64,000 nt of DNA from Bowmanella sp. JS7-9 (lineage in GTDB: Bacteria; Pseudomonadota; Gammaproteobacteria; Enterobacterales; Alteromonadaceae). A program made the translations under genes and the position numbers. Below the pieces are notes generated by a model that was not told the origin of the DNA, searched no databases, and saw only the letters and a list, made by a program, of their open reading frames with translations. Below, one piece after another: positions 1-64,000 of the stretch (within the stretch, counting starts at the first letter, position 1; the number at the start of each line of letters is the position of its first letter). The DNA lies in contig NZ_JXSY01000021.1 in assembly GCF_004329715.1 (NCBI RefSeq), positions 124,001-188,000 of the forward strand, written 5' to 3'.

Positions 1-191
1 ATGGCGACGGGCTTGTTACCCGCTACGGTCATAATAAAGAGATTAAAGTGGCTTTGGGTGACGTGGTTACCAAGGGCCAGCATATCGGCATTATGGGTTC
101 TACCGGTCGTTCGACGGGTGCGCATGTGCATTACGAAGTGCTTCGCAACGGGATCCAGCAGGATCCTCTGCCTTACGTCTCACGCAACTAA
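1..191 (+). CDS. M23 family metallopeptidase, C-terminal fragment
   Basis: The window opens inside this gene; the reading frame starts at base 3 and gives 62 residues before a TAA. The fragment reads GDGLVTRYGH at its start and contains GAHVHYEV, the HxH zinc-ligand motif of LytM/M23 peptidoglycan endopeptidases, followed by a typical short tail ending PLPYVSRN. Family members are usually exported or membrane-anchored and cleave peptide cross-links in murein or activate amidases. An M23 gene directly upstream of secA is common in Alteromonadales. The frame-1 reading through 279 is not the real frame. N-terminal domains lie outside the window, so the exact subfamily cannot be told. Confidence 0.9.
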   Translation, partial: GDGLVTRYGHNKEIKVALGDVVTKGQHIGIMGSTGRSTGAHVHYEVLRNGIQQDPLPYVSRN

Positions 192-300
192 GTTTTCTGG
201 CGAGTATTGGGGTATCATCGGCCACCTGGCTGAGTGCCATGCATTGTGTAATAGCAACGCTCGGAAATTTCATAAATAAAAGATTGGAAGCGGTAAATCC

Positions 301-3000
301 ATGTTCTCAAGCATACTGACAAAGATATTCGGCAGCAGTAACGACCGGATCCTGAAAAAACTGAACAAGCAGGTTGTGCAAATCAACCAATTGGAACCGG
401 AACTGGAAGCGCTCAGTGACGAGCAACTGCAGGCCAAAACCGCAGAATTCCGTCAGCGTATTGAAGAGGGCGCCAGCCTGGACTCGTTGCTGGTTGAAGC
501 CTTCGCGGTGGTGCGCGAGGCCTCGAAGCGTGTGTTTGGCATGCGTCATTTCGATGTGCAATTACTCGGTGGTATGGTGCTGCACTCAGGCAAAATTTCC
601 GAGATGCGTACCGGTGAGGGTAAAACCCTGACCGCTACACTGCCTGCCTACCTTAACGGTTTGAGCGGTAAAGGTGTCCACATTGTAACCGTGAACGATT
701 ATCTGGCACGTCGTGATGCCGACTGGTCACGTCCATTGTTTGCCTTCCTGGGGATGACGGTGGGCTGCAATATTCCGGGCATGGGCCATCAGGACAAGAA
801 AGAAGCCTATGGTTGTGACATTACCTACGGCACTAACAACGAATTTGGTTTCGATTACTTGCGTGACAATATGGCGTTTGCCCCGGAACAACGGGTGCAG
901 CGTCCGCTTAATTTCGCCATCGTGGATGAGGTCGACTCCATCCTTATCGATGAAGCGCGTACGCCGCTGATTATTTCCGGTCCGGCTGAAGATTCGTCAG
1001 AATTATACAAAGCGGTCAATAGCATTATTCCGGAACTGGTACGCCAGGAAAAAGAAGACGAAGAAGGCGTGGAAGGCGATGGTGACTTTACCATCGATGA
1101 GAAATCCAAGCAGATTCACCTGACCGAAAAAGGTCAGATCCATATCGAAGAAATTCTGCACCGTATCAAGGTATTGCCAGAAGACGAGTCTCTATTTGCG
1201 GCACAGAATATCTCATTGCTGCATCATGTGAATGCCGCATTACGTGCCCATCACCTGTTCCACCGCGATGTTGACTATATCGTCAAAGATGGCGAAGTGG
1301 TGATTGTTGATGAGCACACCGGCCGTACGATGGAAGGCCGTCGCTGGTCGGAAGGTTTGCACCAGGCGGTTGAAGCCAAAGAAGGTGTGAATATTCAGAA
1401 CGAGAACCAGACGCTGGCATCGATTACCTTCCAGAATTACTTCCGTTTGTACAATACGTTATCCGGTATGACTGGTACTGCCGATACCGAAGCATTTGAA
1501 TTTAATCATATTTATGGCTTGTTGACGGTAGTAGTACCGACCAATAAACCAATGATCCGTAATGATATGACCGATTTGGTTTATCTGACCGCGGAGGAAA
1601 AATATGAAGCGATTATCGAAGATATTAAGCAGGTTGTAGCGCAAAAGCGTCCGGTACTGGTGGGCACTATCAGTATCGAAAACTCTGAATTACTGTCGCG
1701 CCTGCTGACTAAGGCCAAGATTAAGCACAAGGTCTTAAACGCCAAGTTCCACGCGCAGGAAGCCGATATCATCGCCCAGGCAGGCTCGGCAGGGGCGGTA
1801 ACAATCGCCACTAACATGGCTGGTCGTGGTACCGATATCGTGCTCGGTGGTAACTGGCAGGCCGAAATCGCTAAGCTGGAAAACCCGACAGACGATCAAA
1901 TCGCCAAGATTAAGGCGCAGTGGAAAGAAGACCACGACAAAGTACTGGAAGCTGGCGGCTTGCACATCATCGGCACTGAACGTCACGAGTCGCGCCGTAT
2001 CGATAACCAGTTACGTGGTCGTGCCGGTCGTCAGGGTGATGCGGGTTCTTCGCGCTTCTACCTGTCGTTAGAGGATCCATTAATGCGCATCTTCGCCTCG
2101 GAAAAAATGGGCGCAATGATGAAACGTCTGGGCATGAAGCGTGGCGAAGCTATCGAGCACCCTTGGTTAAACCGTGCTATCGAGAATGCCCAGCGTAAAG
2201 TGGAAGGCCGTAACTTCGATATTCGTAAGAACCTGTTGGAATTTGATGATGTCGCCAACGATCAGCGTAAGGTCATTTACGAACAGCGCAACGAATTGAT
2301 GGATGAAGGCGATATTTCTGCCACCATCGATGCGATTCGTGAAGATGTGGTGAATAACGTCATCAGCGAATATATTCCGCCACAATCGTTGGAAGAAATG
2401 TGGGATCTGCCTGCACTGGAAGAGCGCCTGAAAGCCGAATTCCAAACCGACCTGCCGTTACGAGCCTGGTTGGAAGCGGACGATAAGTTATACGAAGAAA
2501 AGCTGCGCGAGCGTATTCTGGAAGAAGTGGTGGCCGCTTACCGTGCCAAGGAAGAGCAGATTGGTGGCAATGTGATGCGTCAGGTCGAAAAGGCCATCAT
2601 GCTGCAGTCACTGGACTCCCATTGGAAAGAGCATTTAGCTGCGATGGATCATCTGCGTCAGGGTATCCACCTGCGTGGTTACGCACAGAAAAACCCGAAG
2701 CAGGAATACAAGCGTGAGTCGTTTGAACTGTTCTCTGAGATGCTGGAAAACCTCAAAGTTGATGTAATTACCACCTTGTCGAAGATTCAGTTGCGCGCAG
2801 AATCTGATGCTGAGCGGTTAGAAGAACAACGTCGTCGTCAGGCCGAAGAGCTGCAGCGTAAGGAACAGTTATCTGGGCCATCTCAGGCCGCACCAGGCAG
2901 TGCAGTAATGCGTGAAGGGGCCAAAGTAGGTCGTAACGACCCATGCCCATGCGGTTCCGGCAAAAAGTACAAACAATGTCACGGTAGTCTAACTGCTTAA
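301..3000 (+). CDS. secA: Protein translocase ATPase SecA
   Basis: SecA is the cytoplasmic motor that uses ATP to push preproteins through SecYEG. The 899-residue length is normal. Visible features are the Walker A segment TGEGKT at residues 104-109, the DEAD-box-like DEVD at 209-212, the second motor motif region containing TNMAGRGTD, and a C-terminal zinc-binding SEC-C tail with Cys882, Cys884, Cys893 and His894 that binds SecB and phospholipid. The ATG has GGAAG about 10 bases upstream. An intrinsic hairpin follows closely, so secA probably ends its own transcript. No SecM-like arrest peptide is seen upstream. Confidence 0.98.
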
Positions 3001-3004
3001 GGAT

Positions 3005-3029
3005 AAAGGTCGGCAATTGCCGACCTTTT
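3005..3029 (+). terminator. Rho-independent terminator after secA
   Basis: A perfect inverted repeat (AAAGGTCGGCAA paired with TTGCCGACCTTT) starts five bases after the secA stop and ends in a short T run. Its right edge abuts the MITE-like element, so the original T tract may have been shortened by that insertion. Confidence 0.75.
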
Positions 3030-3030
3030 A

Positions 3031-3300
3031 TTAGAGCCTGTTTGTCTTTGTTTGTTTTGTATGCTGGTAGCAAAAATCATTCAGACCAAGGCGTTCAAGA
3101 TGCAGTTTGGCAATCCAAACAAATCTTGAACAACGCAGGTGTGGGGGGGGTTAGCCCCAGCCCAAAGGGCAGTGGCCTTTTTTAAGCCATGCTGCCCACA
3201 AATTTGCTTATTTGTGCCCACCAAACTTCACAGATTTGCGGTTGCCTAGCTTAAAAAATACCTACTGCATAGATAACTAACAAAGATAAACAGGCTCTAA
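3031..3300. mobile_element. MITE-like non-autonomous element, TA target duplication
   Basis: A 270-bp segment is bounded by inverted repeats of about 23-24 bp. The left end reads TTAGAGCCTGTTTGTC and the right end, on the other strand, TTAGAGCCTGTTTATC; both continue CTTTGTT or nearly so. The dinucleotide TA lies immediately outside each end (3029-3030 and 3301-3302), as expected for a TA duplication of IS630/Tc1-mariner type. There is no transposase ORF inside. Internal hairpins lie at about 3093-3131 (GTTTGG/CCAAAC with TTCAAGAT/ATCTTGAA), 3167-3197 (GGGCAG/CTGCCC) and 3198-3215. The right TA supplies the A of the mutT ATG. The assignment to an IS family is inference from the TA alone. Confidence 0.82.
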
Positions 3301-3301
3301 T

Positions 3302-3694
3302 ATGAAAAAAGTTGAAGTCGCAGTCGGTGTAATACGCCGCAATAACCAAATTTTTATTACTAAACGCCCGCAAAATCTGCATCAGGGCGGAAAGTGGGAA
3401 TTTCCCGGTGGCAAGCGTGAAGCCGATGAAAGCATGGATCAGGCGCTGGTGCGTGAACTGCGTGAAGAGGTCGGCATTGAGACTCACGGGCAATTGCCGT
3501 TACTGGTGATCGAACACGACTATGGTGATAAACAGGTGGTGCTAGATGTCCGAATCGTGGAGCAGTTCAGCGGAGAGCCACACGGACAGGAAGGTCAGCT
3601 CGGAGCGTGGGTCGCCATCAGTGCCCTCAGTGATTATGAATTTCCCGAGGCAAATAAAGTGATTATCGAAAAATTGCTTGAAAGAATTAGGTAA
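3302..3694 (+). CDS. mutT: 8-oxo-dGTP diphosphatase MutT (Nudix hydrolase)
   Basis: MutT hydrolyses 8-oxo-dGTP to the monophosphate and so prevents A:T to C:G transversions. The 130-residue protein carries a complete Nudix box: Gly37, Glu43, Arg51, Glu52, Glu55, Glu56, Gly58, Ile59, in the order G-x5-E-x7-RELREEVGI. The start matches the family (MKKVEVAVGVI). It follows secA, a conserved order, but the MITE-like element now fills the whole space between terminator and start codon. The only Shine-Dalgarno-like bases are a weak AGG at 3292-3294, inside the element, so expression may be reduced or driven from the element. Confidence 0.95.
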   Translation: MKKVEVAVGVIRRNNQIFITKRPQNLHQGGKWEFPGGKREADESMDQALVRELREEVGIETHGQLPLLVIEHDYGDKQVVLDVRIVEQFSGEPHGQEGQLGAWVAISALSDYEFPEANKVIIEKLLERIR

Positions 3695-3745
3695 GCAGCG
3701 AGAATAACGCATAAATAGGACAGATTGATTTACAAGGAATGTACG

Positions 3746-5062
3746 ATGAAAAACCTTATTCTGGCGGCGACGTCCGTAACATTATTAGCAGCGTGTGGTG
3801 GTTCTGGCTCTGACAGTGGTGGCAACAAAACGCCAACTGCAGCCAAAAGAATCGTAACCCAACAACATTACCTCAGAGACGACTGCGGAGAACTGTCACC
3901 GAACACACTGGCGGAATTTATTGAACATGACGCAAGTGGCGCGGTAGTCGCAACCCATAAATCCGATTCGCAGGGACAATTTTCGGTTGAGCTTAACAGT
4001 AAAACGAAACACCTGACTATTCACACTACTGAATATAACAGTGGCTATGAATCTAAAAACCTAAGAACGTTTTTAGATATTCAGGCTGGTGATTTAGGGG
4101 TAGTCTACAGTGATTTCTCTATATCCGGCCAGTGCGAATGCGCTAAAGCCGTGTTGCAACTCGATGGCCTGGAGGGTGTGTACTCCGGATATAGCTTACG
4201 TGTAAGTAGCGAGCGGGTCTCCAAAATAGCTAGTAACTTTAACTATAACAACACTATTGAAATGCCCGTTTGCGATGCCCAAGAGACATTAAATCTTCGT
4301 TTGCATAGCACCAGTAGCGGTGAGCTTGTGGCTGGTACAATTGAGGTTTCTGCCAATCAAATCTATCAGCTCACGTCGCAAGATTTTCCGTTTCAGGGCC
4401 AGCCAGTAATCATTACGGATTATTTAGATAATCCGAAATATGCTGCCTGGGGTTACAACGGTGACCGTGCTTTTTGGTGGTCAAATACCAGCACTTATGG
4501 TGAGCCTGTATATTATGTTCCCGGTCAGGCCGAGTCGTTCAAAGTCAGCGTATATGATTACGTTTCCGAGGAAGTTAACGGATTCGATGTACGAGTTCAA
4601 CACTACGCCAGTACACCAGTCAGTGCAGACGGCGAGGTTGATTTTTCGTTACTGCCTTCATTAGGTGAAGTCAGAGATCGCTTAGAAAGTAGCCTTATCG
4701 CATTTGCAGAAAATCAGAATGCTTCATTTAGTTATGATTTGAGCGGGGTCCATGATGATGCCGACCAGACATATTTTGGGTTCAGTTTTTCCGGACAAAT
4801 TCCAACATATTGGTCAATAGAAGGGCAACTAAAGGGCACCGTGCCCGATTTAAGCCTGACGCCAGAGCTTGAGGCGTTTTTCGAACAAGCCCCTTTCGAT
4901 AGCGTAGACTTCGAAGTATCTGTTGACGGATTAACGGGTGTGCAGGGCTTACAGAACTACAGAAATAAGTTTTACGGTCAGACTCCACAACAACGTAATG
5001 AAGATGCCACATCTGGAGTCTATTTTTATTTGATTGAAATAATTCAAAATATCCCATTGTAA
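3746..5062 (+). CDS. Orphan lipoprotein of unknown function
   Basis: I do not recognise this 438-residue protein. It starts MKNLILAATSVTLLAAC, a lipoprotein signal with lipobox LAAC and lipidated Cys17, followed by a Gly/Ser-rich linker (GGSGSDSGG), so it should be anchored to a membrane, probably the outer one. Residues after the linker look like beta-rich extracellular material with paired cysteines (QCEC, DDCGE) and many Tyr, Ser and Asn. The ATG at 3746 is chosen over an upstream TTG because AAGGAAT sits just before it. Base composition is AT-richer than the neighbours, consistent with a lineage-specific or acquired gene. No operon partner is evident. Confidence 0.8.
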   Translation: MKNLILAATSVTLLAACGGSGSDSGGNKTPTAAKRIVTQQHYLRDDCGELSPNTLAEFIEHDASGAVVATHKSDSQGQFSVELNSKTKHLTIHTTEYNSGYESKNLRTFLDIQAGDLGVVYSDFSISGQCECAKAVLQLDGLEGVYSGYSLRVSSERVSKIASNFNYNNTIEMPVCDAQETLNLRLHSTSSGELVAGTIEVSANQIYQLTSQDFPFQGQPVIITDYLDNPKYAAWGYNGDRAFWWSNTSTYGEPVYYVPGQAESFKVSVYDYVSEEVNGFDVRVQHYASTPVSADGEVDFSLLPSLGEVRDRLESSLIAFAENQNASFSYDLSGVHDDADQTYFGFSFSGQIPTYWSIEGQLKGTVPDLSLTPELEAFFEQAPFDSVDFEVSVDGLTGVQGLQNYRNKFYGQTPQQRNEDATSGVYFYLIEIIQNIPL

Positions 5063-5084
5063 AAAATAAGGTAAAGAGGGACCC

Positions 5085-5714
5085 ATGGCGGTACATCAGA
5101 TCAATCACCCATTAATCCAGCACAAGCTGGGGTTGATGCGCGAAGCGGGCTTGAGCAGTAAGCATTTTCGCGAGCTGGCCAGTGAAGTGGGCAATTTGCT
5201 GACTTATGAGGCAACCCGCGAACTGGAAACCGAGACGGTCAGTATTGATGGCTGGGCGGGAACGCCGATTAATGTGCAGCGTATTAAGGGTAAAAAAATT
5301 ACCGTGGTGCCCATATTGCGTGCGGGCCTGGGTATGCTGGATGGCGTGATGAACCTGATCCCCAATGCCAAAATCAGTGTGGTGGGCCTATATCGTAATG
5401 AGGAAACCCTGCAACCGGTGGCCTATTTCGATAAGGTGGTAAAAGACGTGGCCGAGCGTACCGCCTTGATCGTTGACCCAATGCTGGCTACCGGCGGCAC
5501 GCTAATCGCGACGATTGATTTACTTAAGCAAAAAGGTTGCGAGCACATTATGGGTTTGTTTTTGGTGGCCGCGCCAGAGGGGATTAAAGCCGTGACGGAC
5601 GCACACCCAGACGTAGATATATTTACTGCCGCGATTGATGAGCGCCTGAATGATCAGGGCTATATCTTGCCGGGCTTAGGCGATGCCGGTGATAAGATTT
5701 TCGGTACCCGCTGA
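5085..5714 (+). CDS. upp: Uracil phosphoribosyltransferase
   Basis: Upp salvages uracil by joining it to PRPP to give UMP. The 209 residues match the family length. The PRPP-binding motif DPMLATGGT begins at Asp131, and the C-terminal uracil-binding region [19 protein letters not shown] is intact. The ATG follows a clear AAAGAGGGA ribosome site. It is a single-gene unit ending in a shared terminator; no uraA permease neighbour is visible. Confidence 0.97.
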
Positions 5715-5731
5715 TTTTATGCAGAACTAAA

Positions 5732-5755
5732 AAAGGCGACCGTTCGGTCGCCTTT
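5732..5755. terminator. Bidirectional terminator between upp and lysC
   Basis: The inverted repeat AAAGGCGACCG/CGGTCGCCTTT has a TT loop, with A residues on its left and T residues on its right. It can therefore end both upp on the plus strand and lysC on the minus strand. Confidence 0.85.
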
Positions 5756-5760
5756 CTCAT

Positions 5761-7140
5761 TTAGCTTTCAAATAAATCCCTATGCAGGGCTTTGACCACA
5801 TTATCGCTGTCACTGGCGTTGACCAGAAACGAGATGTTGTGGGGGTTAGCACCGTAGCAAATCATCCGCAGGTTATGTTCGCGCAGCGCGTTAAAGATTC
5901 GGCTCGAGACACCGGCTTCACTGTGCATGTTGTTACCCACCACGGTGACCAGATCGAACCCTTCTTCGACTTTCACCTCACAAATCTCGCGCAGTTCGGA
6001 CAGGGTTTCCTGATTAATCTTAGAACGCACTGAGTTTGGTGGGTTGTCGATAGTCATGGACACCGCAATTTCCGAGGTGGTGACCAGGTCAACACTCAGG
6101 TTGTGGCTGGCGATAATGCCAAATACCTGTTGCAGGAAACCCGGCGCATAAAGCATTTTCGGGGTTTTTACCGTCACCATCACCTGGTCTTTGCGACGGG
6201 TAATGGCGCGGTAGTGCGGTTCGTGAGCACAATCCCGTGCTATCCAGGTACCGCCTTTGTCCGGCTCTTTGCTGGAACCCACAAACACGCGAATGTTTTT
6301 ACGTACTGCCGGTACCATGGTGGCCGGGTGCAGGACTTTGGCACCGAAGGTGGCCATCTCCGCAGCTTCCTCGAAACTTAATTCTGCCAGCGGGCGTGCA
6401 GCGGCGGTAATGCGTGGATCTGTGGTATATACCCCGGTCACGTCAGTCCAGATTTCATAGGTTTGCGCATTCAGTGCTTCGGCCAGCAGCGCTGCAGTAT
6501 AATCTGAGCCACCGCGCCCTAACGTGGTGGTGTTGCCTTGTTCATCGGCACCAATAAAGCCCTGAGTAACCTGTATGGCTTGCGCCATGGCCGGTTGCAG
6601 CAATTTGTCACAGCGTGCAGCAATCGTCGCAATCTGCGGAACGGCTTCACCAAAGGTGTTATCGGTAACCAGCACATTACGGGCATCGAAGTTTTCTGCC
6701 TTGCCGCCATGTTGATTTAACACTTCGGCAAACATCAGCGACGACATGCGTTCACCCAGGGACAAAATCGCATCTTTTAAATCCGGGCGATGCAGGATCT
6801 CTTCATGGTGCGCCAGCTCTTCCAGTTGTTCGAACAATTCGTTGAGCTTTGGCTCCACCGCAGAGGGATTAGCTAATGCGTGCAGTATATTCAGCTCGAT
6901 CTGTTTGATCTTGTCCACCACCGCGTTGATTTCATCGCGGGTCATGGCCTTATGAGCTAACTCAACCAGCAAGTTGGTTACGCCAGCGGCGGCACTTACC
7001 ACCACCACACGGGTAGCCGGGTTATTCAGGACAATTTTGGCGCAATTTTGCATGGCAGTGAAATCTGCCACACTGGTACCGCCAAACTTAGCGACGTTTA
7101 AAGCAGAAGCGTCGAACTGAGCCGCAACAGGCTGGGTCAT
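5761..7140 (-). CDS. lysC: Lysine-sensitive aspartokinase III
   Basis: Aspartokinase phosphorylates aspartate, the first step to lysine, threonine and methionine. The 459-residue monofunctional protein has the N-terminal kinase signature KFGGTSV, the TLGRGGSDYTAALL active-site segment and C-terminal ACT domains including SVDLVTTSEIAVSMT, as in E. coli LysC rather than the fused ThrA or MetL. The 95 bases upstream are too short and lack the structure for a lysine riboswitch, and no MetJ-like box is seen there. It is the second aspartokinase in the window, beside thrA. Confidence 0.95.
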   Translation of the reverse strand: MTQPVAAQFDASALNVAKFGGTSVADFTAMQNCAKIVLNNPATRVVVVSAAAGVTNLLVELAHKAMTRDEINAVVDKIKQIELNILHALANPSAVEPKLNELFEQLEELAHHEEILHRPDLKDAILSLGERMSSLMFAEVLNQHGGKAENFDARNVLVTDNTFGEAVPQIATIAARCDKLLQPAMAQAIQVTQGFIGADEQGNTTTLGRGGSDYTAALLAEALNAQTYEIWTDVTGVYTTDPRITAAARPLAELSFEEAAEMATFGAKVLHPATMVPAVRKNIRVFVGSSKEPDKGGTWIARDCAHEPHYRAITRRKDQVMVTVKTPKMLYAPGFLQQVFGIIASHNLSVDLVTTSEIAVSMTIDNPPNSVRSKINQETLSELREICEVKVEEGFDLVTVVGNNMHSEAGVSSRIFNALREHNLRMICYGANPHNISFLVNASDSDNVVKALHRDLFES

Positions 7141-7235
7141 GATCTGTGTAGTTTCCTGTGATTAAGTGAATGAAATCACGCAAAATCTAGCAGGAATCAA
7201 ACTAATGTAAATTGGCTTGGGTGAAAAAAGTCGTG

Positions 7236-8120
7236 TTATTTGCGCTGACCCTGCAATCCACCGGTATGCAGCAACAAAATTCGGCTGTTCAGCGGGAAGT
7301 AACCTGCCTCGCACAGTTGTCTCGCCGCAAAAAATAATTTGCCGGAATAGACCGACTCCAGCGGGATGGACGGGCTAATTTGTGGGTCTGTAACGAAGTC
7401 CATAAGTTCGGCGCTGGTTTTGGCATAGCCGCCGTGATGGAAGTCATGCAGGATTTGCCAGTCTGTTGCACTGGTAGGCGCCGATTGAGATACCAGTGAC
7501 TCCAGATAGTTCTCACCTTTGAGCACGGCTATCGCTCGCAGTGCCGGGCATTTGGGATTCGAGGCCAGCCCGGCTAATGTGCCGCCACTGGCTACTGGTA
7601 GCAGCAGCATGTCATAGAATTGGGTCAACTCGTAGACGATCTCAGCCACACCGGCCAGCGCATCAGGGGAAGAACCGCCTTCCGGGATAATCATGGCTTC
7701 TGGATATTGCTGTCGCAGGTGTTGCACATAGTCGGCATCATTACGCCGCTGATAGGTTGCTTTGGTCACATAATGAATTTGTGCGCCCCATCGATGTAGA
7801 TCCTGCAACATCGGTGTTGGATTGGCGCGGTAATCGCCACGGATAATCACGTTCAGATGCCAGCCAGCCTGAAAGCACACATAACCCAGCGCATGTAAAT
7901 GATTGGAATAACCACCACCAAAGCTGACAAATTTGGTAATGCCGGCTTGTTCGGCACGCGACAATGCACCATGTAGTTTGCGCCATTTATTGCCGGAAAT
8001 GATCGGATGAATCAGATCATCGCGTTTAACCCAGAACTCTGCACCGTTTGGGTTACGCCAGTCCACAGACAATTTTTGTTCAACAGAGGGTAGGCGAATG
8101 CCAAGGTTTGTCGCTAACAT
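7236..8120 (-). CDS. PLP-dependent ACC deaminase / D-cysteine desulfhydrase family protein
   Basis: This is a fold-type II pyridoxal-phosphate enzyme of about 294 residues. SGNKWRKLHG near the N terminus holds the probable PLP lysine, and LPVASGGTLAGLA is the phosphate-binding glycine loop. Relatives act as D-cysteine desulfhydrase (D-cysteine to pyruvate, sulfide and ammonia) or ACC deaminase; the substrate cannot be fixed from sequence alone. The ATG at 8120 is taken as start; a TTG at 8141 would add seven residues, and neither has a clear ribosome site. It diverges from the MAPEG gene and precedes lysC on the same strand. Confidence 0.82.
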   Translation of the reverse strand: MLATNLGIRLPSVEQKLSVDWRNPNGAEFWVKRDDLIHPIISGNKWRKLHGALSRAEQAGITKFVSFGGGYSNHLHALGYVCFQAGWHLNVIIRGDYRANPTPMLQDLHRWGAQIHYVTKATYQRRNDADYVQHLRQQYPEAMIIPEGGSSPDALAGVAEIVYELTQFYDMLLLPVASGGTLAGLASNPKCPALRAIAVLKGENYLESLVSQSAPTSATDWQILHDFHHGGYAKTSAELMDFVTDPQISPSIPLESVYSGKLFFAARQLCEAGYFPLNSRILLLHTGGLQGQRK

Positions 8121-8162
8121 GGTCGCGAGGAAAATAATCAATAATCACAACAGGATACCACT

Positions 8163-8549
8163 ATGACAAGCATGATGATCTGTCTGTTTATCGCCATTCT
8201 ATTGCCTATTGTCAGCAAAGCACCGCTGGCCATGGCCATGAACCGCGAGGGCGGCTATAACAACCGTTATCCACGTCAGCAACAGGCAAAATTAACCGGA
8301 TTTGGTGCCCGTGCCCGTGCTGCCCATGAAAATGCCTTTGAAGCGCTCATTATGTTTGCCCCTGCGCTTCTGGCTGCAGTAGTAACCCAGCAAACCGGTG
8401 ACTTGGCGCAAACGCTGGCGATTACTTTCGTGGTGGCTCGCATAGCGTATCTGGTGTGTTATCTGGCAGATATCCACTGGTTGCGCTCACTGGTTTGGGC
8501 AGCGGGTTATCTGTGCACGCTGGGACTCGCCATACTGGCAATTAGCTAA
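8163..8549 (+). CDS. MAPEG family membrane protein
   Basis: The 128-residue protein has about four hydrophobic helices and the MAPEG segment RAxxAHENAFEAL, containing the conserved AHxNxxE pattern. MAPEG proteins include membrane glutathione transferases and eicosanoid enzymes; bacterial members of this short type have no firmly assigned substrate. It sits alone, divergent from the PLP enzyme, and its 3' end overlaps the 3' end of aceK by eight bases on the opposite strand. Confidence 0.87.
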   Translation: MTSMMICLFIAILLPIVSKAPLAMAMNREGGYNNRYPRQQQAKLTGFGARARAAHENAFEALIMFAPALLAAVVTQQTGDLAQTLAITFVVARIAYLVCYLADIHWLRSLVWAAGYLCTLGLAILAIS

Positions 8550-10245
8550 TGTGCTGAAAGCGTCGCTGAGGCGGGTAGGGCAGCACTTCCTTGATTTCGC
8601 CTTGGCCAACGGAGTTTTGCAGCTGTCGCCAGTAGGCTGGTTGCATTAACTCCGGGTGGTGCTTTTTTAGCAGTGCTTTGTGCTCGCGTTTGCCCACGAT
8701 GAAATGCTCAAACTGCTGAGGAAATACATCCTCCGGCCCTACCGATAAACAATCTAATGCATAAGGATCGTCAGAGCTGGGTAAGTCGCGGAACTGGCGT
8801 TCATGCATATAGCAGATTTCATCGTAATCATAAAAAATCACCCGGCCATGGCGGGTTATACCAAAGTTTTTATGCAGCATATCGCCGGGGAAAATCCGTG
8901 CGGCAGCGATTTCTTTGATGCAAAAGCCCAAGTCCTGAATAGCCGATTCTACTCTTTGCGGATCGTCTTCCTGCTGGAGATAGAGATTGAGCGGGGTCAT
9001 TTTACGCTCGATGTACAGGTGCTTGATCAGCAGGGTGTCACCCTGGATTTCGATGGATTTCTTGCATAGCGATTGCAATTCTTCCAGCAGCGCCGGGCTG
9101 ATACGGTTGAGTGGCATTTGGAAGTTGGCAAATTCATGGGTATCGGCCATGCGGCCCACCCGGTCGTGCATTTTAACCAGACGGTAACACTCAATGACCC
9201 GTTCACGGGTGATTTTTTTACTTTCCGGAAATTCATCTTTGATGATTTTAAAAACTACCCCATAAGACGGCAGGTGAAATACCTCCATCACCAGGCCAGG
9301 GATGCCGGGGGCCGCTTCAAATTGATCATCAGACTGTTCCAGATGCTGAATAAAATTACGGTAAAACACCGTCTTACCGTGTTTATAAAAGCCAATCGAG
9401 GTATAGAGCTCGAAATGCTTTTTATTTGGCATTAACTCCTGCAAAAAAGACACGATCTCAGCCGGATACTGGCTATCAACCAGAAAATACGAACGTGCAA
9501 AGCCAAACAACACGGATAAATCCCGGCGGCTGGTAAGAATCGCATCTACATACAGTTGCTTGTTGTTATCCAGCATCAGTGCAACCACAAATGGCATACT
9601 GCCTTGCGAGCCACTGATGCGGCCAATCAGATAGGCCCCTTTGTTGCGGTAAAAGACCGGTTTGAGCATCTCCACCTGATATGGCTGCTGAAACTGTGAA
9701 GGCTCGAACTGGGTGGCGAAGAAGGTAACGATATTGCGCACATCGTCGTCGCGGCGTGCCAGTTCAATGTTGAGCTGATAACTGGCAAAAATTTCGCTCA
9801 TAGTGACGGCGATATTGGCGTGCCCCTCAAAGCGATTAGCCACTTTGTCACGCATCTGGCCGGGCAGGTAGCACCTGCTGGGCAGCAGGAAAATAAAATC
9901 ATCGTCGATTTTACTGTGGGTAAACAGGCGGCCAATGACCGAATTATAAAAGGTCTCCGCCAATTCGTATTGCGGATGGTCGGCAAGGATATTGATGAAT
10001 TGCAGTTTTAGGGTACGCCAGAAAGCATCATCCTGATTTCGCGGTTCGAATTTGTGATAAAGGATGCTGACCACGTCCGCCAGTGCGCTTTCGTAAATGC
10101 TAATCCGTTGCTTCACCGCCGCCTGAGATTTTTGCCATTGCGCCTGCTCGAAATACACCTGTGCGTCACGGGTGATACGACTGTAAAGACGAAAATGTTT
10201 TTCAAATGCTTTGAGAATTTCGTAGGCAATTTGCTGCGGATTCAT
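8542..10245 (-). CDS. aceK: Isocitrate dehydrogenase kinase/phosphatase
   Basis: AceK phosphorylates and dephosphorylates isocitrate dehydrogenase, switching carbon between the TCA cycle and the glyoxylate shunt. The 567 residues match the family, with the N-terminal regulatory domain beginning MNPQQIAYEILKAFEKHF and the kinase-like C-terminal domain including IFPGDMLHKNFGITRHGRV and the DYDEICY metal-binding segment. Unlike E. coli, aceB and aceA are not adjacent, so it is probably transcribed alone. Confidence 0.96.
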   Translation of the reverse strand: MNPQQIAYEILKAFEKHFRLYSRITRDAQVYFEQAQWQKSQAAVKQRISIYESALADVVSILYHKFEPRNQDDAFWRTLKLQFINILADHPQYELAETFYNSVIGRLFTHSKIDDDFIFLLPSRCYLPGQMRDKVANRFEGHANIAVTMSEIFASYQLNIELARRDDDVRNIVTFFATQFEPSQFQQPYQVEMLKPVFYRNKGAYLIGRISGSQGSMPFVVALMLDNNKQLYVDAILTSRRDLSVLFGFARSYFLVDSQYPAEIVSFLQELMPNKKHFELYTSIGFYKHGKTVFYRNFIQHLEQSDDQFEAAPGIPGLVMEVFHLPSYGVVFKIIKDEFPESKKITRERVIECYRLVKMHDRVGRMADTHEFANFQMPLNRISPALLEELQSLCKKSIEIQGDTLLIKHLYIERKMTPLNLYLQQEDDPQRVESAIQDLGFCIKEIAAARIFPGDMLHKNFGITRHGRVIFYDYDEICYMHERQFRDLPSSDDPYALDCLSVGPEDVFPQQFEHFIVGKREHKALLKKHHPELMQPAYWRQLQNSVGQGEIKEVLPYPPQRRFQHIS

Positions 10246-10331
10246 GGTGCGTGCTCGGGTCGTGAATGCTAATGACTCTAACGCGAAAATGCGTGATTTC
10301 GCAACGAAATAAGCGGATAGTCACTCTAAGA

Positions 10332-10359
10332 TTGCACTTCGTGTGCATATGGATAGAAT
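10332..10359 (+). promoter_or_regulatory. Sigma-70-like promoter for the response regulator gene
   Basis: TTGCAC at 10332-10337 and TAGAAT at 10354-10359 are separated by 16 bp. The predicted transcript would start about 20 bases before the response regulator ATG. This is a pattern match only. Confidence 0.5.
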
Positions 10360-10386
10360 GGAGTAGGACAGTATAAAAATAACAAT

Positions 10387-10800
10387 ATGGAACCAGCCCA
10401 AATGGATTTTCCCGTCTTAATCTGCGATGACTCGCATCTTGCCCAACGCCTGCTCTCTAAAGCGCTGCCTGAAGACTGGTCTTGTCATGTGTTATTTGCC
10501 GGCGATGGTAATGAGGCGCTGGCCATATTGCGTACAAGGCATGTGGCACTGACCCTGATTGATTTGAGTATGCCGAACATGGATGGTTGGCAATTGCTTC
10601 AGGCTATCCGTCAGGAGAATATCGAAACGCTGTGTCTGGTTGTGACTGGCGATCGACAACTGGAAACCCACAAGCGCGCCTTGCAGGCGGGGGCGACCGC
10701 AGTATTCAATAAACCGGTAAACCCGGACAAGTTGCAGGCTATTCTGGCGGAATATGGCCTCTACAGCGCAGATTGTCAGGCCACTGAAAACACTCACTAA
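10387..10800 (+). CDS. Single-domain (CheY-like) response regulator
   Basis: The 137-residue protein is one receiver domain with no output domain. Acidic Asp14-Asp15, phosphoacceptor Asp59 in LIDLSMPNMDGW, Thr87 and Lys109 (FNKPVN) are all in place, so it should be phosphorylated. Single-domain regulators act by protein contact, for example on motility or as phosphorelay intermediates. No histidine kinase is adjacent, so its partner is unknown. An alternative ATG at 10402 would drop five residues. Confidence 0.88.
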   Translation: MEPAQMDFPVLICDDSHLAQRLLSKALPEDWSCHVLFAGDGNEALAILRTRHVALTLIDLSMPNMDGWQLLQAIRQENIETLCLVVTGDRQLETHKRALQAGATAVFNKPVNPDKLQAILAEYGLYSADCQATENTH

Positions 10801-10843
10801 CCCCTCTGGCGATAATTCGCGCAAAATTATCGATTTATGCGTC

Positions 10844-10869
10844 TTGACGTATAGACGTCTATATGTCAA
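10844..10869. promoter_or_regulatory. Candidate MetJ operator and promoter of the thr operon
   Basis: A 26-bp near-palindrome is centred on a perfect met box AGACGTCT (10853-10860), flanked in register by TGACGTAT (six of eight matches to the box) and ATATGTCA (five of eight). Tandem 8-bp boxes are the known binding mode of the methionine repressor MetJ with SAM. TATAGA at 10850-10855, 17 bp from TTATCG, or alternatively TTGACG at 10844 used as a -35, would place the promoter within the operator. MetJ control of thrABC is inference. Confidence 0.7.
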
Positions 10870-10878
10870 TTTAGCCTC

Positions 10879-10947
10879 ATGAAACTGAACATGCGTACCA
10901 CCATGATGACCATGATTACCACCCTTTATCGGATGGTCGCTGGCTAG
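10879..10947 (+). CDS. thrL: thr operon leader peptide
   Basis: This is a 22-codon ORF, ATG to TAG, between the thr promoter region and an attenuator hairpin. Its codons include five Thr (positions 7, 8, 11, 14, 15), one Ile (13) and five internal Met (5, 9, 10, 12, 19). E. coli thrL is similarly short and rich in Thr and Ile; the methionine codons are unusual. Ribosome stalling at these codons should decide whether the downstream terminator forms. No strong Shine-Dalgarno sequence is visible before the ATG. Confidence 0.8.
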   Translation: MKLNMRTTMMTMITTLYRMVAG

Positions 10948-10965
10948 TACCTGAAAGAATTACAC

Positions 10966-11000
10966 AAGCCCGCGACCATAAAGGAAGCGGGCTTTTTTGT
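10966..11000 (+). terminator. thr operon attenuator
   Basis: AAGCCCGC (10966-10973) and GCGGGCTT (10987-10994) form a terminator stem followed by a T run. A competing pairing exists: ATGGTCGC at 10933-10940, inside the end of thrL, is complementary to GCGACCAT at 10972-10979, which overlaps the terminator stem. The two structures are mutually exclusive, as in classic transcription attenuation. Confidence 0.85.
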
Positions 11001-11097
11001 TTTTGGATTGATCAAAATCTCTCCGCTGTCTGGTTAAACCTAAAGTGCATGGCATAATCGGGACAGTGGCGGGTAACCCATGTGGCTGGAGCAGAAA

Positions 11098-13560
11098 ATG
11101 AAAGTGCTAAAATTCGGCGGTTCTTCGCTGGCAGACGCGAATCGTTACCTAAACGTAAGTGAGATTGTGCGCCCTGTGCATCAGGATGGTGGCGCGGCGG
11201 TGGTGTTATCGGCACCACAAGGTGTAACCAATGCGTTGTCATTGCTGGTCGAGCAAGCCAGTGCCGGGCAGGATTTTCGCGAATTGCTCGCCAAGCTGAA
11301 AATGAAGCTGACCGGTATTGCCGATGATTTGGCGGCGCAGTTAGATGGCTTTAAGCGCGACGACATTTGTGCCTTTGTGGAGCAGTTGTTAGAAAAACTG
11401 CAACAGCAATTGGCCGGTATTCAGATGTTAGGTTGCGCGCCGGAGCAAATTACCGCGCAAATTCTGAGTCTCGGTGAGTACGTCAGTGTGCGGCTATTCA
11501 GCCACATTCTTACCGCTCAGGGTATTCAAAACGACGTCATAGATCCGGTCGATTATGTGGTCGCCGAGGGCGACTACCTGGATAGTCTGGCAGATATGCC
11601 CGCCACCATTGAACGCTTTAACACCTATCAGCCTGCGGCGGGAACGCTGGTTATTATGCCCGGCTTTGTTGCGGCTAATCGCGATGGCGAAAAAGTCACG
11701 TTAGGACGCAATGGCTCAGATTATTCGGCGGCGATTTTGGCGGCCGGCTTGCATGCTGATTGCTGCGAAATCTGGACCGATGTGGATGGCGTTTACAATG
11801 CTGACCCACGCGAAGTAGAAAACGCGGTGCTGTTAGATAAGCTGACCTATCAGGAAGCGATGGAATTATCCTACTTCGGCGCCAAAGTGCTGCACCCCAA
11901 GACCATTGGCCCGATTGCTCAGCACCACATTCCCTGCAAAATAAAAAACACCCTCAATCCACAAGCGCCGGGAACGTTAATCAGCAACGAGAAAAGTACC
12001 CGCTGGACCAGCGTTAAAGGTATCTCTCATCTGGAAAACCTGACCATGATTAATGTGGCGGGGCCGGGTATGAAAGGCATGGTCGGGATGGCCAGTCGTA
12101 TTTTTAAAGCGATTTCCGCGGCGAATATTTCTATCGTGCTGATCACCCAGTCTTCGTCTGAATACAGCATTAGTTTCTGTGTTTACAGCAAAGATGCGCA
12201 GCGCGCGGAACTGGTATTACAGAAAGAATTTGAGTTGGAGTTGTCCAACCAACTGCTGGAGCATATCGAATTGCGCGCGGACTTAGCCATTGTATCGCTG
12301 GTCGGTGATGGTATGCGCAAACACACCGGTTTGGCGGCACGTTTCTTTAGTGCGCTGGCGCAGGCGCGGGTCAATGTGGTGGCCATCGCACAGGGTTCGT
12401 CAGAGCGGTCGATTTCCGCGGTGATAGAGTCAGATAAAGCCCGGGAAGCCGTTCGTACAGTGCATCAAAGCTTTTTCTCCGATCAGCACACCATTGATTT
12501 GTTTTTAATTGGCTGTGGCACAGTCGGCGGTGAACTGCTTAATCAAATTGCCCGTCAGCAGGAAAAGTTAGCCAAGAAAAACATTCGTTTACGAGTGTAC
12601 GGTATAGCCAATAGTCGCCGTATGTTGTTGGCACCGGAAGGCATCGATTTACACGCGGACTGGCGTAGCCAGTTGGCGGAAGCAAATGCCAGATTCAATG
12701 TTGAAACGCTCAAAGACTTCGTACAACAAAACAGCCTGATTAACCCGGTGCTGGTGGACTGTACGACCAGTGAGCAAATCGCCGAGCTGTATATTGAGTT
12801 AATGCTAGCCGGCTTACATGTGGTAACACCCAATAAAAAGGCCAATACCGCAGGGCTCTCACGTTACAAACAGTTACGTGAAACGGCGCTCGACACCCGT
12901 CGCCAATTCTTATATGAAACCACTGTCGGCGCGGGCTTGCCGGTGATTGAAAACCTGCAAAAGCTGATTTACGCCGGTGATAAACTGATTCGTTTTGAAG
13001 GGATCTTGTCTGGTTCACTGTCGTTTATCTTTGGCAAGTTGGAGGAGGGCATGAGCTTGTCCGAGGCAACTGCCGAAGCGCGTAAACTGGGCTATACAGA
13101 GCCAGATCCTCGTGATGATTTGAGTGGAATGGATGTTGCGCGTAAATTGCTGATTATGGCTCGTGAGTCAGGCATGCAACTGGAGCTGAGTGATATTCAT
13201 ATTGAGCCAGTGCTGCCCGCCAGTTTTGACGCCGTCGGCACGGTTGAACACTTTATGCAGAATTTACCCGGCCTGGACGCGCATTTCTCCACGCGAATCA
13301 GCGCCGCCGCCAGCGAGGGTAAGGTTTTGCGTTATGTTGGTCGGATAGAAGAAGGTCAATGTAGCGTGGCAATCATCGCGGTGGATGAACAACATCCGCT
13401 ATATGCGGTAAAAGACGGTGAAAACGCCCTGGCGATTCACAGCCGTTATTATTCCCCCAAGCCATTTGTGATCCGCGGCTATGGCGCAGGCGCGCAGGTA
13501 ACGGCAGCTGGGGTGTTTGCAGATATTATGCGCACCATGCCATGGAAACAGGAGTTGTAA
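11098..13560 (+). CDS. thrA: Bifunctional aspartokinase I / homoserine dehydrogenase I
   Basis: ThrA catalyses the first and third steps from aspartate to threonine. At 820 residues it equals E. coli ThrA. The kinase domain starts at KFGGSS (residues 5-10) and has [14 protein letters not shown]; two ACT-like regions follow near 310-460; the homoserine dehydrogenase domain begins near 465 with the Rossmann motif GCGTVGG at about 472. The start at 11098 is preferred to a longer ATG at 11080 because it has GGAG at the right spacing and gives the family N terminus MKVLKFGG. It overlaps thrB by one base. Confidence 0.97.
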
Positions 13561-14522
13561 TGACACAGGGTCAGGTATCGGCGTTTGCCCCCGCCTCAAT
13601 CGGCAATGTCAGCGTAGGTTTCGATTTACTCGGCGCGGCGCTGGCACCCATTGATGGAAGCCGACTCGGCGATGAAGTCAGCGCGCAGCCCGCCGCCGCA
13701 TTTAACCTGACGATTAGCGGACGATTTGCGGACAGATTACCGGGCGTGGCGAGCAACAATATTGTCGCCAAAGCCTATGACTATTTTCATCAACGGGCCG
13801 TCGATGCGGGCCATGGGTTTGCCCCCTGTGCGCTGCATTTGCACAAAAATCTACCGATCGGCAGTGGCCTGGGCTCCAGCGCCAGTTCGATTGTGGCGGC
13901 CCTGGCGGCATTAAATTCTTTTTATGGCGAACCCTTTAGTCAGAATGAATTACTACAAATGATGGGCGCGTTAGAGGGGCAAATTAGCGGCAGTGTGCAC
14001 TATGATAACGTAGCACCTGCTTATTTGGGCGGATTGACCCTGATGGTCGAATATGGCCAGACTATCGCCAGCCAATTGCCCGTTTTTGCCGACTGGTATT
14101 GGGTGGTGTGTTATTCAGGAATAAGTGTGTCCACCTCTGCCGCCCGGCAAATCTTACCCGCTGAGTTCCCGATGAAAACCTTGCTGGCGTTCGGACGCCA
14201 GTTAAGTGTATTTGTCGACGCATGCCATCGCGGCGATGAAAATCTCGCCGCAGCGATGCTTAGCGATGTCGTCGCTGAACCTTATCGCAAATCATTGCTA
14301 CCTCATTTTGATCAATGCCGGGATTACATTATGGCCAATAATGGTCTGGCATTCGGGATATCCGGCTCTGGGCCGACTGTCTTTGCGGTGGCCAAATCAC
14401 TGGCGGATGCAGAAGCTTTTCAACGCTATCTGCAGCAATATTATCTGCAAAATGACGATGGTTTTTGTCATATCTGTAAGCTGGATCCCGCAGGTACGCG
14501 GATCAGCAAGGAGACGTTATGA
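13560..14522 (+). CDS. thrB: Homoserine kinase
   Basis: ThrB phosphorylates homoserine. It is a GHMP kinase of 320 residues with the ATP-binding loop LPIGSGLGSSASS at 98-110 and a C-terminal GISGSGPTVFAV motif. The start is the ATG in the TAATG overlap with thrA, preceded by AGGAG within the end of thrA, so translation is probably coupled. The gene ends in a four-base ATGA overlap with thrC. Confidence 0.97.
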   Translation: MTQGQVSAFAPASIGNVSVGFDLLGAALAPIDGSRLGDEVSAQPAAAFNLTISGRFADRLPGVASNNIVAKAYDYFHQRAVDAGHGFAPCALHLHKNLPIGSGLGSSASSIVAALAALNSFYGEPFSQNELLQMMGALEGQISGSVHYDNVAPAYLGGLTLMVEYGQTIASQLPVFADWYWVVCYSGISVSTSAARQILPAEFPMKTLLAFGRQLSVFVDACHRGDENLAAAMLSDVVAEPYRKSLLPHFDQCRDYIMANNGLAFGISGSGPTVFAVAKSLADAEAFQRYLQQYYLQNDDGFCHICKLDPAGTRISKETL

Positions 14523-15802
14523 AGTTAGTCAATTTAAAGGATGACTCCCAGCAGCTATCCTTTGCCGAAGCGCTACAGATTGGTCTGGGGCGTCAACAAG
14601 GGTTATTTTTTCCCGCTGAGTTAACACCGTTAAAAGACATTCCGGGTCTGCTGGCGATGAATCTGATTGATCGCAGTGCGGCCATTCTCGGGCATTTACT
14701 GGGCGATGAAATAAGCGCCCAAGACCTGCACGACATCGTGTCCCGCGCATTCGCCTTCCCCGCGCCATTAGCGACGGTGGATGACAATACCTACTGCCTT
14801 GAATTGTTCCATGGTCCAACACTGGCGTTTAAAGACTTTGGCGCTCGCTTTATGGCCCAGTGCCTGGCGCACTTCGCCGGTGATCGTAAGATTACCATCT
14901 TAACGGCCACCTCCGGTGATACCGGTGCGGCCGTTGCCCATGCGTTCCATGGTTTGGAAAATGTGCAGGTGGTGATCCTCTACCCGCAGGGCAAAATCAG
15001 TCTGTTGCAGGAAAAGCTGTTTACCACACTGGGCGGCAACATTCGCACCGTGGCAATCGAGGGTGATTTCGACCAATGTCAGGCGTTGGTGAAAGCAGCA
15101 TTTGATGACCAGACACTCCGTGAAGATATCCATCTAAACTCTGCTAACTCGATTAATATCAGTCGTTTACTGGCGCAAATTTGTTATTACTTCGAAGCCT
15201 TTGTGCAATTGCCTGATGAAGCACGTGAGAATGTGTTGATTTCTGTGCCCAGCGGTAACTTTGGAAATTTGACCGCGGGCATGTTGGCCAAAGTACTTGG
15301 ATTACCCGTCACAGGTTTTATCGCGGCCACCAACAGCAATGATACTGTGCCGCGCTATTTGAAAGATGGTGTGTGGGATCCGCAGGCTACGGTAGCGACT
15401 CTGTCAAACGCCATGGACGTTAGCCAACCGAACAACTGGCCCAGAATCGAAGCACTGATTGAGCGTGGCTACCTGCCGGCGTCTGTCTTACGTGGCTACG
15501 CCGTCGATGAGGACTATACCCAGGTGGCGATGCGTCAGTTAGCCGCGAAAGGTTATGTCTCTGAGCCACATGCTGCAGTGGCGTATCGCGCATTAAATGC
15601 CCTTCGGGATGTGCAGCAGGCAGGCATATTCCTTGGTACGGCACATCCGGCTAAGTTCCGAGAAAGCGTCGAGAATATCTTAGGCAGCCCAATTAGTTTG
15701 CCCATTGAACTGGCTGAGGTGGCAGGCAAGGAAATTTTATCCAGTGTACTGCCAGCTGATTTTGCCAAGCTCAAAGCGTATCTATATCGCGAGTTAGTAT
15801 GA
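14519..15802 (+). CDS. thrC: Threonine synthase
   Basis: ThrC converts O-phosphohomoserine to threonine. It is a 427-residue fold-type II PLP enzyme; Lys105 in [10 protein letters not shown] is the expected PLP lysine and [13 protein letters not shown] is the phosphate-binding loop. Both ends overlap neighbours by four bases (ATGA), with thrB upstream and ung downstream, which indicates one polycistronic message. Confidence 0.97.
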
Positions 15803-16473
15803 GCTTGACCTGGCAGGACCTGCTGGCAGAAGAACAGCAGCAGGCTTACTTTTTGGCAATGTGGCAGGAAATCGAGCAGCGTCGACAGCAAGGTGTGATC
15901 ATCTATCCACCTCGTGATGAGGTGTTTAATGCGTTCAACGCAACGCCGCTGGATAAGGTCAAAGTCGTGATTCTGGGGCAGGATCCTTACCATGGGCCTA
16001 ATCAGGCGCATGGTTTATGTTTTTCGGTGTTACCCGGTGTGCCCCATCCCCCTTCGCTGCGAAATGTGTTTAAGGAGCTACAACAGGAATACCCGGATTA
16101 TCAGATCCCTGCGCATGGCTGTTTACAGGCCTGGGCGGAGCAAGGTGTATTACTGCTGAACACGGTGTTAACCGTAGAACAGGGCAAGGCGCACTCTCAC
16201 AGTAAATTGGGGTGGGAGCGGTTTACCGATAGCGTGATTAGTTTGCTAAGCGCGCATACAAACGATTTGATTTTTGTACTGTGGGGTAGTCATGCACAGA
16301 AAAAAGGTCAGAAAATCGATAGCAGCCGCCACCATATTCTGGCCGGGCCACATCCTTCACCCCTGTCGGCGCACCGTGGCTTTTTTGGGTGTGATCACTT
16401 TCGTGCGGCCAATAGACTGCTGGAGCAGATGGGCAAAACGCCAATCGACTGGCAACTACCACCGGCCTGTTAA
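15799..16473 (+). CDS. ung: Uracil-DNA glycosylase, family 1
   Basis: Ung removes uracil from DNA. The 224-residue protein has the catalytic water-activating motif GQDPYHG with Asp62 and the C-terminal [11 protein letters not shown] segment that carries the catalytic histidine and the DNA-intercalating loop. It overlaps thrC by four bases and ends at a strong terminator, so it appears to be the last gene of the thr operon. Function follows from family; co-regulation with threonine synthesis is inference from layout. Confidence 0.96.
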
Positions 16474-16475
16474 CG

Positions 16476-16508
16476 AAAAAAGCCTTACCCGGTTGGGTAA
16501 GGCTTTTT
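16476..16508. terminator. Terminator of the thrABC-ung operon
   Basis: AAAAAGCCTTACCC and GGGTAAGGCTTTTT form a GC-rich stem with a GGTT loop and flanking A and T runs. It can serve thrABC-ung on the plus strand and the DUF3545 gene on the minus strand. Confidence 0.88.
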
Positions 16509-16512
16509 ATGA

Positions 16513-16677
16513 TTAACTGGCTAGGTCACGTAAGTCGTATTCTTCTAACAGGTCAAACTCTTCGAGTTCTTTGCGCAACCTGTATTCATCCTGCAGCGCT
16601 TCAATCTCTCTCCATTTGCGCTTTTTATTCTTACCTTTACTGTTTAAATCGATATCTAACAGGGTTAAATCATCCAT
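16513..16677 (-). CDS. DUF3545 family small protein
   Basis: This is a 54-residue charged protein starting MDDLTLLDIDLNSKGKNKKRKW and ending in an acidic Glu/Leu-rich stretch (KELEEFDLLEEYDLRD) likely to be helical. It resembles DUF3545, a small family from marine gammaproteobacteria with no known function. The start at 16677 is supported by AAGGAG six bases upstream; a longer reading to 16806 has no such site. It stands alone between two terminators. Confidence 0.75.
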   Translation of the reverse strand: MDDLTLLDIDLNSKGKNKKRKWREIEALQDEYRLRKELEEFDLLEEYDLRDLAS

Positions 16678-16894
16678 ACTGAGCTCCTTCAGTAATACAG
16701 CACACAGTGAAATAACGCGGCGAGTTTCATTATTAACTGGTTTTATGGACTTTTTATTAACGTTACGTGACGTTTTTTTGTCCGCCGCGGTTGGATATTT
16801 GCACAAAAACAGGCTAATGAATAGCCTTTTGTTAGGAGAATTTTAACCGGATGTGATCAGTTGGAAACTGCGGAGGTTGTATTACGAAGGCGCG

Positions 16895-16920
16895 AAAAAG
16901 GCCTGCGCGCATCGCAGGCC
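16895..16920 (-). terminator. Terminator after pgi
   Basis: On the minus strand GGCCTGCG and CGCAGGCC form a stem followed by TTTTT, ten bases after the pgi stop. Confidence 0.85.
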
Positions 16921-16929
16921 CGTCATCGA

Positions 16930-18570
16930 TTAATTCGCTGCGCGAAAGCGCTCCACTAATTGGTTGGTGGAACTATCGAACGATAAAGGCGCAGTGGCGT
17001 TCTCGAGTTTATCGAGAATCTCATTGCCCATCACTTTACCCAGCTCAACGCCCCATTGGTCGAAAGAATTCACGCCCCAAATTGCCCCTTGCACAAAGAC
17101 TTTGTGCTCGTATAACGCTACCAGAGCGCCCAGGGTTTTAGGATCCAGTTGTTCAAATAACAGGGTGTTGCTGGGTTTGTTACCCGGCATCACTTTATGC
17201 CGTGCCAATGCATCCAATTCGGCCGTATCCAGCCCCTTTGTAGCTAATTCAGCTTTGGCTTCATCAAAAGTTTTGCCCTGCATTAATGCCTGAGTCTGAG
17301 CAAAACAGTTGGACGCCAGCATAGCGTGATGTGGGCCGATATTATGTGGCACCCGCAATGGCAGCATAAAGTCGGCGGGGATCAGTACCTGCCCCTGATG
17401 AATTAGCTGGTGGAATGAGTGTTGGCCGTTGGTGCCTTCACTGCCCCAAATGACCGGGCCGGTGGCGTAATCAACCGTCTGGTTATCCGTGGTAACGGAT
17501 TTGCCATTGGACTCCATATCCAGTTGTTGAATATAAGCCGGGAAGCCCCGCAAATAGTGATAGTAGGGCAGCAATACATGGCTTTGCGCGCCAAAGAAGT
17601 TTACATACCACACCCCTAACAGCGCCATAATCACCGGCAGGTTTTGCTCCAGAGGTGCTTGTTGAAAATGCTCATCCATGGCAAATGCACCATCCAGCAG
17701 CGCTCGATAGTGCTCGTAGCCTAATGCCAGTGCAATGGGTAATCCGATGGCAGACCACAATGAATAACGGCCGCCAACCCAGTCCCACATTGGGAAGATA
17801 TTTTCTTCGGCAATACCGAAGTCAGTGGCTGCTTTAATATTGCTGGATATGGCCATAAAGTGCAGGGCGATATCTGTCTGACTCCCGCCATGCTGCAAGA
17901 ACCAGTCTTTGGCTGTCAGGGTGTTTTGCAGGGTTTCCTGAGTGGTAAAGGACTTGGACGACATCAAAAATAAGGTGGTTTCGATATCGCGCTCAGCCAA
18001 CACATCGGCGATATGACAGCCATCCACGTTCGCCACAAAATGCACTTTGATGCCTTTATACCAGTAAGGCTTTAACGCCTCGGTCATGATTTTTGGACCG
18101 AGAAACGAACCGCCTATGCCAATTGACACAACATCCGTAATAGCCTTGCCGGTGTAGCCTTTGTGTTCACCGGAGTGAATTTTGTTGACTAACTGGCGCA
18201 TTTTTTCCTGGGTTGCCAGTACGTCCGGCATGACATCGACGCCATCAACCATGACAGGCTTACCAGAGAAATTACGCAGTGCGGTATGCAGTACCGCGCG
18301 TTGCTCGGTGTTGTTGATAATTGCACCGCCAAACATCGCATCACGCTTGCTCGTTACCTGTTGCTGGTTGGCCAATGCAACCAATGCCTGCATCACATCC
18401 TGAGTGATACGGTTCTTGGCATAATCCAGAGTGATACCGCATGCTTGTGCGGTAAATTTCTCTGCGCGCTGGGCATCTTGTGCGAACAGTTCGCGCATAT
18501 GGGTTGATGACAGCGTGTTTGCCAGGTCAGTCAGGGTCTGCCAGGCGGGTGTGTCTGAAACTAAACTCAT
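16930..18570 (-). CDS. pgi: Glucose-6-phosphate isomerase
   Basis: Pgi interconverts glucose 6-phosphate and fructose 6-phosphate. The 546-residue length matches the family; signatures include [12 protein letters not shown] for phosphate binding, the [16 protein letters not shown] segment and the C-terminal [22 protein letters not shown] signature. It lies downstream of tal on the same strand, separated by a terminator hairpin, so some read-through from tal is possible. A moderate AAAAAGG ribosome site precedes the ATG. Confidence 0.97.
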
Positions 18571-18593
18571 CGGGAATAACCTTTTTAATCATT

Positions 18594-18618
18594 AAAAAGG
18601 CGGCATAAAAAGCCGCCT
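18594..18618 (-). terminator. Terminator between tal and pgi
   Basis: On the minus strand AGGCGGC and GCCGCCT pair around a TTTTTAT loop and are followed by a T run, 15 bases after the tal stop. Confidence 0.8.
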
Positions 18619-18632
18619 GATAAGAATGTTGA

Positions 18633-19583
18633 TTACAGCATTTGCGCCAGTCTGCTTTCCAGTTTGACCTGGTCAGCGGCGAAATTGCGGATGCCTTCTG
18701 CCAGTTTTTCTGTTGCCATGGCGTCTTCGTTCATCATCCAGCGGAATTCGCTTTCATTCAGCGGCGTGCAATCCCACTGGGTTTGGCCATTATCCACCAG
18801 TTTGGCGGTGACCACGTCGCTGGAGCCGGCCAGTTCTTCGAGTAAATTCGGGCTAATGGTCAGGCGATCACAGCCCGCCAGTTCCAGAATCTCGCCGGTG
18901 TTGCGGAACGAGGCGCCCATGACCACGGTTTTATACCCGTTGGCTTTGTAGTAGTCGTAAATCTGTGTCACGGATTTCACACCCGGATCGTCAGCACCCT
19001 GATAGTTTTCGCCGGTCTTGGCTTTGTACCAATCCAGAATCCGGCCCACAAAGGGGGAAATCAGGAATACACCGGCTTCCGCACATGCGCGGGCTTGGGC
19101 AAAGCTGAATAACAGCGTGAGGTTGCACTGAATCCCTTCTTTTTCGAGGACCTCGGCGGCGCGGATCCCTTCCCAGGTAGACGCAATCTTGATCAAGATG
19201 CGGTCTTTACTGACGCCCTGTTGCTCATACAGGTCAATCAGGCGACGCGCTTTAGCGATCGTCGCTTGCGTGTCGAAAGATAAACGGGCATCGACCTCGG
19301 TAGAAATACGTCCCGGAATAATTTTGACAATCTCAGCACCGATTAGCACGGCCAGCTTGTCACCGGCATCAATCAATTGTTGGGTTTTATCTGAAGACTG
19401 TTGTTTAGCAAATGCGACCGCCTCTTCAATCAGCGGTGCATAACGGCTTAGTTCTGCAGCCTTGAGCAATAATGACGGGTTTGTGGTGGCATCCACCGGT
19501 TGATATTTTGCAATGGCGTCGATATCGCCGGTATCGGCAACGACGGTAGTCATTTTTTTCAGCTGCTCTAATGCTGTAGTCAT
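18633..19583 (-). CDS. tal: Transaldolase
   Basis: Transaldolase moves a dihydroxyacetone unit between sugar phosphates in the non-oxidative pentose phosphate pathway. The 316-residue protein has the early signature [12 protein letters not shown] and the Schiff-base lysine region [12 protein letters not shown]. The ATG at 19583 is chosen because AGGA lies six bases upstream and it gives the family length; an upstream ATG at 19604 would add seven residues. Together with pgi and rpiA the window covers several sugar phosphate interconversions. Confidence 0.96.
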
Positions 19584-19699
19584 GGATAATCCTGTGTCTT
19601 TCACTAAGACCCTCTAATTTAGCGAAGTTTTGCAACAGTGACTATGTCAATTACGCTATAAGCCATGATAAATAAATGTAATTACTCGGAATTTTGGCC

Positions 19700-20221
19700 A
19701 TGACGACCAAACTGACGTTAGTTGAGACAGATATTTGCACATTAGCGGTCGATGGGATCGTCAATGCGGCTAATCAGAGTCTGTTGGGCGGCGGGGGTGT
19801 GGACGGAGCAATTCATCGCGCCGCAGGCCCACAATTGCTGGAGGCTTGCCGGCAATTGCAAGGTTGTGAAACCGGCAAGGCAAAGATTACACCGGGTTTT
19901 AATTTGCCCGCACGCTACGTGATCCATACAGTCGGGCCTATTTTTCAGGCCGGCCACGCACAGCAGGCAGCGCAGCTGGCCGATTGCTATCGCAATGCCA
20001 TTGTACTGGCTACCCAATATCAACTGAAAACACTGGCATTTCCCGCGATTAGCACCGGCGCTTATGGTTATCCTGAAAACGAAGCCTGCAAGATCGCCGT
20101 GGATGCGATTACCGAAGCATGCAGCGAGGTAACGACGCTGCGTAAAGTCTATCTATGCGCCGTCGAGCCGCGAATTTACAACGCCTGGCTACAAGCCCTG
20201 CAAAGCAGCACATTACACTGA
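19700..20221 (+). CDS. Macrodomain protein, YmdB-like O-acetyl-ADP-ribose deacetylase
   Basis: A 173-residue stand-alone macrodomain. [25 protein letters not shown] is the ADP-ribose-binding and catalytic loop, and [11 protein letters not shown] is the second phosphate loop. E. coli YmdB removes acetyl from O-acetyl-ADP-ribose and binds RNase III; orthology here is likely but not proven. The ATG at 19700 is preferred to an upstream TTG. It is divergent from tal and has no operon partner. Confidence 0.92.
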
Positions 20222-20319
20222 TACGAATTTTTCAAAGCGGACGTTCGGCTATGTGAAATGGCAGGCAGGTTTGAATACTGATATTCTTGCGCGCAATTGA
20301 ATTGCTACAGGAATCCGTC

Positions 20320-21105
20320 ATGCTGGTTGTTGTCTCTCCGGCGAAAAATCTCGACTTTGAAACCCCCGCAGTCACTTCTCAATTTAGCCAACCGGAATTG
20401 CTGGCTGATGCTGAAACCCTGATTGAACGTTGCCAGCAACTGACGCCAGCTGAAATTGGCTCGATGATGCAAATCAGCGATAAACTGGCTGCGCTAAATG
20501 CCGCCCGCTTTGCCAGTTGGCATACACCGTTTACCCCGGATAATGCTAAACAGGCTGTACTGGCCTTCAATGGTGATGTGTACGCCGGGCTGGAGGCGAC
20601 CTCATTCACTGAGCAAGACTTTGATTTTGCCCAACAGCATCTGCGAATCCTCAGTGGCTTATATGGCGTGTTGCGTCCGTTGGATCTCATGCAGCCTTAT
20701 CGCCTGGAAATGGGGCGTAAGCTGGATATCACCCGTCAGGGTAAAACCAGCAAGGATTTGTACGGATATTGGGATACCCGCATAACTGACACGCTTAATA
20801 CTGCCGTAGCCGAACAAGGCGATGACGTGCTGGTTAATCTGGCCTCCACGGAATATTTTTCATCGGTGAAAAAGAAAGTGCTAAACGCCCGTGTGATTGA
20901 GCCTGTATTTAAAGATTACAAAAACGGTCAGTACAAAGTGATTAGCTTTTTTGCCAAAAAAGCCCGCGGCATGATGGCACGCTATATCATCCAGCAACGT
21001 CTGACCGACGTTGAGCAGCTAAAAGAATTTAATCTGGATGGTTATGTATTTCAGGCGGATGAGTCCAGCCACAACAAGCTGGTGTTTTATCGCCGCCAGG
21101 ATTAG
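20320..21105 (+). CDS. yaaA: Peroxide stress protein YaaA (UPF0246)
   Basis: YaaA lowers free iron damage during peroxide stress in E. coli, probably through DNA binding; the biochemical activity is not fully settled. The 261-residue protein starts [14 protein letters not shown] and contains [14 protein letters not shown], both family signatures. The ATG at 20320 with AGGA upstream is used rather than a longer frame beginning at 20287. The gene stands alone between the macrodomain and Old Yellow Enzyme genes. Confidence 0.94.
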
Positions 21106-21212
21106 TCAGATTATTCCGCTATAAATCAGCAGCAGAGGTTATGATCCTGCTGCTTGAAATCCCCGTAGTCAGCCACACCTTTGGGTTATCAACAAATATC
21201 AAGGAATGACCT

Positions 21213-22271
21213 GTGACTGATTTATTTACCCCGCTGCAAGTGGGTGATATCACCTTACCTAACCGCATTATTATGGCACCTCTGACCCGCTGTCGTGCGG
21301 TTGACAATCGCGTGCCAAATGCGCTGATGGCAGAATATTATGCCCAGCGTGCGGATGCTGGCTTAATCCTGACTGAAGCAACCTCTGTCACGCCGCTTGG
21401 TGTAGGGTATCCAAATACCCCTGGGATCTGGTCAGACGAACAGGTAGAGGGCTGGAAGCAAGTTACCGCCGCAGTACACGCCAAAGGCGGTCGTATTTTT
21501 ATGCAGTTGTGGCATGTAGGGCGAATTTCAGATCCCGTTTATCTGGATGGTCAGCAGCCGGTCGCACCCAGCGCGGTAAAACCTGCGGGTACGGTGTCAC
21601 TGTTGCGTCCAAAAAAAGAATTTGAGACGCCGCGCGCGCTGACGTTGGATGAGATTCGTCAAACCATTGAGGCCTACAAGCGTGGCGCCGAGAACGCTAA
21701 AAAAGCCGGTTTCGATGGTGTGGAAATCCACGGTGCCAATGGCTATCTGATTGACCAATTCCTGCAAAGCAGCACTAACCAGCGCGAAGACGAATATGGT
21801 GGCAGCATTGAAAACCGTGCACGTTTTATGCTGCAAGTCGCCGATGCCTGTATTGGCGTATGGGGTGCGAACCGCGTGGGTATGCACTTAGCACCCCGTT
21901 GTGATGCCCATGATATGGGGGATGCAAACCCTGAAGAGACATTTGGTTATGTGGCCGAGCAACTTGGTAAACGTGGCATTGCATTTATCTTCACCCGTGA
22001 ACACAAGCAAGCGCCGGGTCTGAGCGAGATGATCAAAACCAGGTTTGGTGGCTTACTGATCGCGAACGAGCAGTTAGACAAGACTGCAGCACAGCAATTG
22101 CTTTCAGCGGGCAAAGCCGATGCCGTGGCATTCGGTCGTGACTTTATCAGTAACCCGGATTTGGTGACCCGTTTAAAAACCGGTGCATCACTCAATTCAT
22201 TGGTAGCGGAAACTATCTACGGGGATGGTGCCGAGGGCTACACGGATTATCCATTCCTGGCTAATGCCTGA
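21213..22271 (+). CDS. nemA: Old Yellow Enzyme family alkene reductase (NemA-like)
   Basis: A 352-residue FMN-dependent ene-reductase using NADPH on activated alkenes or nitro compounds. MAPLTRCRA, the FMN/substrate pair GVEIHGANGYLIDQF and the C-terminal AFGRDFISNPDL region are characteristic. The start is GTG with AAGGAATG at good distance. E. coli NemA is repressed by NemR; no such regulator is adjacent. The natural substrate is not determinable. Confidence 0.9.
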   Translation: MTDLFTPLQVGDITLPNRIIMAPLTRCRAVDNRVPNALMAEYYAQRADAGLILTEATSVTPLGVGYPNTPGIWSDEQVEGWKQVTAAVHAKGGRIFMQLWHVGRISDPVYLDGQQPVAPSAVKPAGTVSLLRPKKEFETPRALTLDEIRQTIEAYKRGAENAKKAGFDGVEIHGANGYLIDQFLQSSTNQREDEYGGSIENRARFMLQVADACIGVWGANRVGMHLAPRCDAHDMGDANPEETFGYVAEQLGKRGIAFIFTREHKQAPGLSEMIKTRFGGLLIANEQLDKTAAQQLLSAGKADAVAFGRDFISNPDLVTRLKTGASLNSLVAETIYGDGAEGYTDYPFLANA

Positions 22272-22272
22272 T

Positions 22273-22300
22273 AAAAAGCCCCGCAGTCGCGGGGCTTTTT
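22273..22300. terminator. Bidirectional terminator between nemA and the DUF4426 gene
   Basis: AAAAAGCCCCGC and GCGGGGCTTTTT form a strong stem with an AGTC loop, with A and T runs on the two sides, serving two convergent genes. Confidence 0.88.
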
Positions 22301-22301
22301 G

Positions 22302-22724
22302 TTATTCAATCCAGACTTTCTGTTCGAATTTGAGTGTTTGGGTGTTCTCGCCGTGACCAATATCAATCGCAAATCGCCACACCTGATTAATATCGTTATT
22401 CAGTGTGGCGAGATAATAAATGGCATCACCTTCCTGTACTTCGCGAAACGTCAGACGCTGCACTTTACCCATCAGGTCAGTTGCTGTGCCTTCTACCACC
22501 TGAGATAATGCCTGTTGGCTATCGTGGGCCAGCACGGAAATATTAATCACGGCCTGATACTGACTGCGTTGAATTTTGTAGTTCCGTGCTACCTCGGGCT
22601 GTAAAAAGGTACTTGGGAAAACGATATAGTGTACATCCCAGTCTCCCAGTGTTTTAAATTGCTCAGCATGAGCCATGGATGCACTGGCCAGCAGTGCTAT
22701 TGCTATTAAAAATCGTTTAAACAT
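22302..22724 (-). CDS. DUF4426 family exported protein
   Basis: This 140-residue protein begins with a Sec signal peptide ending MAHA before EQF, so the mature form should be periplasmic. The body (GDWDVHYIVFPSTFLQPEVARNY) matches DUF4426, a gammaproteobacterial family of unknown function. It is the last gene of a minus-strand unit and overlaps yggU by eight bases, a conserved position behind proC-yggT-yggU. Confidence 0.88.
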   Translation of the reverse strand: MFKRFLIAIALLASASMAHAEQFKTLGDWDVHYIVFPSTFLQPEVARNYKIQRSQYQAVINISVLAHDSQQALSQVVEGTATDLMGKVQRLTFREVQEGDAIYYLATLNNDINQVWRFAIDIGHGENTQTLKFEQKVWIE

Positions 22725-23004
22725 AGTCTTTTACCCAATCAGGAAGTGTAAGTGGCGCGTTAATACGGATACGTTTCTGGCGGCTGCTTTGGCCACTTTC
22801 GACACTCACGGCGGCTTTGCTTACGGCAAATTCTTTGGCCAGAAACTTAATTAAATACGCGTTGGCTTTGCCATCTACCGGCGGGGCGCAGATGGCAATT
22901 TTCAGTGCATCGCCGTGCAAGCCAACCACCTGATCCCGGCTGGCTTTAGGCTGGATATGTAAGCGCAGGATGCAGGCATCCTGCTCAATACTGACTGCCT
23001 TCAT
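22717..23004 (-). CDS. yggU: DUF167 family protein YggU
   Basis: The 95-residue protein matches the YggU/UPF0235 family (KASRDQVVGLHGDALKIAICAPPVDGKANAYLIKFLAK). Its function is not established. It overlaps yggT by four bases and DUF4426 by eight, so the three are very probably co-transcribed and translationally coupled. Confidence 0.93.
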   Translation of the reverse strand: MKAVSIEQDACILRLHIQPKASRDQVVGLHGDALKIAICAPPVDGKANAYLIKFLAKEFAVSKAAVSVESGQSSRQKRIRINAPLTLPDWVKDYV

Positions 23005-23543
23005 CTGCCGCCAAGTAAGTCTAGAAAGATCAGGGTTTCCAGCACTTTAAGTAAAAACAGGGCGACCAGAATGGATAAATCAAACATGCCAATTGGCGGG
23101 ATGATTTTGCGGATCGGCGCCAGCATGGGCTCGGTTAATTGCATCAGCACGTAGTCAATGGGGCTGCGGCCCTGACTGACCCAACTCATAATCACGCGAA
23201 ATAGCAAGATCCAGAACACCACCTGGAATATCTCATACAGAATATACACAGGCGCATTAATCAACACAGCAATAGGGTTGACGGCTCGCCCGGCAATCAG
23301 CGCGATAACAAAGAACTTGGCAACCGCGACCAGCAACGCCAGCACCAGGGTAGCGGTATCCAGCCGACCAATTGACGGGATCACGCGACGCATCGGTGCG
23401 ACCAATGGATGAGTCAATTTTACGATGGTTTGGCTAAACGGATTGTAAAAATCCGCCCGTACCAGTTGAAGCCAAAGTCGCAATAACACCACCATCAGGT
23501 AAGCGTCGAAAGCAAAATTGACAACCATTAACACTGCATTCAT
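23001..23543 (-). CDS. yggT: YggT family integral membrane protein
   Basis: 180 residues with two repeated hydrophobic halves, each with a YGGT-type pattern (DFYNPFSQTIVKLTHPLVAPMRRVIP and a degenerate second copy at LMQLTEPMLAPIRKIIPPIG). YggT proteins are inner-membrane proteins implicated in osmotic tolerance or protein complex assembly, without a settled mechanism. It lies between proC and yggU. Confidence 0.93.
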   Translation of the reverse strand: MNAVLMVVNFAFDAYLMVVLLRLWLQLVRADFYNPFSQTIVKLTHPLVAPMRRVIPSIGRLDTATLVLALLVAVAKFFVIALIAGRAVNPIAVLINAPVYILYEIFQVVFWILLFRVIMSWVSQGRSPIDYVLMQLTEPMLAPIRKIIPPIGMFDLSILVALFLLKVLETLIFLDLLGGR

Positions 23544-23555
23544 GGGGTTGAATTC

Positions 23556-24380
23556 CTAAAATAAAGTCGACATTTCCTGAGCTCGTTTCACCGCAGCTTG
23601 CATGGCCTGGCTGATGGTGTCGCGAAGTCCGGCATTTTCAAAAGTAGCCAATGCTTGCGCTGTGGTACCGCCTTTTGACGTAACCTGTTCACGCAGGGTA
23701 CTGATTTCTGTGGCAGGATTTTCTACCACCATAGTGGCTGCACCGAGCATGGCCTGCTGCACCAGCAAACGGGCTTCGTCATGATCAAATCCCATTCGTT
23801 CTGCTTCCGCCTGCATGGCTTCGGCAAACAGGAAAAAGTAAGCCGGGCTTGAGCCAGCTGCAGCAATGACGCCATCGATTTTTGCTTCTTCGCTGACCCA
23901 TAAGGTTTTGCCGACCTGACTCAACAAAAAGGCAGCAAACTCACGCTGTTCATCATTAACGCCTGCATCTGCGAATAAGCCTGTCATACCCAGCCCCAGC
24001 GAGCTTGGGGTATTTGGCATAGTGCGCACTACAGGATAATTTCCGCCTAACATTTGTTGCAGGCGGTTTGCGTTGATCCCTGCGGCAATAGAGACAAATA
24101 ATTTGCCTTGCAGATCCGTTTGCTGAAGGTGCTTGCAGACCTCTTGCATCAGTTGCGGTTTAACCGCCAGCACCACCACATCGGCGTCATTCACCGCCTG
24201 AAGATTATCGCTGGTGGTGTTGATCCCGGCATCCTGTTCCAGCGCGTCCAGCTTAGGCCTGGATGGGTTACTGGCAGTAATGCGATCGGCAGGATAGCCC
24301 TGTTTGATCATGCCGAGAATGATTGCGCGGCTCATATTACCGGCGCCAATAAACGCAACGTTTTTATGTAAAAGGTTGAT
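23556..24380 (-). CDS. proC: Pyrroline-5-carboxylate reductase
   Basis: ProC reduces pyrroline-5-carboxylate to proline with NAD(P)H. VAFIGAGNMSRAIILGM is the N-terminal nucleotide-binding motif, and the C-terminal signature EQVTSKGGTTAQALATFE is present. The start is unusual. No ATG or GTG lies in frame before the motif; an ATC at 24378-24380 sits six bases after a perfect AAGGAG, giving the N terminus (M)NLLHKNVAFIG. The only common alternative, TTG at 24410, lies inside yggS and has no ribosome site. I use the ATC start; the coordinate is less certain than the identity. Confidence 0.9.
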   Translation of the reverse strand: MNLLHKNVAFIGAGNMSRAIILGMIKQGYPADRITASNPSRPKLDALEQDAGINTTSDNLQAVNDADVVVLAVKPQLMQEVCKHLQQTDLQGKLFVSIAAGINANRLQQMLGGNYPVVRTMPNTPSSLGLGMTGLFADAGVNDEQREFAAFLLSQVGKTLWVSEEAKIDGVIAAAGSSPAYFFLFAEAMQAEAERMGFDHDEARLLVQQAMLGAATMVVENPATEISTLREQVTSKGGTTAQALATFENAGLRDTISQAMQAAVKRAQEMSTLF

Positions 24381-24396
24381 AGTGCACTCCTTATTT

Positions 24397-25077
24397 TTAG
24401 CGTTGGCCAAATATCGCTGTGCCTAATCTTATCATAGTGGCTCCGCAAGCAATGGCTTGTTGCCAGTCGCCGGACATGCCCATGGACAGCGTATCTACAC
24501 TGTCATATTTGGTCTTGAGCCGCTCAAACAAGGCATGCATGCGTAAAAATTCTTGCTGGCGCAGGGCGTCATCGTCGGTATTACTGCCGATGGTCATCAA
24601 GCCACGCAAGGTCAGATTCGGTAATTCGGCGATTTTCTCTGCCAACACCAGCAGTTCTTGTTCATCTAAGCCGGACTTGCTGGCTTCATGGCTGATATTG
24701 ATTTGAATTAGTACGTTTAAGGCTGGCAGGCCCGCCGGGCGTTGCTCGCTGAGTCGTCTGGCAATTTTTTCCCGGTCGACTGATTGCACCCAGTCAAAAT
24801 GTTCGGCCACTAAACGGGACTTGTTGGATTGCAACGGACCAATAAAGTGCCACTGAATGTCCGACAGGTGTTTCAATGCCTGGATTTTATCGACCCCTTC
24901 CTGCACATAATTTTCACCAAACTGTCTTTGACCGGCCTTATAGGCGCTTTCGATGTCTTCGGCTGGCTTGGTCTTGCTCACTGCCAGCAATTGGACGGAT
25001 TGCGTAACTCCGTGATCTATTTGACAATTTTGTATGGCTAAATATACCGAATCAAGGCGTTTTGGTATTGTGTTCAT
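24397..25077 (-). CDS. yggS: YggS family PLP homeostasis protein
   Basis: YggS/PROSC binds pyridoxal phosphate and buffers its level without known catalysis. The 226-residue protein has LLAVSKTKP with the PLP lysine, GENYVQEG and the C-terminal LSMGMSGDWQQAIACGATMIRLGTAIFG. The ATG at 25077 gives the family N terminus; a longer frame to 25113 would overlap the pilT promoter region. It is the first gene of the yggS-proC-yggT-yggU-DUF4426 unit, diverging from pilT. Confidence 0.94.
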   Translation of the reverse strand: MNTIPKRLDSVYLAIQNCQIDHGVTQSVQLLAVSKTKPAEDIESAYKAGQRQFGENYVQEGVDKIQALKHLSDIQWHFIGPLQSNKSRLVAEHFDWVQSVDREKIARRLSEQRPAGLPALNVLIQINISHEASKSGLDEQELLVLAEKIAELPNLTLRGLMTIGSNTDDDALRQQEFLRMHALFERLKTKYDSVDTLSMGMSGDWQQAIACGATMIRLGTAIFGQR

Positions 25078-25124
25078 AGTGCAACTAAGGTTGTATAGGC
25101 AAAAATTTACCATCCGGAGTGGTT

Positions 25125-26162
25125 ATGGATATTACCGAACTTTTAGCATTCAGTGTCAAAAATAAAGCCTCAGACTTACACCTGTCGGCCGGCTTACCGC
25201 CGATCATTCGGGTCGATGGTGAAATGCGAAAGTTGCAGGTCGACCCGCTGGATCATAAACAGGTACACGCGCTGGTTTATGAAATCATGAATGATGGTCA
25301 GCGCAAGGAATATGAAGAAAATCTCGAGACTGACTTTTCCTTTGAAGTAAAAGGATTGTCCCGCTTCCGGGTCAATGCGTTTGTGCAAAACCGTGGGGCA
25401 GCGGCAGTATTACGGACTATCCCCAGTCAGGTACTGACGCTGGATGAATTGGGCGCGCCGCAGATTTTTAAAGAGATCATCAATCAGCCTACGGGTATCG
25501 TGCTGGTTACCGGCGCAACCGGTTCAGGTAAATCGACCACCCTCGCGGCCATGATTGACCACATTAACTCGCACAAACGCGAGCATATTCTGACCATCGA
25601 AGACCCCATCGAATTTGTGCATGAAAACAAACTGTCGCTGATTAACCAGCGCGAAGTGCATCGTGATACCCACAGCTTTAATAACGCACTGCGTAGTGCG
25701 CTGCGTGAGGACCCGGATGTGATATTAGTTGGTGAGTTACGGGATCTGGAAACCATTCGACTGGCTATTTCCGCGGCGGAAACCGGCCACCTGGTATTCG
25801 GTACCTTGCACACCAACTCGGCTCCGAAAACCATCGACCGGATTATCGATGTATTCCCGGCGGAAGAGAAAGCCATGGTACGCTCTATGTTGTCTGAGTC
25901 ATTGCGGGCAGTTATCTCGCAAACTCTGCTGAAGAAAATCGGCGGTGGTCGGGTCGCCGCCCATGAAATCATGTTGGGTATTCCGGCGATTCGTAACCTG
26001 ATCCGTGAAGACAAAGTGCCACAAATGTATTCGGTGATTCAAACCGGTCAGCAACATGGAATGCAAACCATGGATCAGTGTCTACAACGCCTGGTTGCCA
26101 GTGGCCAGATTACCGCACAAGATGCTGCGGCGAAGTCGATTGATAAGAAACCATTATTCTAG
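25125..26162 (+). CDS. pilT: Type IV pilus retraction ATPase PilT
   Basis: PilT hexamers drive pilus retraction for twitching and DNA uptake. The 345-residue protein has Walker A GATGSGKSTTLAAM, the Asp box and Walker B ILVGELRDLETI and the His box HTNSA; the C-terminal AIRNLIREDK motif (AIRNLIRE) needed for retraction is present. The ATG at 25125 follows CCGGAG; a GTG six bases upstream is less likely. It is divergent from yggS, the conserved arrangement, and followed by pilU. Confidence 0.97.
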   Translation: MDITELLAFSVKNKASDLHLSAGLPPIIRVDGEMRKLQVDPLDHKQVHALVYEIMNDGQRKEYEENLETDFSFEVKGLSRFRVNAFVQNRGAAAVLRTIPSQVLTLDELGAPQIFKEIINQPTGIVLVTGATGSGKSTTLAAMIDHINSHKREHILTIEDPIEFVHENKLSLINQREVHRDTHSFNNALRSALREDPDVILVGELRDLETIRLAISAAETGHLVFGTLHTNSAPKTIDRIIDVFPAEEKAMVRSMLSESLRAVISQTLLKKIGGGRVAAHEIMLGIPAIRNLIREDKVPQMYSVIQTGQQHGMQTMDQCLQRLVASGQITAQDAAAKSIDKKPLF

Positions 26163-26171
26163 GAGCCTGAC

Positions 26172-27284
26172 GTGGATTTAAATCCGTTTTTACAACAAAT
26201 GGCGCAAACCAACGCGTCGGATTTATTCGTCACGGTCGGTTTCCCGGTCAGTGCCAAAGTAAACGGGCAAATGACACCGTTTACCCAGCAAAACCTGACG
26301 CCTGAACAGGCTCTGGCATTAGTCCAAAATGCCATGAACGATAAGCAGCGGCAGGAATTTGATACCACCCGTGAATGTAACTTCGCCATCGCCCGCGATG
26401 GTGTCGGACGCTTCCGGGTTAGCGCATTCTGGCAGCGGGATATGCCTGGCATGGTCATTCGCCGCATCGTCACACAAATCCCGCAGGTGGACGATCTCGG
26501 TCTGCCCCCCGTGCTGAAAGACATCATTATGGCCAAGCGTGGTTTGGTTTTGTTTGTTGGTGCTACCGGAACGGGTAAGTCCACCTCACTGGCAGCATTG
26601 ATTGGCCATCGTAACCGCAACTCCCGTGGTCATATTCTGACCATTGAAGACCCGATTGAATTTGTCCATGAGCACGCAAATTGCGTTGTGACACAGCGTG
26701 AGGTTGGCATCGACACTGAGTCGTTTGACCATGCCCTGAAAAGTTCATTACGCCAAGCGCCGGATGTGATTCTGATTGGTGAAATCCGCTCCATGGAAAT
26801 CATGGAATATGCCATGTCATTTGCGGATACCGGTCACTTATGCGTGGCGACTTTGCACGCGAACAACGCGAACCAGGCGATTGAGCGAATCATGCACTTA
26901 GCGCCGAAAGAGCAGCACGACAAGTTGCGTTTTGACCTGAGCCTGAACATGCGCGCGATTGTGGCACAGCAACTGGTACCCAGAGCCGATGGTAAGGGGC
27001 GAATTGCCGCAATCGAAGTGTTACTTAACTCGCCGTTTGTGCGGGATCTGATTCAGCGCGATGAAATTGGACGCCTCAAAGAAGCCATGCAAAAGGGCAA
27101 AGAGCAGGGCATGCAAACCTTCGATATGGCGCTGTATGAGCAATTTAAACAAGGCATTATCACCATGGAAGAAGCCCTTCACCATGCAGATGCGCCAAAC
27201 GATCTGCGCCTGATGATGAAATTGGACGACGGTGACGGTACCGGCCTCGGCTCGCTCAGCGGTGTCTCTATCGATATGGACTGA
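26172..27284 (+). CDS. pilU: PilT-dependent retraction ATPase PilU
   Basis: PilU is a PilT paralogue that adds force during retraction. The 370-residue protein has Walker A GATGTGKSTSLAAL, Walker B VILIGEIRSMEIM and HANNA in the His box, plus a C-terminal extension beyond PilT length. The start is GTG with AGGAG overlapping the pilT stop, so the two are co-transcribed. The unit ends at a clear terminator. Confidence 0.95.
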   Translation: MDLNPFLQQMAQTNASDLFVTVGFPVSAKVNGQMTPFTQQNLTPEQALALVQNAMNDKQRQEFDTTRECNFAIARDGVGRFRVSAFWQRDMPGMVIRRIVTQIPQVDDLGLPPVLKDIIMAKRGLVLFVGATGTGKSTSLAALIGHRNRNSRGHILTIEDPIEFVHEHANCVVTQREVGIDTESFDHALKSSLRQAPDVILIGEIRSMEIMEYAMSFADTGHLCVATLHANNANQAIERIMHLAPKEQHDKLRFDLSLNMRAIVAQQLVPRADGKGRIAAIEVLLNSPFVRDLIQRDEIGRLKEAMQKGKEQGMQTFDMALYEQFKQGIITMEEALHHADAPNDLRLMMKLDDGDGTGLGSLSGVSIDMD

Positions 27285-27298
27285 TATACAAGTAATTG

Positions 27299-27331
27299 AA
27301 AAAAGGCCTGCAATAATTGCAGGCCTTTTTT
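27299..27331 (+). terminator. Terminator after pilU
   Basis: AAGGCCTGCAA and TTGCAGGCCTT pair around TAA and are followed by a T run. Confidence 0.88.
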
Positions 27332-27599
27332 ATTTCGTTGGGAAAATATATTTCAATGTTTTTCAAAGTGTAATTATTTATTTTATTAATTTATTAAATG
27401 TGTGAATTTTTGTTAATGAAAACAATTTAATTTACATGTCGAGTATGTTTGTTACACGTTTAATTATTCGCGATGTTGAATCCATAAAATATAAGGAGTG
27501 AAGTGGGAGTGGGTGCTGAGGTTGTTAATGATTTAATAATTAAATTTATATTATGAATTATTAAGGCGCCTTCATTTCTTATTAAAATGGAGACATAAA
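27332..27599 (+). other. AT-rich upstream region of the TonB-dependent receptor
   Basis: About 270 bases with no gene, markedly AT-rich compared with its surroundings. It ends in a GGAG ribosome site before the receptor ATG. An AAGGAG near 27494 precedes a short frame of about 17 codons, but nothing else supports it as a real peptide. I see no convincing Fur box or other known operator. Confidence 0.5.
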
Positions 27600-30566
27600 A
27601 TGAAATTCTCATTTAAAAAACATATGCTCGGTGCGGTAATTGCCTCGACACTTGGCTTTTCTGCGGCAGTAATGGCTGATACGGGTGGGTTGAAAGTTAG
27701 AATTACTGATGCAAACGGTAATCCTGTTACTAATGCAAAAGTGATGGTATCTACACCGGAAAGTCTGGGTTCAAAAGAGGCAACAACCGATGCAGAAGGT
27801 TTCGTACGGTTGGTTGGATTATACCCCTCTGCTAAATATACGCTCGTCGTCGAAGGTAATGGTTATCAAACATTAAATGTCGATCAGGTTAAAGTCGTAT
27901 CTGACAAAACATTCTCGCTGAACTATGTATTGAATTCCGATCAGGTTGAGAAAATTGCTGTCACTGGTAGCCGCAATTATGCGCAAATTGACACGACTTC
28001 GTCGGCGGTAGGCGTTGATATTACTCTTGACCTGACTGAGTCATTACCTACACAAAGAAGTTATCAAAGTTATCTACAAATAGTACCGGGTGTAAAGCCT
28101 AGCCCGGGTAACAATCCGTCATCTAAGTCGGGCGTAAACTATTCCGATATTCCTGACGCTCGCACAGGAAGTGCCGGGAGTTCGTCAGACAATGTTTATT
28201 ATATTGATGGTGTAAACGTCACTGATAATTCATCCGGTACTTTCGGTGCAAATTTCAACTCTGAAATTATTCAGGAACAGCAAGTGCTGACCGGTGGTAT
28301 TCCCGCTAAATATGCTGGAGGTGCAGGACTTGTGTCCCGGGTCATTACTAAATCTGGTAGCAACGATTGGCATGGCTCGGTGAACTACTACTTTCAAAAC
28401 GATAGCCTGGTGTCTGATTACAAGCACGAAGAGCAGGAAGAAAAAACGTTCAGTAACTATGACACTGCGATCACGTTGGGTGGACCAATTATCGAGGATG
28501 AGTTGTGGTTTTTTGCCTCATATCAGGTCAAAAATGAGCAGCAGGATGTGCCAGATATTATAAATGGTGGCGTCGCACGTTCTGTCGAGAGAGACGAAAA
28601 GCTGGGCTTTGCAAAAATAACCTGGCAGGCGACCGATGCGGATCTTTTGACTCTTACCTTTTTCAATGACCCCACTGATATCAGTGGTACTACCGATCCC
28701 AATACGCTGAATAATCGAGACACCGCACGTAAGCAGGGTGGCAATAATTTTAAGCTGGATTATTCCCATACTTGGGACAATCTGATTCTTAATGCAGGTT
28801 ATAACTCGCATAAGTCCGAATTGTCTGATGTGGCGGCGAATCGTGATACCCGAAATAACGTGGCATTTCTAACTGGAAGTCCTTCGAAACAGGATACGCA
28901 GTTGGGAGGTGATGGGCAGGATGTGGAACGTCATCGCGACAAAGACGGTTTTTACATCAATGCAGAGTACTTCATGTACACCAACTATGGTGACCATACT
29001 TTTGAAGTGGGTTACGAATATGAAGAAAACCTGAGTTCCAGTTTCCAAACCTATACGGGGGATGGTGCGCAATACGCCTCGGTGAATGATGGCGATGCCG
29101 GTATTACGCTGGGCGATTACTTTGGCACAGGTTGGACGGGGTCGCGTAGCATCTCTTCCACGGATTTGGCCAGAATCAAAACCGCAATCCAAAATTCAGA
29201 CGATGCAGCTCGTTACACCACCCTACTCGATACTAACACTGATGGCAGTATCTCGGATGATGAATTACGAGCGTTACAGTTTTCCAGTACCGCAGGCAAT
29301 CCTACAGGTGATGTCAACGTGTACCGTATTGTATTGGAAAATGCCTCGGATCTGCGATTCAAAAGCAAAGGTCATGCTTTCTATTTACAAGACAACTGGA
29401 CCTTCGAGAACCTGACTCTGACTGCCGGTGTGCGTGCAGAGAAATGGTCACACTATGCATCAAATGGCGAAAAGATTTTTACGTTTGATTGGGAGTATGC
29501 ACCTCGATTGAGTGTTATCTATGACCTGTTTGGTGATGGAGAAAGTAAGGTCTGGGCGTTCAATGGTCGATACTATGATCCGATTCGTACCAATATGACG
29601 TCCTTTGCCGGTAACTTCTCAGACACAGTTCGCAACGAGCAAGTTTTCGTTGACGGAGATTGGGTCACATTTCGCAGTCGCGGTGCCGGAGACGCGTTAT
29701 TTGCGCCGACGACTAAAACACCTTACACCGACGAAATCATGTTGGGTTATGCCCAAACCTTGGGTGACAACATGACCCTGTCGGTAACCTATACAGAACG
29801 TGAAACCAGAGACATTCTGGAAGACTATGATTTGGGTCTGTATGCCGAGGGTGGTGATTATGCTGGTACGGGATTCCAATTGCCCCTGCATTACTTCGGA
29901 TTTGATGAAGTTCCTCGCACCAACTATGTGATTGGCACGTTGGAAGGTGGTGTACGGAAGTATAAAGGCTATGAAGTGACGTTCCGTAAACTCCGCAGTG
30001 ATAATTGGCAGATGCTTGCATCCTTTACACATAATGATGCCGAAGGGAACACCAATTCAGACAGTAATGCTGACTTCCAGGGCGACTGGGCTGCATTGGA
30101 TCCGCGGGCACCGAATCAATACGGTAAGCAACCGGGGAATATTGAAGATCAATTTAAAATTGCTGGGTCTTACTTTTTCGATAATGGCATCGAAGTTGGA
30201 GCTGTGTATAACTGGAACTCTGGCGTGCGTTATAGCGAAACGTGGGAAATCTACGGTCGTCACCTACCCTACATGGTGGAAACACCATATGAGTACTGGG
30301 GTCTGGAAGATACCTACATTCGGGAAGGGGCAGTCGGCTCTCACACAACCCCTTCATACGGCACTCTTGATCTGCGCGTGAAATACACGATGGATTTCGA
30401 CCAGTACAAAGCGGAATTCTTCCTTGATGTATTCAACGCGCTGGATGATCAGGCGGTTGTGCGTGAACAAGATCTCTATGACGGTGATGGCACGTTTGAC
30501 TTTGGAGATGCCATGGGTTGGGTTGAACCTCGTCGCTTCTATCTTGGTGCCAGACTCTCTTTCTAA
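27600..30566 (+). CDS. Oar-like TonB-dependent receptor with carboxypeptidase-like N-terminal domain
   Basis: An outer-membrane receptor of 988 residues. A signal peptide ends at VMA before DTGG. Residues about 27-115 form a CarboxypepD_reg-like beta-sandwich (GLKVRITDANGNPVTNAKV), followed by SDQVEKIAVTGSR, a plug domain with DNVYYIDGVNVTD, and a C-terminal barrel ending in phenylalanine (RRFYLGARLSF). This architecture is that of Oar/SusC-type receptors, often tied to peptide, glycan or large-substrate uptake; the ligand is unknown. A perfect 12-residue EF-hand loop, DTNTDGSISDDE, lies at 544-555 and predicts calcium binding in an extracellular loop. No uptake operon surrounds it. Confidence 0.93.
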   Translation: MKFSFKKHMLGAVIASTLGFSAAVMADTGGLKVRITDANGNPVTNAKVMVSTPESLGSKEATTDAEGFVRLVGLYPSAKYTLVVEGNGYQTLNVDQVKVVSDKTFSLNYVLNSDQVEKIAVTGSRNYAQIDTTSSAVGVDITLDLTESLPTQRSYQSYLQIVPGVKPSPGNNPSSKSGVNYSDIPDARTGSAGSSSDNVYYIDGVNVTDNSSGTFGANFNSEIIQEQQVLTGGIPAKYAGGAGLVSRVITKSGSNDWHGSVNYYFQNDSLVSDYKHEEQEEKTFSNYDTAITLGGPIIEDELWFFASYQVKNEQQDVPDIINGGVARSVERDEKLGFAKITWQATDADLLTLTFFNDPTDISGTTDPNTLNNRDTARKQGGNNFKLDYSHTWDNLILNAGYNSHKSELSDVAANRDTRNNVAFLTGSPSKQDTQLGGDGQDVERHRDKDGFYINAEYFMYTNYGDHTFEVGYEYEENLSSSFQTYTGDGAQYASVNDGDAGITLGDYFGTGWTGSRSISSTDLARIKTAIQNSDDAARYTTLLDTNTDGSISDDELRALQFSSTAGNPTGDVNVYRIVLENASDLRFKSKGHAFYLQDNWTFENLTLTAGVRAEKWSHYASNGEKIFTFDWEYAPRLSVIYDLFGDGESKVWAFNGRYYDPIRTNMTSFAGNFSDTVRNEQVFVDGDWVTFRSRGAGDALFAPTTKTPYTDEIMLGYAQTLGDNMTLSVTYTERETRDILEDYDLGLYAEGGDYAGTGFQLPLHYFGFDEVPRTNYVIGTLEGGVRKYKGYEVTFRKLRSDNWQMLASFTHNDAEGNTNSDSNADFQGDWAALDPRAPNQYGKQPGNIEDQFKIAGSYFFDNGIEVGAVYNWNSGVRYSETWEIYGRHLPYMVETPYEYWGLEDTYIREGAVGSHTTPSYGTLDLRVKYTMDFDQYKAEFFLDVFNALDDQAVVREQDLYDGDGTFDFGDAMGWVEPRRFYLGARLSF

Positions 30567-30587
30567 GTCCTTCCCTGGACGACTTGG

Positions 30588-30610
30588 AGCCCGCCTCGGC
30601 GGGCTTTTTT
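30588..30610 (+). terminator. Terminator after the TonB-dependent receptor
   Basis: AGCCCGCC and GGCGGGCT form a compact stem with a TC loop and a following T run. Confidence 0.88.
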
Positions 30611-30666
30611 ATTTCTTTTGAACAGGTAATACTCTCGTTATTGATAAATCGAACCCTGGTGTATTG

Positions 30667-30972
30667 ATGCACTGTGTTTTGCGAAGCGACGATTTATTTG
30701 TCATACAGCGAGCTAAAGATGTGCTAGAGGCAAAGGGCATTACCTGCCTGATTAAAAATCAGTTTGCCTCAGGCGCGATGGGTGAAATCCCGCCGCAGGA
30801 TTGTATCCCGGAGCTGTGGCTGCTTGATGAAAGCTGGGCGCCCCGGGCTGAACGGATTTTGGCCGAACTTGATGAGCGCCCACAACAAGGCGCCTGGCAT
30901 TGCCCGCAATGTAGGGAGCTTAACGAGGCACAATTTGCCATCTGCTGGAATTGTCAGGATTCTCGTGATTGA
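30667..30972 (+). CDS. DUF2007 protein with C-terminal zinc ribbon
   Basis: A 101-residue cytoplasmic protein. The first 70 residues match DUF2007 (putative signal-transducing, PII-like fold), and the C terminus has Cys79-x2-Cys82-x10-Cys93-x2-Cys96, a RanBP2-type zinc finger spacing. Its function is unknown. The ATG at 30667 is used; a TTG one codon upstream is also possible. Its last 19 bases overlap the end of psiE on the other strand. Confidence 0.82.
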   Translation: MHCVLRSDDLFVIQRAKDVLEAKGITCLIKNQFASGAMGEIPPQDCIPELWLLDESWAPRAERILAELDERPQQGAWHCPQCRELNEAQFAICWNCQDSRD

Positions 30973-31370
30973 TTTTGCGGAGCACGACTTTTCTCAATAC
31001 TGTATTTGTCTTTCACGCTCATAATCAGCGCGGCGATACTCAGCAGCAGAATGCTGCCTGCTTCATAAAGCAGCACGATTTTATCAATCTCTTTATTTTG
31101 CAGGATGATTAAGCGGCTCAATGCGGTCATGGCGATGATAATCGGCAGGGTGACCGGAATACGCCGGCTGGTGTAATAAGCGGAAATCATGCCGATCACC
31201 TCGGCATAAATAAATAGTAACAACAGGTCGCTTAACTCGACTTTTTGATTGCGCACCATATGCACGATTTCGGTGCCCACCGCGAACAGGGTGGCGATCG
31301 CTATCAGGATCAGCAGAACCTTTTCTGTGCCATCAATCAACCCCGCCATTTTTGATTTGTCTGGCTGCAT
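30954..31370 (-). CDS. psiE: Phosphate-starvation-inducible PsiE family protein
   Basis: A 138-residue inner-membrane protein with four hydrophobic segments, matching PsiE (E. coli length 136). PsiE is induced under phosphate starvation in E. coli, but its molecular role is unknown. The start at 31370 is selected because AAGGAG lies eight bases before it; a longer frame to 31472 would add 34 unlikely residues. No Pho box was recognised upstream. Confidence 0.85.
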   Translation of the reverse strand: MQPDKSKMAGLIDGTEKVLLILIAIATLFAVGTEIVHMVRNQKVELSDLLLLFIYAEVIGMISAYYTSRRIPVTLPIIIAMTALSRLIILQNKEIDKIVLLYEAGSILLLSIAALIMSVKDKYSIEKSRAPQNQSRES

Positions 31371-31472
31371 GCTCTGCACTCCTTGGTGAATTGTCATTTT
31401 CAGCATAAGGAGTGGTGTGCAACATGTAAACTGTTTCTGGCACCCGACCTTATAGCCGGGGCCAACAGGCAA

Positions 31473-32234
31473 TTAGCGGGCGGTCCAGCCGCCGTCGAGT
31501 ATCATGGTTTGTGCGGTAATATTGCGCGCGGCCGGGCTGATAAGAAATTCGCAGGTACCGAGTAATTCCTCGATGGTAATAAACGCCTTTTTCGGCATAG
31601 GCTCAAGCATGATCTTGTCAATCACTTCCTGTTCGCTGATGCCATGGCGTTTGGCTTGATCGGCAATTTGCCCCTCTACTAACGGGGTTTTTACGTAAGC
31701 CGGGCACACGGTATTGATGGTGATGTCCTGGCTGGCAAATTCAAGCGCCATAGTTTTACTGAATCCCAATAAGCCGTGTTTAGCCGCGATATAGGCGGAC
31801 TTATACGGCGAGGCTATCACCGCATGAATGGAACCAATATTGATAATCCGGCCAAAATTTCGCGCCTGCATCGCTGGCAAAAAAGCCTGGGTGACGCGCG
31901 CTACGCCGACCAACATCACCTGAATCAGCTGATCCCATTTGTCCATCGGGAAATCCGCCAGTGGTGATACATGCTGAATACCCGCATTGTTGATCAGAAT
32001 ATCCACCGGCGTATCCTGCAAGGCGAGCACAGCGTTGTCCACGTCCTGCGAACTGGTGACATTCATCACCATCGCACGGCTGTCGGCCTGCAGCGCCTGA
32101 AGCTCGGCGGTCATGCTGCTAACCGCTTGTGGATTGAGATCGGTGGCGATAACCCGAAATCCCTTTTGCGCGAGTCCTTTGGCGATACCGGCACCTATGC
32201 CACTGCATCCGCCGGTTATTAATACTGTTTGCAT
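31473..32234 (-). CDS. 3-hydroxybutyrate dehydrogenase (short-chain dehydrogenase)
   Basis: A 253-residue SDR enzyme: NAD-binding GGCSGIGAGIAKGL, NNAGIQHVSPL, the catalytic Ser of SIHAVIASPYKSAYIAAKHG with Tyr and Lys in YxxxK, and C-terminal ILDGGWTAR. The NAGIQHV and GSIHA segments are typical of D-3-hydroxybutyrate dehydrogenase, which oxidises 3-hydroxybutyrate to acetoacetate with NAD. The ATG at 32234 with AGAGGAAC upstream is used. No polyhydroxybutyrate genes are adjacent. Confidence 0.88.
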   Translation of the reverse strand: MQTVLITGGCSGIGAGIAKGLAQKGFRVIATDLNPQAVSSMTAELQALQADSRAMVMNVTSSQDVDNAVLALQDTPVDILINNAGIQHVSPLADFPMDKWDQLIQVMLVGVARVTQAFLPAMQARNFGRIINIGSIHAVIASPYKSAYIAAKHGLLGFSKTMALEFASQDITINTVCPAYVKTPLVEGQIADQAKRHGISEQEVIDKIMLEPMPKKAFITIEELLGTCEFLISPAARNITAQTMILDGGWTAR

Positions 32235-32294
32235 AATTGTTCCTCTGCTTGATGCTGCCAAGATAGCAGAGCAAGGGCGCAGAAAAAGCTGTAC

Positions 32295-32933
32295 TTAAGT
32301 ATTAGGCAGCGCGCGGATACGCTCGGCAAAGCTTTCAAACGTCGCGTCATCCGTAATAATGTCCATCACCTGTTCATTGGCCATATGGATCAGTTCCGCT
32401 AATTGCGGAGACAGGCTTTGTAGCTGAGTGAGCATGATTTCCACTTTATTGAGATCTTTTTGTAAATCCCGGTAAGTCTGACCAAAACGATGATTAAGGT
32501 GCAGTGTATCGGGATCATTGCCGGTTTGATTACGCGCCCGATCGATTAAATCCAAAGACAACCGGTAATTGGCAATATGCTGTTCAATGCCCTGCAACAC
32601 CCGCTTAGCGGCAAGGTTGAGTGTGGGGGTGAGATTATCGACTTGCTCACGCAGGGAACGGTACGAGTCTGGCGCGGGGGAATACAAATCAAACGAAGGA
32701 TACACTTTGTCCGCTTCGCCAATCATCTCGAATACGAAGAACAATTGAGGTATGTGAAGTTCAGGTTCACGGGTTACTGCCGGCGTGAGTAACGGACGAA
32801 TTTTGGCTTCCCACTCAGCCAGTTCCTGATTAGCGACGCGAATGCGTCGTTCGGTCTCATTGCGGGGTTGGTCCGCGGGTAAACAGCCACTGATCAGCAT
32901 GGCAGATAACAATAAACTGGCAATGATTCGCAT
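32295..32933 (-). CDS. Predicted lipoprotein, function unknown
   Basis: I do not recognise this 212-residue protein. It begins MRIIASLLLSAMLISGC, a lipoprotein signal with lipobox ISGC and Cys17. The rest is mostly helical and charged with no cysteines beyond the lipid site, and includes heptad-like stretches around 150-185 (YRDLQKDLNKVEIMLTQLQ) that could form a coiled coil. It diverges from recO and lies behind the dehydrogenase on the opposite end; no functional partner is evident. Confidence 0.75.
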   Translation of the reverse strand: MRIIASLLLSAMLISGCLPADQPRNETERRIRVANQELAEWEAKIRPLLTPAVTREPELHIPQLFFVFEMIGEADKVYPSFDLYSPAPDSYRSLREQVDNLTPTLNLAAKRVLQGIEQHIANYRLSLDLIDRARNQTGNDPDTLHLNHRFGQTYRDLQKDLNKVEIMLTQLQSLSPQLAELIHMANEQVMDIITDDATFESFAERIRALPNT

Positions 32934-32976
32934 GGGATAGACTCCTTTATCTCACGGCTAACGGGCTGATTCTCAG

Positions 32977-33005
32977 CGACTTTTCAACAAAGCCTAGGGT
33001 ATAAT
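32977..33005 (+). promoter_or_regulatory. Candidate promoter of the recO operon
   Basis: A perfect TATAAT lies at 33000-33005, with only a weak -35 (CGACTT) 17 bp upstream. It is 33 bases before the recO start and points toward the six-gene operon. Confidence 0.5.
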
Positions 33006-33038
33006 CACAGTCATTGACGGGTAAAGCGAATTCCTTCA

Positions 33039-33731
33039 TTGCAGCAGCCGCAACACGCCTACATTTTGCATAAACGCGCCTATCGGGAGACCAGCTTTCT
33101 GGTTGACGCCTTTAGTCGTGAGCAAGGCAAAATCAGTTTTGTGGCGAAAGGGGCGCAGCGTGGCAAAAGCCAGTGGCGCTCGTTACTGCAGCCGTTTCAG
33201 GCGCTGGAAATAACGGCCATTGGTAAAGCCAGCTTAAAAACCTTACAAAGTTGTGAAGGGGCTGCACTGGCACTGCGTCTGTCAGGCGATGCGTTGTACT
33301 GTGGAATGTATCTTAACGAGGTACTGAACCGTGTCCTGCATCCGGAATTGCCAATGGAAGGCTTGTTCGATGCCTACGTAACGGCGCTCGACGCGCTCAA
33401 TCGTGGCGACGCACAGCAACCCGTATTGCGTCAGTTTGAACTGCGCTTGCTGGATGAAATGGGCTATGGTGTGAGCTTTGACGTAGATTATCAGGGTGAT
33501 CCGTTGCGACCCGGGCAACACTATCGCTTACTGGAAGAACAAGGCTTTGTACCTGTGATGCCAATGCGCGGCAGTTTAACTGGCGACGTATTAAACGCCA
33601 TTGCTGAGGGCAATTGGGACGCGCAAGCACTGTCCGCAGCGAAACAGCTTTGCCGTACTGCATTAAAACCGCTTGTCGGGGAGAAGCCCCTGAAAAGTCG
33701 GGAATTATTTATTAAGAGAGTGACGACATGA
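33039..33731 (+). CDS. recO: DNA repair protein RecO
   Basis: RecO works with RecR to load RecA on SSB-coated single strands. The 230-residue protein has the N-terminal OB-fold region ([37 protein letters not shown] type) and a helical C-terminal domain. The start appears to be TTG; no ATG fits the family N terminus. It overlaps pdxJ by four bases and heads a compact operon. In many relatives era and rnc lie just upstream, but here a divergent lipoprotein gene is found instead. Confidence 0.93.
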
Positions 33732-34462
33732 AAGAACTTTTGCTGGGGGTCAATATTGACCATATCGCGACTCTGCGCAACGCGCGTGGCACGTCTTATC
33801 CGGACCCAGTGCATGCCGCGGATATCGCCGAGCGTGCCGGTGCGGATGGCATTACCGTGCACCTGCGTGAAGATCGTCGTCATATTACCGACCGGGATGT
33901 GCTGTTACTCAGCCAAACCCTGAATACCCGCATGAACCTGGAAATGGCAGTAACCGAAGAAATGCTCGGCATCGCCGCGGATATTCAACCGGCCTTTTGT
34001 TGTCTGGTGCCCGAGAAACGCGAGGAACTGACCACCGAAGGTGGGCTGGACGTGGTGGGGCAGCTGGCGAAAATCAGCCAGGCGGTACATCGCCTGCAAT
34101 CCCATGGCACGATTGTGTCGTTGTTTATCGATGCCGATCACAGCCAGATCGATGCCGCCAAACAAAGTGGCGCGGAGTATATTGAAATTCATACCGGTGC
34201 CTATGCCGATGCAGAAAACGACGCCGCACAGCAAGCGGAACTAGCGCGCATTGCCGAGGGGGCTCGTTATGCCGCCAGCATCGGCTTAAAGGTCAATGCC
34301 GGGCACGGCTTGCACTACCATAATGTAAAACCAATCGCCGCGATCCCTGAATTTATTGAACTGAATATTGGCCACGCCATTATCGCGCGGGCCGCATTTG
34401 ACGGACTGGCTAACGCAGTGGCCGATATGAAACGCCTGATGCTGGAAGCGCGCAGCCAATGA
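33728..34462 (+). CDS. pdxJ: Pyridoxine 5'-phosphate synthase
   Basis: PdxJ condenses 3-amino-2-oxopropyl phosphate with deoxyxylulose 5-phosphate to pyridoxine phosphate. The 244-residue TIM-barrel protein has [32 protein letters not shown] and [10 protein letters not shown], all active-site segments. It is coupled by ATGA overlaps to recO before and acpS after, the standard recO-pdxJ-acpS order. Confidence 0.97.
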
Positions 34463-34839
34463 GTATTGTGGGGTTAGGAACGGATATCGTCGAGATTAAC
34501 CGTTTTGATATGCCTGATGAGCAGCGTGAGCGCCTGGCCAAGCGGGTATTAACTGAATCTGAGCTGGCGATTTATCGTCAACACAAACAACCGGTGCGCT
34601 ATCTGGCCAAACGTTTTGCGGCCAAAGAAGCGGTGGTCAAAGCCGCCGGACTGGGCATTGGCAATGGCATTAGCTTTCAACATGCCGAAATCAGCAATTT
34701 GCCCTCCGGCGCACCGCAGTTAATGGTCAGTGGTGCGTTACAATCTTGGTGCGAAAAGCAGGGCGTGTCGTCAATTCATTTAAGCCTGTCCGACGAGCAG
34801 CATTATGCTGTCGCGACCGTGATACTGGAGCGTGGCTAA
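34459..34839 (+). CDS. acpS: Holo-acyl carrier protein synthase
   Basis: AcpS attaches 4'-phosphopantetheine from CoA to acyl carrier protein. The 126-residue protein has the magnesium-binding [13 protein letters not shown] and the [11 protein letters not shown] motif. It overlaps pdxJ by four bases and its stop overlaps the start of rlmD (TAATG). Confidence 0.97.
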
Positions 34840-36173
34840 TGGCGCAGATTTTTAAACCTCAGCGCAAACCTAAAGCACAGGTAGCCAAACAGGCCCGTGT
34901 CCGCATCGATGAATTAGATCATCAGGGGCAGGGGGTGGCACGTGCACACCAACCGGTATTGTTCGTCGAAGGCGCGTTACCGGGCGAGCTGTGCGACGTC
35001 ACGATCACCCGTCAGGCCAGTGGTGTGGCGTTTGGCAAAGCAAAGAAACTGATTGAGACGTCGCCCCAGCGGGTTAGCCCATTTTGTCCTCACGTTGAAC
35101 AATGCGGAGGCTGTCAGACCCAGCACGTTGAGTCGTCAGCATTGCAGCAAACGCGTCAACGGGCGATTGGTGAATTAATTCGCCGCAGCACGGGCAAGGC
35201 GCCACAGTGGGCCGAGACGCTCAGCGGTGAGGAACAAGGCTATCGTCGTAAAGCGCGTCTGGCCATCGACAATCAACACAAAGACCAGTTTCGCATTGGC
35301 TTTCGTGCGGCCAACAGTAAACAGGTGGTCAGCATCGAGCAGTGTCCGGTGTTGGTTACCCGCTTACAGGCTATTTTCCCGGCCGTTGTTAGTTGTGTGA
35401 GCTCGCTAAAAGGCAAGAAGGCGCTGGGTCATGTGACGTTACTGGCGGGTGATGAGCAGATTCAGCTGTGTCTGCGGATTATTCGTGAATTACCGGCGCA
35501 AGATTTGCAAAACTTACAAACACTGGCCAGCGAGCATAACTTGCAACTGGTGTTACAGCGCGATGACGCGCAATTTGAGTGCATCAATGGCGATAGCACC
35601 CTGGTGCACTATGCGCCAAAAGAGGGCATCAGTCTGGCAATTGGCGCGGATGATTTCGTGCAGGTAAATGGTGTGCTGAACCAGAAAATGGTCACGCAGG
35701 CGCTGGATTGGTTAACCCTGAACGCCGACGACAAAGTACTGGATTTATTCTGTGGGGTCGGCAATTTCACCCTGCCTATCGCCACACAAGCTGGCAGTGT
35801 CGTGGGTGTTGAAGGCGCGGATAGCATGGTGCAGCGCGCCGAGCGTAATGCCGAGCGTAATCAGATTGAAAACGTGCGCTTTGTGTGTGCTGATTTGGAG
35901 TCTGAGAGTTGGACCAAACAGGCCGATATTCGCCGTTGTAACAAGGTGCTGCTTGATCCCGCGCGGGCTGGGGCGCAATTCGCCATGCAGGCACTGAGCC
36001 GGATAAAACCGCAGCGTATCGTCTACGTAAGCTGTAATCCTGCGACCTTTGCACGGGATGCCGGTGCGCTGACCAAACAGGGCTATCGCCTTGAAAAAAT
36101 CAGTTTAATCGATATGTTTCCGGGTACTGCCCATAGCGAATTAATGGCGCTATTTATACCCAACAGGGAGTAA
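34839..36173 (+). CDS. rlmD: 23S rRNA (uracil-1939-C5)-methyltransferase
   Basis: RlmD (RumA) methylates U1939 of 23S rRNA using SAM. The 444-residue protein has an N-terminal TRAM domain, iron-sulfur cysteines Cys83, Cys89 and Cys92 with a fourth near 162 (SIEQCPVL), SAM-binding DLFCGVGNFTLP and the catalytic cysteine in YVSCNPATFARD. The ATG at 34839 gives the family length; a longer frame beginning at 34746 would overlap acpS. It is the fourth gene of the recO operon. Confidence 0.96.
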   Translation: MAQIFKPQRKPKAQVAKQARVRIDELDHQGQGVARAHQPVLFVEGALPGELCDVTITRQASGVAFGKAKKLIETSPQRVSPFCPHVEQCGGCQTQHVESSALQQTRQRAIGELIRRSTGKAPQWAETLSGEEQGYRRKARLAIDNQHKDQFRIGFRAANSKQVVSIEQCPVLVTRLQAIFPAVVSCVSSLKGKKALGHVTLLAGDEQIQLCLRIIRELPAQDLQNLQTLASEHNLQLVLQRDDAQFECINGDSTLVHYAPKEGISLAIGADDFVQVNGVLNQKMVTQALDWLTLNADDKVLDLFCGVGNFTLPIATQAGSVVGVEGADSMVQRAERNAERNQIENVRFVCADLESESWTKQADIRRCNKVLLDPARAGAQFAMQALSRIKPQRIVYVSCNPATFARDAGALTKQGYRLEKISLIDMFPGTAHSELMALFIPNRE

Positions 36174-36177
36174 TCTC

Positions 36178-38334
36178 GTGGTTTCGATCCGTAATGTACA
36201 CCATCAGGCCAGCCTGCCATTTGCACAATGGCTGCAGGATTTGTCGATTTCCGATGAATGCCGGCAGGCCATGCTGGCGCTGGAGCAAAAACACCCGATT
36301 CCGGCCATGGGACGGGAAATGGTGGAGATATTGCTCGAACTGCATATGGATGATGAAACCCTGCAAGCGGCGCTGATCCTGCCCCTGATCGAACAACATA
36401 AATGGCCGGAAGAGCGCATCGCTGAAGACTATGGCGCCGCCGTTGCGCGATTACTGTCTGGCGTCATGCGCATGGATGCCATCCGTACCCTGCATAGCAG
36501 TAAAACCGGCAAATCCAGCGAGAGCCAAATCGATAATATCCGCCGTATGTTGCTGTCCATGGTGGAAGATGTGCGTGCCGTGGTGATTAAACTGGCTGAG
36601 CGTATTTGTCGTCTGCGTCAGGTCAAGAAAGCCGATGAAGAAACCCGGGTACTGACGGCGCGTGAATGCGCGAGTATTTATGCACCGCTGGCAAACCGGT
36701 TAGGCATCGGCCAACTCAAATGGGAATTAGAGGATCTGTCATTTCGTTATTTGCATCCGGATACGTATATGCAAATAGCCAGAATGCTGGATGAACGCCG
36801 CGCCGATCGCGAGCAGTACATTGAGGATTTCGTTGAGGACTTACAGCAGGAATTGCACAGCCAACAGGTACAGGCGGAAGTCTATGGCCGACCTAAGCAC
36901 ATCTACAGCATCTGGAAGAAGATGCATAAGAAAGATTTGGGTTTTGAGCAGTTATTCGATATCCGCGCGGTGCGCATCATTGCCGAGCGCTTGCAGGATT
37001 GTTATGCCGCTCTGGGGATCGTTCATTCCCGCTTCAAGCATATTCCCCGTGAGTTCGATGATTATATTGCCACCCCTAAACCTAATGGATATCAGTCGAT
37101 TCATACCGTGGTGGTCGGCCCGGAAGGTAAGTCGGTAGAGATTCAAATCCGCACCCAGCAAATGCATCAGGATGCGGAACTGGGCGTGGCAGCGCACTGG
37201 AAATACAAAGAGGGCACGGCTGGCAGCCGCTCCAGTTATGATGAAAAAATTAACTGGTTGCGCAAGATTCTGGCCTGGCAGGAAGACATGGTCGAGCAGG
37301 GCAGTATTATCGAAGAACTGCGCTCTCAGGTGTTTGAAGACCGTGTGTATGTGTTTACCCCCAAAGGCGATGTGGTGGATTTACCGTTGGGTTCCACACC
37401 GCTGGATTTTGCCTATTACATTCACAGCAATGTCGGCCATCGCTGTATTGGCGCGAAAGTGTTTGGGCGTATCGTGCCCTTTACCTATCAGCTACAGACC
37501 GGTGATCAGATTGAGATTCTGACCGGCAAGAAAACCAACCCCAGCCGCGACTGGATGAATCCCAATCTGGGTTACGTGCACAGCTCGCGAGCGCGGGCGA
37601 AAATTCATACCTGGTTTAAAAAGCAGGATCGGGATAAGAACCTGCAGGCCGGTAAGGACCTGATGGAGAAAGAATGTCAGCGCGCGGGGATCCCGCTAAA
37701 AGATCTGCCCCATGCGCTGGATAAATTTAATATGGCCTCGCTGGACGATTTGTATGTGGCAATCGGTGCCGGCGATGTGCGGATTAACCAGCTGCTTAAT
37801 TTCCTGCAGCAGCGCAATGCGCCGCCGCCAGAGATGGATCCGCGCCTGCGTAAAAAGACCGCGGTGGATACCAGCGAGAGCGCCGATGCGGTGCGGGTGG
37901 AAGGCGTTGGCAACCTGATGACCCAGTTGGCGCGGTGCTGTCAGCCATTACCCGGCGACCCTATTGCCGGTTATGTCACTATTGGCCGAGGCGTGAGCGT
38001 GCATCGTCAGGATTGTGAACAGCTGGCACATTTGCTCGATCAGCACCCGGAACGTCAGATCGATGTCAGTTGGGCGCGTCGTCCCCGCGCCAATTTCGAA
38101 ACGACGTTAGAAGTGATGAGTACTGACCGCGACGGACTACTGCGCGATATCACCACGGTGCTGGCCAATGACAAAGTGGCGCTGCTGGCGGTCAATACCC
38201 ATAGTAACCGCCGTGATAACACCGCCAGAATCAGTCTGCGTCTGGAAGTAAAAGATGTGGAATCGCTGGAAAAACTCATCGGCAAGCTCGACGCGATTAA
38301 CAGCGTCTTTGCAGTGCGCCGTACGGAGCACTAG
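36178..38334 (+). CDS. relA: (p)ppGpp synthetase RelA
   Basis: RelA binds stalled ribosomes and makes (p)ppGpp during amino acid starvation. The 718-residue protein has the inactive HD-like region, in which the HD metal ligands are absent (EERIAEDYGAAV), the synthetase core with RPKHIYSIWKKM and TPKPNGYQSIHTVV, a TGS domain near 400-465, a zinc-finger region with ARCCQPLPGD and a C-terminal ACT domain. The start is GTG after GGGAG. rlmD-relA-mazG order is conserved. Confidence 0.97.
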   Translation: MVSIRNVHHQASLPFAQWLQDLSISDECRQAMLALEQKHPIPAMGREMVEILLELHMDDETLQAALILPLIEQHKWPEERIAEDYGAAVARLLSGVMRMDAIRTLHSSKTGKSSESQIDNIRRMLLSMVEDVRAVVIKLAERICRLRQVKKADEETRVLTARECASIYAPLANRLGIGQLKWELEDLSFRYLHPDTYMQIARMLDERRADREQYIEDFVEDLQQELHSQQVQAEVYGRPKHIYSIWKKMHKKDLGFEQLFDIRAVRIIAERLQDCYAALGIVHSRFKHIPREFDDYIATPKPNGYQSIHTVVVGPEGKSVEIQIRTQQMHQDAELGVAAHWKYKEGTAGSRSSYDEKINWLRKILAWQEDMVEQGSIIEELRSQVFEDRVYVFTPKGDVVDLPLGSTPLDFAYYIHSNVGHRCIGAKVFGRIVPFTYQLQTGDQIEILTGKKTNPSRDWMNPNLGYVHSSRARAKIHTWFKKQDRDKNLQAGKDLMEKECQRAGIPLKDLPHALDKFNMASLDDLYVAIGAGDVRINQLLNFLQQRNAPPPEMDPRLRKKTAVDTSESADAVRVEGVGNLMTQLARCCQPLPGDPIAGYVTIGRGVSVHRQDCEQLAHLLDQHPERQIDVSWARRPRANFETTLEVMSTDRDGLLRDITTVLANDKVALLAVNTHSNRRDNTARISLRLEVKDVESLEKLIGKLDAINSVFAVRRTEH

Positions 38335-38336
38335 TA

Positions 38337-39140
38337 GTGGCGGACTTTCCTCACCTGCAGCGTTTATTGAATGTAATGCGTGCGCTACGCGATCCGCAAA
38401 CGGGCTGCCCGTGGGATCGGGAGCAGACCATGCAGAGCATTATTCCCTTTACCATCGAAGAAGCCTACGAAGTGGCGGATGCCATTGAACGGGGGGATAT
38501 GCAGGATATCCGTGATGAGTTGGGCGATCTGTTGTTTCAGGTGGTGTTCTATACCCAGCTGGCCAATGAGCAGGACGAGTTCGATTTTGATGCAGTGGCA
38601 CAAGGGGTTGCCGATAAACTGATCCGCCGTCATCCTCATGTATTTGCTGAGGTAAATTTTGACTCTGTGGCGGCCATCAAAGACAACTGGGAAGCGGTAA
38701 AGCAAGCAGAGCGGTTCGAAAAAGGTATCGCACAGGATGCCAGTATTCTGGCTAATATCACCACCGGGTTGCCCCCTTTAGTGCGTGCTAACAAACTGCA
38801 AAAGCGCTGTGCCAAAGTCGGCTTCGATTGGCCGGACGTGACGCAGGTGGCGGATAAAATTCATGAAGAATTAGACGAAGTGATGGCAGAAGTGCAGGCC
38901 AGCACACTGAACCAGGATGCTATCGAAGATGAAGTAGGCGATTTGCTGTTTGCGGTGGTGAACATGGCGCGTCACCTCAAGGTTGACCCGGAAAGCGCCC
39001 TGCGCCGGGCAAATCGCAAGTTTGAACAGCGTTTTCGTCGTGTAGAGCAGCGTCTGGCTGACCAAAAACTGTCACTAAGTGATGCTAACCTGATGCAAAT
39101 GGAAGACGCCTGGCAATGGGTTAAAAACCAAACGGAATAA
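38337..39140 (+). CDS. mazG: Nucleoside triphosphate pyrophosphohydrolase MazG
   Basis: MazG hydrolyses NTPs to NMP and pyrophosphate and lowers ppGpp-linked stress effects in E. coli. The 267-residue protein has two MazG domains: the first with GCPWDREQTMQSIIPFTIEEAYEVADAI, the second with EELDEVMAEV and EDEVGDLLFAVVN. The start is GTG, two bases after the relA stop, so it is co-transcribed with relA. It is the last gene of the operon. Confidence 0.96.
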   Translation: MADFPHLQRLLNVMRALRDPQTGCPWDREQTMQSIIPFTIEEAYEVADAIERGDMQDIRDELGDLLFQVVFYTQLANEQDEFDFDAVAQGVADKLIRRHPHVFAEVNFDSVAAIKDNWEAVKQAERFEKGIAQDASILANITTGLPPLVRANKLQKRCAKVGFDWPDVTQVADKIHEELDEVMAEVQASTLNQDAIEDEVGDLLFAVVNMARHLKVDPESALRRANRKFEQRFRRVEQRLADQKLSLSDANLMQMEDAWQWVKNQTE

Positions 39141-39302
39141 GATTAATCGTAAAGATTTGTAAATCCGACCAAAATGGTTAGTTTCTGTATGGATATCCAG
39201 ATAGTATGCCGTTAATCCATTCAAGGTGATCGGACCCGCGTCCATCTGCAGTATCACCCCCCTTTTTTAAAAGAAGTTAAAAGTTAAAGAGAAGGAATAT
39301 TC

Positions 39303-40415
39303 ATGTCCCGCGCGCGCGCCGTTGTTATCTCTATTGTTTCGTTGCTGATCATCTTAGCCATCATCGTAGGCATCAAAGGCGAACAAATTAATTTTATGAT
39401 CAAATCTGGCGAGAGCTTTCAACAGCCACCTACAACCGTTGCCATGTATGACGTGGGCGAACAGGTGTGGCCGCGTAGCTTAATGGCGGTAGGTACGTTG
39501 GAAGCAGAACAGGGCCTGACCCTGCGCGCGGAAATCAGTGGTCGTATCAATGCCATTCACTTCGAGGGTGGCCAACAGGTCAACGCCGGCGATGTGCTGG
39601 TGGAACAGGAGTCCGGCAATGAGCAGGCGCAATTACGCGCCGCCAAGGCACGCCTGACCCTGGCTGAGAGCAGCCTGAATCGTCTGATTGCATTGCGTAA
39701 ACAGCAGAGTGTGTCTGAAAGCGCCATCGACGAGGCGCGCCAACAATTGGAAAGTGCCAGGGGGGATGTCGACAACCTCACCACGACCCTGGCTAAAAAG
39801 CGCATCGTCGCGCCTTTCTCTGGCCGGTTAGGCTTGAAACAGGTTTATATGGGGCAAGATCTGCAGGCCGGTACGGCGGTGGTGTCATTGCAGGCAGTGG
39901 ACTCGTTAAAAGTGAACTTCAATATCCCGCAAAAGTGGCTCAATCAGGTTAAGCCGGGTTACATCGTGAATGTCACTACTCGTCAGGGCGAAACAGTCAG
40001 TGGTGAAGTCATCGCTACCGCGGCGGAAATTGACCCGATGACTCGTAACCTCACGGTGCAGGCGCGTATTCCCAATGCGGAACAGAGTCTGTTGCCGGGC
40101 CTTGCGGTTGATGTAGAAGTGGAATTACCCAATCCACAAACCGTATTGGCGGTCCCAGCCACGGCGATATTGTTTGCACCCTATGGCGACACGGTGTTTG
40201 TGGTGGAAGACAACAATGGACAACAGGTAGTGCGGCAGCAATTTGTGCGCCTCGGTGAAAGCCGCGGTGACTATGTAGCCGTTGAAGCTGGTTTGCAGGC
40301 GGGGCAGCGTATCGTACGCGCCGGTGGATTCAAACTGTTTAACGGTATGCCAGTGGTTGAAGGGAAAAATCCTGAGCCAGCACTGAGCCTGAATCCGCAA
40401 CCGAACGACGCGTAA
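39303..40415 (+). CDS. RND efflux periplasmic adaptor subunit
   Basis: A 370-residue membrane fusion protein. An N-terminal hydrophobic anchor (VVISIVSLLIILAIIVGI) precedes lipoyl-like halves (LRAEISGRINAIHFEGGQQVNAGDVL and KKRIVAPFSGRLGLKQV) that flank a helical hairpin, then beta-barrel and membrane-proximal domains. It should link the inner-membrane pump to an outer-membrane channel. GAAGGAA precedes the ATG. The pump gene follows after nine bases. No adjacent regulator or TolC-type gene is present. Confidence 0.93.
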   Translation: MSRARAVVISIVSLLIILAIIVGIKGEQINFMIKSGESFQQPPTTVAMYDVGEQVWPRSLMAVGTLEAEQGLTLRAEISGRINAIHFEGGQQVNAGDVLVEQESGNEQAQLRAAKARLTLAESSLNRLIALRKQQSVSESAIDEARQQLESARGDVDNLTTTLAKKRIVAPFSGRLGLKQVYMGQDLQAGTAVVSLQAVDSLKVNFNIPQKWLNQVKPGYIVNVTTRQGETVSGEVIATAAEIDPMTRNLTVQARIPNAEQSLLPGLAVDVEVELPNPQTVLAVPATAILFAPYGDTVFVVEDNNGQQVVRQQFVRLGESRGDYVAVEAGLQAGQRIVRAGGFKLFNGMPVVEGKNPEPALSLNPQPNDA

Positions 40416-40424
40416 GGATCAGGC

Positions 40425-43400
40425 ATGGCATTTACCGACTTATTTGTAAAACGTCCGGTTATCAGTATCGTTGTCAGCCTGCTGATCCTGATTGCAGGGT
40501 TTCAGGCGGCCAATAACCTGACGGTAAGGCAATATCCGAAAAGCGATATTTCCGTTATTCAGATCCAAACCGTTTATGTGGGCGCCAGTGCGGATCTGGT
40601 CAAAGGCTTTGTTACCACGCCACTTGAGCGCGCTATCGCGGCGGCTGAGGGCATCGATTACGTAGAGTCATCTTCATCCCTTGGCTTTTCCGATATTAAA
40701 GTGCACCTGAAACTGAATCAGGATCCTATCCGTGCGATGTCAGAAATCAGTGCCAAGGTTAATGGGGTACGGGGGGAGTTACCGCCAGAAGCCGAGATTC
40801 CGTCACTGAGTATTGTCTCGGCGGACAGTGAATTCGCGGCGGCTTATCTGAGCTTTACCTCTGACATTCTCAATCAGAACCAGATAACTGACTTTTTGAC
40901 CCGTAATATTCAGCCGCGTCTGGCGGCTCTGGATGGGGTGCAAAAAGCCGAAACCCTCGGTGGGCGGGTGTATGCGATGCGGATCTGGTTGAAACCAGAG
41001 CGTATGGCTGCCCTGAATGTGACACCGCTGGAACTGCGTGCGGCGCTGGTGGCGAATAACGTGCAGGCGACACTGGGCAAAACCCGTGGCACCCTGACTC
41101 AGGTGAATCTGAGCGCGGACACGGATTTACGCTCTGTCAGTGATTTTCAGAATCTGATTATTCGTCGCAACCAAAACGGTACGGTGCGTCTGCAGGATAT
41201 TGCTGATGTTGAACTGGGCGCGGACAGCTACGACACAGTGGTCAGCTATTCGGGCCAAACCGCCGTCTTTATGGGCGTGTGGGTAATGCCGACCGCCAAC
41301 GCATTGGATGTGATGAAAGCGGTGCGTGACGAGATGGAAGCCATCAATGCCAAGCTGCCGACCGGTATGCAGGCCATGGTGTCTTACGACTCCACGGAAT
41401 ATATCCAGACCGCCATCGATGAAGTGGTCAAAACCCTGACCGAAACCCTGCTGATTATCATCCTGGTAATCTTTTTGTTCCTCGGCTTCAGTCGTTCTGT
41501 ATTGATCCCGGTGCTGGCGATTCCGTTGTCATTGATTGGCGCGTTATTCCTGATGCAAATGTTTGGTTTTACCCTCAACCTGCTGACTCTGCTGGCGATC
41601 GTGCTCAGTGTGGGTCTGGTGGTGGACGATGCCATTGTGATGGTGGAAAACATTGAGCGCCATATCGAAGAAGGTCAATCGCCCTATCAGGCTGCTTTAC
41701 TCGGTGCCCGAGAGCTGGCCGGGCCGATTATCGCCATGACGGTAACGCTGGTGTCGGTTTACGTACCCATCGGTTTCCAGGGTGGCTTAACCGGTACCCT
41801 GTTCCGTGAATTTGCCATTACTTTGGCCGGTGCGGTGTCCATATCGGCCATAGTGGCATTGACCCTATCGCCTATGCTTGGTTCGCAGTGGTTGAAGCAG
41901 CATAAGAAAATATCCGCGCCACTGGGTGGCGTATTCGATAGTTTTTCCGGCTTTTATTCGCGTACGCTGCAAGGCTCTTTGCAACATCGTCCTGCGGTGT
42001 ATCTGTTTTGGGTGGTGATCGCCCTGCTGACCGTGCCCATGTACATCATGTCCGCCAAAGAACTGGCACCGACTGAGGATCAGGGGGTTATTTTCGGTAT
42101 TACCGAAACAGCCGCTAACAGCACCATCGACCAGACCGTGCATTACGTGAATCAGGCAGATTTGGCCTATCGCACCATCCCGGAAACGGAATTCACCTTC
42201 CTGTTATCCTTCCCCAATGGTGGTTTCTCGGGCATGGTACTTAAGCCCTGGAATCAGCGCGAGCGCAGCGTGTTCGACATCCAGCCTGAGATTCAGCAAA
42301 AGCTTGGGCAACTCAGTGGTGTAAACATTTTCCCGATTTTGCCCCCGGCATTACCCGGTGGTGGTAACTTCCCGTTTGAATTTGTGCTGACCTCTCAGGC
42401 CGATCCTGAGCAAATGTTACAGATTGCCCAGCAACTGGTGCAAAAGGGCATGGAATCGGGCATGTTCGCGTTTCCACCTATGGTGGATTTAAAAATTGAC
42501 CAGCCAGATGCCACCTTGCATATCGACAAAGAGAAGGTCGCTGAACTGGGGCTGGATCTGCAAACGGTGACACGGGATTTAGCCGTGTTGTTGGGAGGCA
42601 ATTACGTCAATCGCTTTAATATGGATGGCTATAGTTACAAGGTCATCCCGCAGGTGAAACGGATTGCCCGCTTAAATCCGCTGGATATTGAAGATCTGTA
42701 TGTGACGGGTGCCAACGGTAATCTGGTGCGCGTGGCGGATATTGCCTATGTGGAAACCCACACCGTGCCACGCAGCATTAACCGTATGCAGCAGATGAAC
42801 TCTGTGAAAATTTCTGGTCAGCCCACTGCGCCATTGGATGATGTGTTGACCTTTATGGAAACTGAAGCGCGCAATCTGATGCCACAGGGTTACAGCATCG
42901 ATTACACCGGGCAATCCCGTCAGTTACGCCATGAGGGTAATTCGTTCCTGCCAGCGTTTTTGATGGCAGTGACCATGATTTTCCTGGTGTTGTCTGCGCA
43001 ATTTAATAGTTTCCGCGACCCGCTGGTGATTCTGGCCGGCTCCGTGCCGTTAGCGATGTTTGGTGCGCTGATTTTCACTTTCCTGAAAATTCCGGCTCCT
43101 ATGCCGCACTGGACTGATAGTTTTACCACCACGCTGAACATCTATTCGCAGGTAGGGCTGGTAACCCTGGTTGGACTGATTGCCCGTAACGGTATTTTAG
43201 TGGTGGAATTTGCTAATAAATTGCGTGAAGAGGGTTACCGTAAGCTGGATGCGATTCAACAGGCATCGATTATTCGACTACGTCCGGTGCTGATGACCAG
43301 TATCGCGACGATTGCCGGCCATACGCCGTTAATCTTTGCCAGCGGTGCCGGCGCGGAAGCGCGTAATGCGATTGGCTTAGTGCTGGTCTGTGGCATGGCC

Positions 43401-43505
43401 ATCGGTACGGTGTTTACCCTGTATGTTCTACCGTCACTGTATATGCTGATGGCGCGTGACCATGGTGCGCACCCGGATGCGGAACTGACTGAACAACAAG
43501 CGTAA
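40425..43505 (+). CDS. RND multidrug efflux transporter, HAE-1 type
   Basis: A 1026-residue inner-membrane proton antiporter of the MexF/VmeD-like class. It begins FVKRPVISIVVSLLILIAG, contains the proton-relay VGLVVDDAIVMVENIERH in TM4 and ends with TM11-12 signatures including GLIARNGILVVEFAN. Substrates are probably drugs, dyes or detergents, but cannot be read from sequence. It is coupled to the adaptor gene and needs an outer-membrane factor encoded elsewhere. Confidence 0.95.
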   Translation: MAFTDLFVKRPVISIVVSLLILIAGFQAANNLTVRQYPKSDISVIQIQTVYVGASADLVKGFVTTPLERAIAAAEGIDYVESSSSLGFSDIKVHLKLNQDPIRAMSEISAKVNGVRGELPPEAEIPSLSIVSADSEFAAAYLSFTSDILNQNQITDFLTRNIQPRLAALDGVQKAETLGGRVYAMRIWLKPERMAALNVTPLELRAALVANNVQATLGKTRGTLTQVNLSADTDLRSVSDFQNLIIRRNQNGTVRLQDIADVELGADSYDTVVSYSGQTAVFMGVWVMPTANALDVMKAVRDEMEAINAKLPTGMQAMVSYDSTEYIQTAIDEVVKTLTETLLIIILVIFLFLGFSRSVLIPVLAIPLSLIGALFLMQMFGFTLNLLTLLAIVLSVGLVVDDAIVMVENIERHIEEGQSPYQAALLGARELAGPIIAMTVTLVSVYVPIGFQGGLTGTLFREFAITLAGAVSISAIVALTLSPMLGSQWLKQHKKISAPLGGVFDSFSGFYSRTLQGSLQHRPAVYLFWVVIALLTVPMYIMSAKELAPTEDQGVIFGITETAANSTIDQTVHYVNQADLAYRTIPETEFTFLLSFPNGGFSGMVLKPWNQRERSVFDIQPEIQQKLGQLSGVNIFPILPPALPGGGNFPFEFVLTSQADPEQMLQIAQQLVQKGMESGMFAFPPMVDLKIDQPDATLHIDKEKVAELGLDLQTVTRDLAVLLGGNYVNRFNMDGYSYKVIPQVKRIARLNPLDIEDLYVTGANGNLVRVADIAYVETHTVPRSINRMQQMNSVKISGQPTAPLDDVLTFMETEARNLMPQGYSIDYTGQSRQLRHEGNSFLPAFLMAVTMIFLVLSAQFNSFRDPLVILAGSVPLAMFGALIFTFLKIPAPMPHWTDSFTTTLNIYSQVGLVTLVGLIARNGILVVEFANKLREEGYRKLDAIQQASIIRLRPVLMTSIATIAGHTPLIFASGAGAEARNAIGLVLVCGMAIGTVFTLYVLPSLYMLMARDHGAHPDAELTEQQA

Positions 43506-43580
43506 TTTGATGTGGGGCCGATGGCCCCATATTTTTTGGACAAAGTCATTTTTGGGCATAGCCATTTTAAGGATAAAGCC

Positions 43581-44738
43581 ATGTGGAAAAAGCTTGCCGT
43601 CGCGTCGATTTTACTGCTCGTCACAGGGCTTTGGTATCTGCCTTATGGACTCGAAGGGCAATTTAACCGGGTGATTGCACACGCGCCGTACAGCATCAGT
43701 AATCAGGCCAGCCGGTTGCACAGCGAACTGAATATCATGGACTGGCACGCCGATACCCTATTGTGGAAACGAGCCATTACCGACCGGGTAAGTCGCGGCC
43801 ACGTGGATTTATCGCGGCTGCAACAGGGTAACGTTGCCTTACAAATGCTAACAGTGGTGACCAAATCACCCAGTGGTCAGAATTATGAAAGAAACGGCGC
43901 AGACAGTGATCGCATTACCTCGCTGGTGGTGGCACAACGTTGGCCGGTGCGCACCTGGAATAGTCTGTACGAGCGTGCGCTATATCAGGCAGAGAAGCTG
44001 GCCGAAGCTCAGCAGGATGCTGCGGGTGATTTGATTTGGGTACGTAGTCGCGATGATTTGCAGCAGCTGATGCAAGCGCGTCAGAGTAAAGCAAGCAACC
44101 CTGTGGGTGTGATGTTGGGTATGGAAGGCGCGCATCCGCTGGAAGGTAAAATCGAGCATGTGCAGCATTTTTACGATGCAGGCTATCGCATGATAGGTTT
44201 GCAGCATTTCTTCGATAATGAACTGGGCGGGTCTTTGCATGGAGTCTCGCAACAGGGTTTAACCCCGTTTGGCCGTGAAGTGGTTGCTGAGCTGGATAGG
44301 CTTGGCATGCTGATCGATGTTGCGCACTCTTCAGAGCAGGTGGTCAGAGACGTGCTGGCGCAAACCCAACGCCCGATTGTCGTGTCGCACACCGGATTTA
44401 AGGGGCTGTGCGATACACCCCGCAATATCTCCGATGAACTGATGCAGGCGATTGCCGCCAAAGGTGGCATTATTGCCATCGGTTACTGGCCAGCCGCTGT
44501 GTGCGATACCAGCCCAAGTGGCATTGCCTCTATGCTGAAATATGGAATTGAGCTGGTAGGCGCAGAGCATGTGGCGCTGGGTTCTGATTTCGACGGCTCG
44601 GTGGTCACCGCATTAGACACCTCGGAGCTGGCAGCCATTACCCAGGCGTTACTGGATTTGCAGGTGTCTGAAGCGCAAATTGCCCAGGTCATGGGGCAAA
44701 GTTCGCTGAATTTTTTGTTTACTATGCTTCCTGAGTAA
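43581..44738 (+). CDS. Membrane-anchored M19 family dipeptidase
   Basis: A renal-dipeptidase-like zinc peptidase of 385 residues. MDWHADTLLW provides the HxD metal ligands, with GMEGAHPL, IDVAHSS, VVSHTG and GSDFDGSV as further active-site segments. An N-terminal hydrophobic helix (LAVASILLLVTGLWYLPYGL) suggests periplasmic location with a membrane anchor or uncleaved signal. The ATG at 43581 has AAGGA upstream; a longer frame from 43512 adds an unlikely 23 residues. The preceding RND genes are probably unrelated. Confidence 0.92.
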   Translation: MWKKLAVASILLLVTGLWYLPYGLEGQFNRVIAHAPYSISNQASRLHSELNIMDWHADTLLWKRAITDRVSRGHVDLSRLQQGNVALQMLTVVTKSPSGQNYERNGADSDRITSLVVAQRWPVRTWNSLYERALYQAEKLAEAQQDAAGDLIWVRSRDDLQQLMQARQSKASNPVGVMLGMEGAHPLEGKIEHVQHFYDAGYRMIGLQHFFDNELGGSLHGVSQQGLTPFGREVVAELDRLGMLIDVAHSSEQVVRDVLAQTQRPIVVSHTGFKGLCDTPRNISDELMQAIAAKGGIIAIGYWPAAVCDTSPSGIASMLKYGIELVGAEHVALGSDFDGSVVTALDTSELAAITQALLDLQVSEAQIAQVMGQSSLNFLFTMLPE

Positions 44739-44835
44739 AGTTTATGCAGGATTCGGCTGACATTAGCGGATTGATCCCTTAGAATTTCCAGCGTTTTCCA
44801 ATAGTTAATAGTTACTTGCTGAAGGACTTGCTCTC

Positions 44836-45621
44836 ATGATGAAAAAACTTGCTGTGTCTTTACTGGCCCTTACGCCTTTCGTCAGTAATGCACAAATCGA
44901 TATTATGGCCAAATTGTATATGGCCGAAAACAGCAGTCCGGCAGAAGGTACAGGCGCTGACGCCAAAGAATTCACGATGGACGGTGAATTAGGTGTGATC
45001 GTTACCACGGGTAACACCGAAACCTCGACGATTAAAGCCAAGATTAATGCCCACCAGGAACTGGAGCAGTGGAGTAACGATTACATTGCTGAAGGCCTGT
45101 ACCGTCGCGATGGCAATGCGGACGAGGAAAAAGTCAAAGATCAGAAAGTCTTTGTGTCGGCGCAGGGCAGCTACAAGTTAGAAAATCCTAACCATCGTTT
45201 ATTCGCATACGCGTCTTATGAAGATAACCGCTTCAGTGGCTATGACTATCAGGGCACGTTAGCCGGCGGTTGGGGCCAACAGCTGTGGAAAGACGAGAGC
45301 AGCAGTTTCAACTACAGTATCGGTCCGGGTTACTCGTTTGCTAAAACCGACTCTGGCGAGAGCCAGAACGGTTTGATTGTTCGTGGTGCCGCCGATTATC
45401 AGTGGAAGATTTCAGACACCTCTACTTTCCGTCAGTTGCTCAGTACGGAAGTCGGTCAGGACAATACCAAGTCAAAATCTGAAACCTCGTTAACCGCCAA
45501 GATTAACGGCTCACTGGCAATGAAAGTGACATTAACTCTGAATCACAATAGCCAGGTGGCAGAAGATAAAGAGAATCTGGACACCGAAACCGCAGTGACG
45601 TTGGTGTATACCTTCTTTTGA
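44836..45621 (+). CDS. DUF481 family outer-membrane protein
   Basis: A 261-residue exported protein with signal peptide MMKKLAVSLLALTPFVSNA. The mature part matches DUF481 (YdiY-like, sometimes called salt-induced outer membrane protein): GELGVIVTTGNTETSTIKAKI, alternating beta strands and a C-terminal VYTFF typical of outer-membrane barrels. Function is unknown. GAAGGA precedes the start. It is a monocistronic unit ending in a terminator. Confidence 0.9.
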   Translation: MMKKLAVSLLALTPFVSNAQIDIMAKLYMAENSSPAEGTGADAKEFTMDGELGVIVTTGNTETSTIKAKINAHQELEQWSNDYIAEGLYRRDGNADEEKVKDQKVFVSAQGSYKLENPNHRLFAYASYEDNRFSGYDYQGTLAGGWGQQLWKDESSSFNYSIGPGYSFAKTDSGESQNGLIVRGAADYQWKISDTSTFRQLLSTEVGQDNTKSKSETSLTAKINGSLAMKVTLTLNHNSQVAEDKENLDTETAVTLVYTFF

Positions 45622-45636
45622 TCTAGCTTGAACAGC

Positions 45637-45664
45637 AAAAACCGGCTTAGCGCCGGTTTTTTTG
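45637..45664. terminator. Terminator after the DUF481 gene
   Basis: AAAAACCGGC and GCCGGTTTTTTT form a stem around a TTAGC loop. It also faces the 3' end of the minus-strand GNAT-like gene. Confidence 0.82.
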
Positions 45665-45671
45665 TGTCTGA

Positions 45672-46181
45672 TTATTGCGCTGTGGGTGGATGATTAAAAC
45701 GAAACTTCACTTGTTCTACCGGCCAATAGCCGGTGAGCCATTGGCTTACATCGGCTGCAAGGCGTTCGGTTAACCCTGCTTGCTGTTTATCCGGTATCAG
45801 CCAGTAATAGCCTTCAACGGTGCGCTCAGTAAACGAGGGGGTCAGGTATAAACAGCCGATAATGGCACCGTCTTTATCGACAATATGCAGGGTGTAGTTC
45901 TCACCGTTTTCAAAGGCTCGCAAATCATCTATCAGGGTCTGGCGGCTTTGCTCTGCAGTAAAGTCGTCCTGCGGCCACTCACTCCCCAGTTGTTGGCGGA
46001 TGGTCAATCTGGCCCGCATCAGTGCCTGATAATCTTCTTCATACCGGTTGGGATCAACTTTTAGCAAGCTAATCTCGCCGAGCGTATGTCGCGCCGGCAA
46101 CAATGGAGGCGCTGTAGCCCCGTGGGTCAGCATGCTGAAAACACCCAACAGCAATATCAATCCGCGCAACAAGCTGTTCAT
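45672..46181 (-). CDS. GNAT-like protein with predicted signal sequence
   Basis: A 169-residue protein with an N-terminal hydrophobic stretch (GLILLLGVFSML) that looks like a signal peptide or anchor, followed by a GNAT-type acetyltransferase region: ARLTIRQQLGSEWPQDDF, an acidic helix, then GCLYLTPS at 109-116 in the beta-4/acetyl-CoA position. Cytosolic relatives have a longer C-terminal half; this one is short. Acetyl-CoA is not expected in the periplasm, so the enzyme may have changed function. It is the last gene of a four-gene unit and overlaps the transglutaminase-like gene by four bases. Confidence 0.7.
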   Translation of the reverse strand: MNSLLRGLILLLGVFSMLTHGATAPPLLPARHTLGEISLLKVDPNRYEEDYQALMRARLTIRQQLGSEWPQDDFTAEQSRQTLIDDLRAFENGENYTLHIVDKDGAIIGCLYLTPSFTERTVEGYYWLIPDKQQAGLTERLAADVSQWLTGYWPVEQVKFRFNHPPTAQ

Positions 46182-47008
46182 GGTGCCTCAGCCGTGCGGG
46201 TGTATTGGGAGCGCAATTGCCATTGTGAATGCTGATAATCGCGGATGCCGTCGCTGCCGGTCAGTGCCCAGAGCTGACTGCGGTTAAACATATATTGTGG
46301 CACATAGCCCGTAGCCAGTTGTACTAATGGATAGTAATTCCAGTTGCGCAAGCGGGATTTGGAGGTGGCCTCCAGCAGATATTGTTGATTGTCCTTAAAT
46401 ACCACGACCCAGGCATGGCCTTCACCACGGTATTTACCAATGGCAACGCGCGCGTCTAACCCCTCGGAAATCAGCCAGTCTGCCAACGCCAGCGCATGAT
46501 CTTCGCAATCCCCACGCAGGCGTGAATACGCTGCAGCCGAAGTTTGCCAAACATCCCCCTGACCATATTGTTGCTGATCCAGTTGGTAGGTCTTGCGCTT
46601 GGCCAGCACGTATAAGGGCAGCCAGTCATTGTCGACGGCAAACGGCCGGATCCCGACCAGATAGCTGTTGACGAAGTGTTGTTGGAAATCTTCCCCCGCG
46701 GCGGTCAGTGTGCCCACATCGCGGCGACTGTTGTACCAGCTGAGTACGCCGATTTTGTGCCGCTCGTCAGGGAATATGCGTGCAAGGGCAGCATGGATAT
46801 CCGGCTCGGTGATCAGGCGCTGTTCGTTTTCAAACTTAACGAAGCCAGCCAAATACTCCGCATTAAACAAATAGGCAGGCATGTGATTGGCGCTTGTCTC
46901 GATCTGTGTGTTGAGCGCTTTATCCGAATTATGCTGTTGGAAGGACTTCAACCAGGCCAACAACAGAAACAGGCTGAGAAAACTGAGTTTCCAGCGCCAG
47001 GATCCCAT
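46178..47008 (-). CDS. Transglutaminase-like cysteine protease, membrane-anchored
   Basis: A 276-residue protein with an N-terminal membrane segment (LSFLSLFLLLAWL) and a transglutaminase-like fold. The predicted triad is Cys168 (RGDCEDHALALADWL), His198 (GEGHAWVVV) and Glu213 (YLLEAT). Relatives include bacterial cysteine peptidases acting in the periplasm. The substrate is unknown. It overlaps DUF350 upstream by one base (TAATG) and the GNAT-like gene downstream by four, so these three are translationally coupled. Confidence 0.83.
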   Translation of the reverse strand: MGSWRWKLSFLSLFLLLAWLKSFQQHNSDKALNTQIETSANHMPAYLFNAEYLAGFVKFENEQRLITEPDIHAALARIFPDERHKIGVLSWYNSRRDVGTLTAAGEDFQQHFVNSYLVGIRPFAVDNDWLPLYVLAKRKTYQLDQQQYGQGDVWQTSAAAYSRLRGDCEDHALALADWLISEGLDARVAIGKYRGEGHAWVVVFKDNQQYLLEATSKSRLRNWNYYPLVQLATGYVPQYMFNRSQLWALTGSDGIRDYQHSQWQLRSQYTRTAEAP

Positions 47009-47238
47009 TAACCTTTGAATCCAAAGCTGATGATCAGCGCCACAAATAACATGATGGATGAGGCAAAAATCGCCACCGCGATATTTTTGTTTTTCAGTTC
47101 TTCCTGGATATCAATATTTTTCAATAGCTTACGGTCGATGGTGATCAGCGCCACGACGGCGATAAACAGGGCCACCAGGGTATACAATAAATTTACCGAT
47201 AAATTGATAAGACTGGCGAGGATCAAATCCCATTGCAT
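47008..47238 (-). CDS. DUF350 family small membrane protein
   Basis: A 76-residue protein with two hydrophobic helices separated by a charged turn (ITIDRKLLKNIDIQEELKNKNIAVAI), matching DUF350. The family is often found near peptidoglycan, polyamine or phage-shock type membrane genes, but no function is settled. It is coupled to the transglutaminase-like gene by stop-start overlap. Confidence 0.82.
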   Translation of the reverse strand: MQWDLILASLINLSVNLLYTLVALFIAVVALITIDRKLLKNIDIQEELKNKNIAVAIFASSIMLFVALIISFGFKG

Positions 47239-47260
47239 AACTCAAACTCCAGATAACGAC

Positions 47261-47677
47261 TTATTTTGACAATATTTTTGAACGTAAACGCAGCGCCAGC
47301 CAGGCCATGGGCAAATAAGCCAGGCTCAAGTCCACAAGGGTGAACCACAAGGGTGAGGGCAGCATCAGGACATTTGCTACACCACCTAGCAAAAACGCAA
47401 AACCGATAATATAGGCAGCTAATTTCCCATGCTCTTTACTTATCCAGCAAGCGAGTAGCGCACCAACCAGTGTACCTGCTGCATGGGCTAGCCACGGAAA
47501 TAGAAAGTGTCTGGGTTCCATCAGTGCCATGCCTGCTTTTAACCCCTCAGCGGTGGTGACATCGACTCCTGGTGGGGCGCTTATCACTTCACTTCCGAGC
47601 ATGATGAGCGCCATATTGACGATGCTACCAATGAATAATCCCAGCAAAACGGCCAGAATGGTGCGTAGAACTGACAT
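47261..47677 (-). CDS. Four-helix membrane protein, unknown family
   Basis: 138 residues with four predicted membrane helices (about 5-27, 57-80, 86-105, 110-130). A short periplasmic-type loop APPGVDVTTAEGLKAGMALMEP follows helix 1, a pattern seen in small uncharacterised bacterial membrane proteins. It precedes the DUF350 gene by 22 bases on the same strand and is probably the first gene of that operon. I do not assign a function. Confidence 0.72.
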   Translation of the reverse strand: MSVLRTILAVLLGLFIGSIVNMALIMLGSEVISAPPGVDVTTAEGLKAGMALMEPRHFLFPWLAHAAGTLVGALLACWISKEHGKLAAYIIGFAFLLGGVANVLMLPSPLWFTLVDLSLAYLPMAWLALRLRSKILSK

Positions 47678-47804
47678 GGTAATCTCCCTATATTTGCTCG
47701 AAATATTATATTTAACATTGAGTTAGGCAGGTTAATTGGAAAAACATAAGCATGCAATTGATCCTGTCGCTCGGCTGTAGGGTAATAGCTTCTAAACGAG
47801 GAAA

Positions 47805-48722
47805 ATGATGAATACATACAGCGAAAACCCAACTAATGCCCCTTGTCATGAAATCTCCGGCAGTCTGGTCGTGAAAGTCATTCAGCCTAAAAGCCGTGAT
47901 TTAGGTGAGTTTTCAGTGCGCCGCGTGTTACCCGCATCTGGAAAACGCATGGTCGGCCCCTGGTTGTTCTTTGATCATATGGGGCCGGTGACCTTTGCTG
48001 CGGGGAAAGGTGTGAATGTCCGTCCTCATCCACATATCCATCTGGCCACCGTTACCTACTTGTTTGAGGGAGAAATGCTGCATCGGGATTCCTTGGGTAA
48101 TGAGCAGGTCATCATTCCCGGTGATATTAACCTGATGGTGGCGGGGCGTGGCATTGTGCATTCTGAGCGAGAACGCCCCGAAGTGCGTGAGCGTGAACAC
48201 AGCCTGCATGCCCTGCAATTGTGGTTGGCATTGCCGGAGGAGCTACAACAGGTGCCGCCTGCGTTTTACCATTACCCGTCGGCGCATATTCCATCAGTAG
48301 AGGTAGACGGTGTGCCGGTGCGGGTGATGATGGGCAGCGCCTATGGGCACACATCACCGGTCAAAACCTTTGCTGACACCCTGTATATCGAAGCGCACTT
48401 ACAGGCCGGCCAGCGATTACATTTACCAGAGACGCAGGAGCGGGGACTGTATATTGCCAGTGGTAGTGTGCAAGTGGCGGGTCAAACCATTCAGCAACAC
48501 GAAATGGGGATACTGACGCCCGGTAGCGATGTGGAAGTGGTCGCACATGCTCCCTCGCGGATAGCCTTGGTTGGCGGTGAAAAGATGACAACCCGTTATT
48601 TGGAATGGAATTTTGCCTCAACAGACAAAGCCTTTATCGAGCAAGCCAAAGCAGACTGGCGGGCAGGCAAATTCCCTAAAGTCCCGGGTGATGAAGAAGA
48701 GTTTATTCCTTTGCCTGAATAG
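47805..48722 (+). CDS. Pirin family protein
   Basis: A 305-residue double-cupin protein. The first cupin has the pirin signature GPWLFFDHMGP and metal-binding histidines in RPHPHIHLATVTYLFEG, then GRGIVHSE; the second cupin is degenerate. Some bacterial pirins have quercetin dioxygenase activity or modulate central metabolism. GAGGAAA precedes the tandem ATGs at 47805 and 47808. The gene is divergent from the DUF350 operon. Confidence 0.92.
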   Translation: MMNTYSENPTNAPCHEISGSLVVKVIQPKSRDLGEFSVRRVLPASGKRMVGPWLFFDHMGPVTFAAGKGVNVRPHPHIHLATVTYLFEGEMLHRDSLGNEQVIIPGDINLMVAGRGIVHSERERPEVREREHSLHALQLWLALPEELQQVPPAFYHYPSAHIPSVEVDGVPVRVMMGSAYGHTSPVKTFADTLYIEAHLQAGQRLHLPETQERGLYIASGSVQVAGQTIQQHEMGILTPGSDVEVVAHAPSRIALVGGEKMTTRYLEWNFASTDKAFIEQAKADWRAGKFPKVPGDEEEFIPLPE

Positions 48723-48736
48723 GCTCATTGCACCTG

Positions 48737-49447
48737 TTAATGAAAACCTAAATCGGTAGCTGCGCGGATAAGCTTGTCGAGGATGATGGGATTTAACTGC
48801 TTGTTGGCGGCCAGATAGCCCACCACGTCTAGTTCATCTATGGTGAATTGCAACATGATATCGTCTGCGGTTAACCCGACTAACGGCGCGGTGGCAGCGA
48901 TCAGTTTGGGATCTTCAATAATAAAATCTACACCGCTATTTTTAAGCAGGGTCCAGGAGCAGACAATGTCGGCGCACAGCAATTTATTCCTGTTTTCTAC
49001 AAAGCCATGCTTTTCCAGCCAGAAAGAGGCAATGTCATCCCGTTGGGACGCGACAGTCAGATGGCCCAGTGTCATCTCGTCAGTCAATGTAAGATCCTGA
49101 CGTTTACGCAGGGTGATGACACCTAATTTGAAATTGGCGACGGGCGCGATCCAAGTGAAGTAAGGTTCGCGTTCGGGTGTTCGTGCAATTGCGTAGATAA
49201 GCGCATTAGACTGGCGAGAGGAGACTTGCAGTGCGCGAGCCCAAGGCATCATTTCAATCGTGGCATCTATATCCGCTAGCTGCAAAATGGCACGGACTTT
49301 CTCGGTACTAAGTCCTTCTACCTGATGTTTACCCTGTAGTTGGTAGGGGGGAGAATTTTCCGTGTAGACCATCACCGATAACTGCGCCGTAGCGTGGGAA
49401 CTACACCAACATATCATTGCGAGAAAACACCCAAGACGCCAATTCAT
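48737..49447 (-). CDS. Periplasmic solute-binding protein, family 3-like
   Basis: A 236-residue exported protein with signal MNWRLGCFLAMICWCSSHATA. The body matches extracellular solute-binding family 3: MVYTENSPPYQ at the start, IEMMPWARALQ, and a type of DIVCSWTLLKNSGVDFIIED near the C-terminal lobe. Many such stand-alone proteins in marine bacteria have no ABC permease beside them, as here, and may act as sensors. The ATG at 49447 is used over a GTG at 49456. Confidence 0.8.
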   Translation of the reverse strand: MNWRLGCFLAMICWCSSHATAQLSVMVYTENSPPYQLQGKHQVEGLSTEKVRAILQLADIDATIEMMPWARALQVSSRQSNALIYAIARTPEREPYFTWIAPVANFKLGVITLRKRQDLTLTDEMTLGHLTVASQRDDIASFWLEKHGFVENRNKLLCADIVCSWTLLKNSGVDFIIEDPKLIAATAPLVGLTADDIMLQFTIDELDVVGYLAANKQLNPIILDKLIRAATDLGFH

Positions 49448-49559
49448 AGGGTTCACAAACTGATTACAGATAGCTTCAGACTAGTCATATCTGTCGCAAT
49501 GTTAAAGCCTTTTCTGAATGCACATGCGTCGACAGCTATGCGTAGCGCTTTATTCTGCG

Positions 49560-49940
49560 TCACATGCCTTCTGCAGGCTGCCATAATTCGACTTTGTTGC
49601 CTTCAGGGTCAATTACCCAGCCAAACTTGCCCTGTTCAGATGATTCCGTCTCATCCATTACCTGGCAGCCTTCCTCTTTTAACAGGGCTAGCAAGGCATC
49701 CAGATCGGCTACGCGAAAATTAAGCATAAAACTGGCGGTTCCCGGTGACATATATTGAGTGTCAGCAGCAAACGGGCTCCAGATAGTCATACCTTTAGGG
49801 CTATTATCACCACCCCATTCAAACACCGCGCCACCCCAATTTGCCACATCAATGCCCAAATGTTGTTGATACCAGGCGCTAAGTGCTTTGGGATCTGTGG
49901 CTTTAAAAAAGATACCGCCAATGCCGGTGACACGTTGCAT
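49560..49940 (-). CDS. VOC family (glyoxalase-like) protein
   Basis: A 126-residue vicinal-oxygen-chelate protein with two beta-alpha-beta-beta-beta units: GIGGIFFKATDPKALSAWYQQHLGI and FGWVIDPEGNKVELWQP, the latter with the terminal metal Glu. Substrate unknown; relatives include glyoxalases and antibiotic-binding proteins. The start at 49940 has AAGGAAAG upstream; a longer frame to 49970 is unlikely. Confidence 0.88.
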   Translation of the reverse strand: MQRVTGIGGIFFKATDPKALSAWYQQHLGIDVANWGGAVFEWGGDNSPKGMTIWSPFAADTQYMSPGTASFMLNFRVADLDALLALLKEEGCQVMDETESSEQGKFGWVIDPEGNKVELWQPAEGM

Positions 49941-49991
49941 AAGACTTTCCTTGTTGAAGGTGGACGCCAATCACCATAGCAGAGCAATGGG

Positions 49992-50213
49992 TCAGGCGTC
50001 TTCTTTCCAGCTAAATAAGCTATCGATACTGACGCCAAACTCACGGGCGATGCGAAAGGCGGTTTCCAGACTGGGCGAATAGCGTTCCTGCTCGATGGCG
50101 GCAATGGTCTGGCGCGTCACGCCGACCAGTTTACCCAGGTCGGACTGCGTCATATCACCGCGCTGTTCGCGAACTTCACGCACCCGGTTACTGATAGGAA
50201 ATGCTTTCGCCAT
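49992..50213 (-). CDS. XRE family transcriptional regulator, small
   Basis: A 73-residue protein that is mostly a Cro/CI helix-turn-helix (TQSDLGKLVGVTRQTIAAIEQ, about 22-42) followed by SPSLETAFRIAREFGVSIDSLF. Such short regulators commonly pair with a membrane protein of the YozG/DUF2178 kind. Its start overlaps the stop of the membrane-protein gene, so the two are co-expressed. It probably binds the inverted repeats in their shared promoter. Confidence 0.88.
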   Translation of the reverse strand: MAKAFPISNRVREVREQRGDMTQSDLGKLVGVTRQTIAAIEQERYSPSLETAFRIAREFGVSIDSLFSWKEDA

Positions 50214-50635
50214 TAGTCTAACGCCGTACGATACAAATAAATCTTCACCAGATATTCCACCAGTTGTGAAGCAACCAGACAGGCGAAGACACCATAAAAC
50301 AGTGCGTCGCCATTGCTCTGGAACAAATAGAATAACATCGCACTGACCACGCCAAAGCCAAACACAAACCCGGAAATTCGCCCTGCACGGTCAAAAATTT
50401 TGCGCTCGCGCTCATCCGGTTCGGCATTGGCGTCTGATGGAGCCGTGGCGGCAATAATGATGTGCCCAATTACGGCGACAATCACTAGCGCAACGGTATA
50501 GCGGATCAGCACCGGTACATTAGGTGGTGGGATTTGCCCATCACCGGACAAGCCAAACAACGCATTGGCGTATAAAACGCTCAAAACGGATAGCGCAATT
50601 AGCATCCACCAGGCGGATTTTTCGTGAAAAGCCAT
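50213..50635 (-). CDS. Four-helix membrane protein paired with XRE regulator
   Basis: 140 residues with four predicted helices in two pairs, separated by an acidic cytoplasmic loop (DANAEPDERERKIFDRAGRIS). It resembles DUF2178-type proteins by the DERERKI motif; the assignment is tentative. It is the first gene of the operon and shares one base with the XRE gene. Confidence 0.75.
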   Translation of the reverse strand: MAFHEKSAWWMLIALSVLSVLYANALFGLSGDGQIPPPNVPVLIRYTVALVIVAVIGHIIIAATAPSDANAEPDERERKIFDRAGRISGFVFGFGVVSAMLFYLFQSNGDALFYGVFACLVASQLVEYLVKIYLYRTALD

Positions 50636-50646
50636 TATTGATTCCT

Positions 50647-50711
50647 CGTGTTAAAAATATTTAACACGCACAATATGGTGAAAAAATCACCATGTCAAAT
50701 ATTTTTAACAT
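50647..50711 (-). promoter_or_regulatory. Promoter with two operator copies for the membrane-protein/XRE operon
   Basis: On the minus strand TTGACA (plus-strand 50693-50698) and TATTGT (50670-50675) are 17 bp apart, a good sigma-70 promoter. A palindrome CGTGTTAAAAA/TATTTAACACG lies at 50647-50668 and a related imperfect one, containing AAATATTTTTAACA, at 50692-50711. The second covers the -35 and the first lies just downstream of the -10, so a bound repressor would block transcription. Confidence 0.75.
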
Positions 50712-50731
50712 CACAAGTTTTTACGAGGCAA

Positions 50732-50762
50732 TAAAAAACGCCGGACCAGCCAGCGTTTTTTA
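50732..50762 (-). terminator. Terminator after serA
   Basis: AAAAACGC and GCGTTTTT flank a partly paired 13-base centre, with T residues on the minus strand side after serA. It is weaker than other terminators here. Confidence 0.6.
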
Positions 50763-50776
50763 AAGCAATGTCATGC

Positions 50777-52006
50777 TTAATGCAGAATGCGGGTTTTGAT
50801 GGTGCCTTTGATTTGGCGCAATTGGTTTAACGCCTCCTCCGCATCATCGGTCTCGACATCAATTACCACATAACCAATGTTTTCATTGGTGTTGAGGTAT
50901 TGCGCCGCGATGTTGATACCTTTTTCAGAGAACGCCTGGTTAATCTGAATTAGCACCCCGGGTGCATTTTGGTGAATGTGCAGCAAACGTGACGTACCCA
51001 CATGCTGTGGCAAAGAGACTTCCGGGAAGTTCACGGCAGACAGGGTCGAACCGTTATCACTGTATTTTGCCAGTTTACCTGCGACTTCAATGCCGATGTT
51101 TTGTTGGGCTTCCTGCGTACTGCCACCGACGTGAGGGGTCAGGATCACATTGTCGAAACCACGTAATGGCGAGACAAATTCCTCATTATTGGATTTCGGC
51201 TCGACCGGGAAAACGTCGATGGCCGCACCGGCAATCTTTTTGCTTTCCAGCGCCGACACCAATGCATCGATATCGACCACCGTGCCACGCGAAGCGTTAA
51301 TTAAAATCGCGCCATCCTTCATGGCGGCCAGTTCGCTGGCACCAATCATGTTTTTAGTTTGCGGGGTCTCTGGTACGTGCAAGGTGACCACATCGCTAAC
51401 GGCCAGTAACTCTTTCATCGACTTAATCTGGGTAGCGTTGCCCAATACCAGCTTGTCTTCGATGTCATAAAACTTAACCCGCATACCCAAATGCTCGGCG
51501 AGAATACTTAATTGGGTACCAATGTGACCATAACCGATAATCCCGAGGGTTTTACCGCGCGCCTCGTAAGAGCCAACCGCGCTTTTGTCCCAACCGCCAC
51601 GGTGGCACTGTGCGTTTTTCTGTGGGATCCCACGCAGCAACAACAAAATTTCACCCAGTACTAATTCCGCCACCGAACGGGTATTGGAAAACGGCGCATT
51701 AAAGACCGGAATGCCGCGCTTCTGCGTGGCGGCTAAGTCAACCTGGTTAGTACCGATACAGAAACAGCCGACGGCAACTAACTTATTGGCCGCTTCAAGC
51801 ACATTCTCGGTGATGTGGGTACGTGAACGGATGCCAATAAAATGCACGTCCTGAATTTTTTCAATCAGCTCATCTTCCGGCAGGGACGTCTTCAGTGACT
51901 CAATATTGTGATAGCCGTTGGCTTTAAGCGTATCCACCGCGCTTTGGTGTAATCCTTCCAGCAACAGAATTTTAATCTTGTCTTTTGGCAGTGAAATTTT
52001 GCTCAT
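50777..52006 (-). CDS. serA: D-3-phosphoglycerate dehydrogenase
   Basis: SerA oxidises 3-phosphoglycerate with NAD, the first step of serine synthesis. The 409-residue protein (E. coli 410) has the NAD motif GIIGYGHIGTQ, the dehydrogenase signature INASRGTVVDID, catalytic His in LTPHVGGST and a C-terminal ACT domain with LHIHQNAPGVL for serine feedback. A terminator separates it from rpiA, so it should have its own promoter, and a candidate MetJ box lies 30 bases upstream of the ATG. Confidence 0.97.
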   Translation of the reverse strand: MSKISLPKDKIKILLLEGLHQSAVDTLKANGYHNIESLKTSLPEDELIEKIQDVHFIGIRSRTHITENVLEAANKLVAVGCFCIGTNQVDLAATQKRGIPVFNAPFSNTRSVAELVLGEILLLLRGIPQKNAQCHRGGWDKSAVGSYEARGKTLGIIGYGHIGTQLSILAEHLGMRVKFYDIEDKLVLGNATQIKSMKELLAVSDVVTLHVPETPQTKNMIGASELAAMKDGAILINASRGTVVDIDALVSALESKKIAGAAIDVFPVEPKSNNEEFVSPLRGFDNVILTPHVGGSTQEAQQNIGIEVAGKLAKYSDNGSTLSAVNFPEVSLPQHVGTSRLLHIHQNAPGVLIQINQAFSEKGINIAAQYLNTNENIGYVVIDVETDDAEEALNQLRQIKGTIKTRILH

Positions 52007-52035
52007 GGGGCTTTGGATCCAAGAAAATGTTAAGT

Positions 52036-52051
52036 AGACTTCTGGACGTCC
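52036..52051 (-). promoter_or_regulatory. Candidate MetJ box upstream of serA
   Basis: Two adjacent 8-mers, AGACTTCT (one mismatch to the met box AGACGTCT) and GGACGTCC (two mismatches), lie between the terminator of rpiA and the serA start. A weak promoter (TTTCCA, 17 bp, TAGTTT on the minus strand) precedes it. The match is poorer than at thr or metT. Confidence 0.5.
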
Positions 52052-52125
52052 AAACTATCAAAAATGCATAGATTTGGAAAGACCAAATACTGAGTATAAA
52101 ACGTAAAAATGCGCGATGCGGGTAC

Positions 52126-52147
52126 AAAAAAGGGTGCATGGCACCCT
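52126..52147 (-). terminator. Terminator after rpiA
   Basis: On the minus strand AGGGTGC and GCACCCT pair around CAT and are followed by a T run, 17 bases after the rpiA stop. Confidence 0.85.
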
Positions 52148-52163
52148 GATTGAATATTGTCCC

Positions 52164-52820
52164 TTACTTTATCGTTTGTACGCCATTGGCGCCGCCTATC
52201 AGTACGATGTCTGCACCGCGCTGTGCGAACAGTCCATTGGTGACCACACCGACGATGTTATTGATGTGGGTTTCCAGTTCGACCGGATTGAGAATTTTCA
52301 GGTTATGTACGTCAATAATATGATTGCCATTGTCGGTCACCACCCCCTGACGCCATTGTGGATCGCCCCCTAATTTGACCAGTTCACGCGCCACATAGGA
52401 GCGCGCCATGGGGATCACTTCCACTGGCAGGGGGAATCGCCCCAGCACATCAACCTGCTTACTGTCGTCGATAATACAAATGAACTGGCGTGCGACGGCC
52501 GCGACAATTTTCTCGCGGGTCAGGGCGGCGCCCCCGCCCTTAATCATATGTTTATGCGCGGTGATTTCATCGGCACCATCTACATACACATCGAAGCTGC
52601 CGACACTGTTAAGGTCCATCACCTCAATACCCAGCGATTTAAGCTGTTTAGTGGACGCTTCTGAGCTGGACACGGCACCCTGAATATCATGACGGATGTC
52701 ACCCAGTGCATTAATAAAATGGGTCACAGTGGAGCCGGTACCGACACCGACAATACTGCCTGGTTCAATAAATGGGATCGCGGCTTCGGCCGCCATTTTC
52801 TTAAATTGGTCCTGACTCAT
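52164..52820 (-). CDS. rpiA: Ribose-5-phosphate isomerase A
   Basis: RpiA interconverts ribose 5-phosphate and ribulose 5-phosphate. The 218-residue protein (E. coli 219) has [13 protein letters not shown], the DGADEI active-site motif and [12 protein letters not shown]. The ATG at 52820 gives the family N terminus [14 protein letters not shown]; a longer frame to 52907 runs into ygfA. The ribosome site is weak. Confidence 0.97.
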
Positions 52821-52875
52821 GGATATGCTTTTTGTGACTGGATGATGGCGCCATAGGGTAGCGTAAAAACTAAGC

Positions 52876-53469
52876 TCACAGTGAGTAAATTTGTTGTTCT
52901 GTGACAATTTTATCCAGCGGTATATCCCAGCTCTGTACCGGCAACAGGTCTGCTTGCTGACAGCTATGGGCGACCCCGATTAACTGGCAGTTGAGGCCAT
53001 CGCGGCGAATCGGTGCCAGGGTGCGGTCATAGAATCCGCCGCCCATGCCCATACGATTGCCATGGGCATCAAAGGCGACCAGCGGGGTAAAGATGCAATC
53101 CAGCGATGCCAGTGGGCATATATCCTGTACTTCAATTACAGGTTCCGGGATGCCAAAGCGGTTGGGCTGCATATGGGAGCTGGGAGTAAAGCGGCAAAAC
53201 AGCAAATTGCCCGGACTAAACGGGTGTAACACGGGCAGATAAACATCAATACCCTGTTGCCAGGCATATTCAATCACAGGCTGCAGCGAGACTTCGCCAT
53301 CATTGGGCAAATAGGCGACGATGCGCCGCACATCCAGCAAATTTGTTTCAATCAGATTGTTTAGCACTGCCTGACTGGCTGTCTGTTGCGCTGACTCACT
53401 TAATCCGCGCCGGCGATGACGAAACTCGTTGCGTAGCTCAGCTCTCAGAACGTGTTTGTCACCTGACAC
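52876..53469 (-). CDS. ygfA: 5-formyltetrahydrofolate cyclo-ligase
   Basis: Converts 5-formyl-THF to 5,10-methenyl-THF with ATP, returning folate to the one-carbon pool. The 197-residue protein has the substrate and ATP motif [12 protein letters not shown] and [12 protein letters not shown]. The start is GTG sharing one base with the stop of the metallo-beta-lactamase gene, so the two are coupled. In enterobacteria ygfA directly follows 6S RNA; here one gene intervenes. Confidence 0.93.
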
Positions 53470-54872
53470 TACAACACGCTCCGATCGCCCAAGGCCGGCT
53501 GCGTTACACGAATATTCGAGTGTTGCCAGATTTTCTCTGCCAGCACCTGCATGGCATCCGGCTCACCATGTACCAATACGACTTTCGGTTCACCGTTAAA
53601 ACCCTTCACCCAATTCAGCAGATCCGATTGTCCGGCGTGGGCAGAGAACCCACCAAGAGTTTCGATGCGGGCTTTAACCATGTATTGCTCGCCAAACATT
53701 TTGATAAATTTAGCCCCGTCCACCAATGCGCGACCCAGTGTGCCACGAGCCTGATAGCCGACAAAAATCAGGGTATTGTGGGGATTCCAGATCCGTTGTT
53801 TAAAGTGGTGTTTAATCCGCCCACCAGTGCACATGCCACTGCCGGCGATGATTATCGCACCGCGGCGAATACGGTTAATCGCCATGGAATCTTCCGGAGT
53901 GACCGCCATAAATAGATTCGGCAGAAAATCCTCCAGTGGATGCAGGTGATTGACGTTCATATAGCGGGTTTCGGTTTTATCCAGAATGTCGACCCAGCGG
54001 TCATAGATATCGGTGACCCGAATAGCCATAGGGCTGTCGAGAAAGATCTGCCAATCGTCCAGCTTGCCCTGCTGATGCAAACAGCCCAGATGGTAAATCA
54101 GTTCTTGAGTCCGCCCGACAGCAAAAGAGGGGATCATTACATTGCCGCCCCGTTGCCAGGCATCGTGCAGGATCTGCTCTAACTGCTCGACGGTATCATC
54201 AATACTGCGGTGTTCGCGGTCGCCGTAGGTACTTTCCATCATCACCAAATCGGCCTGAGTGGGCTGGTACGGATCGTTCATCAGCACGGCGTTGGGTTTA
54301 CCCAGATCGCCAGAGAAGACCAGGGTTTTATGTTGCCCCTGTTCCACAAAGGACAACTGCACAATCGAAGAGCCGAGGATATGCCCGGCATCATGCAAGG
54401 TAAGCATGTAGCCGTGGGCAATCTTATGTGCGCTACCGTAATCCAGCGGGTGGCATTGGCGGATGACTTGTTTGACGTCTTTTTCGGTGTACGCCAGTTT
54501 CAGGGGCTTCTCACCACGGCGTTTACGTCGCAGATTGTCTCGCTCCAGATCTTTGCTGTACAGACCGAACGAGTCTTCCAGCAAAATTTCCAGTAAGTCG
54601 CGGGTGGCGGCGGTGCAGAATATCGGCCCGGCATAACCACGGCGCACCAGTAGCGGCAGCATGCCTGAATGGTCTAAATGGGCGTGGGACAATACCACCG
54701 CATTGAGGCTGGCAATATCAAAAGGGAATTCATGCTCGGCCGGGTCGTCATCTTTGCCATGGCCCTGATACATGCCGCAGTCCAGTAGTACCCGTCCATT
54801 GGCCTCACTGCAAAGTAAGTGACAGGAGCCAGTGACTTCCTGCGCAGCACCAAAATGTTGAATAACCGCCAT
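53469..54872 (-). CDS. Beta-CASP metallo-beta-lactamase fold protein, RNase-like
   Basis: A 467-residue metallo-beta-lactamase protein with RNA-specificity (beta-CASP) and Zn-dependent metallo-hydrolase domains. The HxHxDH motif is His63, His65, Asp67, His68 (SHAHLDHSG); later ligands are in HDAGHILGSS and FSGDLG; GFSAHAGQSDLL is the C-terminal motif C. Relatives include YSH1/CPSF-73-like ribonucleases, suggesting an RNA-processing role; the substrate is unknown. The ATG at 54872 follows AGGAGG; a longer frame to 54896 is less likely. Confidence 0.9.
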   Translation of the reverse strand: MAVIQHFGAAQEVTGSCHLLCSEANGRVLLDCGMYQGHGKDDDPAEHEFPFDIASLNAVVLSHAHLDHSGMLPLLVRRGYAGPIFCTAATRDLLEILLEDSFGLYSKDLERDNLRRKRRGEKPLKLAYTEKDVKQVIRQCHPLDYGSAHKIAHGYMLTLHDAGHILGSSIVQLSFVEQGQHKTLVFSGDLGKPNAVLMNDPYQPTQADLVMMESTYGDREHRSIDDTVEQLEQILHDAWQRGGNVMIPSFAVGRTQELIYHLGCLHQQGKLDDWQIFLDSPMAIRVTDIYDRWVDILDKTETRYMNVNHLHPLEDFLPNLFMAVTPEDSMAINRIRRGAIIIAGSGMCTGGRIKHHFKQRIWNPHNTLIFVGYQARGTLGRALVDGAKFIKMFGEQYMVKARIETLGGFSAHAGQSDLLNWVKGFNGEPKVVLVHGEPDAMQVLAEKIWQHSNIRVTQPALGDRSVL

Positions 54873-54973
54873 AAATCCTCCTTTGCTTTTTACCAAGCAT
54901 AGAAGGTTACTGTCGCTAAATTATTGATGTTGCGCAAATAGTTATTAAGAAGATAAGGCACAATAGCGTGAGA

Positions 54974-55157
54974 GGAAACCACCCGGGATGCCGCTGCTCA
55001 GTGATTGCCCGTGAACCGAAAGTTCAGGGCGGAACTATCAAGGTCGCCGCAGGCTTCTCGATTCGAGTCGAGCTTGCACAAAAACAACACTATCAAATTC
55101 CTAAGTTTAAAGCATCGGCCAGGGACGTTTACTAAGCTGGCGAACATCCCAGGCGAT
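54974..55157 (-). ncRNA. ssrS: 6S RNA
   Basis: 6S RNA mimics an open promoter and sequesters sigma-70 RNA polymerase in stationary phase. Read on the minus strand the region shows the conserved 5' segment GATGTTCGCCAGC and GTCCCTGGCCGATGC, an AT-rich bulge, a central hairpin with CTCGACTCGAATCGAG, then GAACTTTCGGTTCACGGGC and a closing CGGCATCCCGGG that pairs with CCTGGGATG at the 5' end. The implied length of about 184 nt equals E. coli 6S. A TATAAT lies seven bases upstream of the 5' end. The ends are inferred from pairing and from E. coli. Confidence 0.92.
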
Positions 55158-55163
55158 GGACTA

Positions 55164-55194
55164 ATTATACGTCATGGCATGGGGCGCTTGCCAA
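55164..55194 (-). promoter_or_regulatory. Promoter of 6S RNA
   Basis: On the minus strand TATAAT occupies 55169 to 55164. TTGGCA at 55194 to 55189 is a possible -35 but the spacer is 19 bp, longer than ideal. Confidence 0.65.
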
Positions 55195-55276
55195 GTAAGT
55201 TTGTAAAGATTGGGGGATATTCTGCGCCGTGGTAGAATAACCAAACAAATTTTGTTTATTTTTCAGGTAGTTCATC

Positions 55277-55837
55277 GTGGGTGAAGCATACGAACTGTTA
55301 CATGGCAGTTTTTCACGGGCAGGTCTGGGGTCAGACCCGGCTGAAATTCAGGGCATGCTGTGCGGCATGTTGGCGGGTGGCATGGCGCTGGAAAACCGTG
55401 GTTGGCTAAATGCGCTGGCGGATTTTATCAATCAGGGTGAACCATTCAGCGAGTCGGTGAACCTGCAGCTTAAAGAGTTGTACGATGATCTGTGCCAGCA
55501 GTTACTCAGTACTGACTTTGGTCTGACGCTGTTGATTCCGGATGATAATGCCCCGATCAACGAACGCGGCCAGGCGCTGATTAAGTGGGTGCAGGGCTTT
55601 ATGCTTGGCTTTGGTCTGGAACAAAACGATCTGACCAAGTGCTCGGACGATGTCAAAGAAGCCTTAGAGGATTTCTCTGAGATCTCCCGTATGGACGAAG
55701 AAATGCTGGAAGGCGAAGAATCTGAGCAGGCCCTGTTTGAAGTGATGGAATATGTGCGTATCTCCGCCATGCTGTGCTTCAACGAACTGGGCAAGAGCGC
55801 CGACGAACAACAATCTGAACCGAAGACACTACATTAA
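55277..55837 (+). CDS. ygfB: UPF0149 family protein YgfB
   Basis: A 186-residue protein with the YgfB signatures EIQGMLCGMLAGG, QGFMLGFGL and FEVMEYVRISAMLCFNE. Function is not settled; in Pseudomonas a homologue represses an amidase regulator. The start is GTG. It heads the ygfB-pepP-ubiH-ubiI operon, divergent from 6S RNA. In enterobacteria zapA would lie between ygfB and 6S RNA; there is no room for it here. Confidence 0.93.
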   Translation: MGEAYELLHGSFSRAGLGSDPAEIQGMLCGMLAGGMALENRGWLNALADFINQGEPFSESVNLQLKELYDDLCQQLLSTDFGLTLLIPDDNAPINERGQALIKWVQGFMLGFGLEQNDLTKCSDDVKEALEDFSEISRMDEEMLEGEESEQALFEVMEYVRISAMLCFNELGKSADEQQSEPKTLH

Positions 55838-55840
55838 TTT

Positions 55841-57136
55841 ATGATCCCACAGGCTGAATTCGCCGCCCGCCGCCAACAACTGGCTGAACGTTTTAATGCG
55901 GACGCGGTGATTGTGATTCCGGCGGCACGCGAGCAGGTGCGTAGCCGCGATACCGATTATCCGTTTCGTCAGGACAGCGATTTTTTCTATCTGACCGGCT
56001 TTAACGAGCCAGATGCCGCACTGGTACTGTGCGAAGGTCAGTCCATCCTGTTTTGTCGTGAAAAGGATCCGCAGGCGGAGATTTGGCACGGTCGCCGTCT
56101 GGGGCCAGATGCAGCAATCTCTGCACTGGGCATGGATGAAGCCTATTGCATCAGTGAACTGGATGACGCGCTGGTGGAACTATTAAACGGCAAAGCCGCG
56201 TTAGTTTACGCCATGGCACATCAGGCCTGGGCCGATAAGCCGGTATTAGCGGCGCTGCAAACCTTGCGTGATGCACCAAAACAGACCAAACGTGCGCCGA
56301 ATATGCTGCTGGATCCGCGCTCCGAACTGCATGAGATGCGCTTGTTTAAATCAGACGCCGAGCTGATGGTGATGCGTAAAGCGGCACAAATCAGCGCGCA
56401 GGCGCACGCCCGAGCCATGCAGGCTTGTGGTCGCCTGGATTATGAATACCAGTTAGAAGCCGAAATCTTGCATGAGTTTGCCATGCAGGGGGCACGTCAT
56501 CCGGCTTATAGCACCATCGTCGGCAGTGGCGACAACGCCTGTATTTTGCATTACACCGAAAACAATTCCACGTTAAAGGCCGGCGATCTGGTTCTGATCG
56601 ACGCGGGCTGTGAGTTATTTGGCTATGCGGCGGACATCACCCGTACCTTCCCGGTCAGCGGCCAGTTTAGCCCTGAGCAACGCGCCTTGTACCAGTTGGT
56701 ACTGGATGCCCAACATGCTGCGTTGGAAGTAATCAAACCCGGTTCTAATCTGGTCAGCGCCACCAATCGCTGTATTCAGGTGCTGGTGGAAGGGTTGGTC
56801 AATCTCGGCCTGTTACAGGGTGAGCCTGCCAAACTGATTGAAGCCAAGGCTTATCGCCAGTTCTTTATGCACGGGCTTGGCCACTGGCTGGGGCTCGATG
56901 TGCATGACGTGGGCGATTATAAGGTGTGTGATCAGGACCGCCCCTTTGCGCCTGGGATGGTGTTGACCGTTGAGCCGGGCTTATACATTGCTAATGATGC
57001 AGATGTGGATCCGAAATGGCGCGGTATCGGTATTCGCATTGAGGACAATGTGCTGATTACGGCAGATGGGCATGAAAATCTGACATTCGGTGTGCCTAAG
57101 CGCATCGATGCCATCGAAGCGTTGATGGCGGGTTGA
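55841..57136 (+). CDS. pepP: Xaa-Pro aminopeptidase
   Basis: PepP removes N-terminal residues before proline. The 431-residue M24B enzyme has its metal ligands in LVLIDAGCELFGYAADITRTFPV (two Asp), FMHGLGHWLGLDVHD (His), TVEPGLYI (Glu) and IGIRIEDNVLI (Glu). It lies three bases after ygfB and one base before ubiH, as in E. coli. Confidence 0.96.
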   Translation: MIPQAEFAARRQQLAERFNADAVIVIPAAREQVRSRDTDYPFRQDSDFFYLTGFNEPDAALVLCEGQSILFCREKDPQAEIWHGRRLGPDAAISALGMDEAYCISELDDALVELLNGKAALVYAMAHQAWADKPVLAALQTLRDAPKQTKRAPNMLLDPRSELHEMRLFKSDAELMVMRKAAQISAQAHARAMQACGRLDYEYQLEAEILHEFAMQGARHPAYSTIVGSGDNACILHYTENNSTLKAGDLVLIDAGCELFGYAADITRTFPVSGQFSPEQRALYQLVLDAQHAALEVIKPGSNLVSATNRCIQVLVEGLVNLGLLQGEPAKLIEAKAYRQFFMHGLGHWLGLDVHDVGDYKVCDQDRPFAPGMVLTVEPGLYIANDADVDPKWRGIGIRIEDNVLITADGHENLTFGVPKRIDAIEALMAG

Positions 57137-57137
57137 T

Positions 57138-58316
57138 ATGTACGATGTGCTGATCGCAGGCGGCGGTGCCACCGGACTGACTCTGGCTATTGCGTTGAAA
57201 CACAGTGGCTTAAAAATAGCCATCGTTGAAGCAACCGAATACCAGGCAAATGCTCCCCATCCGGGCTTTGATGCCCGTGCGATTGCGCTGGCCAAATATT
57301 CGCAGCAGATGCTCGATAAGTTTGGCCTGAATATCAGTCAGATCGGTACGGCGATTAGACATATCAAAGTAACTGACCAGGGTCATCTTGGGCAGTGCTA
57401 TCTGCACCACGATGAGTACCAGACCGATGCACTGGGTTTTGTGGTCGAGATGCAGGACTTTGGTGCCCAGTTGCGCAATGCGCTGCCAGAGAGCATCGAT
57501 TGGCTTTGTCCGGATGCGATTTGCGCACTGGATTATAGCCAGGATGCGGTACACGCCACGTTAAAAAGTGGTAATGCAGTAAGTGCTCGCTTACTGGTGG
57601 TGGCAGAAGGTGCGTATTCTCCAACCGCAGAATTGGCTGGCGCCAGTTTCGTGGCAGATGATTACCAGCAAACCGCGCTGATCGCCAATGTCGGAATGGC
57701 CGAGCCACATCAGCATTGGGCCTATGAACGTTTTACCCAAACCGGGCCGCTGGCATTGTTGCCCATGTCACAGCAGCGTATGTCGCTGGTATGGACACTG
57801 GATACCGCCCGGGCGGCTCACTTGCAACAGGCGTCTGAACAGGAATTTATTCAGCAGCTGCAGCAGGCATTTGGTTATGCCGCCGGTGAGATCATCAAAG
57901 TCGGCGAGCGCTTTATTTATCCTCTGTCGCTGGTAACAGCCAGCCCCACTGTGATGCATCGCACGGTGCTCATCGGTAACTGTGCCCACACCCTGCACCC
58001 CATTGCCGGGCAGGGTTTTAATCTGGGTCTGCGTGATGTGGTAGATCTGGCAGCAATGTTACAGAACAAGCAACATGCGCTTGGCAGTTACGCGCAATTA
58101 CGTGCTTATGCGCTGGCGCGCAAGCCGGATCAGGACAAAGTCATCGGTCTGACCGATGCGCTGGTGCGGCTGTTTTCCAATCAACACTGGCCGCTGGTGA
58201 TCGGACGGAATCTGGGACTGACGCTGATGAATCAGCTGCCGGGTTTGCGTCATCAGCTCGCCACTCAGGCCATGGGTTTATTTGCTCAGGCCACGCAACA
58301 AACACACGGAGAGTAA
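57138..58316 (+). CDS. ubiH: 2-octaprenyl-6-methoxyphenol hydroxylase
   Basis: UbiH adds a hydroxyl in ubiquinone synthesis. The 392-residue FAD monooxygenase has the N-terminal GGGATGLTLAIALKHSG dinucleotide motif and the second FAD motif LIGNCAHTLHPIAGQGFNLGLRD. Assignment as UbiH rather than UbiI rests on position in the conserved pepP-ubiH-ubiI order. It is spaced one base from pepP and three from ubiI. Confidence 0.9.
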   Translation: MYDVLIAGGGATGLTLAIALKHSGLKIAIVEATEYQANAPHPGFDARAIALAKYSQQMLDKFGLNISQIGTAIRHIKVTDQGHLGQCYLHHDEYQTDALGFVVEMQDFGAQLRNALPESIDWLCPDAICALDYSQDAVHATLKSGNAVSARLLVVAEGAYSPTAELAGASFVADDYQQTALIANVGMAEPHQHWAYERFTQTGPLALLPMSQQRMSLVWTLDTARAAHLQQASEQEFIQQLQQAFGYAAGEIIKVGERFIYPLSLVTASPTVMHRTVLIGNCAHTLHPIAGQGFNLGLRDVVDLAAMLQNKQHALGSYAQLRAYALARKPDQDKVIGLTDALVRLFSNQHWPLVIGRNLGLTLMNQLPGLRHQLATQAMGLFAQATQQTHGE

Positions 58317-58319
58317 ACC

Positions 58320-59519
58320 ATGCAGTCGGTAGATTTGGTCATTGTTGGCGGCGGTATGGTTGGTCTGGCGCTGGCGCTGGGGGTAAAGCAAAGCGGTTTA
58401 CAGGTAGCGGTGATCGACCCGCATCCGCCCACAGCTCTGAGCGAGTCGCCGCAGCTGCGGGTCAGCGCCATCAATCTGGCCAGCCAGACCTTGCTGGAAA
58501 GGTTGGGTGCGTGGCAGGCCATTGAGCAAAAAGCCCCTTACTATGCCATGCAGGTATGGGAGCAGGACAGCTTCGCCAAAATTGATTTCGATACCCAGGA
58601 TGCCGGCCAGCCGGTATTAGGCCATATCATTGAAAATGCACGCATTCGCCATGCCCTGTGGCAACAGGCGGTGCAGGCCCCGCATATTCAGTTGCTGGAA
58701 ACCTCGCTGGATAAGTTGCATATGGGCAAGCAGGAAGCCTTTGTTACCCTGAAAAATGGTGAGATGCTCACGACTCGTCTGGTTGTGGGCGCGGACGGCG
58801 CCAATTCACAAATCCGTGCGCTGGCAGATTTCCCGCTGACCTTCTGGGATTATGAGCACACGGCCATTGTCGCCACGGTACGCTGCGCTGAACCCCATCA
58901 GGCAACGGCGCGACAGGTGTTCACGCCAAATGGCCCTTTGGCGTTTTTACCTTTGCGTGATCCGCATTTATGTTCCATCGTGTGGTCGCAGGATAATCCG
59001 CGCGCGCAGGAATTGCTGGCGATGTCTGCGGAAGATTTCAATCATGCGCTGACGGCCGCGTTTAACAGCACGCTCGGCGTTTGTCAGGTGGAAGGTGATA
59101 AAGCCAGCTTCCCGTTAAAGATGCGCTATGCCCGCCAGTGGGTATCGGATCGCATCGCGATTATCGGTGACGCGGCGCACACCATTCATCCACTCGCCGG
59201 GCAGGGTGTGAACCTGGGCTTTCTGGATGCAGCCGCGTTAGCCGAGACACTCAATCAATTGGTAGCAGAAGATAAAGACATCGGTGTCGGCAAGCATTTG
59301 CGTCATTTTGAACGTTGGCGCAAGGCCGAGGCGATGCAGATGTGTGCGGCGATGGAAGGGTTTAAGCGCTTGTTCCAGGGAACAAATCCACTGCAGAAAC
59401 TGATCCGTGGCGCCGGTATGCGCATAGTAAACAGTGTGCCGTTTGCTAAACACAAGGCAATCCGTCAGGCCATGGGGTTGGATGGTGAGTTGCCACAGAT
59501 GGTTAAAGCAAACCACTAA
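58320..59519 (+). CDS. ubiI: 2-octaprenylphenol hydroxylase
   Basis: UbiI (VisC) hydroxylates C5 of the ubiquinone ring. The 399-residue FAD monooxygenase has GGGMVGLALALGVKQSG at the N terminus and IIGDAAHTIHPLAGQGVNLGFLD as its second FAD motif. It is the last gene of the ygfB operon. A hairpin-forming GCCAGCC/GGCTGGC lies just after the stop without a T run, so it is not listed as a terminator. Confidence 0.9.
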   Translation: MQSVDLVIVGGGMVGLALALGVKQSGLQVAVIDPHPPTALSESPQLRVSAINLASQTLLERLGAWQAIEQKAPYYAMQVWEQDSFAKIDFDTQDAGQPVLGHIIENARIRHALWQQAVQAPHIQLLETSLDKLHMGKQEAFVTLKNGEMLTTRLVVGADGANSQIRALADFPLTFWDYEHTAIVATVRCAEPHQATARQVFTPNGPLAFLPLRDPHLCSIVWSQDNPRAQELLAMSAEDFNHALTAAFNSTLGVCQVEGDKASFPLKMRYARQWVSDRIAIIGDAAHTIHPLAGQGVNLGFLDAAALAETLNQLVAEDKDIGVGKHLRHFERWRKAEAMQMCAAMEGFKRLFQGTNPLQKLIRGAGMRIVNSVPFAKHKAIRQAMGLDGELPQMVKANH

Positions 59520-59604
59520 ATTTCTCCGCCAGCCTGTTGGCTGGCGCTATGTATGCCACAAGCGGTGCGTGGCCGGTGCAATCTGCAAATAACAGGAGAG
59601 GGCA

Positions 59605-61053
59605 ATGCACAAGGTTCCAGCCGATCTCATCAAGCAAGCTTCCTACATCAATGGCCAGTGGCTTACTGGTAACCACACTTTCGACATTATCAATAAAGCC
59701 AGTGGCGAGGTGATCACCCAAGTGGTCGATGCCAGCGCGGATGATGCCACGCGCGCGGTCGAGGCCGCAGCAAAGGCGTTTCCCGAGTGGGCGGGGCTGA
59801 CCGGTGCAAAACGTGGTGAGCTGCTGTATCGCTGGTACCAGTTGATGATGGAAAACCAACAGGCGCTGGGGCGGCTGATGACGCTGGAACAGGGCAAACC
59901 CTTGGCCGAAGCCAAAGGTGAAATCGCCTACGGCGCGGGCTATGTAAAATGGTTCGCGGGCGAAGCCGAGCGTGCCTATGGGGCAATGATTCCTGCCGCC
60001 AACCCGGGCGAACAGATTCAGGCCGTGCGTAAACCACTGGGCGTGGCGGCGGCCATCACCCCGTGGAATTTCCCTAATGCCATGATTGCGCGCAAAGCCG
60101 CGGCAGCGCTGGCGGCAGGTTGTACCTTTGTGGTGCGCCCTGCCAGCAAAACCCCGTTGTCAGCGTTGGCCATGGCGGAACTGGCAGAGCGTGCTGGTAT
60201 TCCGGCCGGCGTATTTAATGTTGTGGCCGGCACCGACTCGGCGGGCATTGGCAAGGTGCTCACCACCCATCCCTCAATAGCCAAATTCAGCTTTACCGGC
60301 TCTACCCCGGTGGGTCGCAAACTGGCCGAAGCCTGTGCCTCGACGATTAAAAAGGTATCGATGGAATTGGGCGGCAATGCGCCGTTTATTGTGTTTGACG
60401 ACGCGGATATCGATGCAGCCGTGGAAGGCGCCATGCTATGTAAATTCAGGAATGCCGGGCAAACCTGTGTGTGCGCCAATCGCTTTTATGTGCAGGCATC
60501 GGTAGCTGAGGAATTTACCACCAAGCTGCTGGCCAAAATCAAAGCCCTCAAAGTGGGTGATGGTACCGAAGACGGCGTTGATATCGGCCCCTTAATCAGC
60601 GAAGAAGCCGCTGCCGATGTGCACAAACTGGTGGACGAGTCGGTTAAACAGGGGGCCAAGCTAATCTATGGCGGTGACTGGCAGCAGGGCGCCTATTACC
60701 CGCCAACGCTGGTGACCGCGCTAACTGCGGACATGCCGCTTTTCAGTGAAGAAATTTTCGGTCCGGTGGCCGCCATTCAAACCTTCGAAACCGAACAACA
60801 GGCATTGCAGCTGGCCAACGACACGATCTTTGGCCTTGCCAGTTATTTTTATGCCCGCGATATCGGCCGCATTCAACGCGTCGCGGATGGGCTGGAATAC
60901 GGCATGGTGGGAATTAATTCCGGCGCGATTTCCAATCCGGCCGCCCCTTTTGGCGGCGTGAAGCAGTCTGGTTATGGACGCGAAGGCTCGCTGTATGGTT
61001 TGGATGATTACACCAGCATTCAGTACCGCCTGGTGGCTGGTGGCGGTCATTAA
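59605..61053 (+). CDS. gabD: Succinate-semialdehyde dehydrogenase, GabD-like
   Basis: An aldehyde dehydrogenase of 482 residues that should oxidise succinate semialdehyde to succinate with NADP. The catalytic pair is present: Glu in MELGGNAP and Cys in KFRNAGQTCVCANRF. Substrate-family features (SGYGREGSLYGLDDY) fit GabD. One change is odd: the conserved lysine of the cofactor KPAS motif is Arg178 (VVRPASKTP). AGGAGAGGG precedes the ATG. GabT is not adjacent, so the gene is monocistronic or co-transcribed with the next. Confidence 0.9.
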   Translation: MHKVPADLIKQASYINGQWLTGNHTFDIINKASGEVITQVVDASADDATRAVEAAAKAFPEWAGLTGAKRGELLYRWYQLMMENQQALGRLMTLEQGKPLAEAKGEIAYGAGYVKWFAGEAERAYGAMIPAANPGEQIQAVRKPLGVAAAITPWNFPNAMIARKAAAALAAGCTFVVRPASKTPLSALAMAELAERAGIPAGVFNVVAGTDSAGIGKVLTTHPSIAKFSFTGSTPVGRKLAEACASTIKKVSMELGGNAPFIVFDDADIDAAVEGAMLCKFRNAGQTCVCANRFYVQASVAEEFTTKLLAKIKALKVGDGTEDGVDIGPLISEEAAADVHKLVDESVKQGAKLIYGGDWQQGAYYPPTLVTALTADMPLFSEEIFGPVAAIQTFETEQQALQLANDTIFGLASYFYARDIGRIQRVADGLEYGMVGINSGAISNPAAPFGGVKQSGYGREGSLYGLDDYTSIQYRLVAGGGH

Positions 61054-61107
61054 CCTCAGCTACTATCAAGCATGCAGTCAGCCGACTGCATAGTGCCGGA
61101 GAGGTAT

Positions 61108-61794
61108 GTGGGTAAACTATTATCGCTGATGTTGTTGCTTGGCCTGTGCACCAGCCCTGCGCAGGCAGAGGATGTCATGCCGTCGTCGGTCACGATCACT
61201 TACGCTGGCCATCCTCAGGTAAAGCGTTTTATCCCGCTGATCGAAGAAAGTTATCGTGCCTTGGGGATAAAAACGCATATGCGTCCCACCCCGGCAGAAC
61301 GTGCGCTTATCGAACTCAATCAGGGACGCGTGGAGGCGGATGTGATTCGCCTGGCCATGCTGATTCAGGATTTTGACAATATCGTGCCAGTGCCACCTAT
61401 GCTGGGAGAGGTTAACTATTTACTGCTTTGTCAGAAATCATCACCGTGCTCGACCGACCTTATGTGGGATCCGACCAAGACCGGAGTCGTATCGTCGCAC
61501 CATGTTAATTATCTGCAAAAACGCTATCAGGGGCAAATTAAGGCGCACCTGTACACCATGCATATGAGTCAGGATCCGGTGAATATGCTGGCCAAAGGCC
61601 GGGTTGATTTTGCCCTGTATGTATGGGAGGCGGCGCAGAGTGAGAATCAGTACGCGCATCAGTTCAATCAGATCGTGTTGTTTCAGACCCCGGCATACCA
61701 CGTTATCAACCGCAAATATGCCTTTTTGATCCCCCAACTATCCGAGCAAATCAGTAAAAATCTGGCGATTCTTGCCAGCAAAGGGCATCCCTGA
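61108..61794 (+). CDS. Exported substrate-binding-like protein
   Basis: A 228-residue protein with signal peptide MGKLLSLMLLLGLCTSPAQA. The mature part resembles solute-binding family 3 (SVTITYAGHPQVKRFIPLIEESYRALGI, MRPTPAERALIELNQGRVEADVIRL), a group of stand-alone periplasmic proteins of unknown ligand. The start is taken as GTG at 61108, placed five bases after GGAGAGG; an ATG at 61072 gives a longer, less plausible signal region. No transporter partner is adjacent. Confidence 0.78.
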   Translation: MGKLLSLMLLLGLCTSPAQAEDVMPSSVTITYAGHPQVKRFIPLIEESYRALGIKTHMRPTPAERALIELNQGRVEADVIRLAMLIQDFDNIVPVPPMLGEVNYLLLCQKSSPCSTDLMWDPTKTGVVSSHHVNYLQKRYQGQIKAHLYTMHMSQDPVNMLAKGRVDFALYVWEAAQSENQYAHQFNQIVLFQTPAYHVINRKYAFLIPQLSEQISKNLAILASKGHP

Positions 61795-61806
61795 GTGTAA
61801 TCAGGC

Positions 61807-61854
61807 TTGTGAGCCAATTAAAATCAATTTAGAATTCTAGACGTCTAAACGTCT
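61807..61854 (+). promoter_or_regulatory. Promoter and triple MetJ box of the metT-like gene
   Basis: TTGTGA (61807-61812) and TAGAAT (61830-61835) are 17 bp apart. Three contiguous 8-mers follow in register: AGAATTCT (61831-61838, six of eight), AGACGTCT (61839-61846, perfect) and AAACGTCT (61847-61854, seven of eight). The boxes cover the -10 and transcription start, a position from which MetJ with SAM would repress. Confidence 0.85.
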
Positions 61855-61867
61855 TTTGGTGATTGCT

Positions 61868-63190
61868 TTGTCTCAAACTACTTCTTCACGTGGTCGGCTG
61901 GCGCTGCTGCCTCTGTTGGTATTTCTGTCGTTATTCTTAGGCGTGGGTTTTTATTATCAGGCGCAGGGTATCGACTATGCGTTTTACCAATTGCCTGCGC
62001 CCGTTGCGGTGTTACCGGCTATTTTGCTGGCGGTGTGGTTATCGCGCGAGTCCCTGAATAAAACCATCAGCCAGTTCGTTGAGGGGGCGGGTAACCACAA
62101 TATCATCACCATGTGTTTAATTTATTTGCTGGCCGGTGCGTTCTCCTCGGTAGCCAATGTCACAGGCGGGGTGAACAGCACGGTGGCGCTGGGGCTTAGC
62201 GTGATCCCCACCGACTGGTTGCTGCCAGGATTGTTTTTGTTAGCGGCGTTTGTTGCTACCGCCATGGGCACATCGATGGGCACGCTGGCCGCCATGGCAC
62301 CGATTGGGCTGGGTCTGGCGCAGGCCAGTGGCATTTCACTGCCGTTGATGGCGGGCGTGTTGATGAGCGGTGCCATCTTCGGCGATAACCTGTCGATTAT
62401 TTCCGATACCACTATCGCGGCCACCCGTACCCAGGGCGCGCGCATGCAGGAAAAGTTTATTGAAAATATCCGTTTTGCCGCACCCGCTGCGGTAATGACG
62501 CTGGTGTTGTTGTTGTTGCTGGTCAATCCGGTCAGTGCCGAGGTCTCCGCAGCAGAAGCTAATCCCTGGCTGGCGTTACCTTATTTACTGATCCTGTTGT
62601 TGGCCATCAGTGGCGTTAATGTCTTCGTGGTGTTGGTGCTGGGTATCCTGGCGTGCTTAGCCATGGGCGTCTGGCAGGGCGGGTATGCAATTGGCGATAT
62701 CGGCAAGGACGTGTATGCCGGCTTTGGCCAGATGCAGGAGATTTTTATTCTCTCCATGCTGATAGGTGGGTTATCCGAGCTGATGCGTCGTCAAGGCGGC
62801 CTGCAATTTCTGGTCAACGGCCTGACTCGCTTTGCGAAAAAACTCTCCAGCCATGATCAGGCCAGTCACGGTTTTGCTATTGCCGCGTTAATCAGCGTGA
62901 CGAACCTGTGTGTGGCGAACAACACGGTGGCGATTATTGTGGCCGGCGATGCGGCTAAATCACTGGCAGAGCATGGTGGGGTGCCCCCCAAACGCGCTGC
63001 CAGCTTGCTGGATATTTTCGCCTGTATTATTCAGGGCTTATTACCGTATGGGGCGCAGGCCCTGTTGCTGGGCGCAAGCTTCGCCATTTCACCAATCGAT
63101 CTGCTGCCCTACGTCTATTACTGCTTTATGCTGGCTGGGGTGGCGATAGCGGTTGTCAGCTGGTCACTGTTTAAGCCCGCGGCGCGCTGA
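61868..63190 (+). CDS. metT: NhaC family transporter, probable methionine transporter MetT
   Basis: A membrane protein of about 441 residues with roughly eleven helices, belonging to the Na+/H+ antiporter NhaC superfamily (GTSMGTLAAMAPIGLGLAQ, GAIFGDNLSIISDTTIAATRTQG). A MetT subgroup of this family is a predicted methionine transporter under methionine control in gammaproteobacteria, and the triple MetJ box upstream supports that identity. The start is uncertain: TTG 61868 has GGTGA five bases upstream, while GTG 61859 would add three residues. Its 3' end overlaps the next gene by 20 bases on the other strand. Confidence 0.82.
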   Translation: MSQTTSSRGRLALLPLLVFLSLFLGVGFYYQAQGIDYAFYQLPAPVAVLPAILLAVWLSRESLNKTISQFVEGAGNHNIITMCLIYLLAGAFSSVANVTGGVNSTVALGLSVIPTDWLLPGLFLLAAFVATAMGTSMGTLAAMAPIGLGLAQASGISLPLMAGVLMSGAIFGDNLSIISDTTIAATRTQGARMQEKFIENIRFAAPAAVMTLVLLLLLVNPVSAEVSAAEANPWLALPYLLILLLAISGVNVFVVLVLGILACLAMGVWQGGYAIGDIGKDVYAGFGQMQEIFILSMLIGGLSELMRRQGGLQFLVNGLTRFAKKLSSHDQASHGFAIAALISVTNLCVANNTVAIIVAGDAAKSLAEHGGVPPKRAASLLDIFACIIQGLLPYGAQALLLGASFAISPIDLLPYVYYCFMLAGVAIAVVSWSLFKPAAR

Positions 63191-63812
63191 AATCCTGCAG
63201 CGCCATCATATTACGCGCGACGGTATCGGCCTCAACCGGCCGGTACTTGCGTAGTGGGCCAATCATCAGTGGCGCCACGAGTTTACCGAATAAAATACCA
63301 AGGCGTTCTAACGGACGTGATTCCTCGCGCTCACCCAGTAATAGCGAGGGTTGTACCGCTGCCGGTTTGCGCAAATTGAGCATGGGTAAAATGGCATTTT
63401 CCAGCTCACCTTTCACGCGCAAATAGAAATTGCTGCTGTTGGCATTGGCGCCGATGGACGAAATCCACACAAAGCTTTGACAATGCTGCGCCCGGGCACA
63501 TTGCGCGGCGGCATGCACATACTCAAAGTCGACTTTGCGAAACGCGGCTTTGCTGCCAGCCTGTTTAATGGTGGTACCCAGGCAAACGTAAGCATGGTCG
63601 ACAGAAAAATAACCCTGATAGTCATCCAGTTTGTCAAAGTCGGTCACCACCACCTGCAATTTTTGCTCGGGATCAGCAAACAGGCTGTCGGGCAGCGGAC
63701 GCCGTACCAACAAGGTAATGTGGTGGTAACGCTTATCGTTAAGTAGCTGTTTTACCAGTGCTTTGCCAACCAGACCGGTGGCGCCCAACACAATGGCTGA
63801 AAAGTGGCTCAT
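63171..63812 (-). CDS. NAD(P)-binding oxidoreductase, atypical SDR
   Basis: A 213-residue Rossmann protein with VLGATGLVGKALVKQLL at the N terminus and VWISSIGANANSSNFYLRVKGELE in the middle, where the YxxxK of SDR enzymes is recognisable. It resembles the TIP30/HTATIP2-like or NAD(P)H-binding families; substrate unknown. It is convergent with metT and divergent from the lipoprotein gene. Confidence 0.85.
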   Translation of the reverse strand: MSHFSAIVLGATGLVGKALVKQLLNDKRYHHITLLVRRPLPDSLFADPEQKLQVVVTDFDKLDDYQGYFSVDHAYVCLGTTIKQAGSKAAFRKVDFEYVHAAAQCARAQHCQSFVWISSIGANANSSNFYLRVKGELENAILPMLNLRKPAAVQPSLLLGEREESRPLERLGILFGKLVAPLMIGPLRKYRPVEADTVARNMMALQDFSAPRA

Positions 63813-63877
63813 GTCACTTGCTCTGCAATTTTTATCAAGGCTACTATGGGGCGAAACCGATAAATAGGAAGTCTTTA

Positions 63878-64000
63878 ATGAAAAAATTTGTTTTGCTGCT
63901 GTGCTTGAGTTTGCTGGGCGCGTGCGTCAGTAGCAATGCACAACAACACAATCTGGGCCCAATCGAGCCGGCGGTATTGTTGGCAGAACATCGCGCGTTC
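63878..64000 (+). CDS. Predicted lipoprotein, N-terminal fragment
   Basis: 41 codons before the window ends. MKKFVLLLCLSLLGAC is a lipoprotein signal with lipobox LGAC and lipidated Cys16. A GGAAG lies before the ATG. Too little is present to name a family. Confidence 0.75.
   Translation, partial: MKKFVLLLCLSLLGACVSSNAQQHNLGPIEPAVLLAEHRAF

Follow-up and report, generated by a model that had tools for sequence, protein, structure and literature searches.

Introduction

The target of the ERIC and Correia elements is TA. Both are non-autonomous and short, carry inverted repeats at their ends and form stable RNA folds (review PMC10969869). The 264-bp element described here, which lies between secA and mutT of Bowmanella sp. 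JS7-9, resembles them in being short and non-autonomous and in having terminal inverted repeats and a stable RNA fold. ERIC and Correia elements differ from it in size, sequence and architecture, as judged from general descriptions, and unlike them it has an identified IS5-type parent class and an interior that is common to members with different termini. Promoter-like sequences have been reported within MITEAba12 (PMC6382973) and within SonMITE_1 of Shewanella; by description, these are likened to the present element as IS-derived MITEs of Gammaproteobacteria. QMITE1 and QMITE2 of Coxiella are gammaproteobacterial MITEs that yield small RNAs (PMC5896051), the former being 300-400 bp long with variable 2-3 nt repeats and the latter 150-190 bp with 7-11 nt repeats, as compared to 264 bp here. 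IS5-family insertion sequences (ISs; NF033580 transpos_IS5_3; PF13340 + PF01609) have the same terminal core (GRGNNTGTTGATCTTTG), TA flanks and host families as the element, but are 795-883 bp in length, encode a transposase and lack the two arms that it carries. Searches of open-licence papers yielded no description of this element family, and its termini were absent from the paper texts searched.

MITEs are usually taken for decayed transposons with a junk interior, whereas in this family it is the interior that is conserved, its members keeping their length and fold throughout the phylum while the sequence, even that of the termini, changes. Insertion of an IS5-type MITE is ordinary, but it is unusual for the interior to have a conserved, apparently strand-specific fold whose length is nearly fixed throughout a phylum. 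This raises a testable question, namely how a passenger element benefits from keeping a single-strand fold. Our overall reading, which we hold to be very probable, is that the element is a MITE inserted by an IS5-family transposase and a member of a family widespread in Pseudomonadota, with arm folding that would be under selection and a predicted lowering of MutT at this locus. A covariance model of the family could annotate many unlabelled intergenic repeats.

Boundaries and target of the element upstream of mutT

All coordinates refer to the window, a 64,000-nucleotide stretch of one Bowmanella sp. JS7-9 contig. The upstream neighbour of the element is secA (301-3000, + strand), followed by a perfect terminator-like hairpin (AAAGGTCGGCAA/TTGCCGACCTTT; 3005-3028, + strand) to the left of the insertion. 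Downstream lies mutT, encoding 8-oxo-dGTP diphosphatase (3302-3694, + strand), which is intact, its product matching TIGR00586 with 128 bits (cut-off 97.9) and containing a complete Nudix domain. The secA-mutT spacer holds a strong inverted repeat, with 3029-3064 complementary to 3267-3302 over 36 nt (89%), and the folding energy of the element region is 7 s.d. below that of shuffles. With up to three mismatches allowed, the terminal pattern matched the window only at the two element ends, with 0 matches expected in shuffles. No long ORF was found within the 264 bp. Elsewhere in the window, a 6S RNA gene is present at 54976-55158 on the - strand (Rfam RF00013, 91 bits).

An earlier sequence-only reading had recognized a MITE-like element in front of mutT. 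The element itself and its mobile origin were borne out, while its boundaries, target duplication and parent had to be revised. To set the boundaries, the termini were paired in 76 distinct relatives. In these, conservation of the element reaches out to G[A/G]G...C[T/C]C; TA borders it on either side, and the bases farther out vary. Thus defined, the element spans 3034-3297 (264 bp, GAGCC...GGCTC) rather than the 270 bp first proposed (3031-3300), T3031 and A3300 belonging to the flank. The left terminal inverted repeat (3034-3062, + strand) forms the 5' side of stem P1 and the right one (3269-3297, - strand) its 3' side; the repeats had been given as 23-24 bp, and the terminal stem is longer than this when the flanking palindrome is counted in. 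The target duplication comprises the TA at 3032-3033 and that at 3298-3299, positions at which nearly all relatives have TA in a YTAR context. The left flank reads CTA in 39 relatives, TTA in 21, ATA in 8 and GTA in 3, and the right flank reads TAG in 36 and TAA in 30, corresponding to a YTAR target. Length is 263-265 bp in 43 of the 76.

Because the duplicated TA at 3298-3299 lies two bases upstream of the mutT ATG, the start codon was not rebuilt by the duplication, as had been supposed; the TA at 3301-3302, from which the ATG takes its A, is ordinary flank. An IS630-derived MITE whose TA duplication restored the mutT ATG was nevertheless weighed as an alternative, since TA also occurs at 3029-3030 and 3301-3302. 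This outer TA pair is part of the palindromic flank of the element, the family comparison places the duplication at the inner pair, and the termini match ISs of the IS5 family, and we regard this alternative as highly improbable.

Parent insertion sequences

A search by terminal match turned up ISs that share the element's terminal core, lie between TA, are 795-883 bp in length and encode an IS5 transposase. They include L202 from Pseudoalteromonas sp. S16_S37 (883 bp), L094 (875 bp) and L196 from Litorilituus (795 bp), the transposases of which match the NF033580 IS5 family with 248-265 bits (cut-off 110), and parent-type IS transposases also match PF13340 and PF01609. The parents found are therefore of the IS5 family (NCBIfam NF033580), which accounts for the termini, and the IS630-like parent first suggested is not supported. 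NF033580 ISs are presumably IS427-like, with a TA/YTAR target. Accordingly, the element shares with IS5-family ISs both its termini and its YTAR/TA target. Its interior does not derive from them: the two arms are absent from the parent-type ISs examined, so the interior comes from a source other than the parents found. No element was found whose termini exactly match an IS of the same genome, and no PF13340-type transposase was found in the host genome. The most plausible course of events is that a transposase of the NF033580/DUF4096 group of the IS5 family inserted the MITE at a TA (YTAR), 2 bp before the mutT start codon.

Relatives and element-free spacers

The element is single-copy in its host genome (3.44 Mb, 47 contigs, ∼100% complete). 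A search of 397 genomes of the host's family yielded matches in 22 genomes from 16 genera, the longer of these being ∼66-78% identical to the element, and relatives of 263-265 bp are located at unrelated sites in these genomes. Relatives are also present in Shewanella, Colwellia, Pseudoalteromonas, Psychromonas, Catenovulum and Testudinibacter. Among 43 distant loci evaluated with a simple script, 24 have a clean TA-flanked boundary, 3 more have TAA and 1 has another 3-bp flank.

Comparison of secA-mutT spacers, as the sequence-only reading had proposed, revealed that in most relatives the spacer is 0-250 nt long and free of the element, and many of these spacers contain a secA terminator and a Shine-Dalgarno-like stretch ahead of the mutT ATG. 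The exact empty site for the mutT insertion is inferred, the spacers compared being those of other genera. In one genome (G022), from another genus than the host, an independent 262-bp member (L261, 1950-2211) occupies a different point of the secA-mutT spacer, before the terminator. The single copy in the host genome would fit a conserved native spacer into which nothing had inserted. This explanation is barely credible, given that the element is missing from the spacers of relatives and that its own relatives sit at unrelated sites with TA flanks. These observations, together with the parent-type ISs, uphold a MITE-like insertion; one copy in the host notwithstanding, the 264 bp are neither a conserved spacer nor without copies elsewhere.

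A conserved fold with two inverted arms

An alignment of 24 divergent full-length elements (mean column identity 67%) was used to derive the fold; the members of the element alignment, A1, had been gathered on the basis of DNA similarity and terminal pattern, with no structure model used. The 24 elements fold as a four-way junction composed of the terminal stem, arm A, a small central hairpin and arm B. Arm A (3064-3160, + sense) is a long hairpin with an AAGGC/AAC internal loop and a GTTTGG..CCAAA tip, and is matched by the covariance model R1 at 3059-3168 on the + strand (92.5 bits, E 2.7e-21 genome-wide). The central hairpin (CCC..GGG) occupies 3161-3168. Arm B (3169-3268, - sense) is an inverted, diverged copy of arm A, matched by R1 at 3162-3272 on the - strand (46.1 bits, E 1.7e-8 genome-wide). 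Neither the element nor six of its relatives had a gathering-score match among Rfam families.

Pairing persists alongside compensatory changes. Of 2127 cells, 93.3% are paired, as compared to 73.8% when shuffled and ∼37-46% in slid controls. Double compensatory changes occur at 62 of 89 base pairs (44.8 shuffled), doubly changed cells number 430 (131.7 shuffled) and the covariation score is 0.535 (0.175 shuffled). Sequence differs greatly among the arm stems, but the internal-loop bases (AAGGC opposite AAC) and the GTTTGG..CCAAA tip are kept, and many distant members have tandem G.A/A.G oppositions in place of part of the inner stem. As judged from alignment, members from many genera have this fold in common and are of near-fixed length (264-267 bp). 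In the family, two terminal repeats fitting the current transposase enclose an interior of ∼210 bp, in which a small central hairpin lies between two hairpin arms that are inverted and diverged copies.

Other readings of the interior were considered. A long snap-back palindrome of the whole interior was rejected: read in sense, arm A has only 48% identity to arm B, and the two are hence unable to pair well together. An integron attC-like site was suggested by the hairpin shape, attC boxes being of a kind that cannot be recognized by eye. BLAST hits of 27 bp (L010 and L036) to arm A (window 3077-3107) resemble HSDQG, a motif present in IS3-type transposases; that the element had captured part of an IS3 transposase was rejected, since the similarity lies largely in the variable stem and is taken as chance.

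Strand asymmetry of the arms

Wobble pairs were then compared between strands. In the top-strand reading of A1, in which cells come from related sequences and are hence non-independent, arm A has 35 G-U versus 9 A-C cells, or 18 versus 4 columns (column sign test, p 0.004). Arm B has the reverse, 11 G-U versus 22 A-C, a difference that taken by itself falls short of significance (p 0.18). The terminal stem has 10 G-U versus 5 A-C. The reversed counts indicate that arm B tolerates wobble on the opposite strand, which fits an inverted copy of arm A; the terminal stem works as double-stranded DNA. In arm-sense reading, 150 arms show a four- to sevenfold excess of G-U over A-C, in a set biased by the model that found it, which prefers G-U and includes one position with a G-U consensus. 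Since G-U exceeds A-C on opposite strands in the two arms, folding of the arms as single strands appears to be selected, and the interior fold of the family is apparently strand-specific.

Template switching is a known mutation process of imperfect palindromes and gives paired changes in stems. The compensatory changes could in principle have arisen in this way, through replication of quasi-palindromes with no selection on the fold. A strand-neutral process would yield G-U and A-C in equal numbers, rather than an excess of opposite sign in the two arms, and the unpaired AAGGC/AAC internal loops have been conserved and not corrected away. Of the explanations offered for the fold, template switching is the least favored, and we consider it improbable.

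Arms A and B are no more alike within one element (identity 0.478) than between elements (0.467), indicating that the arms are old and have not been homogenized. Where arms are paired, they point inward in 56 of 56 cases.

Distribution and proposed exchange of termini

The distribution was determined with a covariance model of arm A at E ≤ 0.001. Of 369 Gammaproteobacteria genomes, 96 contained arm matches; for Pseudomonadota the figure was 104 of 398 genomes, families outside Gammaproteobacteria included, and matching genomes often contain about ten or more copies each. Many of the matches consist of two inverted arms within 264-267 bp but have different termini, either GGGCCTGTTAACACT... with TA or GAGCCTATCC...ATAAATCATCC with a 3-bp TAA duplication. 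Recurrence of the same arms with different termini suggests an inherited interior and termini that are exchanged among IS5-type transposases. A broader proposal, which we advance tentatively and at slightly less than an even chance, is that of a Pseudomonadota-wide selfish element of ∼265 bp, whose mirror-image arms would be selected as structured RNA or single-stranded DNA and whose interior would be the inherited core, with terminal repeats being swapped.

As to the reason for the fold, selection may act on one strand of each arm for its ability to fold, most probably when transcribed by read-through into RNA, an explanation to which we give about an even chance. With one arm sense on each strand, a read-through transcript would contain one correctly folding arm in either orientation of insertion. 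The main alternative is that RNA is irrelevant and that the fold matters as single-stranded DNA or as a cruciform, the arms extruding on the lagging strand or in supercoiled DNA and serving the element's own replication or transposition by aiding movement, target choice or persistence. This agrees with the symmetric inverted layout, which resembles transposon ends, with the near-fixed length and with arms that stay while termini change; DNA hairpins also tolerate G-T wobbles and tandem G.A pairs. IS5-family transposases, however, act on double-stranded DNA, and the parent ISs lack arms. Moreover, 47-187 bp derivatives that have intact termini and no complete arms also lie between TA, and the arms may therefore be dispensable for movement, unless these are later deletions. 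We judge the DNA alternative unlikely, though less so than template switching, and prefer folding as RNA in read-through transcripts.

Predicted effect on mutT

The only Shine-Dalgarno-like triplet before mutT is the AGG at 3292-3294 (+ strand), which, as had been noted earlier, lies inside the right end of the element, within the terminal repeat. The stretch 2950-3330 revealed no sigma-70-like promoter site, and the idea that the element itself contains a promoter was dropped, none having been found there. Should mutT be transcribed by read-through from secA, the right terminal repeat would pair in the terminal stem, and its palindrome reaches the A of the ATG. The predicted cost of opening the mutT start region is 23.9 kcal/mol in the secA read-through transcript, 12.6 kcal/mol at the inferred empty site and 1.9 kcal/mol in a transcript starting inside the element. 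The secA read-through RNA is thus predicted to bury the mutT start in the terminal stem, and this occlusion would lower MutT synthesis. The mutT insertion is a minor case for the family, but may lower MutT and so raise the mutation rate.

Adjoining, shortened and one-ended copies

Further arrangements were observed among the relatives. In each of two loci, L147 (1671-1934 and 1937-2200) and L068 (1238-1500 and 1503-1766), two family members adjoin exactly 2 bp apart, as though the boundary TA of one had served as the insertion site for the other. The derivatives of 47-187 bp (e.g. L046, L047, L063 and L013) keep the termini and TA flanks and have lost one or both arms. One-ended copies, in which the interior passes abruptly into unrelated DNA, are found in L074-L079 (genome G329), L080 and L082, as if adjacent deletions had started inside the element.
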